From Rhizophagus irregularis (Eukaryota; Glomeromycota; Glomeromycetes; Glomerales; Glomeraceae), in assembly GCF_026210795.1 (NCBI RefSeq), contig NC_089445.1, positions 1,054,001-1,118,000 of the forward strand: a stretch of DNA of 64,000 bases. The letters are read 5' to 3'. Numbering within the stretch: position 1 is the first letter of the stretch; each line of letters begins with the position of its first letter. The notes beneath the pieces are model-generated. The model was not told where the DNA came from, did not search any database, and was given only the letters and a program-made list of their open reading frames with translations. Position numbers and translations under genes: made by a program. Shown here piece after piece: positions 1 through 64,000 of the stretch.

Positions 1-428
1 TTACTTACTATTAAAATTCTTAATCACATGGATAAAAATAAAAATATCTCAATTCGTTCGAAATATATTTAGAATTCTTATATTTTTTAATTATTTCATT
101 CAACTTCAAAAATAAATTTTTGTTATCGTTCCATAATCATATATATAATACGTTTGGTGTAATATATTGTTGCAATATAAATATTTTTCCTGTTTAATTA
201 ATATATAGTACAATATTACTAATCAATATTTTTATTTGAAAATTCTATTAATGGTTAAGGTTAGTGAAATATAAAGAGATTATTAAATATCATTATTCAA
301 AATTAGAGGTATAAGACTAATATCTTGTTTATTCGAATTTGGAAAAAGGAGTTCAAATTCTTAAAAACAAAAAAATATAATTTTTATTAATAGTTAATAT
401 GTGTTAAACAAAATAAAATATTTTATGT

Positions 429-677
429 TTAAAAAAAGGTGATAAAATACATATCAAAATAATGATACCATCTACTTTGATAAATGTAAATTTTCACAAT
501 GTCATTTTTTTTAAAGGATTGATAAGACCCTTTGCATGTATTATAAAAAACTTTCCATTTGAATTTTTCATAAGACTGTTGTCCTATTTTGAAAACTGCA
601 TCCTCAAACTCTGCTCCAGATTTTGAATCATTAAACTTGGTTTCTATTAGACAGAATACGCTCATAGTAGCAGCCAT
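429..677 (-). CDS. Small unknown protein, 82 aa; paralogue of the broken copy at 46,213
   Basis: I do not recognise this family. The ORF starts with two nearby Met codons; the second (MSVFCLIETKF) is the likely start because the related sequence at 46,213 on the other strand begins with MSVFFCLVESKF at the same point. The N-terminal 35 residues are conserved between the two (pattern SGxEFxDxVxxIGxQxYEKxK), then a basic segment follows (KNDIVKIYIY). No signal peptide or membrane segment is convincing. Conservation of the reading frame between distant copies is the only evidence for coding. The C-terminal 15-20 residues are aromatic-rich and may be read-through of an unrecognised intron. Function unknown. 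Confidence 0.45.
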   Translation of the reverse strand: MAATMSVFCLIETKFNDSKSGAEFEDAVFKIGQQSYEKFKWKVFYNTCKGSYQSFKKNDIVKIYIYQSRWYHYFDMYFITFF

Positions 678-931
678 TTTTATAATTTATTCTATTTTTA
701 TGAAAAAGATGACAGAAAATTTTTATAAATCAAAAGATTATTGATTATATTGATTTTTGATATTTGTCTTCTTTTTTTAGATTTTATCACAATCTCATCA
801 ATTCAAAAAACTTTTTAAAATAAGATGATGATTTCCTTATTAAGATTAATCACTTTTTTAAGAACGCTGTAAATAATGATCTGCAAATTCATATACATCA
901 TAAGATAGATTAAATATGGCGTACCGTACAA

Positions 932-1024
932 TATGGCCCGCCGTAAGCACGGAAAGGTTGATGAAAAATCATCATGGTGCATGATGATTTTTCATCAACC
1001 TTTCCGTGCTTACGGCGGGCCATA
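932..1024. repeat. Near-perfect hairpin / foldback element (45-nt arms, 3-nt loop)
   Basis: Bases 932-976 are the exact reverse complement of 980-1024, leaving a three-base loop. Weaker pairing continues outward through GTAC sequences with a two-base slip. The arms are markedly GC-richer (GGCCCGCCGTAAGC) than the surrounding AT-rich DNA. There is no ORF inside. It is most simply a small foldback element; a transcribed hairpin RNA is possible but nothing in the sequence shows a promoter for it. Confidence 0.8.
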
Positions 1025-1029
1025 GTACA

Positions 1030-1979
1030 ATGCTACTTGTTATAAAACAACATGTTTTTCATGTCGATCAACACAACAAGTGACTTTCCATTTATGGAAA
1101 TCAAATCCTTTTGGATTCCATTTATAGCGTCTTACCAATTATCTGGAGTTTAAAACATATCATGACTTTGATAATATCACCTTTTGTAATATGCAAAAAA
1201 ATCATTGAGAATTTTTTCTTTATAAGAGAATTTTTTAATAGGGAAGGTTTTTTTTTGATAGATAATTTTGTTAGAAAATTTTTTAAGGGGGGAGATTTTT
1301 TTGTTGATAAAGTATTTCATTAAAGAATTATTTTTTAATAGGAGGGGCTTTTTTTTTGATAAAGAATTTCTTTTGAGATTTTTTTTAATACTAGGTGAAA
1401 ATATTTGATAGATTATTTCGTTAGAAATTGATGGAGGATTTCTATTAGAAATTTTTCTTTAATAGAGGCGTTTCTTTTGACAATTTTGTTGGTTGAAAGG
1501 TTTTTTATAAGTGAGTCTTTTTTGATGTTATTTTATAATACTATATTTTCTTTTTTTTTTAATTAATATAATTAATCATTATTTGACAAAGTCAAATATT
1601 AGCCTAATCATAGATCATTACTAATTGATTGAATATGGGCCGAATTTTATTAAGGCCAAATATTCCTTTTTCGACCAATAAATTTAATGTATAAGTGGAT
1701 TAATACTGTAATTGTTATATAATTGAACTAACTTTATTAATTCATATTGCAATTGCGTCAGTAGATATTAAAAAAAAATCTTTGATCCCTATATTAGGAA
1801 ATATTAACAATTGAGGAAATGATGTAAGTCTTTTTTAAAAGAAATTTTTAAAATTTTTAATTATAATCTGGACTGATCATCAGAACAATCTGTGCGACAA
1901 TCCGATTTCTCATATATATATACTCCATACTCCTCAAAAATTTTTCTACTCTTTCATTACTTCTTTAATCGCAAAAGTT
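1030..1979. other. AT-rich intergenic DNA upstream of the CRN-like gene
   Basis: Between about 1,180 and 1,540 the + strand carries irregular repeats of a theme like GAATTTTTTT-AATAG-GGGAGG-TTTTTTTTGAT with spacings of 35-60 bp. They look like slippage-derived low-complexity sequence. The only ORF (1,111-1,323) is a product of these repeats and I do not treat it as a gene. A pyrimidine-rich stretch (1,905-1,975) directly precedes the ATG of the next gene and is plausible as its promoter and leader. Confidence 0.5.
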
Positions 1980-4900
1980 ATGTCATTTAACGTTGCAGGT
2001 TCCTCCACATCTGATCTTTCTTTATCGACAGTCAAGGAATTGAATACTCCAGAAAAACTTAATCGTTTTTTGAAAGGAAGACTAGAAAACATTGATACTC
2101 ATATAAATACCTTAACAGCTCAAGAGGTCGATGGCGTCGCTTTCCTTGAAATAACCCAAGAATATCTTACAAAAAATCTAGAAATACCCCTTGGCCCAGC
2201 CAAAAAAATCTTGAAGCTGATTAATGAAATTAAAGAAGGTGAACAATATTTCTTTTCTGTCATATTCGTCAACAATACCGAATACTTACTTATTCTTGTG
2301 CTTTTCTTTCCTGCTTCTTATCGCAAAACCCGCCCAAAAACATAATTGCGTTATCGTAGAACAATCCACTGCTGGTACGTGAGTCGTAATAAATTTAATT
2401 AACATGCGTGACCTGGCTTTATTTTTTCGCATTTCATTCATTATGATCTTTTTTTATATTAGGTATAGGAAGTTTAATATCTGGTATAGCAGGACTCCAA
2501 CTTCAAGGTAATTGATAGTTTTGGCATACACGAATTTTATTATGAAATGTCTGACTCATCCCATCTAACTGCAAAAAAAAAGATAAAAAAATATGGGTAC
2601 GCTATAATTATGAATACGTCTCTTTACCGGAAAGTGTCTTGAAAATAATGAGAGTATCCGATGTGAATGATCTGAAAAGGACGATCAAAGCCCAGCTTAA
2701 TATATCAGGAAATGTCACTATTCACCGTGGAAGTGAAACTTTGGAGGACAGTAAACTTGTCACGGAATTACACAATACGGAAGATAATGCATATGATATT
2801 ATAGTCACAGAAAATGGTATGCGTAACATGGGTTATTTCAAAATCTACACACTGATTTCTAACATTTTCCTCACTTGTCATCATTAGATGATGAAAGCTC
2901 TTCAAGTGATGAGAAAGAAGAAGGTAAGAATGTATACTAGAAACTTTGATGCATTATTAAGCAACTAGTTAATCAGCGCCCATCTTATAATTTTTTTGCA
3001 GATGCGAAGCAGATTGAACCAAATCGTATTGAAGAAGCATTTCAAGTTAAATACCAAGGCACAACCTTGGAAACTTTCTGTTCGCGACTAAAACTATTTC
3101 ATGATGAATGGTACCAGCAGATAAAACCATACGCCCCTTACTTAACAATCATACAAAGCTCTGGTTCTGGTAAAACACGGCTTGTGGGGGAGCTGAGAAC
3201 CAAGGGGATCTATATCCTGTACATTTGTGAAAGACATGAGTGTAGTTCTGGTTACCCTGCATCAACACCTTATGTTCAAAAAATTCTGGAAACGATTCGG
3301 GACTATAAATTTGGGGCCCTCTTATCAATAGCAATCAAAGAAATTAAGAATAAAAACTGGAGCGCAGAGGAGTTTTGGAATATTCAAATTAAAGATGATC
3401 ACAAAGCTGAGTGTAATGATTTCTGGCGAAGTGTCTTTAAATCATTATTACAACAAAAAAAACCTTCATCAGACTCTCGTGATGAAAATTTTGTGAAGAA
3501 ATTATTTCACAAAGCCTCTATAGTTTGTTGTATTGATGAGGCGCATGAATTACTTGCAAAGGCTACAAAGGCAAAAGATGATGAAACCTATTTTGTTAAA
3601 TGGAGACGACAAATTCGAGATATTTCGTGGGTTGGATTCTTTAATATCCTTCTCAGTACAAGTGGAAAGATTGGCAATTTCCTCCCTCCAGTGACACAAG
3701 ACACTAGATCTGCCAGATCACATGATTTCGTTATATTTCCTGCGTATTTAGATGTCAACACCATGGATGTATTAGCACCGCTTGCCGAAAATGTTGGTAA
3801 AGAATATGATTATACAAGGGTTGTTTATCTAGGAATTCCACTTTGGGGTTCCCTTGCTCAAGCCGGAGTTAGTCTTATAAACCTTGTTCACCTAGCTTCA
3901 CAAAAGATCCGCAATTTTAGTAAAAAGAATAATGATCATCTTGCGAATCTTGCATGTATGGCTTGCTCCTTATCTCTTGAGGTTTCCCCTCGAATTGCAG
4001 AAGTAGACAGCTTGATAGCATCCCATATGGCAACTGCATTAGGAGTTTCACTTGATCGTACAAGTATTCTTTGTACATATCCTTCTGATCCTATCCTTGC
4101 ATCCGGGGCACTTAAAGGTATTATTGATGTTGGTTGGGAAAATTGCTTGGACACACTGTTGGAACTGTTTAGTCGTGGAGTTGTAGAAGCGGGAGAAAGA
4201 GGAGAACTTGTTAATCGCATCTTATTTTCAAAAGCTTATGCAGATGCTGTGAGGGAATGTTTCCCTGACTCACCAGTAACATATTTGCAAAAAGTTCCTC
4301 TGAAATTATTTTTAAAGTCCTTATTACGCGAAGAAATAGATGGTCTTGATGAGTTACTTAATAGAATGGGTATTGATGAGGCAGAAATTGGTTTTAACCA
4401 TTGGACATCTTTGTTAGCTACCAATCAAAAATATGTGGAATCTGGGGGGATGAAGTTTCTAACAGCGAATCTTGTCATAGAAGCTTATCACCGCCACACT
4501 GCTTTCAAAATGCCATTAGGTTTTCCTGTTATTGATCATATCATTCCCTTCAAGTATAATGCTGGCTATGGTATTATTTCAATTAAAACAAGAATTCAAA
4601 AAAAAACAACCTTTGGTGCTAAGGATATTTCTTCTTTAATACATCCATTAAATTCCTTTGGTAAATGGAAGAAGGGTTATAAGATTCTAGGCATTTACAT
4701 CGATCTTGGCTTAGATAGAGAGAACGCGGTTGAATCAAAAGCAGAATTAAAGAGTAGAAATGCTCCACAAACGCGATCAAAAAATAAAAATAATGAAGAT
4801 AAGAAAGATGTAAAGAACGATTATGATCAAATTATTTATATTCAAGGCGTCGGATCTTTCAAATGTTGTGGTAAGGAAATTAGTGAAAGACTGTCTAAAA

Positions 4901-5049
4901 TACTTTTCACTCGTCCTTGGCCACTTGATACCCAATGGAGTGAGTTTGATGAAAAGACAGATTTAAAAAGGGAGGATGTTATCAAAACTTTTTTACCTCT
5001 TGTCTTCGAACAGAAACAGTCTTTGGTTGATAAATGGCAGTTAATATAA
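1980..5049 (+). CDS. Crinkler (CRN)-like protein: SAM domain, Ubl-like header, P-loop NTPase, PD-(D/E)XK-like nuclease
   Basis: I predict six exons: 1980-2238, 2360-2374, 2463-2507, 2583-2816, 2888-2923 and 3002-5049. All junctions are GT-AG and keep one frame, giving 878 residues. Residues about 20-86 resemble a SAM domain. Residues about 107-184 resemble the ubiquitin-like CRN header. An acidic Ser-rich linker (exon 5) follows. Walker A is SSGSGKTR (Lys254) and Walker B is CIDEAH (373-378). Near residue 708, IDHIIPF followed by ISIKTR (Lys725) resembles the D...xIK core of PD-(D/E)XK nucleases. This fits the architecture described for CRN/CR-toxin proteins: header, NTPase, nuclease effector. 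Family members act in the nucleus of host or of rival cells; which applies here is unknown. There is no N-terminal signal peptide. The body is less AT-rich than its flanks. Weakest points: the A-rich acceptor of intron 3 and the 15-nt exon 2. Confidence 0.8.
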
Positions 5050-6440
5050 TATTTATAAATTTATAATAAGAAATGAAGCCGTTAAGTATTAATATAATAT
5101 TTTCAATAATTAGAATAAAGTTATAATAAAGCATTGGTTCGTTCGCCTAATTGGGCTTATATTTTTACATTTTCCCAATGTTTACAAAGTGATTATATAT
5201 TGATATACGATACAAGTTAACATCATACCACCATATCTACTATATGATAATTGTTTTCCTGTGTGACAGTCACGTTTAGATTACATATTTATATCTGTGT
5301 TCCCGTAACGTTTAGACTACTATTTATACCTGTGTATCCGTAACGTTTAGACTACGAATTTATACCTGTGCACCCGAAAGACTGTATAAAATCGTGTATA
5401 ACATTTAACCGTCATACCGATCACGTGTATGTTTATCTGACGTTGCGGAGCAACGGGTTCAACGGCTAGTACAGTATAAAAAAATGTGTTATTGCAAAGC
5501 AATTCCTGCCTTAGTGATAAAAATGCCAAAAAAAATTACATGACCGATCGTTACTTAGGGCCGAATTGTCTCACATCACTAATAAGTTAGGTGATAAATA
5601 TGAATTTTGATCGACATACCAATTAACAAAATAGTGATAATAGTGATAATTTTGGAGTAATGCATGATGACGTTTATTTTTATTTCGCATTTAAGCCAAT
5701 TGCCAAAGTCTTCACATGCTTTCAAAACTTGATTTCGCAAAGTTAAAACCTGTCGGGAATTGGTTTGGGAATTGGTTTTTTGGGGAAGGATATTCTTTTT
5801 TGGAAATGGTAATCTAAATATTAGAAAGGTTATTCGGTGAAATGACAAAAATAACTCTTGTTTAAGTTAGAAAAAAAAAGAAAATAATATATTTCCTATA
5901 TATTTTGTTAATATCATTAAAAAATTTTAAAAAAAATTTTTTATTATCGTAATTTTAATTCTTATTTATTTTATTACGGGTTCTATAGGACGTTCAAAAA
6001 AGGGGTAAATCAGCCGTCTCGCACAGTGGATACTACATAATTATATACAAGAACAACAAATTTCACTATCAGTAATTTTTATAAAGGTAAAACTTAGTTC
6101 ATTGGATTAATCCTATCGAGACGCGTCGAAAAGTGGTAGTCTATACTATCTATATCATCAGATATTAGCGTCTTGCGTTTAAAATAGCGAAATAATGTGG
6201 TCTGACATTCATTCTTGGAATAAGACAGATCATGCATGTAAATGACTTTTGAAATTCAAGAAAAGCAAAACCCATTTTTTTGCGCAATAAAATGGTTTAT
6301 TTGATAAAAGAATAAAATGATGATTACAGTATAGGATGAAAAAAATATGCGGAAAAATAATAACAAAATAATAAATATTCTTGCTTTATACAGTTAAAAA
6401 TTAAATATATGGCAAGTTATATATAATCATTAGCTAAAAA
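5050..6440. other. Intergenic DNA with short tandem repeats and the 3' flank shared by the kinase blocks
   Basis: The stretch holds a three-unit minisatellite (listed separately) and a short inverted repeat (CGTTGCGGAGCAACG, about 5,449-5,463). From about 6,110 on, it holds sequence clearly related to 17,040-17,200 and 26,240-26,470 (shared words include GTCGAAAGTGGTAGT, TTGGAATAA and GAATAAAATGATGAT). The latter is the conserved downstream flank of the kinase genes K1 and K2. No convincing gene is seen; the minus-strand ORFs at 5,347 and 5,579 have no support. Confidence 0.5.
5271..5376. repeat. Minisatellite, three units of 35-36 bp
   Basis: Three consecutive units begin with (TA)ACGTTTAGACTAC and end with TATACCTGTGTACCCG, at 5271-5305, 5306-5340 and 5341-5376. 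Units 2 and 3 are most alike, and the first has more differences. Confidence 0.85.
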
Positions 6441-6462
6441 TTATTTTAATTAACAATTATAA

Positions 6463-7781
6463 TTAGTCATGTCGGTTTAATAATTCAGGAAAATACAAAA
6501 GTCTGCTTATATAATATGCTTCTGGATGTATTTCTGGCTGAATATAATTCTTAGATAATTGAGAAATTATTTTATGTCTTTTTTCATCTGCAATAGAAAT
6601 ATCGTTCGAAATTTCTGAAGGATTTGGGTCGTCACAAATTAAGATAATCCATTCTCCCAATTTTTCGTTTAAATAAAATGCAGTCGGTCTGTTCTCTGGT
6701 TCATTATCCCAACATTGTTGCATTAAATCTGCATAAAATTTTGGTGTATCATCCGGAATTTCAAGTCTTTTACCATCACAAATATCTTTTGCTAAATTGA
6801 TATCATGAGCTCTATTATGCCAAGGTCTTTTTCCAGTTGTAAGTATATTCATAATAATACCAAATGAATATATATCAGAAGCAGTACTATAATCTTCACC
6901 ACGTAAAACTTCAGGCGCAATATATGGTAGAACTCCATATATCTGACCTGATTTTTTATTTTCATGATAATAACATGGTCCATAAAGACCCACGTCACCA
7001 ATACGAGCGTCTGTAGAAATTTTCTTATCTTCAATAAGTAAATTTCCTCCATGAAGATTTTTATGTACTTTTCCTTCAGTATGGATTCTTTCAAGACCTC
7101 CAGCAATGCCCCATAACATATCAATCATATCACGCCAGAAAAGAATTCCACTAGAACGATCAAGGCATTGGTATAAATTACCGTTTTCGTAATATTTCAT
7201 GACAATCATATAATTAGATGTAGGTGCTTTTGTAATCCCGAATGTTTCGGCTAATGAAGCCGATTGCAAACATTTGTGATACGCTTTAATCTATTAAAAA
7301 AGATATATGAAATTTAAATTAGAACGCAAACAATTGTACCATAATTAACACAAACCTGGCCAATATAAGAACTTGAAATGTTTTGTGAATTATCAAGAAG
7401 TTTCAAGGCAACGTTCATTGGACCGGCTCTAGTCCATTCTTGAGCACCATCATCCCAAATCCATCGAGGCCCTTCCATCCAAAGAGCTGAATAGGTACTA
7501 CCAAATCCACCACTGCCAATATATTTTACCATTTCAAATTTATCAAATGGGATCCATTCCAAGTAATCACAAGTTTGGGAGGCATTTAATTGAGTATGAT
7601 GAATCAACTCATCAATCTCTTTATTTTCCGAAGTCCAATAAGGAAAATTTTCTTTCATAGAATTAGTTTCACAATCCTTACACCATCCAAATGAAATTCT
7701 GGGCTTTCCGCATTCTGGACAATCTTTAAGTTCTCTTGGGACAAACTTATTTTCTTGTTGATAAAATAAATCTTCCTCCAT
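6463..7781 (-). CDS. K1: TKL-like (pseudo)kinase with N-terminal zinc ribbon, 417 aa
   Basis: Two exons, 7781-7356 and 7290-6463, with a 65-bp GT-AG intron; the reading frame continues through it. The zinc ribbon is C21-x2-C24-x9-C34-x2-C37, then WTSENKEIDELI, a signature I associate with the kinase family expanded in Rhizophagus. The kinase domain has glycine loop GSGGFGS (89-95), VALK Lys127, DVG in place of DFG (Asp241) and YIAPE (265-269). The catalytic-loop HRD is HKN (218-220), so the catalytic base Asp is Asn220. The usual alpha-C Glu position (family NEIK) reads GQIK. ATP and metal binding could survive, but normal phosphotransfer is doubtful, so a scaffold or decoy role is possible. 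Its 3' flank (6,110-6,330) and 5' flank (about 8,190) are shared with the block at 24,690-28,990. No signal peptide or membrane segment. Confidence 0.88.
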
Positions 7782-7799
7782 TTTAAAAATGGAAAGTAA

Positions 7800-10700
7800 T
7801 ATATAATACTACTACATGATGATTTATTTAATCAATATAATTACAGTTCTTGATATCGTAATTTAAAAACATTAAGATTATAAGAATCGTTATTACCTTA
7901 ATATAAATGCATAAGTATATTTTGCGCGAAAAAAAAAAAATGAATTACTTTATTATTATACGACACCTCAAAAACCGAAAAGATCAGAATTGGTGACGGT
8001 AAAAAGGTGAAAAGAAAAGAATCGTATTTATAACTTTTTCGTATCATTTAATTAATTATTACTTTCAAAATATATTTATTTATCTTTAAAAGAAGCCATT
8101 AAACTAACATTGTATATTGTACTTTGATGATCAATTTAGCAAAATCAATTTTTTTTTTTTGCAAATGAAAAGAAAATGAGCTAATTCAGTTTGTTGAAGT
8201 TAACAAAGTCGGTGGAAAAAGCCATTTAATTAGTACAGAGCTGACCATCCCATAATGAAATTAGATAAAGAAATTTAATCCTAGGTCTCAATCATAAAAG
8301 AGACGTAAATTAGGATCCGCAGTTCACTAGTGATACGATTTTGGTAAAAACTACAATTAATCTTGGTTAGATCGTCGTAACATACAAATAAACTTTCAAA
8401 GCATACTGGATTTTATTTTTAGTTCTTTTAATCAAATAATAGAAATAATGAAAATATTATCTAAAATCAATTTTTTACACAGTATTTTTTGATCCTGAAA
8501 ATATAATCAAAAATAAACATTGTCATTGCTTAATTTGCTTAATATTGATTTATTGTAATAAAAATAACAATAAATAAAGAAAACAATACTTCTAATTTTA
8601 GAAGCATTTCTTTTTTTGTTCTTTTCCCCTTATTTATATATTTAATAACGTAAATATCTAATTTTGAAACATATCAGCAGGTAAGATATTTATCCGTTCT
8701 TTGTCATTAATAATTATTGTCTAGTTTTAACAATTATTCTTTTTATGGAATTTACTAAAGTAATTTTAACCTAAATTCATTCAACTTTTGTAACACGTCA
8801 TTATCATTGCCCCATGTGCTTTAAAATAGTCCATTTTAGGACAAAGTAGGCGTAGATCATCAAGATCATCAATGAAAGAGCGATCCTTTCAAATTATACA
8901 TTAAAGTTTTTGTATTGTAAGGACCATGATCCAAAATGAAATTGGTAATAAATTATTATGATTACTCGCCACCTGAACTTAATGTTGACAAACATGAAGT
9001 TAGAAAAAATTCAATAATCAAAATAACTTGATTATCAGTTATTTGATAAAATTTTACAACCCATTTTCATCCTTTTGTGTTATCAACGTCTTGTCCGGAA
9101 GTCTGGAAAGCTAACGATCGAAAAAAAAGCCTAATAGGGAAACTGATTAAAGATAAAACAAACACTCCAGATTTATTCTTACTATCATATGATAGTAAAT
9201 ATAGCATGACTATCTGCTATGCTGTGGTCACACAACGGTAATAATAATGCTTTTTGTTCTATTTATTTATTTATTTATTATCTTGCATTTAATTAAAAAC
9301 CGTTTTATAAATCGCTTCTCACAAAAATGGTAAAAAATAAATTGTTATCTTTCATTAAGGTTCAAAATTAAAAAAAAAATCACATTTTTTTTTGGAAATA
9401 TAAGATTGTATAACACGTGTTTGTGTTACATGCCATACATCATGAGTCATTCGATATCTTATCTATGTTTAACTATAGTTTATTTTATTAGAAATGGTCA
9501 TTTGTAATCTAGTCTTTCAAAGCATAGAAATTTTACATTTACTTTTATACTTTATGCTTAAACGGTTAAGAGGAAAATTTTCTCTTTCTGTTCCAATAAA
9601 CCTTTATGATGATCATGAGTGGGGATTTCATTGAAATATAAAAAAAAATCTATTTTTATCGTAAGTTACATGAAGTTAAAAGCATTTCTTAACTGAATCG
9701 ATCTTATTTAAAAAATGAAATAGGATCAGTTGAATAAGTTGGTTGGGTATCGGGTTTAGTTTGCGTCTAATTTTAAAGACCACGGCTAATAAAAGTTTTT
9801 TTATTTATAACTCCTATTTTCTTATTTTCAACCAATAATAAATTTAGTAATTTTCTTATTTTCGTAATAATTGAAAAATTGATTATTATTTTTATTTTTA
9901 TATTTTTATTTTTCTATGCACCCCACAGCAAAATGCAGTAGTGGCAAATAGCATTTTTTTTTCCGCAAAAAAAAAAATTCTGTTCAAAATAAACGATATG
10001 CATATTAGGATGTGACATTGCGACAAATTGCAAACATCCTAAATCGTCATCCTGCAAAACGTGAGTATGTAAATGATAAACCACTTTTTTTATTTATAAT
10101 TTCGAAAATCTTGTTGCTATAGTAAAAAGTAGTGGGTAAATTAGTATTTCTTACAAATTTACTATGTGTTTTCCGATTGTCAATATCGCAATCAAACGAT
10201 ATAAAAATAAATTAGGAACCTACCTGGAAGTTGTACCATAAATTACAAAACAACAGTTGAGCTTACTTTTTAATTTATAACGCTTTGTATTTCGTTTCGA
10301 TTTACTAAATTGTGTGTTATGTATTTCAACATTGGTCACTCTGTTAATTTTTTAAACATTGAAATTTATTCCTAACTTAAGACTAATTAATAAAAGCAAT
10401 ATTTATATCGTCATTAATATAACAAACGGAAGAGAGAAATTTATTGGCTAAATTTATTTTGTACGACATTTACCACTCATTTACCTTGGAAAATTTTCCG
10501 CGATGTTTTTCAAAAAAAAAAATAAAGAGAAAAGGCATTTATCTTACAGCGCTTTAATGCGATGAAACGTATTTTTTTATTTTTACAAGATTTATTGTTA
10601 AATAAATTTATAATATCAGATATTATTTAATAAAATAAACATTTTCTGAATAATCCTAATGAAAACAACAAAATTAAAAACGTAGCATTCTAAAAACCAA

Positions 10701-11000
10701 ATATTTCACCTTTACACATGTTCTTGTTCCAAGTTTTCGTGAAAGTATTTCATTTAATAAAATAGAATATACAGCACGCGTTCATTTCAAGACAAAATAA
10801 GGAGAACTTGTGAAAATATTACACAATTAAAAATATGTCACGTTACAGAAAATTTAATTGGAATAAAATGAAACTGAATTCTATCGGAATGTCATTAAAA
10901 ATTTAAAATATAATCTCATTAAATGAATCAGAAAAGAAGGGTCAATGATTAATCATATATAATTACTCTAACCTTTATTTACAGTGTTATTGGTAACACT
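7800..11000. other. Gene-poor AT-rich DNA
   Basis: No ORF or RNA gene is supported. Sequence at about 8,190-8,280 (TTGAAGTTAACAAAGTCG, CATTTAATTAG) is related to 17,210-17,260 and 28,680-28,710, marking the conserved upstream flank of the kinase blocks. Weak similarity to 29,530-29,600 (around CATACATCA and GAGTCATT, near 9,430) suggests the shared flank once extended further. There is a short TTTA microsatellite at about 9,259-9,280. Confidence 0.5.
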
Positions 11001-11076
11001 TTATTCTAATGTGTGTTCTACTTACGTACGTACCATGTCGATCAGGGGATAATAGTTGTATCACACCACAGGTATC

Positions 11077-11206
11077 GGGACATTTCGCCGAAAGCCATTT
11101 CACCGAAAAATAATCTCTGGCCTGAATTATTTATAATTCTGCATAATGTTGGCCCTATTTTTCGGCGAAACGTCCTTTCGGCGAAATGGCTTTGGGCGAA
11201 ATGTAC
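11077..11206. mobile_element. Small foldback MITE with TTTCGCCGAAA motifs
   Basis: The ends are inverted copies: GACATTTCGCCGAAAGCCAT on the left pairs with the right end, which reads GGTACATTTCGCCCAAAGCC in reverse complement. Extra copies of the TTTCGCCGAAA motif are present in the right arm. The core carries GGCCTGAATTAT and CATAATGTTGGCC in opposite orientations. No coding capacity. Exact ends are uncertain because the arms are unequal. Confidence 0.7.
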
Positions 11207-11541
11207 CGTAAACCTTTATTACAAGTCCAGTCCCGTCCAAGATATTGTTCCAATTTATTGTCCGAGGCAGTAAGATATCCTCTTATAATGAAAATTTGTC
11301 CTGGACATCAACAATATCTTTATCCAAGTCCTGGACCATCCCATCTTGCCGCTAGAGCTGTACGAATTCATCTTGAAAATTTTTTTATCATATATACGCA
11401 AAATATACATTACTTCATTATATTAAAAATAATGATTATTGAATTCATTTTTTAAACATCTTACTAGCCCTAATAAAATTTTTTTTTGTATTTTTTTAAT
11501 GTATCTTTCATGTAAACCACATGTTAAACGTATATTATTAA

Positions 11542-12127
11542 TTGCCGATCCGCCTAAAATCGGCACTGCGTTACTAATAAAATTCGGGGATAATAGCGAT
11601 AATAAAAAAAAGCATTTTTTGCATCTCGCGCGCGAAATAAGTTTCAACCATTTTACAAACAGAAATATCATAAATACAATATTTTCTTTCATTTTATGAC
11701 AAGTCATATTTGCCAAAAAATTTTATAATTATATTTCTGTAACTGGTTTTCTTCAACTTTCACTTGTTTTTAATAATAAAAATGTTTCAAAAAAGCTTTT
11801 AAAAACAACTTTAGAAGCTAAAAATTATAGGTTTTTAATGTAAATAATGCAATATAGTAAAATGAAATATTGAAATTTCGTATATTTTAAGGTGTAAATC
11901 TGACGCGCGCGCATAGTAAACTCATTATTTTGCATACGAATGTATAACTTTTTTTTGCAAATTCGTTTTTTTCAAGTATTTTTTCAGTATATCTTATGAT
12001 TTTTTTTTATAGTCAATATGTCATCTATGAGATATCCTTTTTTGAAGTTTGTGTTCTAGCACAAAATCGGCAAATTTAACCCCGAATTTTATTAGTAACG
12101 CAGTGCCGATTTTAGGCGGATCTGCAA
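11542..12127. mobile_element. TTAA-flanked MITE, family A, copy 1 (586 bp)
   Basis: Inverted termini of about 48 bp (TTGCCGATCCGCCTAAAATC and onward) are nearly identical at both ends. The element is flanked by TTAA at 11,538-11,541 and 12,128-12,131. TTAA target duplication is the hallmark of piggyBac-type transposases. The element has no transposase ORF, so it would be non-autonomous. An internal ATCTGACGCGCGCG word recurs in the copies at 20,147 and (partly) 22,071. Confidence 0.85.
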
Positions 12128-12277
12128 TTAAGAAAGTATCTTTTTTTTATTCGATTAGTTCACAATTATCATTTATCAGTACATGATCATATTCATTGGT
12201 TAGAATATAAAGAAATAAGGAAATAAAATAAGAAATAATATTATTAATATGGAGACAAAAAAAATTATGTAAAATTA

Positions 12278-12925
12278 CTACTCAAAAATGTGCCTTTTAA
12301 TGTCTCTTAAAGGGTGGCCGTCAAAAAATTTATTGTGGAAATTGAGCTTTCTAGTTAGTAACCGAAGAAGAACGATTAAACAAGCAAGAACTTGCTGAAT
12401 ATCTGCACTAGTAGGCATAACGACAAAATTTGTCTGAGGGAAATTAATGGTAATGTTAAACAACAGAGGTGAAAAGAATTGCGGAGGTGATACACTATTA
12501 GACGTGGATTGCTGATTGATTGTTATAGTGATTAATATTATTAATCGTGATGATTATTATCAGGAAAAATAACAACGTTTTTTGTTTGAAACGATGTTAG
12601 ACACGGGTTGTTGATAATTAGGGTTGTTGATAATTATGATAGCAACCATGGCTAGGAATAATGGTGGTAACATTGTGTGGGTTGCTGAATATATTGTCGA
12701 TAGTTAAGCATTAGGTGAAGAGACATTAGATTGCTGATATTGCTGATTATGTTTAGGTAAAGAAAGATTGGGTTGCTGAGAGATAGTGATATTATTGTTT
12801 GACATGTCAGAAATTACGTTATTAACGTCCGTAACAGGCATATATGCATCGTACGCAGTTGTCTGCAAATTAGGTTCGTAGACATTATTGCCAAAATTAT
12901 TTAGTGAAAAATTATGAATATTCAT
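12278..12925 (-). pseudogene. Broken Asn/Gln-rich gene remnant
   Basis: The N-terminal part (12,925-12,704) reads as an open Asn/Gln-rich protein beginning MNIHNFSLNNFG. After a stop the strand continues with short Asn/Gln-rich pieces in different frames. It ends in a second open segment, 12,278-12,463, extendable upstream as QQSTSNSVSPPQFFSPLLFN. Composition changes little across the break, so I read it as one decayed gene. Its Asn/Gln-rich style resembles the tail of the repeat proteins at 15,707 and 24,845, but I see no alignable motif. Function unknown. Confidence 0.3.
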
Positions 12926-13137
12926 AGGTTTTTTCTTGATAAATTATTGAATATCGATGGGAACGATAAATATTTTTCAATGTAGGAATTTTTCATGTAT
13001 TCTGATGTAATACAAAAGATATTTTTAAATTGATTTCGATCATATGTTTTGAAAGATGTTAAAAGTAAAATGGATGAAAATAGTAAATTATGTTTATATT
13101 GGTATTACTTCAGAGATTTTTTTATACCCCCAATTTT

Positions 13138-13232
13138 GCTATTCATACCCTCACGGCCAGAATTAAGGAAAATTTGGCCAAGCGATATCACGTGTCAGTG
13201 CATAATGTTGGCCAGGGGGTACGAAATACGAA
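13138..13232. mobile_element. Short imperfect foldback with GGCC/ATTATG core
   Basis: ATTCATACCCTCACGGCCAGAATTA on the left faces CATAATGTTGGCCAGGGGGTACGAA on the right as imperfect inverted arms. It overlaps the 3' end of a minus-strand ORF (13,163-13,495, 110 codons) that I cannot otherwise support. Confidence 0.45.
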
Positions 13233-13834
13233 TAACTATCGCCTAATATAATAGTAATAAAAAAATCAGTATTACAAGATACAACGCCTGCATAGCTTGA
13301 AATATCACTTGATTTGGTCGTTAGTGTGTCCTGATCCTGTGTTACATTACATTTCTTTGTATACGTCCTTACGTGATCGAAATCGATTTCACGCTTTTTG
13401 TTCTTAATAAGTCGTACAACAGATTTGCACGTCATAAGGGATTTTTCAAAGCCTATTAAAGATGATGACGTGATAACAAAAGTTGAGATAGTCATTAATT
13501 ATTAATAAAGAACAGATTGATATTTTAATTTTATTGAATCAAAATAGATATTTACGTCATTAATATAAAGTATATCTTTTTTTATTTGTTATTTTTATTA
13601 GATTATTTCTGTTACAACAATTAGTATTAAACAAATTGTGTCGATGATTCCATTCGCTAGCGATCCAGTAACTTTTAATCAATAACAACGCTATATTAAT
13701 TATATTTTTAGGATCAAACAATATTTTTTGTGCAAAAATTGTTTTAGATAAGAACTATGAAATATTTATGCATGAAAAGTTTTTATGTTACGTGAGAACT
13801 GCCAAATGTAAATTGTTCTAATATTTATGATTTT

Positions 13835-15085
13835 AGTTTGGTGAGTCATATTGTGATACCATCGATCAGAAATTTTTAACAAAAAGTTTTACCTCATCAT
13901 TTCCAGCATCGTTTTCTTCTTCCGACAAAAGGAAATTTTTTCGTGTTCTTTAATGAAAAAATTTATAAGAAATCTTTTAAATAAGAATATTTGTATTTTA
14001 TGAATGAGTTACCAAAAAGAAGAAAATCAATAGTTAGAACCGTTGTCACACCTATTTCTTGTTAGCACTTTTAAGGTAACTGGCTTTTATTGTGATTTTG
14101 TGATTTTTTTTTTTTAAAAGAAAAATGTTCATTTGCATTGAATTATTTCTAAAATAAATTTATTTTTTTTTAAAAAAAATATTTTTTCGGATTTTTCGGT
14201 ATAATTCTTCGATCTATAAAAGATGGATTAATATGTTAGATGAATCAAATGTACTCCTGAAGATCTATTGTTACGTATACATGCAGATAAAAAAAGATTT
14301 ATTATAAGTTGCCATTTATTAATTAATTAACTATTTATATATTCGATTATTATTTTATTTACATACTTACTTATCATTATTTATTTGATTTGCTTCATTT
14401 AAATAAGTTATAAGTGAATTGCTTCTTAATTTTTAATTGGATCGGTCTTTAAATAGCAATTCCAAATGATAGTATGGATGCATGAAACATGTCTAGAATT
14501 AATTCAAAAAATGGATGTAATCTTTCTATGTCCGAAATAGGACCCAGAAATATATATAAAGGGGTCAGGTTTGAGTTTGCGTATTTTGAACTAAAAAAAT
14601 CATGAAAATCTTTCCTTTTTTAGATAATTTTTAATAATTCCAGTCAGAATTTTATTTCCTATTATAGTAACCGACTGACATTATCATAATTCCGGCCCTG
14701 AAAAAATGCGTACAGCTGCTCATAGTAAAAAATTTTTTTCATCACCTGACCCCCTATATATATATTTCTGGGTCCTTCCGAAATTTTGATGATGGATTTG
14801 CTCATTTTCTCTTTCATTCCCATTAAAATGGAGAATGTTAACCGATGCAAAAACAAAATTTTGCCATTACAAAGGCAAAATTCGGTAATTACTGAAGATG
14901 GAAGATGAAGTAAATAACGGCGAAACCCGAAATCTACTGTTGCTCTAAAATAGTTAATAATTACAGAATTTATTACGTGGAGTTAATCATTCGTTTTTTG
15001 GCTTATAAATGGTAAACATTTTTTAGAGACGTATATGAAAATGAAAAAATTTGTGTACTGTACTACATCAACAAATAGAATGAAA
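13835..15085 (+). repeat. Inverted segmental duplication, arm A (partner 34,928-35,965)
   Basis: Reading + strand here and - strand at 34,928-35,965 gives alignable sequence throughout. Examples are CCTCATCATTTCCAGCATCG / TTTTACCTCGTCATTTCCAG, GTACTCCTGAAGAT near 14,250 and ATTTATTACGTGGAGTTA near 14,970. Arm A is longer mainly because of the MITE at 14,539-14,776. No gene is recognised in either arm; short ORFs at 14,662 and 35,141 are not conserved. Confidence 0.8.
14539..14776. mobile_element. MITE (238 bp) with perfect 8-bp target duplication, hAT-like
   Basis: Terminal inverted repeats start AGGACCCAGAAATATATATA at both ends and continue through GGGGTCAGGT. The element is flanked by direct repeats TCCGAAAT (14,531-14,538 and 14,777-14,784). 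The inverted paralogue of this region (about 35,224-35,245) lacks the element and has a single copy of the target, so the insertion is directly demonstrated. An 8-bp duplication is typical of hAT-superfamily elements. No transposase is encoded. Part of the interior (CATAATTCCGGCCCTGA) recurs at about 27,965. Confidence 0.92.
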
Positions 15086-15637
15086 TCCTCATGTTGCATA
15101 CTTATTAAATAATTGAATCACGTTTAAAAGTTACGTTATCCCCACATTCTATTTTGTTGATGTTGTACACAATTTTATATTGAAATGGACCGATTCTAAT
15201 TTGTCAATTTCTAAGTTGTCTAATAATATGTTGATCACAGGGTCTTTAATATTCTACTTATATTATACACACAATACACAACAAATAAACACTCCAAGTT
15301 ATTTTTGTAAAAGAAAGTTTTTTTTCAATCTAAGAGAATTTACTTTTTTTCAAGAAAATCATATCCAAATTTAGATTTATTTTTTTTCAAGATATATATA
15401 TCATTTTTTTTTCTTTTTTACAAAGGAAAAATTTATTATAAAAGAAAAATATACGCCCAAAGATTTGAAATTACGTAATTTAACGGAATGTGCTGAAGAT
15501 CATTCCTTATATGTGTTTATTATCGAAATCAAATAAACAAAATAAACTCTTTAAACAAATATGCAATAAAAGTACGTATAAATAAAAAATACGCATATGC
15601 AGTCGCCAGTTCTAATAATTTATGCCTATCAGATAAC

Positions 15638-15645
15638 TATATAAG
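15638..15645 (+). promoter_or_regulatory. TATA box of the repeat-protein gene (copy 1)
   Basis: TATATAAG lies 62 bp before the ATG at 15,707. The equivalent TATATAAA is kept in copy 2 at 24,775. Confidence 0.55.
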
Positions 15646-15706
15646 ACTCGTCATTTGCCTTTCTCAAAAATTCAAATTTGAAATAATTCACATCTTTTAA
15701 ATAAAA

Positions 15707-16363
15707 ATGGATTCCACTACTCATAAAACATTCAAATTTTATTTGCCTTTACCAAATGATACACGTATATACTGCGTTACATATACCGCATTGAATTTAT
15801 TTGAAATCGCTCAACTCTTGAATAATGGCATTAATTTATCTCATATCCCTGGTCATCATTTTCCACATCATTACAATATACAATTTTTAATTCGACAATT
15901 TGTTGAATCTCAAATTTATCAACCAAATGGCATCCAACAACAATTTTTCAGGTTTCAATCTAACTCTCAAGTATACTCATCAGATATTAACCCTTTAAAC
16001 AATAATAATGATCCCAATATTTTAATTAACGATGGTACACACATCAATATTGCGTCTCCTGCACCTCAAAATACATTTGAATTTTATTTACCTTCGCCAT
16101 ATGGTATGCTTATCTATCATGTCACATACACAGAATTACATTCATTTGAAATCGCGCAACTCTTAAATAATGATTGTATTATTCAGTTTTTAAATCATTA
16201 TAATTCATTAATTCAACAACAACTTCAGCAACAAGTTCAGTTATCTGTTGAGAATTATAACAATAACATTCAACAACCAACTTTCGACACTGTGAGTATT
16301 CAAGTAGATAATGAAAATATGAGCGCCGAAAATTTACAAGATGGAGCCCAGACTCAAAATTAA
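15707..16363 (+). CDS. Unrecognised protein with two internal repeats, 218 aa (copy 1)
   Basis: A single-exon gene of a family I do not recognise. Two modules repeat within the protein, at residues 8-40 and 123-155. Both read TFxFYLPxP...IYxVTYTxLxxFEIAQLLNN; each is followed by an I(I)QFL-containing segment. Between and after them the chain is Asn/Gln-rich (NPLNNNN; QQQLQQQVQ). There is no signal peptide or transmembrane helix; a cytosolic or nuclear protein is likely. The paralogue at 24,845-25,510 keeps the full frame with mostly conservative changes and only in-frame indels, which supports real coding. The MSAENxQDGAQTQN tail is also conserved. The start is set by the shared MD(S/F)TTHKTF and the upstream TATA box. 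Confidence 0.75.
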   Translation: MDSTTHKTFKFYLPLPNDTRIYCVTYTALNLFEIAQLLNNGINLSHIPGHHFPHHYNIQFLIRQFVESQIYQPNGIQQQFFRFQSNSQVYSSDINPLNNNNDPNILINDGTHINIASPAPQNTFEFYLPSPYGMLIYHVTYTELHSFEIAQLLNNDCIIQFLNHYNSLIQQQLQQQVQLSVENYNNNIQQPTFDTVSIQVDNENMSAENLQDGAQTQN

Positions 16364-17529
16364 TTAAGCTAAACTATATCTTGAATCTTTATTTTATTAT
16401 ATTCTATCGTTCTAAAGATAATGTGCTAACTATTTAAGTTTTAATATATTTATGATATAAAATTAATTTATGCCACATAAGACTTTATCAAAGATACTTT
16501 TTTCTAAAAAAAAAGAAAAATTATTTAATGAAATAAGAATTTTAAGCTGTATGTCCTAGTATCTCAATCAATAAAGATTATATACTGTATGTACTATGAT
16601 ATAATAACTGAAATTACTTATAATTTACGAATGTAATCAAATTTTATGTTTTAAATAAATTATATAGAAGTATTTGAATTTAATTTTTGATAACTTTTTT
16701 TTTACATCAAATATTTACATAATTTTTTTTTTTGTATTAGCATAGGGCCTTAACGGTTTGATTATATAATACTACATTTTATTGATAAAGTCGCATAGAA
16801 ATTTTTTTTCATTTTAGCTAGGCGCTGATGACAGTTCTTGAATCCTAAATTCAAAAAAGGTTTGACAACCTGTTTATGTATAGCTCGGGTTTTATAAAAA
16901 CTATCGTATTTTGCTGTTATTAAGAAACTCCCACATTATGGCGATTCTGGCCTGAATTATGCGGACTTTGACCGGCATAAGTGCAAAAAAAAATATAGTA
17001 ACGTACTATGTAATTGATCCTCACAATTAATATAGTCGGGTTCGGCGTCGAAAGTGGTAGTTTATGTCTATAACATCAGATGTTGGCGTAATACGTTTTA
17101 AAACTTATTTAACATCTTGGAATAATATATACTTTTGGCAAGTTTATTAACTCACTTAATCTCGCGCAATAAAATAATTTATTTGATAAAAAGAATAAAA
17201 TGATGTGCAACTTTGAAGTTAACAAAGTCGATGGTTTAAAACAAAGAAAACCATTTAGTTACGAAATAAATTTGGTAACAACATTGCGCTTTTGATTTTT
17301 CGAAATAGGAGAGAATAAATGTATAATGGAGCATGAATGGGTAATATTATGCGGATCATTAAAAAAAAAGTGAATTAATGACCAGAAATCCAGAATTATG
17401 TAAGAATAGGCTAGAGAAAATTAGTATGGTTCATACGTATAGCTCGAGATCTGCTAATTAAGATTTTTCTTGGCAAAACGATCATGTGATCTGCAAATGT
17501 CATTACTCATTTACTCATTAGGGTAAACT

Positions 17530-19760
17530 CATGTGGGTATTTGTAACAAATCTGTAATTAGCTTGGAAGATAATTTGAAAGGAGGTTTATTTCATTTTAT
17601 AAAGCATATAAATCTTAAAAAAAACTATATCTTATAATAAAATCTTATGTTTGTGAAAAAGCTAAAAAATATTTTCCTAAAATATTAAATGTCCTACTCT
17701 ACCTAATGCGCCTTTAACGTTGATTTATAAGGTTTTGGTTTCTAACATGTAAAGAAAATTGATAAGCTTGTGATTCTGGAAAAAACGAGTCTCTTATAGG
17801 TTTAGATTTATAACGTGTTTTTTTTTCGATAGATATATATGTTCAGATTCCATATTGATCGTATTTTAATCAAGAGATTTAAAATTCCAAAGGTATCGTC
17901 TTCAAACTTCATCTTATTTATAATTTTTCATGAGCGTTGCGTCATTCTAATGAGGACAGTCGCTGCGGCTGCGCCAAAAGAGTAAAATACAATCATAATA
18001 AATATGAAAGTTTTCGATGTGAAGAAAAAATAATAGAATTCCGAGAGATTCCAGTCGCTAGAAGATGTAGAAGGGGCAGAAGGGATAGAAGATTTAGAAT
18101 ATATAGAAGATGGATTATTTCTACTTTACTAGAAGAAATATTAACGTTATCACTTGTTTCTTTACAGTCAGGACAAGGTTTAGGAGATTTTTTCCTAACT
18201 CTCCTGCTGTTACTATTAAAAAAAACTTCTGAGCATATGAAGGCGTTATTTTGTTTGACATATTTTGCAAATAACGAGTTGCAACTTATTGAAGTATTGA
18301 TTTTTTTATTTTCTATTTTTTTTTATTTTTTCTCTTAGTGCATAAGGTTAATCGGTTTTTTAAAAATTACATTCATCAAAGAAAGTTTCAGTGATTTAAA
18401 TATATTTTCCTAGAAACAATTCATCACTGATCCAACCTATCAGATTTCTCATAAATTTTTTATTTATTTGTTTTTAAAAATAATAAATTTTTAATCTGTA
18501 ACAGGAGCTACGAGCTATTTTTCGGTCATCGTCATACCTCTAAACATGCCTATAAATTTTGATTTAGTAATTTCTACGAATAATTTATGAGTACTACTAT
18601 CTATCTATATTAATTTAACAATTTAATTTTTCATCTCATTATTCTTATGTCAAATAGCGTCATTAAGTAACTAAAAAAGTATTTCATTAAAAGACTTTTC
18701 TATTAAACTCAGGTAATATATTTTTTATAGTATAAAATCCATCAAAAATTTCTGATAATAAATCTTGCATTTATTAATTCTCTATATAGGTTCATTATAA
18801 TATTTTTTATTTACATTTTATTGACCCCTCACCTATCACATAAATAAATATCCAGTTCTTGTTTATAATAATAATGTACATTTTATAAATCTTAGAAAAT
18901 ATAATTTTATAATTCCTTTCAATTTACGAATATTTTATGGATCTTAGAAAGACAATTTTATAATTCCTTTTAATTTATGAACAAATGATGAACATACCAG
19001 ATATTATAATTATGGTCAAATTATGCTATATTATGTATAATTTATGGACAATGTGTTTTTATAGGGAGCGTTTTTGCAACGTTAAGGAGATTAAGTTTCG
19101 ATTTAAGAGATCGATTAAATGATAATAAGATACCGGATTTTCCGCCAAAGAAATGAAACCTTTTTAGGTTTATCACATTGTAAATCAATCGATCCATCAA
19201 AGTAAACAAACAATGAAATCGAAAATCAAAAAAAAAAATTCTAAAAGCGAAAGATTCAATAATCTTTTAAATATCCAATTTTGGTTTATCTTATAAAAGA
19301 ATGATTATAGAGAACATGCAGAATCACGAGTTTATCGTTATCTTTTACACGCTTTGATAATATATAGTTACAACTTGAAATTCGATTCGCGGAATTTTTC
19401 GGAGGTCATATGTGGCTGTTACCTATAAACCACACTAATATTATGTGACTTCAAATTTTTATAAATTGTAAATTGAATAATAAAAAGAAAAAACTAAACC
19501 GATAAATATTAATAAGTAGCAATAAAAATTTCGGACTTTTAAAAAATTTTTGCCGCAAACGCGGCAATTATTATATTTTAACAAAGTACTTTAAAAAATA
19601 AGTTACACAATATAAATAAATAAAATTTCAAATTTCGGACTATTGTTGTCAGCCACCACAATATTAAAATTTTGTGGAGCTACGTCAACGTACGTAAACC
19701 CAGGCTTAGGAAGAGAAATTTTATATCACATTATGCAATATCCCCTTATTAGCATGTGTA
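17530..19760. other. AT-rich intergenic DNA, no supported gene
   Basis: An open frame of 133 codons on the + strand (17,937-18,338) is Arg-rich then Leu/Phe-rich and looks accidental. The opposite strand in the same place contains a short segment NSRRVRKKSPKPCPDCKET, which could be a fragment of a real gene but has no continuation. Around 19,540-19,640 there are two similar words (AATTTCGGACT) about 110 bp apart. Nothing else stands out. Confidence 0.4.
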
Positions 19761-20146
19761 AAGAATATTGTGCAACCAAACAAACTCAATGAATGCCCGA
19801 ATAAATATTCTTAAAAAGGAAAGATACGAAAGAATAAATAAAGAAAATTGCTTAAAAAAAATTTTTTTTTATCTTATCACTATCTTTATCTGTAATTTAT
19901 GTCGAAAGGAGAAACAAATATGTCCGATCCATAAATATTGTTTAACAAAAGTAAAAAGATCCTTTGATTATCTTATCTTTAATACTTGTTTCATATTTTC
20001 ATATTAAATTAAAATATATATATATATATATATTTCCTATTTAAATTGTTAATATCTTATAATGATAAAATAAAAGAATAATAATTATGTTTAATTATTT
20101 GATCGGGATATTAAATCATGTGCCTGTTTTACTTTTGATTTTTTAA

Positions 20147-20742
20147 TTGCCGATCCGTCTGGCATCGTATATATAAAATACATATAGCGAATGAAATCTG
20201 ACGCGCGTACAATGTAAAGTCATTTTTTCATAGTAAAGTTACAATTATTTTGATATATTATTTTTCCTTGGGTTTTTTACATATAGCATATGATTTTTTA
20301 TTAGTTATCGCAGTTTTAGTATTTGTGAATTTATTGCCAACTATGCAATTTTCGTTAAATTTCGCCCTGAACATATAATGCTAAAAAAGTAAAAATTGTG
20401 CCAATCTTAAACGAATTGACAATTAAATAATTAATAAATATTTTTTTTTAGTAATTTGGCGTTAGTTGAGCCATTTGTTGATATTTAAATATAATAATAC
20501 AATAAAAAGTTATCAAAATTCGTATGTAAAAGTGGAATCTGACGCGCGTGAAATGTAAAGTTTAATATAGGTATAATTATTTTAGCATATTATTTTTCCT
20601 TGGGTTTTTTTACCTATATCATATGATTTTTATTATATATAACGAGTTGTTCCCATATCTAGTATTATGTAGTTTTCTGACAATTGTGCGATTTTTGCTT
20701 AAATTTCCCCGAAAAAAGTGCCGATTTTAGAAGGATTGGCAA
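20147..20742. mobile_element. TTAA-flanked MITE, family A, copy 2 (internally duplicated)
   Basis: The left end TTGCCGATCCGTCT and right end AGAAGGATTGGCAA are divergent inverted repeats, bordered by TTAA at 20,143-20,146 and 20,743-20,746. The interior holds two tandem related halves (about 20,190-20,425 and 20,535-20,735). Each has ATCTGACGCGCGT, TATTTTTCCTTGGGTTTTTT and ATATGATTTTTATTA. More diverged than copy 1. Confidence 0.75.
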
Positions 20743-20884
20743 TTAACGTATCACAAATGTAATTATCTTCGCATACAAGTATGTAATAATTCTTTATTGA
20801 AATAAAATCTATTTTGTCTCATTTTTTTTCTCATATTGCTTATTCACTCTTTTTTGTCGTTATTTATTTGAATCTCATTAAAAA

Positions 20885-21900
20885 TGTCATACAGTAAATG
20901 CAACTGTCATGACTACAAATCCACAAACCATGAATGCGATTGGAGTATTATTGGCATAAATTTTAAATACACCAATAAATATTAATCCACCGATATTTCC
21001 ACCGGCGCCGACTAATCCTGATATTGCACCAACAATTTCCGGAAACAATACTAAAAACTGAACCGCAGCAAGCTAAAATCCATGAAAATTTAATAATTAG
21101 ATTAAAATTTGAATCATCGAAAAAAAAAATCTTTTTATCGAATTTTAATTTACCTGAGTGAAATAAATGAAGATTGTTAAAATAATAATGCCATCTTTTA
21201 AATTAGTTAAGGAAAATCGGAAAGCAACCAAAAATACTCCATTTAAGAAGATTAATATAAAATGAACGGCCTCTAATACCACGTTTTTGGTAAGCGTAAT
21301 CTGACAAGAAACCGCGAGAAGATATTCATTAAACCAAATAAAGCTCCTATCATACCAGCTTTCGTTTGCGAAAGTGAAAAGTCATGAAAGAAATATCCAA
21401 TAACATTATCTACAGCAAGTTCAATTCCAAAAGAACAATTGAAGCGTACATAAACATTAAAATTATAACCGACATTCGGATTTTTAAGTGCTTTGAAAAA
21501 CATTCCAATGGTTGGTCTTGATGGATTACTATGAACCTTTGGACTCTTTCGGAAATTATGCTATTATGATCATCATCTTTAATGGTTTTGTTAGCTTTGT
21601 TTGCATCATGTACTTCATTATCTGTACCATGTATTTCTTCAATTTGTTGATTACGTTTAGACCAATCTCCTTGAGGACAATCATCGGAAAATAATAAACA
21701 TGTCAATTCCATAACGAAACAAATTCCTGCTGCTGAACAACCATAGCAACCCTCCAAGATGCATGGCCACTTAGTCCAAAACTTCGAATTGCATTAAATA
21801 ATAAAGGCATTAAAACATAAGTTACTCCTGCTCCCATATTTTCCTATCCTCCTACTAAAGCGTTAGCACAGAACCGCTAAACATTTGTGTGGTCCAAAAT
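20885..21900 (-). pseudogene. Nitrate/nitrite transporter (NNP family, MFS) pseudogene
   Basis: On the minus strand, pieces of a nitrate/nitrite porter appear in order but in different frames. WTTQMFSGSV occurs near 21,885, CFVMELTCLLFSDDCPQGDW near 21,690, and CSFGIELAVDNVIGYFFHD near 21,410. These are followed by LSQTKAGMIGALFGLMN. After a GT-AG intron (about 21,075-21,151), EIVGAISGLVGAGGNIGGL resembles the second nitrate-porter signature motif. The ancestral protein would import nitrate across the plasma membrane. Here the N-terminal half is missing beyond 21,900, in-frame stops interrupt the 21,840 region, and a frameshift occurs near 21,300. Both sides are bordered by TTAA MITEs of one family. 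I am confident of the family and of its broken state. Confidence 0.8.
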
Positions 21901-22070
21901 TGATATCGTACAAAATTGGCTCTAATAATTTTCGGGCGACAGGATTGATGGTCTTACAAATAATTTAACCATTATGATACGTTATCTTTTAAAGTTTTTA
22001 AGATTCCAGTTTACATGCATTTTAGTTTAGTCCTTTCAGTTGTACAATAATAATAATAATAATAATTTAA

Positions 22071-22484
22071 TTGCCGATTTCGTCTAGGAATAAATTTCTA
22101 CCCATTTCACAAAAAGAAGTACCACAAACAAGCAAATATGACTGGTCATAATTATATTTCTGTTACTGGTTTTCTTCAACTTTCACCCAGTTTTAATAAT
22201 AAATAATATTTCAAAAAGTCTTTAAAAACAACTTTGAAAGCTAAAAATTGTATGGTTTTAATATAAATAATAATATAGCAAAGTAAAATTTTGAAATTTC
22301 CTATATTTTAGGGTGTAAATCTGACGTAAACTCTTTATTTTTATAATTTGCAAATCAGTATATCATGTGACTTTTATTTATGTCGTCTATGAAATATCCT
22401 TTTTTGAAGTTAGTGGCACAAAATCGGCAAATTTAACCCCGAATTTTATTAGTAATGCAGTGCCGATTTTAGACGGATCGACGA
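22071..22484. mobile_element. TTAA-flanked MITE, family A, copy 3 (414 bp)
   Basis: The left end (TTGCCGATTTCGTCTAGGAA) has lost part of the terminal repeat. The right end matches copy 1 well (CCCCGAATTTTATTAGTAAT, GTGCCGATTTTAGACGGATC). It is bordered by TTAA at 22,067-22,070 and 22,485-22,488. The interior matches copy 1 (TTTCTTCAACTTTCAC, TCTATGAAATATCCTTTTTT) with an internal deletion. Confidence 0.8.
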
Positions 22485-22489
22485 TTAAT

Positions 22490-24680
22490 CAATTAAATTC
22501 CTAAATTAATTCGCGCAATTAATTATCTAGATCCTCTCTTATCTTATCTTAATCTGTTTTGATGCAATTTTTTGAGTAAAAGTTTAAAAAAACACCCCAT
22601 ATAAAAAATTTTTTTTTATACATAATTCCTATCTAAAATTTTAGATATGATTCTCGAAAAAAAAAAACATCTATATAAAAATAAAAAAAAGTAGTGTTTA
22701 TTGTTGTGTATTGTGTGTAATATAAGTACAGATGGTGGTCTAATGATCTGGCCAAGTTTCAATGCAAAAAATTTACATATATATTATATATTAAAGATAA
22801 AAATTTAAGCTAAATATAATCTCTATTTGCAATAATGGCTGCATCAATTCTGAGATATGCTAGTAATTGATTTTTTATAATATCCTAGAAAAATATTTTT
22901 CCATATGATTTCAATGTTCTTCCCAAGTACTCTTATCATAAAATTTAATGTTATAGTAGGTATAATATTGCATAAGTTTTTATAGAATAATATTTTTTAT
23001 AATTATAGGTTCTATGCAAATGTAATTATTATGCAATCTTTGAAGCTTTGTAAGTTCATATAATTTAAATTTAAAAATCATCCAGTGATTGGATTTTCAT
23101 GATTTTAGATTTATTCATTAAGAGGATTAGAATGATAATAATTTGCATTTGTAGGATTCAATCTTTGGTATGTAATTACACTTTAAAAGTCTAAACATTA
23201 AATTTAAACATCGTGTGGCAAATTACTATTCTTTTATCTGAAGGGATGGTTTAATTTTTTTTTAATACCAATTAGAAAAAAAATTCCGTGGTTTTAGGTT
23301 CTTATTAACCAATAATAGGGGTAAATTTATATCCAGCCCCCCATGTGTGATGCTTTAGATCTCGCTTTTATTCCAAAAAAGGCAATTTTTTATGCCGATC
23401 AGTTAATTCTGGCTAGACTTAAATACATCACGTGATTTAACGAAAAATCGAAAAAAAAAGTTGTCAAATAAATAAACAACAATGACATAACGATCTTTGA
23501 TGCTTTAAGTAAGCTTGCAGAGCAGGCAAAAATACACATACTGTATATCTTTTGAAAAAGTTTGTATATTAAGAATTTCTTTTTTACAAATTTTTGTTGG
23601 ATTTAACCATCATACGGGCAAGATACACATTTATCAATAAAGGAACCTATCGATTTTTTTTTTCAATGAACCCAATATTTTCCGACGGAATTTTCAGTTA
23701 CAATTTTTCTAAAAAAAAAATATTTGATTGGGATTGGTTAATTTAAATAACGCTTACGAAGATAATCGGATTAGATAAGAATGTCAAATTTCGTAAGCAT
23801 CAAAATATTTACGGTTTCCTTTCTTTCAACTCTTCTATCTTGTTGCCTTTTTTAGTAATGCATTTTTATCATTGAAAATTTTGAAAGATAAGCCCCGTAT
23901 CGGAGGTGATGGTTTCCGATTAAGGATAATGTGGTAGCATGTTGCACAAATTCTTTCATATCTTAGAACCAGAAAAAACATGAAAAAAAATGAAAAAAAA
24001 ATGAAAAAAAAGAAACATGATATTATATGATATTAAGAATGAAAGATTAGCAAAAAATTACTTTACTTTGAATACAGTTTTTTTAAAAAAAAAAATAGAT
24101 AAAAGGAAACGTGCTGCTGTAAAAATTTTTAATTCTCTCTCTTGTAAAATTTTTATATCCATTTTTTTTTTTGAATTTTTATATATATATATAGTGTATA
24201 TACACACATATACGTATTAGTATATATACACATATATATATGTATAGAAATAATTTCTTTACTTTCTAGAACGTAGAACGCATCCATTTGTACGTTTAAA
24301 ATTTGTATTGTTTAATTTGTATTGTTTGTTTAATAATTAAATAAAATATGTGAGATATCTTAAATCTTTCTGATTTTGAATTACGATAAAATGATTACTC
24401 TTATTACGATAATCTTATTATTTGATGTAAAAAAAATCAACTTTGTGGAAAATATCGCATGATTCCGACAATTTATTATATTTAAACTAATACTTCGGAA
24501 AGAAGTCAATGTGCCATAGTAAGTAAATGTTACCTTAGCCCATGTGATATATGTGATGATTTGATTTGATTTGTCTAACTAATTAAAGAATCTTGTGCGC
24601 ATATTTTTTTCAACTAGATCGGTAAAATTTTTTTCAAATCACACCCAAATTTAGACATACGCCACAACAAATATGCAAAT
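22490..24680. other. Gene-poor AT-rich DNA with simple repeats
   Basis: I see no gene. Simple sequence includes A/TG-type runs (23,976-24,016, repeats of ATGAAAAAAA) and TATATACACATATA-type dinucleotide runs at 24,180-24,245. A short palindromic word ATCACGTGAT at about 23,430 resembles a basic helix-loop-helix (CACGTG) site, but no gene lies close enough to assign it. Confidence 0.4.
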
Positions 24681-24774
24681 TTTTTTTTTCAAAACAAATA
24701 TGCAATAAATAAGTACTACGCATAAAAAACCATACCAAACATTCTTAATAATTTCAGTTATCCTGTCAGATAAC

Positions 24775-24782
24775 TATATAAA
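24775..24782 (+). promoter_or_regulatory. TATA box of the repeat-protein gene (copy 2)
   Basis: TATATAAA lies 63 bp before the ATG at 24,845, in the same position as in copy 1 and within conserved upstream sequence (CAGATAACTATATAA). Confidence 0.55.
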
Positions 24783-24844
24783 GACTCATCTTTTGTTTTT
24801 CTCAAAAATTCAAATTTGAAATAATTCTTATCTTTTAAATAAAA

Positions 24845-25510
24845 ATGGATTTCACTACTCATAAAACATTTGAATTTTATTTGTCTTATAATACGCGTAT
24901 ATACCGCGTTACAAATACCGCATTGAATAAATTTGAAATCGCTCAACTCTTGAATAATGGCATTAATTTATCTCATATCCCTGGTCATCATTTTCCACAT
25001 CATTATTATATACAATTTTTAATTCGACAATTCGTTGAATCTCAAATTTATCAACCAAATGTCCAACAACAATCTTTCGGGTTTCAACCTAACTCTCAAG
25101 TATATTCATCAGATAGTACTAACCCTTTAAACAACAATAATAATGAACCCAACATTTTAATTAACGATGGTACGCACATCAATATTGCGTCTCCTGCACC
25201 TCAAAATACGTTTGAATTTTATTTGCCTTCGCCATATGATATGTTTATCTATCATGTCACGTACACAGAATTACATTCATTTGAAATCGCGCAACTCTTA
25301 AATAATAACTGTATTATTCAGTTTTTAAATCATTATAATACATTAATCCAACAACAACTTCAGCAACAAGTTCAGTTATCTGTTGAGAATTACAACAATA
25401 ACATTCAACAACCAACTTTCGACACTGTGAGTATTCAAGTATACTCAGATAATGAAAATATGAGCGCCGAAAATATGCAAGATGGAGCCCAGACTCAAAA
25501 TGATTATTAA
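24845..25510 (+). CDS. Unrecognised protein with two internal repeats, 221 aa (copy 2)
   Basis: Paralogue of 15,707-16,363, in the same orientation about 9.1 kb away. It has the same architecture: a TFEFYLSYN..IYRVTNTALNKFEIAQLLNN module near the start, then a second TFEFYLPSPY..IYHVTYTELHSFEIAQLLNN module near residue 125. Asn/Gln-rich linkers separate the modules. Differences include loss of two residues in the first module, extra Asn/Asp codons in the linker, and a two-residue extension at the C-terminus. All indels keep the frame. The second module is better conserved than the first, so it may carry the main function. Function unknown. Confidence 0.75.
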   Translation: MDFTTHKTFEFYLSYNTRIYRVTNTALNKFEIAQLLNNGINLSHIPGHHFPHHYYIQFLIRQFVESQIYQPNVQQQSFGFQPNSQVYSSDSTNPLNNNNNEPNILINDGTHINIASPAPQNTFEFYLPSPYDMFIYHVTYTELHSFEIAQLLNNNCIIQFLNHYNTLIQQQLQQQVQLSVENYNNNIQQPTFDTVSIQVYSDNENMSAENMQDGAQTQNDY

Positions 25511-26572
25511 TAATTTAAATTCATCAATTAAGATTTTAAGTGAGAATTAATTAAGATAAACTATATCTTGAATCTTTATTTTATTTATTCTATCGTTCTA
25601 AAGATACAGTACTAACTATTTAAGTTTTAATATATTTATGATATAAAATTAATTTATGCAACATACTTTATCAAAGACACTTTTTTCTAAAAAAAAAAAA
25701 TATTTAAATGAAATAAGAATTTTAAGCTGTATGTCCTAGTATCTCAATCAATAAAGATTATATACTATGTACTATGATATAATAACTGAAATTACTTATA
25801 ATTTACGAATGTAATCAAATTTTATGTTTTAAATAAATTATATAGAAGTATTTGAGTTTAATTTTTGATAACTTTTTTTTTACATCAAATATTTACATAA
25901 TTTTTTTTTTGTATTAGCAAAGGGCCTTAACGATTTGTTTATATAATACTACATTTTATTGAAAATTTATGATAAAAGTCTCATAAAAAATTTTTTTATT
26001 TTAGCTAGGCGCTGATGACAGTTCTTGAATCCGAGTTGAATTTTTGTAAATTCAAAAAAGGTTTGACAACCTGTTTATGCATAGCTCGGGTTCCATAAAA
26101 ACTATCATATTTTGCTGTTATTAACCCCTTGTCCGCATTATGTATGGCGATTCTGACCAGAATTATGAGGACTTTGACCGGCATAAGTGCAAAAAAAATA
26201 TAGTAACGTACTATGTAACTGTTGATCTCACAATTAATATAGTCGGGTTCGGCGTCGAAAGTGGTAGTTTATGTCTATAGCATCAGATGTTGGCGTAATA
26301 CGTTTTAAAACTTATTTAACATCTTGGAATAATAAGACAGTTTGGCAGGTTTATGTACGTGATTATTGAAATTCAAGAAAAGCATTAACTCACTTAATCT
26401 CGCGCAATAAAATAATTTATTTGGTAAAAAGAATAAAATGATGATCACAGTATAAAACGAAAAAAAAATCATGCAGAAAATAATAACAATGCAGTTAGAA
26501 AAATCAAATATATGATAAGTTATGCAGTTGAAATTTTTAATTAGAAATTATAAATAATCAAATTAATCACTT

Positions 26573-27925
26573 TTTTTAATAATTCAGGAAAATACAAAAG
26601 TCTGCTTGTATAATATACTTCTGGATGTATTCCTGGATGAATATAATTTTTAGATAATTGAGGAATCATTTTATATCCTTTTTTATCTGCAATAGAAATG
26701 TCATTCGAAATTTCTGAAGGATTTGGATCATCCCATCCAATTTTCGTAATAGGTCTATTCTCTATCTGGTCTAAAATTTTGGTATACCATCTGGGATTTC
26801 AAGTCTTTTACCATTACCAATGTCTTTGCTAAACTAATATCATGAGTTCAAATCTTTTTCCAGTTGTAAATATATAATAATACTAAATGAATATATGCCA
26901 GAAGCAGTCTATAATTTTCGCCATGTAAACCTTCCGGTGCAACGTATGATAATACTCCATATCTGACCTGATTTCTTATTTTCATGATGATAATAACATA
27001 CTAGAAATTTTCTTATCCTCAATAAGTAAATTTCCTCCATGAAGATTTTTATGTACTTTTCCTTCAGAGTGGATTCTTTCGAGACTTCCAGCAATGCCCC
27101 ATAACATATCAATCATATCTCTCCAAAAAAGAATCCCACTAGGCATTGGTATAAATTGCCGTTTTCATAATATTTCATAACGATCATATAATTAGACTCG
27201 TGATCCCAAATATTTCAGCTAATGAAGCTGATTGTAAACATTTGTGGTATGCTTTAATATATTAAAAAAAATTATATATGAAACTTCAAACCAAATTGTG
27301 AGCAATTTATAACCATAATTAGCACAAACCTGGTCAATGTAAGAACTTGAAATGTTTTGTGAATTATCAAGAAGTTTCAAAGCAACGTTCATTGGACCAG
27401 CTTCATTCTTGAGCACCATCATCTGACTACTCCAGTGATCCAAATGACTCAAATGACTAGATGACTAGTCATTTAAAATTATCTTGTTTCGAGGATAAAA
27501 TTATATCACGTGATAATATAAATTTGTAATTCTGGCCGGCATCATAAATTTGGCCTGAATTAATTCTAAATTGCTCAAATTACAAATGACCAGTCATTCG
27601 GGGGTCATTTCAAAATGGCCAAATGACCTGGCCATTTGCCAGCCGGGGCATCATCCCAAATTCATTGAGGTACTAAGAGCTGAATACCATTGCCAATATA
27701 TTTTACCATTTCAAATTTATCGAATGGAATCCATTCCAAGTAATCACAAGTTTGGGAGGCATTTAATTGAGTATATTGGATCAATTCATCAATCTCTTTA
27801 TTTTATGACTAATAAGGAAAATTTTCTTTCATAAAATTAGTTTCGCAATCCTTACACCGCCCAAAAGAGATCCTAGGTTTACCACATTTCAGCAATCTTT
27901 TAATTCTTTCGGGACAAACTTATTA
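26573..27925 (-). pseudogene. K2: decayed kinase, paralogue of K1
   Basis: The order and wording of K1 can be followed from the C-terminus (FPELLKK-like end near 26,575) to the zinc ribbon (C...C...C around 27,855-27,890). The gene is broken. Several internal deletions remove parts of the C-lobe and activation segment (26,730-27,000). Frameshifts separate the pieces, and the glycine-loop segment is lost near 27,690. A 232-bp insertion interrupts exon 1 at 27,424-27,655. The intron position (about 27,260-27,330) is retained. The N-terminal codons upstream of NKF are replaced by unrelated sequence. No functional product is possible. Confidence 0.88.
27424..27655. mobile_element. MITE-like insertion in exon 1 of the K2 pseudogene
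   Basis: Compared with K1, K3 and K4, the coding text stops at CACCATCATC and resumes at CATCATCCCAAA. The word CATCATC is therefore duplicated on both sides (27,417-27,423 and 27,649-27,655). The insert has ATGACTAGTCATTT / AAATGACCAGTCAT inverted words, a palindromic TATCACGTGATA, and a GGCC...ATTA core. The ends are only weakly inverted. A 7-8-bp duplication would suit a hAT-like element. Confidence 0.75.
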
Positions 27926-27939
27926 TTGTTAGTGAGTAC

Positions 27940-28670
27940 AAGATTCAGGGCATTACGGTAGTTTGGACGTTTTTCAGGGCCGAAATTACGATAATGTCAG
28001 TAAGTTTATAACAGCTGGAATTATCTAGATCTACACATTTCAAAAAATTTGCCCAATTATTTTTTTTTAAAGATGAACCATTATATCCATTTGTAAATTA
28101 TTTGCGATAAAAAAGAGAGAAGAGGAAAAAAATTGAATATTTATAGTCTTCAAATTCATTTAATTGATTATTGAAAGTTAGATAAGTTAAATGGATGTAT
28201 GAATAGATGACCGAAACTAAAAATTTATATGTAAAAAGAACAATAATCATTTAGCATGCCTTACTACGATAATACGAGGATTATACAGTATAATGAGTAT
28301 ATGGATCTAATCATTAGTATTTTGATTCATTTTCTTGAACTTTTAAACTCTTCCAAAAGAATTTAGTAGTATTGTATACTATAAATGTATCAGGATAAAT
28401 TTTTTCACTTAAAATCCACATATCGAATATTGTGGAAATATGTGAAAATCTGAATATTTCTAATATTTTCCAAATACCCTGTGACAAAACACGAAAATTC
28501 GATGTGAATCCGCGTAGGATATATGAGAATGTATGGAAATCCACATATTTCTGAACTAATTCATGTGAAATTACATGGACCGAAGTACCTAAAAATTTCA
28601 TGATGTGGACAAAATCATTGATCTGGATTTGTAAAATGAAAGAAAATAAAAGCTCTTATTTGAGCTAATT
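27940..28670. other. Insertions upstream of K2: MITE fragment and a TGTGGAAAT-rich hairpin region
   Basis: TTTTTCAGGGCCGAAATTAC at about 27,970 and ATAATGTCAGT following it match the interior of the 14,539 MITE in reverse complement, so a fragment of that family lies here. From 28,415 to 28,560 variants of CCACATAT and TGTGGAAATATGTG occur in both orientations, forming an imperfect foldback. A 95-codon minus-strand ORF over it (28,314-28,601) is a by-product and not a gene. Confidence 0.5.
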
Positions 28671-28989
28671 TGTATGCAACTTTGAAGTTAACAAAGTCGA
28701 CCATTTAGTTACGAAATAAATTTGGTAACACCATTGCGCTTTTAATTTTTCGAAATAGGTGAGATTAAATGTATAATGGAGCGTGAATGGATGATATTAT
28801 GCGGATCATTAAAAAAAAAAGTTAATTAATGACCAGAACTATATAAGAATAAGCTAGAGAAAATTGTTATGCTGTTTTTGATTATACGTATCTGCTAATT
28901 AAGATTTTTCTTGGCAAAACGATCACGTGATCTATAATGTTCCATTACTCATTTACTCCTTAAAATAAACAAACTCCGATAATTAATTT

Positions 28990-31980
28990 TGGTTAATCAA
29001 CATGAAAATCCCTTTCAAAAAAGTATAAAAAGGAAATTGTGTTTTTTTTTGTTATTCTTTAAAAACAAGTAATATTAAAATTAGTGTTTGTAGCCTAATC
29101 GTTGATATACATGAATCAAAAAAAAAGCATGTCATTGTTAATTTTTTTTTTAATACTAGCAGAAATGATCAACCATTCCTCATTAATCATTATAATATCG
29201 GGTGATTTACATAATATACAACTTTGAACCTGATACTCTTATACTCACCCATCACTTTTCAACTGAAACTCCCTTTATTCCATTTTTAACAGGTGTCGAG
29301 CCAAATTAAGGAGTTCAAAAAAAAAAAACTAAAAATAATTAATTATTTTTGGAACTTATTTACTTATTACACTTTTTACCGTTAAATGAATAAATGAATG
29401 AATTTTGGCTTGAGATTAAGGAGCTTAATCATGATTTAGTCATTTTATTTGGCTCTCTAATTTACATGTGATAATAACTTTCTAAAAACATGAATAAAGT
29501 CTTTTTTAGAAACTACGTTATTGTTTAACACATACATCACAATGAGTCATTTGACATGCTGATCCGTATTTACACTTTCAAAAACATTTCAAATTAGATT
29601 ATCATTTTGAACTTTAATTTTGTCTTTTTGAGGCTATTAATAATAAAAGATAGCCACTATAACATTTAATTAAAATATTTACGGTTAGTATTTGGAAATA
29701 CAAACCGACCTCATTGTTATCTCATGATGTATATGGCATTTGTTATCACACGAGAGCACTTTTTCCTATTTAGGCGGCACGTTATGTTTGTATCAGATAG
29801 TAACTGAAAATCAAGTTAACTGTATTTCAATTTTGGCAATTTTGATGCTCTTTTACATTCTATAAATAATTTTGCACGCAATATAGCATTTTCTTAATTT
29901 CATGCATATATCAGTTAAACTTTCATATTACGTCCATTAAGAGATATATTTCTTATAGACCTTCCAATAATTATGAGACTTGTTATTGTCGGAACTGGTA
30001 ATAAAATTGTGTTGTGTCAGAAACTCCGTCGGAGTCTTTTGATCAAAGCACATGATCCAGATAAAAATATATTATTTAAATAAAAATGCTGAACAGTCCA
30101 TATATGATATTTTTGACAACGCTATAACGCTTTGTATTTTCGTAAATTCAATTTGAATCCGCTTTGTTCCTTTTTTTTTGAATCCGAATTTATACCGAAT
30201 CGAACACTCGTTCGCGTTTTTTTTTATTTCATTTTTGATTTCGAATAACTTAATTATTTGTACTGTATAAGAAATTGTTTCTTCGGTCGATGCCCAAAAC
30301 TAAGCAAAAAAACGGATGACACTCAACTTGAAAATTCTTTTCTTAGAATGTCAATATAACATAATGAATTAAAAAATTATTTATGAAAATAGTAAATAAT
30401 TTTTTTTGCAGCTTTTTCTAAATATTTGGAAAAAAAAAAATATTACATTCTTACCATTTTTTTCAAAGGATGTTAAAATATGATAAATTAAGATTACGAA
30501 ACCGGATTTATGATTCACCGATAATTATTTTTTTTTTAATCGACGAGCCGAATTTTTTTTCTCGGGATTAATTTTTTTTTTTGGGAGGCGTAAATGCTGT
30601 CAAAAATGAAAGAATTAATAATAATTATTACTTATTCCTGATGAATTAGTAATTTTTTGAAAGTAACTATCCAGCCAATATCAAATTAACCTAAAATGGT
30701 TACATTTGGCTTAGGATCGAGATTACGGCCGATCGACTATGTTTATTTCGGTTCAAATTTCGGGATGCATACAAGGATCACTATAAAAGTTTGAGTTACA
30801 AATATAATTAAAAAATTCATTATGTTCATTGACAATGAATGATTTTGTGCTTTGCTTTGTATTATAAATTGATAGGATATTTTCGTATAAATATGTAATT
30901 AATCGGAATTTAAAGTCCACTACTCCGATCTGCATAAAAAAGATTATTATTATATCATACTGATTATTATTATACAAAATTTAAGGAAATGCAAATAATA
31001 AAGATAATAAAGAGATAAGATATCTTTGTTACAAGATACCTTTGTAAACTTAATTAATTTATACTAATTCGTACATCAATAGGATATTTTGAATAATATT
31101 AATAAATTTTTAAATAATCTCTATTTTTAGTGTTTCAATATAATAAAACTTACCTAAATAAATAATATGGGAGTTTGCTTATATTAACTAAAAAAGACAG
31201 TTCGACAAAGAAAGAAACTTCTCTGTTTAACATTTTTGTATACAATTACTATAATAATAGATATACAATTTTATGGGGTAATTTTTTAATTGTTTTACAA
31301 TTTGAAGGGGTTTTAAGGGGGGTTTTATTTTTCGGACCATCGATTTTCCGATTAACTTTTGTACATTTTCCTTAATTTTGGCCAAACTTAAAATGCAGCC
31401 AGAATCAAGGTTTTATAAAAAAAAAAGAGGTCCGGAAAATGTTGGACACATTCAGAAAAAATGTCCGTTCCAACTTTTTGACACCTTTGGAATTTCCGAA
31501 CTGCTTCTGATACATCAAAGCTATAATACAGTAAATTACAGTATATAGTAATTAACATCAACTATTTTTTTTTTAAAAAAAAAATAAATAAAAAATACAG
31601 ACAAAATTAGTAAGTTAAACTTAATAAAAATCAAAAGTATCATAATTTTAAATAATAATAATAATAATATATCTGATATCTAATCACATATCACATAAAC
31701 AATTTGTAAAAACTATAATTTGATAACTAATGTCATAATCATCAAAATAAGATAAAATAAAAATAATCAATTGAATAAGATAATCATATAATTGTAATTT
31801 GGTACATAATAAAATTAGCATAATTTTATAAACTTAGTTAAAGTGCTTAAAATATTCATAAATTTCTATCCGATTTTTTCGGTATAAATTCCGAGTTTTA
31901 GCTTTGATAGTGATATACGGTCGAAAGATGGGGAAAAAAAAAATAGCGCAACTTACACAGTCTAATGTACTGTATAGCCA
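28990..31980. other. Gene-poor AT-rich DNA
   Basis: No gene is supported. There is weak similarity of 29,530-29,600 to 9,420-9,460. A few words in 31,376-31,420 (CCTTAATTTTGGCC / GGCAATTAAG-like, CAGCCAGAATCAAGG) form a small imperfect inverted repeat. TCCGGAAAATGTTGGACAC and TGTCCGTTCCAAC occur close together near 31,430-31,470. ORFs at 30,753 and 31,175 have no sign of coding. Confidence 0.4.
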
Positions 31981-31991
31981 AAGCAACGTAA

Positions 31992-33468
31992 TTAACTTCT
32001 GATCATGCGAAACTTGTCAAAAAGAGAAACCTTACCACTGTAATTGGAATGGCATCTCGTCATATTACTTGACAATCCATGAAACCACAGAGGCCTACTT
32101 GTATAGTATGCATCGGGATGCTTCTCTGGATGACTATATTTTTTAGACAATTGTGAAATCATCTTCCACCTTTTCTCTTCAGCAACAGAACTTTCATCTG
32201 AAATTTGAGAAGGACTCGGATCGTCGCAAATTAAAGTAATCCATTCGCCTAATTTTTCATTTAAATATGATGCTGTCGGACGGTTTTCTGGTTCATCATC
32301 CCAACATTGTTCCATTAAATCTGCATAAAATTTTGGTGTATCATCTGGGATTGCAGGTCTTAAACCGGTACATATATCATTTGCCAAATTATAGTCGTGT
32401 GCTCTATTATACCAAGGTCTTTGCCCAGTTGCAAGAGTATTCATGATAATACCAAATGAAAATATGTCGGAAGCTGTACTGTAATTCTTACCACGTAAAA
32501 CTTCCGGTGCAACGTATGGCAAAACCCCATAAATTTGATTGGGATTTTCATTTTTAATATTTTCAATATTATAGCTTGGTCCATAAAGGCCCACATCTCC
32601 AATACGTGCGTCAGTTGAAATTTTTTCGTCCTCAATAAGTAAATTTCCTCCGTGAAGATTCTTATGAACTTTACCTTCAGCATGGATTCTTTCAAGACCT
32701 CCAGCTATTCCCCACAACATATCAATCATATCTCTCCAGGAAAGAATTCCATTAGAACGGTCTAGATATTGATATAAGTTACCATTTTCGTAATACTTCA
32801 TAACTATCATATAATTAGATGTTGGATCCTTTGTAATTCCAAATGTCTCAGCCAACGATGCCGATTGCAAGCATTTGTGATACGTTTTAATCTATAAATA
32901 AATGATTATCATCATTATGAAAAAATTATTAGTACAACTAGTACAACTTTAAATCTTCATAGATGTAATAGATGGATATACAACGTTACTAAAGATCGGA
33001 AAATAATTTTACCGAAACAGTGCTTAATAATATTATTATTATCATTACCTGATTGATGAAAGAGCTCGAAATTTTCTGTGAATTATCAAGACGTTTCAAA
33101 GCAACAGTCATAGGGCCAGCTCGAGCCCACTCTTGCGCACCATCATCCCAATTCCATCTTGGTCCTTCCATCCAAAGTGCTGAATAGACACTACCAAATC
33201 CACCACTACCAATGTATTTTACCATTTCAAATTTCTCGAACGGGATCCACTCCAAATAATCGCAAGTTTGAGAGGCATTAAGTTGAGTATGGCGAATTAA
33301 TTCATCAATCTCTTTATTCTCAGATGTCCAATAAAGAAAATTTTCCTTCATGGAATTAGTTTCACAATACTTGCACCATCCGAAAGAGATTCTAGGCTTT
33401 CCGCATTCGGGACAGTCCTTTAACTCTTTTGGAATAAACTTATGTCCTTGGTAACTGTCCTCTTCCAT
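31992..33468 (-). CDS. K3: TKL-like (pseudo)kinase with N-terminal zinc ribbon, 439 aa
   Basis: Two exons, 33468-33049 and 32891-31992, with a 157-bp intron at the same codon position as in K1. The start is set by the MEED shared with K1 and K4; an upstream in-frame Met (33,540) would add 24 residues with no counterpart. The zinc ribbon is CPECGKPRISFGWCKYC. The kinase domain has GSGGFGS, VALK, HKN in place of HRD (Asn218), DVG (Asp239) and YVAPE. The alpha-C segment again reads NQIK rather than NEIK. The C-terminus is about 22 residues longer than in K1 or K4 and is basic. The last part includes GGTAAGG, so a further intron could remove it. Probably cytosolic, and catalysis is doubtful. Confidence 0.88.
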
Positions 33469-33469
33469 C

Positions 33470-33655
33470 TTGAGATATGACCCTGCATTATTAAATATGA
33501 CCTGCATTATAAAAATATGGTTCGAATTATTTCTAACCATGAATTCATGGTTCTGTATATTACAAACTAATACCGCTGAAAATAAAGACCTTCACAAACC
33601 GTAGTATTTATTTTCTTCTTAAAATTTTTTATTAATTGGATCGTCACTTATTTGA

Positions 33656-33689
<34 letters not shown>

Positions 33690-34920
33690 ATTAAAGAAAT
33701 CTACTTTTTATAAATTAATCAAATTAGCAATAATTTTTAAACCTTAACTTACAAATAAATATTTTCTTTAACCCGAAAAAGGAATTATAACTTATTTGTA
33801 ATTTTAAGAATATTCCTTAAAAAATTTATCAAGGAAATTTTAAGACTTTTTATACTTTAAACTGAAAGAAAGATCTTATAAATGGAAGCTTTCAAAAGGG
33901 GCATTATTTATACATATTATAAAGTACTAACCAGAAATGGCTATTTTTAAGGAGTCGGACAATCTCCCGGTAATATTAAAATAGATGATCAGGTGGATAA
34001 ATAATCATTGTTTTATCACTTTGCAGAATGATTTTCGTATATATTTATTTATATAATATATTTCATTCATTTTTTCATTTTTTTTTTAAAAAAAATAAAT
34101 AAATAAATAAAATTCTTTTTGATAATATTGATAATGGATAAGGTTTATCAAGGAGAACTGAAAAGTTTCAACTTGAATAATAGCCCGTGCAACAAATCCC
34201 TCTCCACATTCTATAATTCCTTGATTTGGGATTGGTTTTTACACATGATTGCCATATTAGGAAAATTATTGAATGGTAATATGGTTAATTTGAATCAGTT
34301 TTTATTGTTTTTTTTTTGATTTTCGTTTTTCATTCAAAGATGAATGATATATGGAAATTCAGATATTTTTAGAATTTTTAGTAGTAAGATTTATGGTAGT
34401 AAAATTTCTTTATGTTCGTTCATGATAAAATAAAAGAACAGTAGAATATTCAATTAATAGAAGGCGCTGAAATATATTAGGAAGATTGTACAGTAACTTG
34501 ACTTCCAGTTATTCTTCCATTCTCAATTCCAACTTCTTTATGAATCTTCTTATTTCCAAATTTAGAACTGATCATCTCGAATCAGTCGAATGTATGTTAG
34601 ATTTGAACTTGGAAGTTTGGAAATAAGAAAAAAAAAAAATTACAAATAAATTATGATTATTTATATTTTATATTTTACAAAAGAAATTTTTATTTTCGAA
34701 ATAATATTAGCTAAGCTAATATCTAAATTTAGTCCAAAAATTCTTGTTATATAAATTTGGCCAATTCTTCATTTATGTGCTGTACGACCTATACGAATAT
34801 ACCAAGATTTCTTGGGATGACGTAACTTTTTTAAACCGACCAAAAATTTGATTCAAAAAACTGATTTATATTTAATAAGCAAACATCTTTAAAGCAAACA
34901 GTTACTTATGAGATTTATAA
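33470..34920. other. Intergenic DNA, including a 28-bp poly-A tract
   Basis: A long A run (about 33,661-33,688) is notable. An inverted pair around 34,535-34,625 (CCAACTTCTTTATGAATCTTC...TTATTTCCAAATTTAG against TTGAACTTGGAAGTTTGGAAATAAG) suggests a small foldback. No gene is supported. Confidence 0.4.
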
Positions 34921-34927
34921 ATAAAAA

Positions 34928-35965
34928 TCACATTCTATTTGTTGATGTCATACACAATTTTTTTTTTTTTTCATTTTCAAAATGCTCCTCTATAAAATGT
35001 TTACCATTTATAAGCCAAAAAACGAATGAATAACTCCACGTAATAAATTCTGTAATTATTAACTATTTTAGAGCAACAGTTGATTCGGTTTTCGCCGTTA
35101 CTTTCGGTACTCCGGTAATTACCGAATTTTTCTTATCAAAGTGGAGAATTTTTACCGATACATACAAAAACAACAAAATTTTGTCATTGCAAAGAATGAA
35201 AGAGAAAATGAGCAAATCCATCATCAAAATTTCGTATATAGAAAGAAAGATTATATCCATCTTTTTGAATTATTTCTAGATATGAAAACTTTCATGCATC
35301 CATATTATCATTTGGAATTGCTATTTGAAGACCGATCCAATTAAAAATTAAGTAGTAATTCAATTCTTCAGACTTTAAATGAAGCAAAATCAAATAAATA
35401 ATTATACGTAAATAAGTAAATAAAATAATAATCAAATAAATACTTCAATTAATTGATAAATGACAACTTACAATAAATCTTTTTTTATCTGCATATATAC
35501 GTAACAATAGATCAATGGGATATCTTCAGGAGTACATTTGATATTAATCCATCTTTTATAGATCGAAGAATTATACCGAAAAAAAATCCGTAAATAGATT
35601 TTTTTAAAAAAAAAATAAATTTATTTTAGAAATAATTCAATGTAAATGAACATTTTTTTTTTAAAAAAAAAATCACAAAATCACAATAAAAGCCAGTTAC
35701 CTTAAAAATGCGAACAAGAAATAGACGTGACGACAGTTCTAATCATTGAATTTCTTCTTTTTGGTGATTCATTCATAAAAATACAAAATATTCTTATTTA
35801 AAAGATTTCTTATATACCTTAGAATTATTATCGTCATTATAATTTTTCCTTAAAGAACACGAAAAAATATCCTTTGTCGGAAGAAGGAAACGATGCTGGA
35901 AATGACGAGGTAAAACTTTTTGTTAAAAATTTGTGATCGGCGGTACAATCTCATATGACTCACAA
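34928..35965 (-). repeat. Inverted segmental duplication, arm B (partner 13,835-15,085)
   Basis: This is the reverse-complement partner of arm A. It lacks the MITE and so preserves the empty target site (AATTTCGTATATAG, about 35,228-35,241). Arms also differ by small indels in T and A runs. No gene recognised. Confidence 0.8.
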
Positions 35966-36667
35966 ACTTCATATCGAATTCTAAAAATAGCCTAACAATA
36001 ACATATTCAAATCGATAAATCGATAGAGATTTTTATTTTCTAAATGAAAAAACGAAGGCCAATGAAAAAACGAAGTTCAATGAAAGATATAAAAATTTTG
36101 CAGTTATTTTAAATGATAGTTTCGCCCTTGTACAGCAAATTACTAGTGTTACTAATATGGAAATTTCTGAATAATAAGACTAATTAATTAGTCTATAATC
36201 GGCAAAAAAATAAAGGAATTCATTTTCTAAGCGATAGCATTCTCTCATACAACCCATTGTATAAGGCTTTCAAAATAAATGATTCAGATTTGTGAGATAA
36301 GGGAGTGTAGTAACTGTAGTATGTATCATTACGGTCAATAAATTATTACCTTAAAAAGGTTGGAGAATGAAGTACTATGTCGGGAAACAAGCATTGACCC
36401 TATTTTTATTGGCGATAAGAATGAGAATTATTAATTAACTTTGAAATTTTAATGAAAACCAAATCTCATTGCGACAAATGTTATTTATTAGGAGATAAAT
36501 CCCATGAAACTATTCTTTCCAATAATTTTTTATATACCTTGATTAATTTCGTTACGAAAAATTTTCTAGGTGACAATTTTATTATTTTTTATAAAAAAAA
36601 AGTATTGATTATTTGAATCTTAAAAGAAAAGGAAATTCGTTAATAATATTGATCTCTTTTTATACCT

Positions 36668-37033
36668 ACAGTTAGACCTCGATATACCAATATTCGATAT
36701 ACCGATACACAATTCACCTTCACTATAGTGAATCCCATGGGCTGGAGATTAAAATTCATTATAGTAAGAAATTCGCTATACTGAGGTTCATTTTATTATA
36801 CATAATAAATCTGTGCCTGAACTTTACTTCTTTACTTCATTATAGCAAGTTATTCACTATATAAAAATTCGGTGAACCGTACGTTAAAACTCGATATAAC
36901 GAAAATTTTACTTTCTTACTACTACATATATACGAGAGAACATAATAAATATCGGTATAATTCTGATATAATATTATTTTTCAAAGATTTTCATATGGAT
37001 CCCAACATATCGTTATATTGAAGTTTGACTTTT
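36668..37033. mobile_element. Pogo/Tigger-like MITE (CAGTTAGACCTCGATATA ends)
   Basis: The left end, CAGTTAGACCTCGATATACC after a TA, matches the well-known style of pogo-type terminal repeats (GACCTCGATATAACGA). The right end, TATCGTTATATTGAAGTTTG followed by ACTTTTA, is its diverged inverted partner. Interior sequence repeats the theme in both orientations (ACTCGATATAACGAAAATTT near 36,885; CACTATAGTGAATCCCATG near 36,722). No transposase ORF, so it is an old non-autonomous copy. Confidence 0.6.
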
Positions 37034-37039
37034 ATTAAA

Positions 37040-38340
37040 ACCTGAAAAATCTGATCGAGTTGAGGAACCTAAAGAATAACTTTTAATTTTATTTTTTCAA
37101 CTCAATTTAGAATTACAAATACAGATATGAAAAAAATTGATTTTTTTTTAGATACAACTAAATTTATTAATTCAAGAACAATCTATTATACGTCAATTTA
37201 AAAAATATAACATACGTGGGAAAAAAACTAACAATATGATAGTACAAGCATCAGTACTAAATTAGTAAGTTTCATTGTATAATTGTATACCGCAGATCAC
37301 CTAATTTTTTATTTCAATTAGCAAATCTGGGTAACAAGGCAAAATATCTTTTATTTAAATTAAGAAAGAAATTCTTACTTTTATATAAAACAAATATTGT
37401 TCAAACAATAATATGACTACTTTACATTGTAAGTATGTACTAAAACTAAGAGGAGCCTCGTAAACACAAATTGGAGTTTAAAATCTTTGAAAATTATGAA
37501 GTTAAATTACCCATAACAAAATCCGATGTCTGAAAGTTTTGACAGAACAATGCCAATTTTTTATCTGATTATTTAGATAACCTTATTATTTAATGGAAAA
37601 CTTTACAAAGCCATTAGTTTGTCACATGCAAAAAATCAAAAATGTCAAAGTGATTGCATATCAAATATGTTACATTGTTACATCTTTCAAAGACGTTACA
37701 CTGCATACAGTATGAACTGTGAGTCATATTAAAAAGATTTTAATTCGATATAGATCAAAAAGAAAGTACTTATTTGAAACGAATCTTTAATTCGGGTTTA
37801 ACTTTTGCATTTATAATTTCCTTAATCCAGTAATGGCAAAATGACTAAATGAAAATGGGAAAATTATCAATTACCCATAGTAGGCTGATATTTTAAATGG
37901 CAAATGAATATATTTATTAGTTTAGTTTGTGTTAGATGAAATTATTTGATTTGCTATACAATATAACATGTATATTGATCTTAATCTTTTAACGATGGAA
38001 TGGCGTAAAAGAACGGAAAAAATTATTCCGTATAGTACAATAACATAATAGTTAATGGTTCTGGCAGCTAATCCGTTCATCATTTATCATTCATAAAATT
38101 TGTAGCAGAGTAAATAAATAATTGAATAAATTGAGAATTTTGCACAGATAGCAAGATATTCTTTATTGGAAAAAAAACTAGAAATTCTATCTAATATATA
38201 TATATATTTTTTTTATAAATGAGTTAAAAATACATAAATTTTTAGGAATTTACTACAATTACACTGTGGCATCCTTCTGATTCATACATATATATATATA
38301 TATGTTCAATTTATATAAATTTGTTTTCATAAAGGGCACA
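37040..38340. other. Gene-poor AT-rich DNA
   Basis: I see no ORF, RNA gene or clear repeat beyond short AT dinucleotide runs near 38,200 and 38,290. Confidence 0.4.
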
Positions 38341-38399
38341 ACGCGACAAAAAGTATGAGAAAGTAGAAGAGTTTCGAAGGCTGGCTCCTAGGGATAGGT

Positions 38400-39095
38400 T
38401 ATGTTTCAATTCTTGTATCAAATCCATAACCTTCTACTTCTAAAGTACCACTCAACTAGTATACTTTTAGATTCATAATTTTCCTTTCGAAGATAACATC
38501 CAAGTGCATTAATCTCAACATCAGCTATTCTGTCTGCTTTTCCATTGATTCGAATTTTTGCTATAAAATACCGTCTATGATATTAACTTTTAGGGTACAC
38601 GCCGTGATGTCTCGTGAGTCATACGAAATTCCAAAAAGGAAATTTTGATTATAAACGGTTTTCAAAAGAATTTTTTTGCCGATCAATATCGATGTAGTCG
38701 GTGGATTCAAAGGATTTGGGGGATTTGGGACGGGATGGAAGGGGAGAACTATGAGTAGTAGTGGGGTAAATAGAGCACCTGCTATTCCCATCCCATTTAT
38801 TTGAACGGCAAGTATAGGTGGTATAGGTGGCACGGTAATTTTTTGACTAACATGATATGAAACCGTATCTGATACGGATTTCTGTATACTTTTTCATAAT
38901 TTGAATTAAATATACTTTTAATCCCACCAACAAATATCCCCATTTTCCAATAATTCGAGAATAGGCATACCAAAGATGAAATCCTATACCAACTGATTTG
39001 TAAATTCTGATTTCTTATTTCCAAGGTATAAATGTTTGATTTTGTTTCAATTCTAACGATAGTTTGTTGCATTTGCATAATATTCAAAAGCAAAA
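38400..39095 (-). pseudogene. Possible broken gene of unknown family
   Basis: Two overlapping minus-strand frames follow each other (39,093-38,797 and 38,833-38,561). After a stop the sense continues as AKIRINGKADRIADVEINAL near 38,500. The first frame has hydrophobic and aromatic text, the second a Pro/Asn/Leu-rich stretch (PNPPNPLNPPTTS). Composition is less AT-rich than the surroundings. I cannot name a family; a single decayed gene with one or two frameshifts is the simplest reading. Confidence 0.3.
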
Positions 39096-39304
39096 TCCCT
39101 ACTTAAAAGGTTAACGCGAGTCCTATATTTGGAGTATTACTATTGCGCTTATATTATAATTTCTAGGTTCAAATAACCAATAATTGATAAGAGTACTGAT
39201 ACTGGAATCTAAACTTACGATATTATCGATATTATTATAATTATTACCATCATCGATCACATGCGGATCGGCAATTAAAGGTTAACGACCCACAGTTAAT
39301 AAAA

Positions 39305-40680
39305 TAATTGGTTAATTAATAATTATACATAATCATAAGCATCATTAGCTTTTATGTTTCACCAAATTTGTGAGAAATGCTTGTATTCCCTTTTTTTAAA
39401 TAAAGTTATCAAAAAAGTAAACACAACATAAATATTCAGATGGATCATCAAATATTCTCTTTCAAAAATTTCTAAATTTGTTTGTCAACGAAAAATACCT
39501 CGATTTGAAGGCGCTTATTTTCGTCATACATTACCATTGTGAATCTTCGAACTTTATAACCTTCAAAAGAAACTTTAAAATCATATAAATCATATATGCA
39601 TATAATAAAGAACTTTCTTATAAGACTTAATATATTCAAAGGTCATAATTACTAAAATAGTTTTGCAAGAATGAAACATAGAAATGCAAACATTACAATG
39701 TGTTAGATAGTGAAATCTTTAAAACACTTTATTTTTTATTATATTCGTATTGCAATTATTTTTATCAAAGAAACATTCAAGTATTTCCAAAAAAGAGATT
39801 GTTCATTCATTCACTTTTCCTTAAAATACTTTTATTTTTTTTTCGTTAACGTATATTTTCTAATTGTCGATTCCTGATAATGTAAGTTCAATGAAATCGA
39901 TAAAAATAAATGTTTAAAATTAAATTTATTGGTCCATAATTAGTTTTTATTTTATTTATATTTTTATTTTTATTTTTATTTTTATTTTTATTTTTGATTG
40001 TTGAAAATCGGCAAAATATCCTACGAAATTATCAATCAAACAGATCTTGGAAAGTCATTTTCTTTGGATAAATTGGAAAGGGAGTTAAAAAAATATATGA
40101 GATTTACTAGGATTTAAACCAAGTTTATGATCGGTAAAAAAAAAGTTCGATTTTATAATAATTTTTATTTTATTTATTTTTTTTTTTCAAAAATTATATA
40201 CATATAAAATAATTTTCTAACCATAAATTCTAGTTTGATTAAACGTAAACGATCTGAAAGTGAAAGAAAAAATGGAGCGCTAGGTCCTATTGTTTCTTTT
40301 AAGGAGAATCTTGATTAATAAGGAATAATAACAGAAATTCGTCGATTTTAAATAACAACGATAATGAAACAGGATCACAAAGAGCTCGAGCGACTATCAC
40401 CGCAAATGTTACCACCACTACCACTGCTACTGCTACTACAACTAATATTGCCACCATTACTGCAACTACTGCAACTACTACTGCAACTGCTACTATAGCT
40501 GCAACTGCTATTGCTACAATCATTACAACTGCACCTGCAACAACTGCACTTACTACCGCACATACCGCACCTTTTGATCCACTTGATAATTCTATGTATC
40601 AGAATAATAACCTATCAGAAGAAATATCAAAATTATTTTCACCTCTCAAGACAATGAAGCGTGAGCAAAAGGAGTATTAA
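39305..40680 (+). repeat. Direct segmental duplication, copy C (partner 56,020-57,720)
   Basis: Shared words run in the same order in both copies: CATAATCATAAGCA, AAACATTCAAGTATTT, GAGATTGTTCATTCAT, CACTTTTCCTTAAAATACTT, ATTGTCGATTCCT, GAAAATCGGCAAAATATC and AAATTCTAGTTTGATTAAA. Copy C has the uninterrupted CGTTAACGTATATTTTC at 39,844-39,860 where copy D carries a 492-bp MITE. An ATTTTT microsatellite (about 39,955-39,997) is specific to C. Confidence 0.85.
39998..40680 (+). pseudogene. Broken gene with Thr/Ala-rich tract (copy C)
   Basis: Pieces of the same protein as at 57,290-57,715 can be read: VENRQNIL early, then LIKRKRSESERKNG after a TAG acceptor-like site. A stop and frame change follow near 40,315. 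The last open piece ends at 40,680 and reads NNNDNETGSQRARATIT, a long Thr/Ala-rich stretch encoded by ACTGCA-type hexamers, and then FDPLDNSMYQNNNLSEEISK and KREQKEY at the C-terminus. Family unknown. The minus-strand ORFs over the repeat are shadows. Confidence 0.45.
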
Positions 40681-40689
40681 ATAAATCTT

Positions 40690-42770
40690 CTAATAATTGC
40701 GTTATTGAAATAACAAATGATCATTAATAAGTAAATGAAAATATATCTTTATGTATCTTCTTTTTTAATAAAAAATCAACTACCTTTTTTACGTAAATTA
40801 CATAACGTTTCCATATATTTTTGCATATAATAGACCTCTACTTCCAATCGTAATATAAGTTTGCATGTTTCTCGTGAATATACTGTATAATAAACTAGAT
40901 TGTATTCTCATGATCATTCTCGTTTCGGGAGTATATTTGAGATTCCTACTTCCTCCAGTCTTCCTCCAGCGTAATCTTCAGAAAATAATATGTATCATCT
41001 GATAATAGCTTGTTTTCATTTAAATATACGCGAGGTGATCGATTATATGTCAAAAAAAAATTGAATAGAGAACCATATACATTATTTTCTTGAATTATTA
41101 TCTGGAAAACCACCTTTTCATAAAATAAAACATGATATTATCTTAATTGTTAGAAATATATAATGGATTCAGAAAGGAACTCCTGAAATTTATAAGAAAT
41201 GTTAATGGTTCTATAAAATGATTATGTTACTTTTTGATTTCATTTTTCCTCTCATTTTCGTATTCTTTTCGTTTCTTCTTTAACACAATCTTCTCTAATA
41301 AATCTTCTCTTCCGATTTCCAACAAATTTTCGACATTACTCTCTTTCCCAGAACAATATCTATAAAATGTAATCCTTCTTAATTTAAATATACTAAGTTA
41401 AAAAAAAATTTTTTTTTTTTTTATGCGACTTTGCCTCTTGCTAACTGCAATATATGTTAAATCTTATTTGTTTGATGAATGTGAGTTGCGTTCCCAAGTT
41501 TCATTGATAGTTTTTATTCACTACTGGTAACAATATATAACAATATTAGTCGAATAATTATCAAAAAAAAGATTATTTTCTTTAATTTGTTATCTCACTC
41601 ACTATCCCAACGGCATTTTTTGTTGATTGTCCTTTTCCTAATGGCGCGTAAAAAAATAAAAATTAAAATTAAAAATTTTTCTCTAATGTATAAAAATAAT
41701 TCAGCACGACGACCAATTACTCAACCTTGGTTGAAAAAAATTTTTTCTTTGAATTTGTCAACTACGAAACCTCATTATTGCTAAGCGTTATTAATATCTC
41801 TACTATAAATTCTAATAATTAACCTAAGACCTAAATGATAAGTAAATGCAAGTATTTGTAAATAATCAAACTAAAAAAGAAGAATAATAATAATAAAATA
41901 TTCTTACCATAAACTTAATATTCTGTTACAACGAACTAAATTTTTTTATAAATTTCTTTTTTTTTTTAAAGAGTTATATAATATTCATCCCTTTTAAATT
42001 ATCAAAAATTATATCTTAATACTTGTATCGTTCAGAGGTTCAGGTGTGAGATTCATTTTTTTTTTTCGATTGTGATGCCGAATCATGCAGTTTATACTGT
42101 ATGTGCCGAAAAAAGTAATCAGTGATTCAGCCGACTCACATGACAGATTTACAATTAAATAGCTAAATGTTTGCCGAATTAACAGATGACCTTGAAAGCA
42201 AATTTAATTGGAATTAATGATAATTTATTAGTGGATAAATACAATGATGAGCTAGGAAATTTCATTATTTGAAGTGTTCATTGAAAATATATTTTTTTGA
42301 GGTTGTAATGCTTATGGTAATGATCATAAATAGTTTAATGATAATATGGACTTGATTTACTTGATTTTACGAATAGTAGAAAATTAAATTTATGCTATTT
42401 CATCTCAAAATGCAAGAGATTTATGATCAATTGAATGTTTTAGAATCCATTCATATTCTTTAAATTGAGATCTTTGTTTATGAATGAAATATTATATATT
42501 GAATCATAGGAGACGAACATAATGAACAAAAATGACAATTAAAACGACAATTATTTAAATTTATTATGAAATATCGTTAAAAAGATTAGATATTTTGATT
42601 CGGGTATACATGATGATAATATTTATTTATTCATTGGAAATAATCTGTAACAAATTACATAATATTTATAAATAATCATTTACAGTATTAATAAATATAC
42701 ACTGGGATAAGATAATGAATGTATTTATGTATTAAATTACGGTTCTCGATTCATGTATAGGAAAAATTTA
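40690..42770. other. AT-rich DNA with one possible small exon
   Basis: On the minus strand, 41,225-41,360 is open and highly charged (SNVENLLEIGREDLLEKIVL then KKKRKEYENERKN), preceded by an acceptor-like TTATAG. It could be the last exon of a gene whose upstream part I cannot find. A 65-codon + ORF at 41,587-41,784 is basic and has no support. The rest is featureless. Confidence 0.25.
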
Positions 42771-42779
42771 TAGACTTCC

Positions 42780-43860
42780 AACACTTTCCAAGCAAAAACA
42801 CTCGTACAAAGCGCAAACAGAAAGCTAGGTTTCAGCGTCATTGTGCACGAATCTTCAAACTAGGAAAAAAGATGCCATCACATCTTTGAAGATAGATTAA
42901 TAGCTGCAAAACGATCTCGTTTCTTATTCTTAGAATCACAGTATATTGACAAACCTATCCAGCACCTGAAATATTCCACATGGACTCAACTTCCTGACGC
43001 GCAAGATTATCCTTTTTTAGCCCCTCTCTTTTCATTCTTACATAAGACGCAAACATACACAAACACCTTCGATGGCTCCTCATGATGAACACTCGCCAGC
43101 GTCAGAAATGACACCTACAAACATAGAAATCGACAGGGCCATTGATACTGTTGCCTTATCGGCAACAGTTCCTATGAACACTGTTCAATTTTTCTTTCAA
43201 TTCCGCTGAGTCGCCAATTTTACCGTTATATCATACGGTTGAAAATTTTAATCCCAGAACCTTCCAGTGTACATGTTCCTACTGAATTAATACCTTTTAT
43301 TCCTAAAAGACCTATTATTCAAATTCAGGCCACACATATTACCCTCCAGGTTCGCCTCAATGGTTCTCTCATTTAAAGAAACAGCATTCAAATCATATCA
43401 AATCTGAAAAAGGACAAAGTGCGGGCAATTGACAACAGGAATCAACAATTGAAAAATGAACAATACTCAAAGAAAGAGCCTCATTTCACGGTACGAGTGT
43501 TAAAAACTCAAACGCCGGAGCCTCTTTACAGATGATCTCAGTCTATATCAAACACGTTACCATGATTGAATGAAAACCTTTGAAACTAGACGTAAAAAAT
43601 TTCGAAACAAGGTTCCAAGACTTGAACAATTAGAAAAAGAAATTGCTACATTTAAATTAGATTATTTTGACGTAGCACCTTAGACGGCATGGATTTATTA
43701 TAAGGATCGTTCCGATACGTCTGATGACACGAATCAAGACCCAACAAACGGATTTCCGATGCTAACACTAACCTTACTCCCTTCCACATCACGAATACTA
43801 CCAAGAAGACGCGTCCGTCACCAGGTTCCCACATGACTCACCTGCCGGACCGTCGAAACC
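42780..43860 (+). pseudogene. Degraded, less AT-rich coding relic, possibly retroelement-derived
   Basis: This kilobase is clearly less AT-rich than its surroundings and contains many short open stretches in changing frames on the + strand. Examples are MAPHDEHSPASEMTPTNIEI (43,073), FIPKRPIIQIQATHITLQVR (43,280) and KTFETRRKKFRNKVPRLEQL (43,570). Another is WIYYKDRSDTSDDTNQDPTN at about 43,690. The Pro/Gln/Ser-rich and then coiled basic style resembles gag-like ORF1 proteins of retroelements, but I cannot match a family. Numerous stops and frameshifts exclude function. Confidence 0.35.
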
Positions 43861-44818
43861 GTATTAGAATTAGTTCTTCTTTTTTTTATCACTTTTAATG
43901 AGTCATTTATAACATATTTGTAGTCTTCTTTACTACCACATTGACATTCAAACAATTTAGAATAGTGTAAATCACTCCGTCTCTAATAGTATTGACAGGT
44001 GGTAACTTTCGAGATGAAAGCAAAATACAGGTATTTTATAGATTGCGTTTTATTTTTATTCCCTAGCCTTTTTTTCTCGTGTGTTATGGGCGGGGGCGCT
44101 CCTAGGAGGGTGGCGCTGTCTTATGACGGTTTAGCTCAATTTTATATAAAAAAACGCCGAAACGTTTTTTTTGTACCTGATTGGTGACCGATTGGTGACT
44201 GATTGCACGTAGTTGCATTTGGCTTACGTGTAGTTCTTCCTTGTAATCTCGATCGTGGCTTTGTTCACGTGGAATTTAAAAATAAAAATAAAAAAATTAT
44301 TTTATCATTATCATTGCATCAGGTTCGAAATATAAACAGTTACCGATAAAAAGAATACTATAATAGTTAAAGGATGGGTCTATTGATACGTGAAGAAAAC
44401 TGCAATTACAGGACTAATCGAATAGGTGGACATATATATCATGGACAATGGGATATTTTGCGTACACGGCAACTAATCCAGTAACACTTTTTCATCTAGT
44501 GACTTGATATTTCTGGCTCATTTAATTTCATTATATATTTTACAGCCAAAAGACACGATCGGTAAAAGGTAATTTATTGGTTTTTACAAATTAATTTTAT
44601 CCCGGCAAGCTTTTTTATTAAAATGCTTTACCAAAATGTAGTGGATCAGTAGTGTTTGCTAATACTAGTGGCGACTTTGAAATGATAATTTTTTTTTTTT
44701 AATTAAGTATGATACTACAATATTACTTAAATTTACATATTTTAAACACACAAATTAGTTTTTACATCGGTCAAAACTTATTTATTATTGCAAAGTACTT
44801 GTTACAATGTTACAATTG

Positions 44819-45073
44819 TTACATCATGGGTAAGTCCCACCATTGTGCGTCCGCATCACGTTTATAATTTAATGCTTCTGCGTCTGCATCACGTTTATAA
44901 TTACCAGGTGCTGCATCTATGTCAGTAACGAATCAAATTATAAATTATTATTAAAAATTCATTAGTTAATAATTAATATTAATATAAAGAGAAAATTTTT
45001 TTTAAATATGTGATTATTTACTCGCTAAAGCAATAGTAAAGGCGAAAATCAACAGTAAATGTGATAATTGCAT
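44819..45073 (-). CDS. Secreted Kex2-processed peptide precursor, alpha-pheromone-like, 49 aa
   Basis: Two exons, 45073-45022 and 44916-44819, are joined across a 105-bp GT(AAAT)...(ATAG) intron. Exon 1 encodes a textbook signal peptide, MQLSHLLLIFAFTIALA. Exon 2 encodes a short pro-part and two copies of NYKRDADA: the first is followed by EALNYKR, the second by QWWDLPMM and the stop. Lys-Arg is the Kex2 site. Asp-Ala/Glu-Ala repeats directly after it are substrates of Ste13-type dipeptidyl aminopeptidase. This is the layout of yeast alpha-factor precursors (KR-EAEA-peptide). The predicted mature peptide is QWWDLPMM, Trp-rich like alpha-factor, plus a short LNY-containing piece. A TATATAA box lies about 100 bp upstream on the minus strand. 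No second copy was seen in the window. It may act in mating-type or other cell-cell signalling. The precursor is unusually short, with only one long peptide. Confidence 0.85.
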
Positions 45074-45169
45074 GATTTATTAGTGTGTTATTTATAATTT
45101 TTAATTTCTCAGTTGTTTGTTAATTATTTGGAAGAAATTTAAGAAATTTTTTCTTCTCTTTCTCAGTGG

Positions 45170-45176
45170 TTATATA
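45170..45176 (-). promoter_or_regulatory. TATA box of the peptide-precursor gene
   Basis: Read on the minus strand this is TATATAA, about 100 bp before the ATG at 45,073. A purine-rich leader (GAGAAAGAGAAG) follows. Confidence 0.5.
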
Positions 45177-45239
45177 AGAAAATTTTTCTATAATAGTACG
45201 TATTTCAAAGTACTTTAAAATTATATTTTTAATATTATT

Positions 45240-45530
45240 ATAAATGATGAGGTGTACAAGAGTATTTTTGCCACGTTTTTCTGTATTGCGCCATGTTAAA
45301 ATTTAGTGTTGAAGAGCAAAGCCAATTTAATAAGTGAAAATGGGGCGAACCGGTGAAGTAAAGGATATGTATAAAAGTATTTTTGCCACGTTTTCTGTAT
45401 TGCGCCACGTTAAATTTAGTGTTGAAAAGCAAAGCGAATTATGTGCGTGTATAGAAGAATTTTTGTCACGTTTTTCAGTATTTCGAAATGATGTTAAAAT
45501 GAAAATTTTTGCCACGTTTTTCTGACGGGC
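45240..45530. repeat. Irregular tandem repeat beside the peptide gene (unit about 80-115 bp)
   Basis: The word GTATTTTTGCCACGTTTTTC or a close variant starts at about 45,262, 45,377, 45,461 and 45,505. The first two are followed by TGTATTGCGCCA(T/C)GTTAAA and TTTAGTGTTGAAAAGCAAAG. Short open frames exist on both strands only because of the repeats. Confidence 0.75.
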
Positions 45531-45599
45531 AATATATATTACGTAATGGCGCCTGTAATTATCCAAAAAAGGAAGGACCTGCTCGTTACTTTTTGGTAT

Positions 45600-45640
45600 T
45601 GATCAAAAGTTTTAATTCGTGATCCGTGAGTCAAGTCAGT
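45600..45640. mobile_element. Solo end of a TTAA MITE (family B)
   Basis: TTAATTCGTGATCCG at 45,612-45,626 matches the terminal repeat of the 56,555-57,046 element, including the TTAA border. I find no partner end nearby. Confidence 0.4.
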
Positions 45641-45989
45641 CAACTGCAAAAAAATTCATATATGATTTTGGCACAAATTTGTGTCGATCATTAGTAATTT
45701 TTTTCTGATACCCGATTTTCATTTCTTAATTAATGCTCTTTACGTAAACCCATTCAACACCAACATATTTCAAGAATTCATGTTTAAAGGGGAGTTAGGA
45801 CTATAAAATGTAAAATATATGAAATATAATTTATTTTGAACTTGTTTATGATAAAACATAATGTAAAATTTATGAAAGGAAATTTGATTCTTTCCTTTTT
45901 ATATAATTGTTTTTTTTTTAGTTTATAATTATTATTAGTTTATAATTATAATAAATGAAATCGTGTCATAACTATATACACTGTGTAAA

Positions 45990-46085
45990 TCGCTTACGAA
46001 GACAGCATAACGCTGGCCATGTTCGTGCATAACTCTGCATACCTCTGGCCAAACTTTTGTAAGCCACTAAGTGTCTTGTTGAGAA
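45990..46085. repeat. Short foldback with two CATAA-GGCC modules
   Basis: CGCTTACGAAGA on the left faces CTTTTGTAAGCC on the right. The centre has CATAACGCTGGCCA and CATACCTCTGGCCA in direct order. Confidence 0.45.
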
Positions 46086-46212
46086 ATCATCTGTTGGGAT
46101 CGCTAGTTTTTAAAAAAGACGAAATTTTTTTTATAATGATATGAATATAAAAGTGAATTTGATTTCTTATTATTTAATTTGAAATATTTTTTTCTTCTCA
46201 AAGGTGACAACA

Positions 46213-46420
46213 ATGAGTGTTTTTTTTTGTTTAGTAGAAAGCAAATTTTGTGATAAAAAATCTGGTACAGAATATGGAGATGTAGTTTTAGAATGGGATT
46301 ACAAAATTATGAAAGATTGAAATGAAAGGTTTTTTTTTAGAACACATGTAAAGGAATAAATGCAAAACAATTTAGTGAAAATGGATAAAATGGATATTAT
46401 GTTTGGGAGATTTACATCAT
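46213..46420 (+). pseudogene. Frameshifted copy of the small gene at 429-677
   Basis: It starts MSVFFCLVESKF and continues with KSGTEYGDVVLE, paralleling MSVFCLIETKF and KSGAEFEDAVFK in the minus-strand gene at 429-677. The frame is then lost: the equivalent of IGQQSYEKFKWKVFYNTCKG appears in the other frames as LQNYERLK and NTCKGIN, with stops between. No product beyond about 35 residues is possible. Confidence 0.6.
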
Positions 46421-46683
46421 CATATATAGTACGATCATTCTGACGTCTCAGTCGTCTCACGTTGACAAATTTTTTTTATTTTAAATAAATGTATCATCTT
46501 ACTTAAATAAATTTAATTATTGATAAATTATCCGATTATTTATAAGAAATTTAACTATTATACAAAATTTGTATCAAAGTGAATAATTAACAATAAATAG
46601 TTCAAAAGAATCTGAAAAATATATTGTAATAAATATGTGAAATCCGTGTAGTTGCTACAGATTTGCAACTACTTCTCACTGTA

Positions 46684-47598
46684 ATGGAAGCATTATTTAA
46701 TTATTTATTTCTAAACACTGATAGTTTAATTCCAATTCCCATTTATAATAATGATAATGGACTTCTCAGGGAATTTCTCAGTGATAAGAAAGATGCTAAA
46801 AATACTAGCGATATGATACTTTGGAGAGTTAATGTCAAGAAAAAAGATATAAAAAGTGGTTCTACCGAATAATGCTGTACATTGTACAAAAACTTCATAG
46901 AGAAGAAATAAACAGTTTAAAAGGCTATTTTAAAGATGAATTAGATACTAAAAATTTTGTAGTATCTAACATCCACATTAGACACCGTTTCAAACCAATA
47001 GATGCTCGAAGTTATTTAACTACAGATACCTTGTGGAACGCCTTACTGGGAGGACCTGCTTTAACGCGAAAAAAAAGAAATCAGACTAAATTCGATGCAA
47101 ATATCTAGTTCGAGAGGTAAAACATTGGAAGACACTTACCAGTGGCGGGATTATGGTGAAAAAAACTCTAACAAGTCTCTTACTTATTATTGGTTCTAGT
47201 AGGTCCTAACTGAAACGATGTTACTTCTATCTACGAGTGGATACAACAATTCAGGACGTGGTAAAAACTGAGTATGTCTTTTAGCTTTGTTATCTTTTCA
47301 ATTATTAGTTCCTCTGGCTAAAATTGAATTGACCTTTCAGCTCGTTAAAACCTTTGGTAAAGACTTTGAACTTCATCAACGAGAAGACACCATCGATACC
47401 CTCTGGAATGGTAGCACAACGATATTTGGGATTAAGAGGCGATTTGAACATCGCAATGTGGATGACAAATACTTTCATTCAATCCCCGTCTTAGCCGGTG
47501 GACCTGAATTTCTTGATGAAATCGAAAGATCGCTCAGGCATTGTATTAATGAATCTGATAAGAAAATTTACCGCAGCGGCCTCATTTCAAACCCATAA
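46684..47598 (+). pseudogene. Truncated CRN-like pseudogene (copy 1)
   Basis: It begins MEALFNYLFLNTDSLIPIPI, a CRN-header-like N-terminus shared with 58,490. Compared with that copy it lacks about 60 bp after the NDNG codons. It also has an extra stop near 46,870 and holds one segment of about 70 bp (47,091-47,158) in inverted orientation. Further on it has RNVDDKYFHSIPVLAGGPEF and RHCINESDKK, in which the Walker A (P-loop) has been deleted. Homology stops at 47,598. No functional NTPase is possible. Confidence 0.75.
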
Positions 47599-47599
47599 T

Positions 47600-48350
47600 A
47601 ATAATTTGTGCCATTTTATTATGAAGAATACGTAAACCACATGAGTATATAGTAAAGTAGTATGGTACGATATAATATAATAAGTAAGGTATTATTAATT
47701 GTGTACAGGTATGGGTATGATTAGTTATATTATAGACAAAATTAATACTAATTTTATAACTAACTTTTTAACGGTAATTAAATTAAAAAAAGAAGTTTAG
47801 TAAGATCGAAAGCATACCTGATACCGGTTAAAATTTCATACCTAAAAAGCAATACCGTAACAAATACATAAGAACATACTCCCGCCTAAACCACATAATT
47901 TGTTACGCAATGACAATTATTGATTTATTTAGAGATCGTGTAGTAAAGTCATTGCAATTTAAACATAGGCGTAACCCGCGCGTTAATTTGTTAAATAACT
48001 TACTAAGCACATATTTAAAATTGAAGTATTAGACCTTTATTACGCTTATTGTAATCTTAGGTCTTGATCAATATATTATTAATCATGGTGCATGATGCAA
48101 CTGCTGATATTGATTTTGATAAATTGCGCGATACGACCGATACGTCTCTGAGTTACTCATATTTTGAATAACTTTCTATAATAATTACGTAAAAATTGTT
48201 ACGCAACATACAATTGAAGGCCAGTCCTGCGGATCAGCCATACTCCTTTAATCAAATCAATCCAATCAATCAATCAATCTGTCCAAATATAAAATCAGCC
48301 GCGTATTCATTTTGTGTATAACCCACTGATATTTTTTTTATAAATAAACC
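47600..48350. other. Intergenic DNA, no gene seen
   Basis: Notable only for repeated TTGTTACGCAA words (47,899 and 48,196) and a short CAATCAAT run at 48,259-48,280. Confidence 0.4.
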
Positions 48351-48359
48351 ACTTTTGCA

Positions 48360-48660
48360 CTTTTTTTTTTAACGTCCTTATATTTTTTTTTTACTTTTAC
48401 AACGACCTTATTTTTTTTTTAACGACCTTATATTTTTTTTTACTTTTACACCGATTTTTTTTAACGACCTTATATTTTTTTTTTTAACGTCCTTATATTT
48501 TTTTTACTTTTATAGCGACCTTATATTTTTTTACTTTTATAACGACGTTTTTTATATTTTAAATATCTTTCTTTTACTTTTATAATGACATTTTCTTTTA
48601 TAACAAAGTCTCTCTTTTTTTACAACGAGGTCTCTTTTTTTTACGAGGTCTCTTTTTTTA
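48360..48660. repeat. Irregular tandem repeats (AACGACCTTATATTTTTTTTACTTTT type)
   Basis: Units of about 22-35 bp built from AACG(A/T)CCTTATA plus T runs and ACTTTTA follow each other with much length variation. They grade into a CGAGGTCTCTTTTTTT motif that leads directly into the 104-bp minisatellite. Confidence 0.8.
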
Positions 48661-48663
48661 TAC

Positions 48664-49182
48664 CGAGGTATCTCTCTCGTACAAAAAGAGTTTGTTTTGC
48701 AGTTTTATTAGTAAAAACGCCCATTTCCTGACGATGTCTAGGTTTTACATCTGGTCGTCACGCGTAACGAGGTACTCTCTCGTATAAAAAGAGTTTGTTT
48801 TGCAGTTTTATTAGTAAAAACGCCCATTTCCTGACGATGTCTAGGTTTTACATCTGGTCGTCACGCGTAACAAGGTATCTCTCTCGTATAAAAAGAGTTT
48901 GTTTTGCAGTTTTATTAGTAAAAACGCCCATTTCCTGACGATGTCTAGGTTTTACATCTGGTCGTCACGCGTAACGAGGTACTCTCTCGTATAAAAAGAG
49001 TTTGTTTTGCAGTTTTATTAGTAAAAACGCCCATTTCCTGACGATGTCTAGGTTTTACATCTGGTCGTCACGCGTAACGAGGTATCTCTCTCGTACAAAA
49101 AGAGTTTGTTTTGCAGTTTTATTAGTAAAAACGCCCGTTATTTCTGGTGATGTCTAGGTTTTACATCTGGTCACCAGTATAA
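48664..49182. repeat. Minisatellite, five units of 103-104 bp
   Basis: Units start at 48,664, 48,768, 48,871, 48,975 and 49,078 with C(G/A)AGGTA(T)CTCTCTCGTA. Each contains AAAAAGAGTTTGTTTTGCAG, TTTTATTAGTAAAAACGCCC, and GACGATGTCTAGGTTTTACATCTGGTCGTC in two parts. The first four are nearly identical; the last diverges at its 3' end. Units 1 and 5 share ACAAAAAGAG, while units 2-4 read ATAAAAAGAG. Confidence 0.92.
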
Positions 49183-49189
49183 TGAAGAT

Positions 49190-51620
49190 GGTTGAACTTT
49201 CTAGACCATTGTATAGTATAATATACATAATGTGACTGTAGACGACCTTGGTTTATTGGAAACGTGATAAACCCATAGCATATGCCCCTGTCTTCCGGCT
49301 GGTTAGCCATAGCATCCCTCTGAGTTTGCCGATTGGTGTTTGAGGTCATAGCTCTAGAGTTCTTCCATATTCTGTTTCTTTTCTTTCTCCTATGTGTTTA
49401 AAAGAATAAGCAAACAGAATTTTTTTTAAATCTTATCCTGGTGGAGAGCATGTCTATGCTTTGACTAGTTCGATTCTAGCCTAAGATCTTGACAATCATA
49501 TTTAATTTTTTTTTTAAAAATATTAAGGGGCTCTTTAACAAATTTAGGGTAAAAATCATTTGGGATTTCACAAAATAAATGTTATTCTATTTACATTTCT
49601 CGCTAATTAACTAACTTTAGTATATACAAATAATAAGAAATGAGTGGTAAAAATTGAAATTTTGTTAAATATTTATTTGATAGAATTATTGAAACGGATT
49701 AAAATATGAATCTAAGATCCAGAATATAGGGTTAAAATAAGATTTTGGATATGAGAACCTTCTTTAGTTTTCTATTTTAAAATTTAAATTCAAAAATTTA
49801 ATAGTCGATAATAAAAATTTTAAACCAATAAAAATTTGAGTCAAAACCTTTATATATTAAAAAAAAAAATTGTATTGTGTATTTATTTATATATCAAGTT
49901 AGTTCATTTTGATTCGAGCAATGACTCATTTTTAAAAAACGAATTTATAAAGCAAACATGTATCTTGACATGTACAATTATTATATTAGAAATTAAATGA
50001 TCATTTGGGTTTCCTTTTTTTACTGCGTCCTAATAGAATATCGTTAATAAAAACGCGTCCGACGTCAAGATATACTTCAACTTTATATGAATTCCTTTTT
50101 TTTGAACCATATTTTAGTTTATTTCTTACTATAGTAGTTAAGCGTTAATGCTTGAAAAGACGTTTTTCTTTTAATTTCGTGTTTAGCAACGCAGCATGTA
50201 AAATTTTACGTTGGTACATTCATGTGATTTAAAATTCATGTGATTTAAATATTTATTGGTTATGGTTACTTTCAAATGGTACAAAGAAAGTAGAATTTCT
50301 TATCGTATTTTATTTGCTTTTACACATATAATCGAAAAATATTACGAAAATAAACACAATTGAGTTTACTTATCTAATTAAAAAACTAAGTTGATTCGTA
50401 TATTAGATTTTTCTCAAAAGTTCTTTAATCTGAATTTTATATGCTTCCCTATTTTAGTTAAAAAAAGAATAAATTAAAGTTATCAAATTAAAATCTGTAA
50501 TTACGTTTTCTTGAATTTAATGGTTGCAGAATTTTACGGTTGTATTCAAGATCAATTCTACTAATATAATTGTTGATGCTGAGATTTATAGTAACGAAAA
50601 TAATCTATAGAAATAAATATAAAGTATTTTTTTTTGTTTTCTACTAAATTATTCGTAATTTTTAATTATTATAATAATCACCTTTGAGTACTATTTAAAT
50701 CACTATCTAAACCATATTCTTATGTAATATATTTTAAAAATTGGAGATATCCAAGTTAATAAAATAATGATAATAATAATAACAAATACTTCAATAAACA
50801 GCGAATTAATGAAATATATAATTTACTCATTTTTACCCTAATTTTGTACTACACTTCAAAATTTTTTACACGAATTTTTAGACTGGAATTTCTTTTTCAA
50901 ATATCCAAGTGTTTTATTAAAAATATTAGATATTTCTTGATAATATCTTTATCAAATTAAGTGCACCATTTTAATATAAAATTACTCTATTATACACATT
51001 TAACTTAATTTTTATGCTAGATAGGTACGATATTCATATAGAAAAGCAGTACTAAATTTTTCTTTCTAACTTTAGGGAGTCACCACCTTGAGGAGGTCAA
51101 ATGACCTGTATGAATAAAATCACATTTGAATTATTTTACGCAGATCGCCTCGAATATGAATTTTATAATTTAATTCAATGTAACGGTTAATTATATTATT
51201 AAACTGATCATATGGCATCCATTCAAATATTGTATTTGTGTATGATTGATTTTGATAAATTTAAATTTTTTGTCGATCCTAAAAATTTCTTTACTGCGCT
51301 TTATTATTATCAATTTATTTATTTATTTATTTATTTTTATTTTTACTTCATTATCTATTAATCAAATTATCAGATATTTACATTATCATTATTGAACGTA
51401 TAGTAGATTAGTACGGTGCAACGGCGTTTTCTCCCTATAAGGAGTAAATTTACTTTTTTTACATGGTAAAAAATAAATGATATTCCAAATGTGTCTGTCC
51501 TTCTTGATCCCTCCTGTCGATCACACATATTTTGGCGTTACAATGTTTCCATTATAATAGTCAAATATGTACATTTATATAAAATATATAAGTATACTGT
51601 ATATTTTAATTGGTTTAAAA
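49190..51620. other. Gene-poor AT-rich DNA
   Basis: The first 200 bp (to about 49,400) are less AT-rich and have a 62-codon minus ORF without support. The rest is featureless apart from a TTTA microsatellite at 51,315-51,340. Confidence 0.4.
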
Positions 51621-51629
51621 ATTTTTTAA

Positions 51630-52336
51630 TGTACACTCCCCGGTAAAAAGTATCCGACCACCCTAAAAATTAAAAAATCTTAAAAAATTCAGTGGGCCCA
51701 ACAATAAATTTATATTTATTTTAAAAGTTTGAGACATGAGACACTTTTTAAAAGTGTTTTTTTAGCTTAATTATTAGTAAAAATTCGCGGACATTTTTAA
51801 TTCTAAAAATGGCAAAATTCTTAACTTTTTAACTAGAGCAGTTACGGCCAAATGAATTCCAGAAATCAATTCTTTGACTAAAAAATAGCTTATGTTTAAA
51901 AAATCAGAAAGATTGGACTGGTAGTTGCCGAAAAATCCACCACTGAAGATCATAATTTTTATACTAAAATTTGGCAAAAATGGTGATTTTACCGTTTTTA
52001 CATATAAAAATTATGATCTTCAGTGGTGGATTTTTCGGCAACTACCAGTCCAATCTTTCTGATTTTTTAAACATAAGCTATTTTTTAGTTAAAGAATTGA
52101 TTTCTGGAATTCATTTGGCCGTAACTGCTCTAGTTAAAAAGTTAAGAATTTTGCCATTTTTAGAATTAAAAATGTCCGCGAATTTTTACTAATAATTAAG
52201 CTAAAAAAACACTTTTAAAAAGTGTCTCATGTCTCAAACTTTTAAAATAAATATAAATTTATTGTTGGGCCCACTGAATTTTTTAAGATTTTTTAATTTT
52301 TAGGGTGGTCGGATACTTTTTACCGGGGAGTGTACA
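51630..52336. mobile_element. Large near-perfect palindrome, Tc1/mariner-type foldback (about 700 bp)
   Basis: The ends are TACACTCCCCGGTAAAAAGT on the left and its reverse complement on the right, bordered by TA. The two arms (about 51,630-51,964 and 52,003-52,336) are reverse complements over their whole length, with a 38-bp loop. Near-identity of the arms is shown by the same 60-odd-residue translation appearing on opposite strands. The CACTCCCCGGTAAAAAGTAT terminus and TA border fit Tc1/mariner elements. No transposase. Near-identity of the arms implies recent origin or gene conversion. Confidence 0.9.
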
Positions 52337-52813
52337 CTTTAAATACGCGAAACTAGAGAGTAGTTTGTTCACGCATAAATAAAATGTAATTGATAGAATC
52401 TTAAGTATACAAATATGCTTGACCTTTGGGTTAATATGTAGGCTGTAAATAAAAGCAGACAAAACAAAATCGTTAAAATTTTATGTGTAGTTTCACCGCT
52501 GGAACCCACAGGCGCCCCAAGTAAAACATAAAACGAACATATAAAAAAATTTTTTTTTATAGCAAAAAAATGAATACACGTTTCAAGAACATTTATGATT
52601 TTTAGCTCAATTTGGATTATTCTAGAAAAATTTTTATAGTACGATATTTTTTTTGTATACGATGTCATTTTGTACTTATGAATAGTGAAAATTAAATATA
52701 AATTATTACATAATTATAACTTTTTTAATGTTTTTATTGATAAAATTATATGAGATATAAAATACAAATCAAAAAAAAATTAAATAATTTAAATTATAAC
52801 TAACTGATAATCA

Positions 52814-54246
52814 CTAAGGATCCAAAAACCACAAAGGTCTACTTGTGTAATACGCTTCTGGATGTATCTCCGGATGAGTATTTTTGTCAGATAATTGAGA
52901 AATTATTATTTGTCTCCTATTTTCAGCAATAGAATATTCATCAAAAATTTCTGAAGGATTTGGATTATCACAAATTAATGTGATCCATTCTCCTAATTTT
53001 TCATTCAAGTAAGAAGCGGTTGGACGTTTTCCCGGATCATTGTCCCAACATTGTTGCATTAATTCTGCATAAAATTTTGGTGTATCCTCTGGAATTTCAA
53101 GCCTTTCATCATCACAAATGCTTTTTGCTAAATTAATATCATGAGCTCTATTATACCAAGGTCTTTTTCCAGTTGAAAATGTATTCATAATAATACCAAA
53201 TGAATATATATCAGAAGCAGTACTATAATCTTCACCACGTAAAACTTCCGGCGCAATATATGGTAAAACTCCACATATGCTTTTATTTTCATGGTAATAA
53301 CATGGACCATGAAGACCCACATCAGCAATACGAGTACCTATCAAAAATTTTTCGTCAACAAGTAAATTTCCTCCATGAAGGTTTCTATGAACTTTTCCTT
53401 CAGCATGAATCTTTTCAAGCCCTCTAGCGATTCCCCATAATGTATCGATTATATTAATCCAAGAAAGGATTCCATTGGAACGATCAAGGTATTGATACAA
53501 GTTACCGTTTTTGTAGTATTTCATAATAATCATATAATTAGATGTTGGATCTTTCGTAATTCCAAATGTGTCAGCCATTAAATCCGATTGTAAACACTTG
53601 TGATATGCTTTAATCTAAAATTAAAAATAAATGCAGAATGAATTATGAATATCGTATAATTTAAGAGGTGTTGTACTTTCTACCAATAGGATTATATTTT
53701 GTTTATCATGTGATCAAGAAGCGACTACCACATATAAAAATCTTCGATATTTATATGTTCTTTCATGAAAAAATAAAATAGCAACCGGTAATAGCAACCG
53801 GTACCACCGTATTTAACATTAATTACCTGATTAATGAAAGAACTTGAAATCTCCTGTGAATTATCAAGACGTTTCAAAGCAACAGTCATAGGGCCAGCTC
53901 GAGCCCACTCTTGCGCACCATCATCCCAAATCCATCTAGGTCCTTCCATCCAAAGTGCTGAATAGGTACTACCAAATCCACCACTGCCAATATATTTTAC
54001 CATTTCAAATTTATCAAATGGGATCCATTCCAAGTAATCACAAGTTTGAGAGGCATTAAGTTGAGTATGACGGATTAATTCATCTATTTCTTTAATCCCG
54101 CTAGTCCAATAAAGAAAGTTTTCCTTCATGGAATTGGTTTCACAATCCTTACACCATCCGAAAGAGATTCTGGGTTTACCACATTCTGGACAGGCTTTAA
54201 GTTCTCTTGGGATAAATTTATTTCCTTGACAATAATCTTCTTCCAT
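52814..54246 (-). CDS. K4: TKL-like (pseudo)kinase with N-terminal zinc ribbon, 406 aa
   Basis: Two exons, 54246-53827 and 53614-52814, with a 212-bp intron at the same codon as in K1 and K3. The zinc ribbon is CPECGKPRISFGWCKDC. The kinase domain has GSGGFGS, VALK, HRN in place of HRD (Asn218), DVG (Asp238) and YIAPE. It keeps the Arg of HRD, unlike K1 and K3, but also lacks the catalytic Asp and reads NQIK in the alpha-C position. The C-terminus ends RPLWFLDP, a few residues short of K1. The start is MEED, as in the other copies; an upstream in-frame Met would add 11 residues. Exon sequences near GPRWIWDDGAQEWARAGPM are almost identical to K3 at the DNA level. Confidence 0.88.
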
Positions 54247-54780
54247 TGATAAATCGAAAAGCGGACTAAAAGTTGACATATTTAAATATTTATACGTAAT
54301 AGCGAAATTTTTATCTTTTAATGCTAATATAAAATTAATTACCTTGGAAAAATTTTTTATTAAAAAAAATAAAAAATAACCACCGTAAATTCGCCCATTT
54401 TATATACAATTTGAGCTCCTAAAAGAGGAGTATAATTTTTTTTTTTTGATTTTTTTTTTTTAAAAAAAAAATTAAAAAAAAAAAAAGAGGGAGATGGCTT
54501 ATTTATATATTTTTAAAGATGAGCTTTTAAAAAAGAATTAATTTATATCTTTAACGAATGTTACATTTTTATGCGGGTAGGCGCAAAAATATGCTTGACC
54601 CGTCACATGTATTAACCCACTGCATGCGTATATTTGCGATACAGGCGTAAAAACTAGTGTTGCAAGGATAATATTGGCTCGGAATACCATAACCGAATTA
54701 CCGCACGATATAACGTCTGATCAGGTTACAACCAATCAATAATATTAATTTTACTTTCCCACATGTTTAATTTTTATATT

Positions 54781-55185
54781 TATCACAATTTTCGAATTAC
54801 TGAGAACAGTTTAAAGAGGAAAATAAAATAAAATAAATGATTTTTTTCAAAAACCCACGAAAACAGTAAATTTTATTGCATTTTTAGATAGAGAAGGTGC
54901 GATTATAACCTGAAAATGTTAATTTTAGAGCAGAAAACTTAATTTTTCGGTAAGTTCGCATATAAGCGACTTTTGAGATTTTGTGTAACCTAAAAGTTCT
55001 CTATAAGTAAACTTACCTAAGAGTTGGATTTTTCATCCTAAAATCAAGGTTTTCATGTTATAATTGCACCTTCTCCTTCCAAAAATACAATAAAATTTAC
55101 TGTTTTCGTGGGTTTTTGAAAAAAATCATTTTTTTTATTTTATTTTCCTATTTAAACTGTTTTCAGTAATTCGAAAATTGCGATA
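54781..55185. mobile_element. Foldback MITE (405 bp)
   Basis: The left arm starts TATCACAATTTTCGAATTAC and the right arm ends with its near reverse complement. Pairing continues through AAACCCACGAAAACAGTAAA and GAAGGTGCGATTATAACCTG, giving arms of at least 130 bp. The centre also pairs loosely (GTAAGTTCGCATATAAG; CTATAAGTAAACTTACC). No ORF. The family is unassigned because the target duplication is not clear. Confidence 0.8.
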
Positions 55186-55189
55186 AATC

Positions 55190-56010
55190 ATTAGATGTGG
55201 ATTATTTAGTTAGCCGTTGCGGAACTTTGCCAGGAGAAAGTTAAAAGTTTGAACTTTCGAAGCAGCAACTAAATAATAGAGTTTTTGATATACTAATTGA
55301 TGAAATGTCCAAGCATGGTCAATAACAAGGTAAATTTAGTATGTACTGTACGTCAATAAAATTTTTTATATCCTCCGTCCAAAGTTTCAGCACTAATGTC
55401 TTTAATAAAACCATTTGTCTATATGTCATTTCATCGTGTGAATTACGCAAAAATCTAATGGAGAATTAGATGCTATTCTTTGGGAAAAAATTCAATAAAA
55501 TTGTTCACCTTTTAGTTAGGTTTCAAAATCGACATCTTGGATCCTGGTTTAAAATTAAATTATTAATCTTTAATATATATTGAATGGGATCACAGAAATC
55601 AATGAAGTCATGACCACTATAAGAAAGGTTTTTTTTAGATATAATACTTTGTAACTTGCTAGCTAGCTAAGCGTTTTAAAAATATAATAACGTCATATGT
55701 TATTTTTTTACCGCCTATAAATAGAATTACAATGAAAAAATAAGACATCTTAAGATAAGTATTAGAATCATGATATAGGTGCATTTATGTTAAAAATGAA
55801 TTAAATGAGCAGTGGTAATCCAAAAAAGCGCGATAATTTAATGAGAATTTAAATAATTATGAAGTCTTTGATCTTCAAGTCAATAATATAAAAAATATAA
55901 ATTGACAGTGAAATCATGAACTTGTCAGGAAAGTCAGTATTTTAAAGAAAAGAAATTTCGACTTGGGACACTTTAGCCTACTATAATAAAATGAAAAATA
56001 AAGTGGCGCT
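55190..56010. other. Intergenic DNA, no gene seen
   Basis: No supported ORF, RNA gene or clear repeat. Confidence 0.4.
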
Positions 56011-56554
56011 AAAAAATAATTGGTCAATTAATATACATAATCATAAGCAAATTAGCTTCATGTCTAGACACGTCAGAAACTTACTTTTATTTCGCTTAAA
56101 ATCATATCTGCATATAATTGTCCGGAGCGTAGCGAAGGACTATTTATTGTACGGAACTAGATAAATTTGCAGTACCGGTTTAACCCATGTATTTTTCCTT
56201 CCTTCCACCTACGTCACTATAATTTAGCCCCTGCTTATTTCCTTTTATGTTTGTATCACATTTTTTGTAACGCTTTATTTTTAGCAACACATTTTGTGTA
56301 ACCATTTATATATGTATGTAAACGTATTAAGCGACGGACCCTCAACGGTTTCCGTTTTCCTAGTAAATAAAGGATTTAATATATTTAACTGACGACTGCA
56401 GAAATACAAACATTACAGTATGTCAGATATTGAATCTTTAAACACTTTATTTTTATATCTGTGTTGCAATTATTTTTATCTAAGAAACATTCAAGTATTT
56501 TCAAAAGGAGATTGTTCATTCATCCACTTTTCCTTAAAATACTTTTTTCGTTAA

Positions 56555-57046
56555 TTCGTGATCCGCAAATAAAGTAGAGACTCCTATATCAAAAATCGGG
56601 GTAATTATATAATAGCGTAGAATCTGACGTCATGGCAAACCAAAGTACTAATTGTTAAAATATAATATAAAAACTAAGTTTATTGCCATCAAATTATGTT
56701 ATTTGGCTTACTTTTTATTGAAAGTCCGGTAAATTTTTTGAGCACTATAAATGACTTACTTATAGGCTTAAAAAATGCCTTATTTTTAACGTTGCGAATA
56801 ATGGATTTTTACTTTTAGGCTCATAGGAAAGTTATTTCTAATTATTGAAAATTTTACCGGACTTCTAGTAAGAAGTTAGCCAAATGGTATAATTTTATGC
56901 TAATGGTTTTAGTTTTTACATCATATTTAAAAAATTCGTACTTTAATTTGCCGCGTCTTCAGATTCCGCGCTATTATATATTACTATATATAACTTAACC
57001 CCGGTTTTTAATAATTAGATTCTCTACTTTTTACGCGGATCACGAA
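56555..57046. mobile_element. TTAA-flanked MITE, family B (492 bp), with empty site at 39,846
   Basis: Inverted ends TTCGTGATCCGC...AAAGTAGAGA are bordered by TTAA at 56,551-56,554 and 57,047-57,050. The duplicated segment at 39,844 has a single TTAA in the same context (CGTTAACGTATATTT). This shows precise insertion with TTAA duplication, the piggyBac-type pattern. Arms are inverted over most of the element (for example AAAGTCCGGTAAATTTT against AAAATTTTACCGGACTT). No transposase. Carries an ATCTGACG word, as in family A. Confidence 0.9.
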
Positions 57047-57129
57047 TTAACGTATATTTCCAATTGTCGATTCCTTTCTCCTTGACAAAATGTCTGACAA
57101 TAAAATCGTACTTAGTTTATATATATATA

Positions 57130-57268
57130 TACCGTATTTGCCCGAAAATAAGCAACAAGTTTTTTGCACATAATGCCGGCCAAGTTTGATAATGTGTGCC
57201 AAAATTTGTTATAATGCGGGCCATGTTGCTTATTTTCGGTGATTGCTTATTTTTGGGCAAATACGGTA
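57130..57268. mobile_element. Small foldback MITE (CCGTATTTGCCCGAAAATAA ends)
   Basis: A 26-bp terminal repeat (TACCGTATTTGCCCGAAAAT and AAGCAA) faces its reverse complement with one mismatch, bordered by TA. The core has CATAATGCCGGCCA and an opposing TTATAATGCGGGCCA. It is absent from the matching place in copy C. Confidence 0.85.
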
Positions 57269-57289
57269 TATATATTTTATAAAAAAAAG

Positions 57290-57715
57290 GACTATGAAAA
57301 TCGGCAAAATATCTACGAACCAGATCTTGAAAGTTATTTTCTTTGGATTAATTCTCAAGAGTTAAATAATATAGGATTTAAAACAAGTTTATGATCGAGA
57401 AAAAAAAAGTTAATTTATTTATTCAAAATTTATATACATATAAATTATTTTTTAACCTTAAATTCTAGTTTGATTAAATGTAAACGACATTGGAGTGAAA
57501 AAAATGGAACGTTTAGTCCTATGGTTTCCTTTAATGAGACCTTGATTAATAAGGATTTCGTCGATTACGACGATAATGAAACAAGATCACAAAGAGCCCG
57601 AGCGACTTATCGCCGCAAATGTCCTACTGCCACTACAACTAATACTGCCACCATAACTGCAACTGCACCTTCTACCACACATACCCTAAAAATAGCATCA
57701 ATAAGGACAAATTAA
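57290..57715 (+). pseudogene. Remnant gene with Arg-rich then Thr/Ala-rich segment (copy D)
   Basis: A first open piece reads YENRQNIYEPDLESYFLWIN and ends at a stop in GFKTSL. After a TAG acceptor-like site the second open piece (57,470-57,715) reads KCKRHWSEKNGTFSPMVSFN, then DDNETRSQRARATYRRKC and a Thr/Ala-rich tract shorter than in copy C. The two could be exons, but no donor that keeps the frame is evident. Family unknown; it is at least better preserved than copy C. Confidence 0.45.
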
Positions 57716-57724
57716 TTATTATTA

Positions 57725-58480
57725 GCACCTAAGACCCGTCGATTTAAAACTCATGTTTACTGAAAGAATTAATTGATAAAATGTATTATATATAGTACTT
57801 TCATTTATTGTTTTAGTATGTAATAAAATTAATACGTGACATGTGTAAAATAACAAGTTAAAAAATTACGTAAAATGAATAAATAGACAAAATTAAAGAT
57901 CTATGCGTGACGCTAACAAAAAACTTTTTTTGTTTTTTTTTAATTTCTCTCGTACAGGATGTAAATTGTAAAATTTTATATACATATTAGAAAATTAATC
58001 ATGTGAAAAAAGTGGACTCTTCTCATTATGTTTCATCATAGTTTATTACGAAAGAGAAGATTATTTCCCTAATATAAATTAAACAAGGACACTATTATAA
58101 ATTCGATTTAAATAAATTGTATAGTGATGTTTTATTGTATATAATTGATACAGAAACCTTTTTATATATATATTTTATGTACAATACTTGTACAATACGG
58201 ACAATTGAAGATTAAGATAATCTGACACGATTGCGTAACATAGTTTACTTTTTCATGATATAAATACTCGGGGAATTTTTCATGCAAACAATATTAATCA
58301 CTTGATAAATTAATTCTTTTACTTTTTAAATTATTTTTCGAAGTATCATTATAATCCACCAATCAAGGATGAATTCAGTAAGGTTTTTACAAGTATATAT
58401 ATACCCTCAAAAAATTCTTTCAAACTTCTTTTTAACTTACTTCTTTCTTTTAACTTACGTTCGTTCATTTTTATAGAAAT
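57725..58480. other. Intergenic DNA upstream of the second CRN-like pseudogene
   Basis: AT-rich. The last 60 bp (TTCTTTTTAACTTACTTC and similar) is a pyrimidine-rich leader immediately before the pseudogene's ATG, like the leader before the intact CRN gene at 1,980. Confidence 0.4.
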
Positions 58481-58489
58481 CTCACCGTA

Positions 58490-61080
58490 ATGGAAGCATT
58501 ATTCAATTGTTTATTTCTAAACACCGATAGTTTAATTCCAATTCCCATTTATAATAATGATAATGGAAGTTTCGTCGAGTTTGGTAAAATAAAATACCCC
58601 TTAGAATTACTCCCCGTCGCACTTCATAGGGAATTTCTCGCTGATAGGAAGATGTTAAAAATATTAGAGATATGAAACTTTGGAGAGTTAATGCCAAGGA
58701 AGAAGATATAAAAAGTGTTTCTACCGAAGAATACATTGTACAAAAACTTCATGGAGAAGAAATGGAACCTCATAAACCGTTTAAAGACTATTTTAAAGAT
58801 GAATTAGACAATAAAAAATTTTGTAGTATCTAACATCCACATCATCACCATAATCCCCGCCACTGGTAAGTGTTTTCCAATGTTTTACCTCTCGAACCAG
58901 ATATTTGCATCGACTGGAACGATGTTACTTCTATCTACGAGTAGATACAACAATTCACATTGGGACGTGGTAAAAACCGAGTATGTCTTTTAGCATTGTT
59001 ATCTTTCCAATTATGTGTTTCTTGGCTCCTCTGGCTAAAATTGAACTAACATTTCAGCTCGTTAAAACCTTTGGAACTTAAGAAGGCTCCATCGATACCC
59101 TCAGGAATGGTAGCATAACGAAAATTGTGATCAAGAAGTGATTTGAATATTGTAATGTGGATGACAAATACTTTCATCCAATCCTCGTCTTAGCTGGTGG
59201 AACTGAACTGGAAAGAGTAGATTTCTTGATGAAATCGAAAGTTTGCTTAGGCATTGTATCAATGAATCTGATGAGAAAATACGTAATGATTTTGCAAACT
59301 TGGTCGTCATAAGCACCACCTATGAGAATGGAAGCGCTGCTAATATTGAAGATATAAGAATTAGAAAAAAATTGGCGATGAGAAAGTAATTAACGGCCAT
59401 ACATCTCTTGCTCTACGTATTCTGTTTGAGTATTTCCAACCGCAACTCATTGTTGGAAATTTCACTTTTTCCAGTTTTAATACACTTTGCGAACGTTCAA
59501 ATGTTGCTGACTTACCTTAGATACTGTTGTATATGTTGACTTTATTAAACAAAGGAAACAAGAAACAATTTCTATCCTTTACTGGATCTGGTCCTTGGAA
59601 TTGACGAGTTAAATCATTTGCACGATTTGCAAAATAAATCCTGTAAGGAATTAATAAAATCCATTGGAGGAATTATGTGTAAACCACCTGCAAACATTTA
59701 TTTCATTCCTATCCTGGCTGGAACGATTAAAGAACCCATAAAAAATTATACTTCAGGTTCTATGCATGAACCACTTTTCCTTCCACTACGCTTACTTAAT
59801 GATAGTGATTCAATCAATATTGGTAAGAATATGAAATTGTTTGATGATGACGTGCATCCATATTTTTGAATAAGTATTGCAGATGTCGGCGGACATGTGA
59901 TAACATTGGAGTATTATTATGATCGTTTTAAAGATCAATTATCAAAAAGGACGGAAGAAATAAAAGGAACAAGAAGCGGAAAAACTAGAAACAGCTCTTT
60001 GTAACATGGATATCGGGAAATCATGGCTCATATCAAATTCAGATATGGTCTTGATAATTCACGTTCTTTTTCTGTACCTCTCGCAAAGGCCATATTGGGC
60101 CTGCCGGTTAAAAAGATGGATGTGGTTAAAACAGAGGAAAAAAATGATGTGTATAATGAAGAAAAGATCTTTACCTATGAAGATCTTAGTTCTATGGGAG
60201 TTGTGTACCTGGTTCCGATAAAGAATAATGACTACCTTATTCGCTTACCCTACTTATGGGCATCTGCAATCATTGATAACTCCAGTGACAAAAGGTTATT
60301 GTATTGGAAATCCATGTTATGTTATGATTAGCCGATGAATTGGCAAGATTTTGAGGATTTTAATGCCAGATACTGGGCATTACGCCTCAGTCTTTTTCGT
60401 TTACTAGGATATGAGAAAGACTCTATTTAAGGGTGCGCATTTTTCCCATACTTTTCCGAATGTTAAAGTTGCCTTGCCTGATGTTGAAGATATCAAATTG
60501 TATAAATTAAATCATCGATATCCAGGTATTATGTTTTGCAGATTTCGTCTAATATAAAGTTGCATCAATCTCAAACTTCAATCTAATGTAATTTAGTCAC
60601 TCAATCCTACGAGAAAACCCCAGTGAAATATGAAAACATGAAGGAAATAAGAAACGGTTATCTCGACCTTGATTTACTGAAGAATGATAATATCAAGAAA
60701 TACATTGGTTGTGTCTTTCTTAATGCGGCTGGGAAACTTGGGATATCTTTGGGTTTCTTAATGACGAAAGTCTAGAAATTTGTTGCTTATTTACATATGC
60801 AAGTCGAGCACAATTTGCGTCTGGTATGTTTGTAATTGGAATTCCTTCGATCATAATATCTGCTAATGCATTCTCTATTATTTTACATAGCAACGAAAAA
60901 GTATATCTCAATCCAGCACCTGTTGAGTCACTTACATTTCTTGGCTTCAATGAGAATGAGAGTGCTAACATATTTCTTAAACGCAGAGAACGTCCTTTTG
61001 ACAGTGTTGATGATTTGATAGAAGGGCTTAACATTGGCGATGAGAGACTTAAAAAGTTGAAGCTTGATGATAGGGCTTGA
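58490..61080 (+). pseudogene. CRN-like pseudogene (copy 2), near full length
   Basis: The N-terminus reads MEALFNCLFLNTDSLIPIPI with a longer header than the copy at 46,684, then EEYIVQKLHGEE. The P-loop region (about 59,190-59,230) has lost the frame within the Walker A itself. Later pieces in changing frames include IYFIPILAGTIKEPIKNYTS (59,695), RSFSVPLAKAILGLPVKKMD (60,060) and VVYLVPIKNNDYLIRLPYLW (60,198). A long open C-terminal part from 60,826 ends in DERLKKLKLDDRA. The order fits header, NTPase and C-terminal domain of the CRN family. Multiple frameshifts and stops make it non-functional. The 3' third is best preserved. Confidence 0.8.
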
Positions 61081-61379
61081 TGATAGGGTTGATTTTGGTA
61101 AATTTAAATATTAAGTTTTTTTTAATGTACGCGTGACGCGTTCTTTATTAATAGAATTTTGATACATCAAAAAGCTCTATCAATTAACGGTCACCCATAA
61201 GACCAACCAAATGTGTACATTTAAATAAAATGATAGCTACCAAGCTAACGAATTACAAAATTTAAAAAATGATACTAAGCCTAATATTAAAACCAAAAAT
61301 AAAATATCAATGAGAATAAAAATAACCCATTTCCATTATTATCATATCATATCGAATAAATTTAAAAATAAAAACAAAC

Positions 61380-62360
61380 TAAATATAAAAATAAAAATGA
61401 AAATGAAAATGAAAATGAAAATGAAAATTAGACCAAAATAATTCCTCCAAAAAATTCATCCTTTTAGAGCGCTGGCCGTGTAGTATTAATTAGACTGTAA
61501 TGGCCAGTCGATTAAAACTCGACGTTGCATGATATGCCCAATGCGGGATCAAATTCAATTTGATGTATGTTGTTAAAGATCTCGCCATTATTGAATACGC
61601 GGCCCTTAATCTAGATCGTTCTGTCAATTGGCAGCGTTCGTTCCTGTCGTGACGTAACTACGGCTGATAACCATCTATATTATCATCATCTCTAGATGAA
61701 CGAGAATGCCGGTTTCTGATCTTTGGCTACTTAAACCACCCCGCTCCCGAGTGTTGTGCTTTGACGTTTGAATAATGTTATGAGCTTTTTCCTAACTGAT
61801 GATGAGTTCGCACTTGTTCTTCCAAATCAGGTCTTTGAAGAGATGCGCCGATTACGCCGATGTAGCTGATAATTTCAAAGATCTCCTAATTTTATCGACT
61901 CCCTTCCCAACAATTTGATGACGGTTCGGTGTATTATGTCCTCAGTGATAGAATTTTTGTTGCGTTTCCACAGCTTCGTCCCGTAGATTGGTGTATATCG
62001 TTTTCTATTCTGCGAGGTATTTAGGGCAATGCAGCGATAAATCTTCGGTATCCGATATGGACAGTTGAGTTGGGCGTAAAGGTCTGGCCTTCTCTGTTTC
62101 AATATTTTAGCAGTCGGGAGAACCTTGTGTATTATTTTAACAAGATATGCAAAGAACCGATGTAGAGGAGCCGTGAGTAGTGTTATAAAAATGGCAGCAA
62201 GTTCCGCTCTTGTTGAAGACGGTCACAGAGATAAACTCGCGCTGGCTGATCTTTTAGTCTCTTTGAAGGTTGATAATCATGTTGGAAAGTTATCCTTAAC
62301 TCTAAATTTCATCGTTGGTCCCATCTTCCTTCCACTAAGTTTTCTTTAATATGTTCCTCT
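61380..62360 (-). pseudogene. LINE-like element 3' remnant (RNase H fragment) with microsatellite tail
   Basis: On the minus strand, SSTRAELAAIFITLLTAP (about 62,210) is the TRAEL motif typical of RNase H domains in non-LTR retroelements. The middle of that domain is missing. LPTAKILKQRRPDLYAQLNC and PYR follow (about 62,110-62,035), resembling the LPT...LY...C region after RNase H in such elements. IPKIYRCIALN then continues to a stop at 61,875, beyond which frames are broken. At the presumed 3' end (about 61,390-61,425) the minus strand has about six TTTTCA units, like a LINE tail. The region is less AT-rich than its flanks. Coding strand and class are inferred. Confidence 0.5.
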
Positions 62361-62573
62361 TCAGAAAATTTCGTTTTGAGTTCAACTTTCTAAAGATTCA
62401 TTACAGCCAGAACTATTTAAATTCTTTTTCGTAAATTGGATAAGCATTTTGGGATCTATTATGGTAAAGTCACTAATTAACTTTGAAAATATCGTTAAAT
62501 GTGCCACCTCAATTTAATGACATTTCTAATTTGTATACTACCATTTTATAAAATTTATTTGATATATATATAT

Positions 62574-62692
62574 TGAAGAGGTAAAATTGGTTTAAAGAGA
62601 AATTTTGACGAGGTAAAATAAAAGTTTTGGTTTAAAAAGAAATTTTGAAGAGGTAAAATAAAAGTTTTGATTTAAAGGATGAAAGCTTATAA
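62574..62692. repeat. Minisatellite, about three units of 35-40 bp
   Basis: GA(A/C)GAGGTAAAAT...GGTTTAAA(G/A)AGAAATTTTGA repeats starting near 62,574, 62,610 and 62,650. The second and third units add AAAAGTTTTG. Confidence 0.75.
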
Positions 62693-62699
62693 AAAATTT

Positions 62700-63400
62700 G
62701 AGAGCGTGTATAGACCTTTTGAATATATTGTGATTAATAATAATAAGATCTTAGACTCTTGATTGATTGGTGACTTATTATAACGAAATACAAAAAATAA
62801 CGTAAATATATAATTATTCAGTAAAATTTTTGTGCAAAAAAAAAAGAAATTTTTTCATTTGAATTGATTCTCCGATTTTCGTGTATCGCGTATTTTTACT
62901 AATGTGGCTTTTCGTAAGATCAACCTACTTTGTGTGATGTATAATTCAACCCAACCAAGCCACTGTAGCCACTGTATTAAAACATTATGAATAATTTTCT
63001 GAGTTACAAGATACAATCTTAATAATATTTTGATATACTGTATTTACTAAACATTCACTCAATAACTGTACATTAGCTAGATATACAATATAATATTTAT
63101 TATTATAATAATATTAATAAAATATGAAATAAAATTTAATAAATTTTACGAATAATCAATATTCTTTTATCTTAAAACTATTTATCTTAAATGTTTATCT
63201 TAAAATCCTTATCTTAAAATAAAGTAAAATAAAAAAAATATATATATATATATATATACCGAATAATAAGAATTATAAAGAAAAATTGGAAATGAAGTTA
63301 AATCTTTCTTTTCATAATGAAAAAAAAAACTATTGCAATAGAAAAAAAATTTTTACAACTATTAAACCATAGAAAAAAAAACCCTCCTATAATAATTACA
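62700..63400. other. Downstream region of the MATA-HMG gene, AT-rich
   Basis: No gene. TATA dinucleotide run at 63,237-63,258 and several ATCTTAAAAT words at 63,160-63,225. Confidence 0.4.
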
Positions 63401-63404
63401 AATT

Positions 63405-63998
63405 TTATGGACCTTGGAAAGAACGACACATAAATCTATCGTAATTATCAGATTCTGATAAAATAGCATCGATGGAAGGTAAAACTAATTGAGAAGAAGA
63501 ATTATTACTATTATAAGAAGAGTATATTTGTGATGTAGGTGAATTAGATCCACTCGTAGTAGAAATGGTAGAAATTGAAGAAAATCCAGGATGATGATAA
63601 TTGAATAATTGTGGAACAAATTTTCTTTGTGCATCTTGATAATTAAAAGTATTTGAGGCAAAGAGAAAGTCGTCATCAAAATCATGATTGAGAATAGGTT
63701 TGTGAGAGCGCTTTTTTTTAGGTTTGAATACATAACCAGGATAAGTGCGTTCGTGAACTTTTTTCGCTAAATCAGCGATTAATTTATAAATATTCTTAAC
63801 CTCTTGAGACTCAGAACTCCACCACTTTCCAGCATTACTTGAAACATAAGATAAATTTGAAGAAATTTCAGGACCATAATTTGTAGTTAACTTTGACATA
63901 AAGTCCCGACGGTAAATGAGAAAAGAGTTTTGTGGCCTTGGAGGAGTATTTCCTTTACGAGATTTTCTCTTGGGACTTATCAAATATTCTATTGGCAT
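63405..63998 (-). CDS. MATA-HMG box protein (197 aa, possibly partial at the window edge)
   Basis: A high-mobility-group DNA-binding domain lies at about residues 20-91. Conserved text is PPRPQNSFLIYRRDF, then SSNAGKWWSSESQEVKNIY and KVHERTYPGYVFKP, followed by a basic KPKKKRSHK likely to act as nuclear signal. This is the MATA-HMG type (RPxNxFxIYRRD), related to fungal mating-type and SRY-like regulators and strongly expanded in Rhizophagus. The C-terminal half is Ser/Asn-rich (TTSGSNSPTSQIYSSYNSNN), as in activation or linker regions. The Met is only two bases from the window end, so an upstream extension or exon cannot be excluded. Probably a nuclear transcription factor. Confidence 0.85.
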   Translation of the reverse strand: MPIEYLISPKRKSRKGNTPPRPQNSFLIYRRDFMSKLTTNYGPEISSNLSYVSSNAGKWWSSESQEVKNIYKLIADLAKKVHERTYPGYVFKPKKKRSHKPILNHDFDDDFLFASNTFNYQDAQRKFVPQLFNYHHPGFSSISTISTTSGSNSPTSQIYSSYNSNNSSSQLVLPSIDAILSESDNYDRFMCRSFQGP

Positions 63999-64000
63999 GG

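Follow-up and report, generated by a model that had tools for sequence, protein, structure and literature searches.

The gene read on the minus strand between positions 45073 and 44819 of the window, the whole stretch of 64,000 nucleotides of Rhizophagus irregularis DNA that was analysed, is by its sequence one member of a large paralogue family and not a lone gene. Its leader exon, phase-1 intron and promoter block are all shared with this leader-cassette family. The structure of the gene, the family, the promoter block, the contrast between leader and cargo, and the bias towards aromatic residues before KR were observed directly. The best explanation, to which a probability of roughly 65% is assigned, is that the window gene belongs to a Rhizophagus family in which one leader cassette is joined to many secreted peptide precursors. 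With less certainty, the peptides are taken for a diversifying, probably co-regulated set that would serve in biotic interaction.

Exon 1 of the window gene (45022..45073, minus strand, 52 nt) starts with the ATG at 45073 and encodes the signal-peptide leader MQLSHLLLIFAFTIALA together with the first base of the next codon. It is followed by a phase-1 intron of 105 nt (44917..45021, minus strand) running from GTAAAT to CATAG, in which no RNA fold signal was detected (z 0.11), and by exon 2 (44819..44916, minus strand, 98 nt including the TAA), which reads NAAPGNYKR-DADAEALNYKR-DADAQWWDLPMM. Splicing of the two exons gives a product of 49 residues, MQLSHLLLIFAFTIALANAAPGNYKRDADAEALNYKRDADAQWWDLPMM. 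An earlier note on this DNA had proposed the coordinates 44819..45073, a spliced 49-residue frame and an intron at 44,917-45,021, and all of these were found to be correct when the sequence was read again; the two NYKRDADA repeats and the terminal QWWDLPMM that it described are also present. The repeating part of the protein is NYKRDADA, while the QWWDLPMM tail is single and unrepeated. The two KR sites divide the protein into three fragments, and KR-DADA, with Ste13-like xA dipeptides behind KR, occurs twice. YKRDADA is found twice in the window and in 0 of 60 windows simulated by a Markov-2 model. The sole difference between the two NYKRDADA units is synonymous (GCA/GCG), and the protein holds just two Tyr, one in each NYKR. 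The 17-residue hydrophobic leader, a candidate signal peptide by its sequence, is conserved throughout the family, and a leader resembling exon 1 is found in all 38 gene models kept in the census described below. At the window locus the open frame, both splice sites, both KR sites, and three exact and one imperfect promoter cores are intact.

The exact protein is already deposited: P0001 ('15761_t:CDS:2', Rhizophagus irregularis) equals the window protein letter for letter over 49 residues (E 1.5e-25), so the same splice was made by another annotation. Hidden, the word that the earlier note used for the gene, is only partly apt: a single deposited annotation carries the protein, as 1 member sequence from 1 contig of 36,775 bases. 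The 17 further matches of the same protein search are at most 68% identical to the window protein. Across the protein searches, the homologues that reach significance belong to Rhizophagus and Glomus or are unnamed metagenome proteins; a Metschnikowia alpha-factor (E 0.079) and Acaulospora (E 0.73) are matched only with E values over 0.05. Glomus cerebriforme proteins P0016, P0026 and P0028 carry related leaders and KR-DADA-like units outside Rhizophagus, which suggests that the leader family is older than that genus.

Tail length and frame vary among the relatives of the window gene. P0040, from the RhiirA4 annotation, keeps the leader, KRDAEA sites and WWDF; its probable counterpart in the present genome, L039 on C15, is frameshifted. 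The metagenome protein P0035 has FWDF, and its start reads like an unspliced intron. DLPMM is kept in L040 and LPM in L041, with WW absent from both, and the near copies L039 and L041 are disrupted. Disruption of the KR-DADA and WW motifs in orthologues had been named as a result that would speak against the gene, and on this point the relatives are divided: KRDA sites and WWD persist in P0040 and FWD in P0035, whereas WW is gone from the L040 and L041 copies. One part of the subgroup thus conserves the WWD core, and another part has lost it.

The genome searched has 32 contigs that add up to 147 Mb. When 501 bp around the window gene were used as a query against it, 48 matches were obtained (from the best 40 of 64 candidates scored), the majority of which fall on portions of the 5' region, exon 1 and the intron. 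The leader, the intron and the DNA upstream of them are repeated across the genome. A total of 64 stretches were fetched, 40 via gene searches, 16 via the promoter core and 8 via a second leader query. A splice-aware script run on these proposed 51 models; 38 were kept, which derive from 34 of the 64 stretches and are spread over 18 contigs. The 13 others were dropped before counting; two of them, in L086 and L089, look like true leaders whose intron was not placed, and the rest are frames unlike the leader. Exon 1 is 52 nt long in 35 of the 38 kept models and the intron donor is GTAAAT in 33. These two counts are less affected by the choice of models. That choice allowed phase 1 alone and gave preference to KR and xA, so that the counts of phase 1, KR and xA are inflated: xA stands at the start of exon 2 in 33 models, at least one KR is present in 32 and none in six, and at least three KR sites are found in 14. 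When all criteria are applied together in a strict check, 25/38 models pass and 13/38 fail.

Deposited proteins exactly equal five of the 38 kept models, the window gene being among those five; one model that fails the strict check, L067_1973, nevertheless equals a deposited protein. Several kept models are doubtful, for example L057 and L070. No kept model came from 30 of the 64 stretches, at least four of which are chance core sites; L083 and L090, which hold leader-like frames by eye, have no kept model either. L082, L088, L091 and L094 have a leader whose start or frame is broken. Many family copies look decayed, which counts against the best explanation.

Upstream of the window gene, the 14-nt core AACGTGGCAAAAAT is present three times in exact form and once in imperfect form, all on the minus strand. 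Copy 1 of the promoter block, which served as the 80-bp query, lies at 45250..45329 with its core at 45264-45277, and copy 2 lies at 45368..45440 with its core at 45379-45392. The imperfect core AACGTGACAAAAAT, its position taken from the sequence, is at 45459..45472, and a further exact core is at 45505..45518. The exact core has 38 sites in the genome against 2 for a reversed control pattern. Twenty of these sites fall inside stretches already obtained, and the other 18 led to 16 new stretches. By eye, ten of the 16 (L082, L083, L086, L088, L089, L090, L091, L093, L094 and L097) have leader-like or KRDA-type sequence downstream, the KR cargo of L086 not being clear; L085 and L095 hold the promoter only, and L084, L087, L092 and L096 are chance-like core sites.

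The 80-bp block query gave 53 matches (from the best 40 of 53 candidates scored), or 36 loci when merged within 1200 nt. A leader on the same strand is found no more than 900 nt downstream of 45/53 block matches, a count that uses nine leader positions placed approximately by eye, with six of the 45 depending on those alone. The remaining 8/53, in six places, have no recognised leader downstream. These places are L085 (C9:1428528, tandem), L095 (C26:2189565), C20:3452345-3452536, C10:3250196, C20:2217604 and C1:675394; they may be either decayed genes or other regulated genes, the sequence having been read for L085 and L095.

A 21-nt core with up to 5 mismatches was found within 250 bp upstream of 29/38 members and in 0/400 random 250-nt windows. 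At up to 7 mismatches, 35/400 random windows also match, so the members with the weakest promoter alignment are uncertain. An alignment of 31 members anchored on this core shows about 43 bp of conservation with flanks near background; seven of the 38 were left out, five without a match and two without upstream sequence. Within the searched 250 bp, the anchor begins at distances of 132 to 245 bp from the ATG. The search itself biases the columns of the 21-nt anchor; the conserved columns beyond it, which include GGCGCA upstream and ACTCTTGTACGCC downstream, are free of this bias. That copies of the block are found in many members is explained by common descent through duplication, and a function is suggested by its conservation in excess of the flanks.

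The leader and the cargo behave very differently. Leader identity averages 0.72 (496 pairs from 32 KR-bearing models), against 0.09 for the C-terminal peptides (378 pairs from 28 of those 32 models). The pooled dN/dS of exon 1 is 0.41 over 35 exons, a value that is indicative only, as paralogue pairs are non-independent. From 0 (six models) to 28 KR-type sites are found per model, and the cargo series of the family include AYGYKR, QHYKR, EDFNKR, QPPWAWKR and GVGFKR. F, W or Y stands directly before KR in 42/64 distinct contexts, against a background of 16%, and an aromatic residue precedes KR at half or more of the sites in 21/32 genes.

L042 (C7:5327196) and L043 (C7:4446055) are near-identical copies in which the same leader is followed by a cargo devoid of Kex2 sites (AAPFDPNNKMASDVDCISTDFENCYRITGAV); they suggest that coupling of the leader to unrelated exons is possible. 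P0027, P0043 and P0045, which are proteins of R. irregularis and Rhizophagus diaphanus, begin with a leader of this type and a KRDADA segment and go on into a longer stretch. In P0027 that stretch resembles LRAT below the threshold (E 6.1e-5; 23.7 bits, the cut-off being 24.3), in a Pfam scan that covered 10 of 54 retrieved proteins. At L077 (C20:1899000), AYGYKRDAEAE units and a long KRQEE repeat array lie within one open frame. The unnamed protein P0044 has a different leader and the KR-DADA grammar around Tyr-rich peptides; its profile score (E 1.7e-6) shows that the KR-DADA motif alone partly accounts for profile matches. P0038, a partial protein of Acaulospora colombiana, likewise combines another leader with the same grammar around Tyr-rich peptides. 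Judged from these sequences, the KR-DADA processing grammar is wider than the leader family.

In the proposed mechanism, a promoter block, a signal-peptide exon and a phase-1 intron held in common would be joined to a second exon with fast-changing short peptides. Kex2, by its known specificity, would cut after KR; a Kex1-type carboxypeptidase, as known enzymes of this type do, would remove the KR; and a Ste13-type dipeptidyl peptidase would, by its known specificity, trim the DA/EA/EP spacers. Given Kex1-type trimming, most of the short linear peptides released would end in an aromatic residue. The products predicted for the window gene are (A)APGNY, LNY (or EALNY) and QWWDLPMM, the tail having a non-aromatic end. 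The claim of a Kex2/Ste13-type precursor grammar made for this gene stands: KR sites are followed by x-Ala dipeptides, and pieces of both kinds of enzyme are present in the genome. The Kex2-type P-domain piece is on C32, where one TAA, perhaps marking an intron, interrupts the open frame; the Ste13-type pieces, with DPPIV_N, were found at two loci (C5 and C12; 6 matches).

Much of this grammar is already known from R. irregularis. The class of Kex2-processed repeat proteins (KEPs) goes back to a definition by Le Marquer et al. 2019, in whose available passages a high number is given for this fungus, mostly with Ste13-like signatures, along with Tyr-rich peptides whose role the authors left open and seven KEPs with differential expression (PMC6339444). 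As described there, the pipeline asked for at least 4 fragments separated by KR or RR, at least 3 similar repeats, SignalP and TMHMM; Ste13-like xA/xP dipeptides behind KR, present in most R. irregularis KEPs, were not a criterion (PMC6339444). The genes studied here resemble these KEPs in a hydrophobic leader that fits a signal peptide, KR sites, Ste13-like xA/xP, Tyr-rich peptides and the number of members. They differ in that the window gene, with two KR sites and three fragments, fails the fragment and repeat criterion, and by KR number at most 14/38 family models would pass the 2019 pipeline. In the parts of the literature consulted, no common leader, intron or promoter was found described for such genes, and supplementary tables may hold individual members.

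Other known systems share part of this design. Kex2-cut repeat proteins, including the SP7 group, were treated by Kamel et al. 2017 in the sections available (PMC5293756); the SP7 family of R. irregularis is similar in being secreted with repeats starting [KR]R, a likeness by description only. In Coprinopsis, according to the portions of the paper accessible, mass spectrometry revealed KEP peptides, knocking out KEPs left no detectable phenotype, and a role in biotic interactions is suggested by its authors (PMC9769878). A KEP survey, as far as its available text goes, lists type P-4 as common to Rhizophagus, Diversispora and Trichomonascus (PMC7329392). The yeast alpha-factor precursors MF-alpha-1/2 have a similar secretory leader, KR with EA/DA dipeptides and excision of peptides. 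Unlike them, the window protein has no MF_alpha Pfam match, no long pro-region and an unrepeated tail, and it belongs to a large diversified family in a genome without a STE2 match (controls silent). Conotoxin-like precursor families have a conserved leader and a hypervariable mature peptide. The analogy with them is one of architecture only, as the window peptide has no cysteine framework and the organism is unrelated.

The earlier note had taken the gene for an alpha-pheromone-like precursor that releases a candidate mating or self-signalling peptide. Were it a true alpha-type pheromone, QWWDLPMM or LNY would be sensed by another individual via a pheromone receptor and would trigger mating, which is unlikely. 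The precursor grammar is indeed that of alpha-factor, with signal, KR and DADA spacers. Very weak resemblances also exist, namely PDB chain 7aft_H, an alpha-factor precursor, in a local match (E 2.3), the Metschnikowia alpha-factor mentioned above, and a match of P0038 to MF_alpha_N (E 0.1, below cut-off); these are attributed to the KR-xA-xA grammar. The window protein itself matched no Pfam family at E up to 10, hence neither MF_alpha nor MF_alpha_N, and the 38 modelled paralogues carry largely unrelated cargo, which does not fit a dedicated mating pheromone. QWWDLPMM as the octapeptide signal fares no better, the tail being unrepeated and NYKRDADA being what repeats. The earlier note had also advised looking for a Ste2-type receptor gene; STE2 (PF02116) had no match in the genome, a weak negative as the control genomes were silent as well, while the same profile search found STE3 in two pieces on C13 (best E 1.1e-35). 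A STE3-class receptor would favour a pheromone, yet such receptors classically bind lipid-modified a-type peptides made without Kex2, as stated in the consulted part of that source (PMC6339444). Halary et al. 2013 reported an orthologue of STE3 but neither an alpha-factor nor an a-factor gene, by a method that, according to the available passages, can miss short pheromone genes; those passages contain no explicit statement that STE2 is lacking (PMC3834313). Co-inoculated R. irregularis isolates gave a putative mating-like transcriptional response, although mating-pheromone genes were not upregulated in the part of the study available (PMC7490403). The results do not support calling the peptide a pheromone; such a sexual role is possible, and is less supported than a set of peptides acting outward.

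It is somewhat more plausible, while still doubtful, that the window copy is a decaying duplicate, in which the leader cassette was copied to a locus now out of use. Its protein is in one deposited annotation only, its near copies L039 and L041 are disrupted, no model was kept from nearly half of the stretches, and the tail differs in length and frame between relatives. Against decay, the frame, splice sites, promoter cores and KR sites of the window gene are all intact, its NYKRDADA units differ just synonymously, and the WWD core is seen again in P0040. That the gene makes a modified cyclic peptide like the ustiloxins (dikaritin type) is highly improbable. The likeness to dikaritin RiPP precursors lies in Kex2-separated short cores, often with Tyr, as these are characterised in the available text (PMC7329392), and KR with spacer repeats and Tyr-rich cores such as AYGY do occur in sister genes. 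However, UstYa/DUF3328 (PF11807) had no match in the genome, with the control genomes silent as well and the negative weak for that reason, and the window protein has only its two Tyr, one per NYKR. Scarcely credible is the spread of the unit as a mobile element with the peptides as a by-product. The joint dispersal of promoter and leader over 18 contigs would agree with it, as would the block matches without a recognised leader; on the other side, two ORFs of at least 120 aa in 36000-56000 are kinase-like by eye, with none transposase-like, and the leader dN/dS of 0.41 and the KR-aromatic grammar point to constraint at the protein level.

Returning to the leader-cassette family of secreted precursors, it is tentatively proposed that the family peptides are co-expressed and act outward, at the plant interface or on other fungi or microbes, and that they may be diversifying for that reason. 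A bolder reading, put forward as speculation, is that dozens of leader-cassette genes form one regulon, co-expressed through a single promoter element, whose hypervariable bouquet of short peptides, mostly with an aromatic end, would be a combinatorial, strain-variable signal of identity or interaction. Its scope would be R. irregularis and perhaps other Glomeraceae, with recognition of partner, kin or host as examples. If true, this would provide an interaction signal in a fungus without an established peptide pheromone. Why a plant symbiont that diverged early has KEP peptides whose processing signatures resemble those of yeast is, in the passages available, an acknowledged open puzzle (PMC6339444). 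With leader and promoter in place of repeat number as the defining features, the family gains members that fall short of the published cut-off, and a single candidate regulatory element is linked to dozens of peptides that differ from one another. The family also yields a short list of synthetic peptides for application to the fungus and to roots.

Two minor features of the window may be added. At 52814-54279, two adjoining minus-strand ORFs have translations that look kinase-like by eye; kinase-like proteins are a class expanded in R. irregularis. In the 3' flank of the gene, the 80 bp at 44727-44806 are 100% identical to C15:1446153-1446232, unlike the longer matches in other family copies, which are 80% or less identical, and this flank identity perhaps reflects recent copying between C15 and C17.
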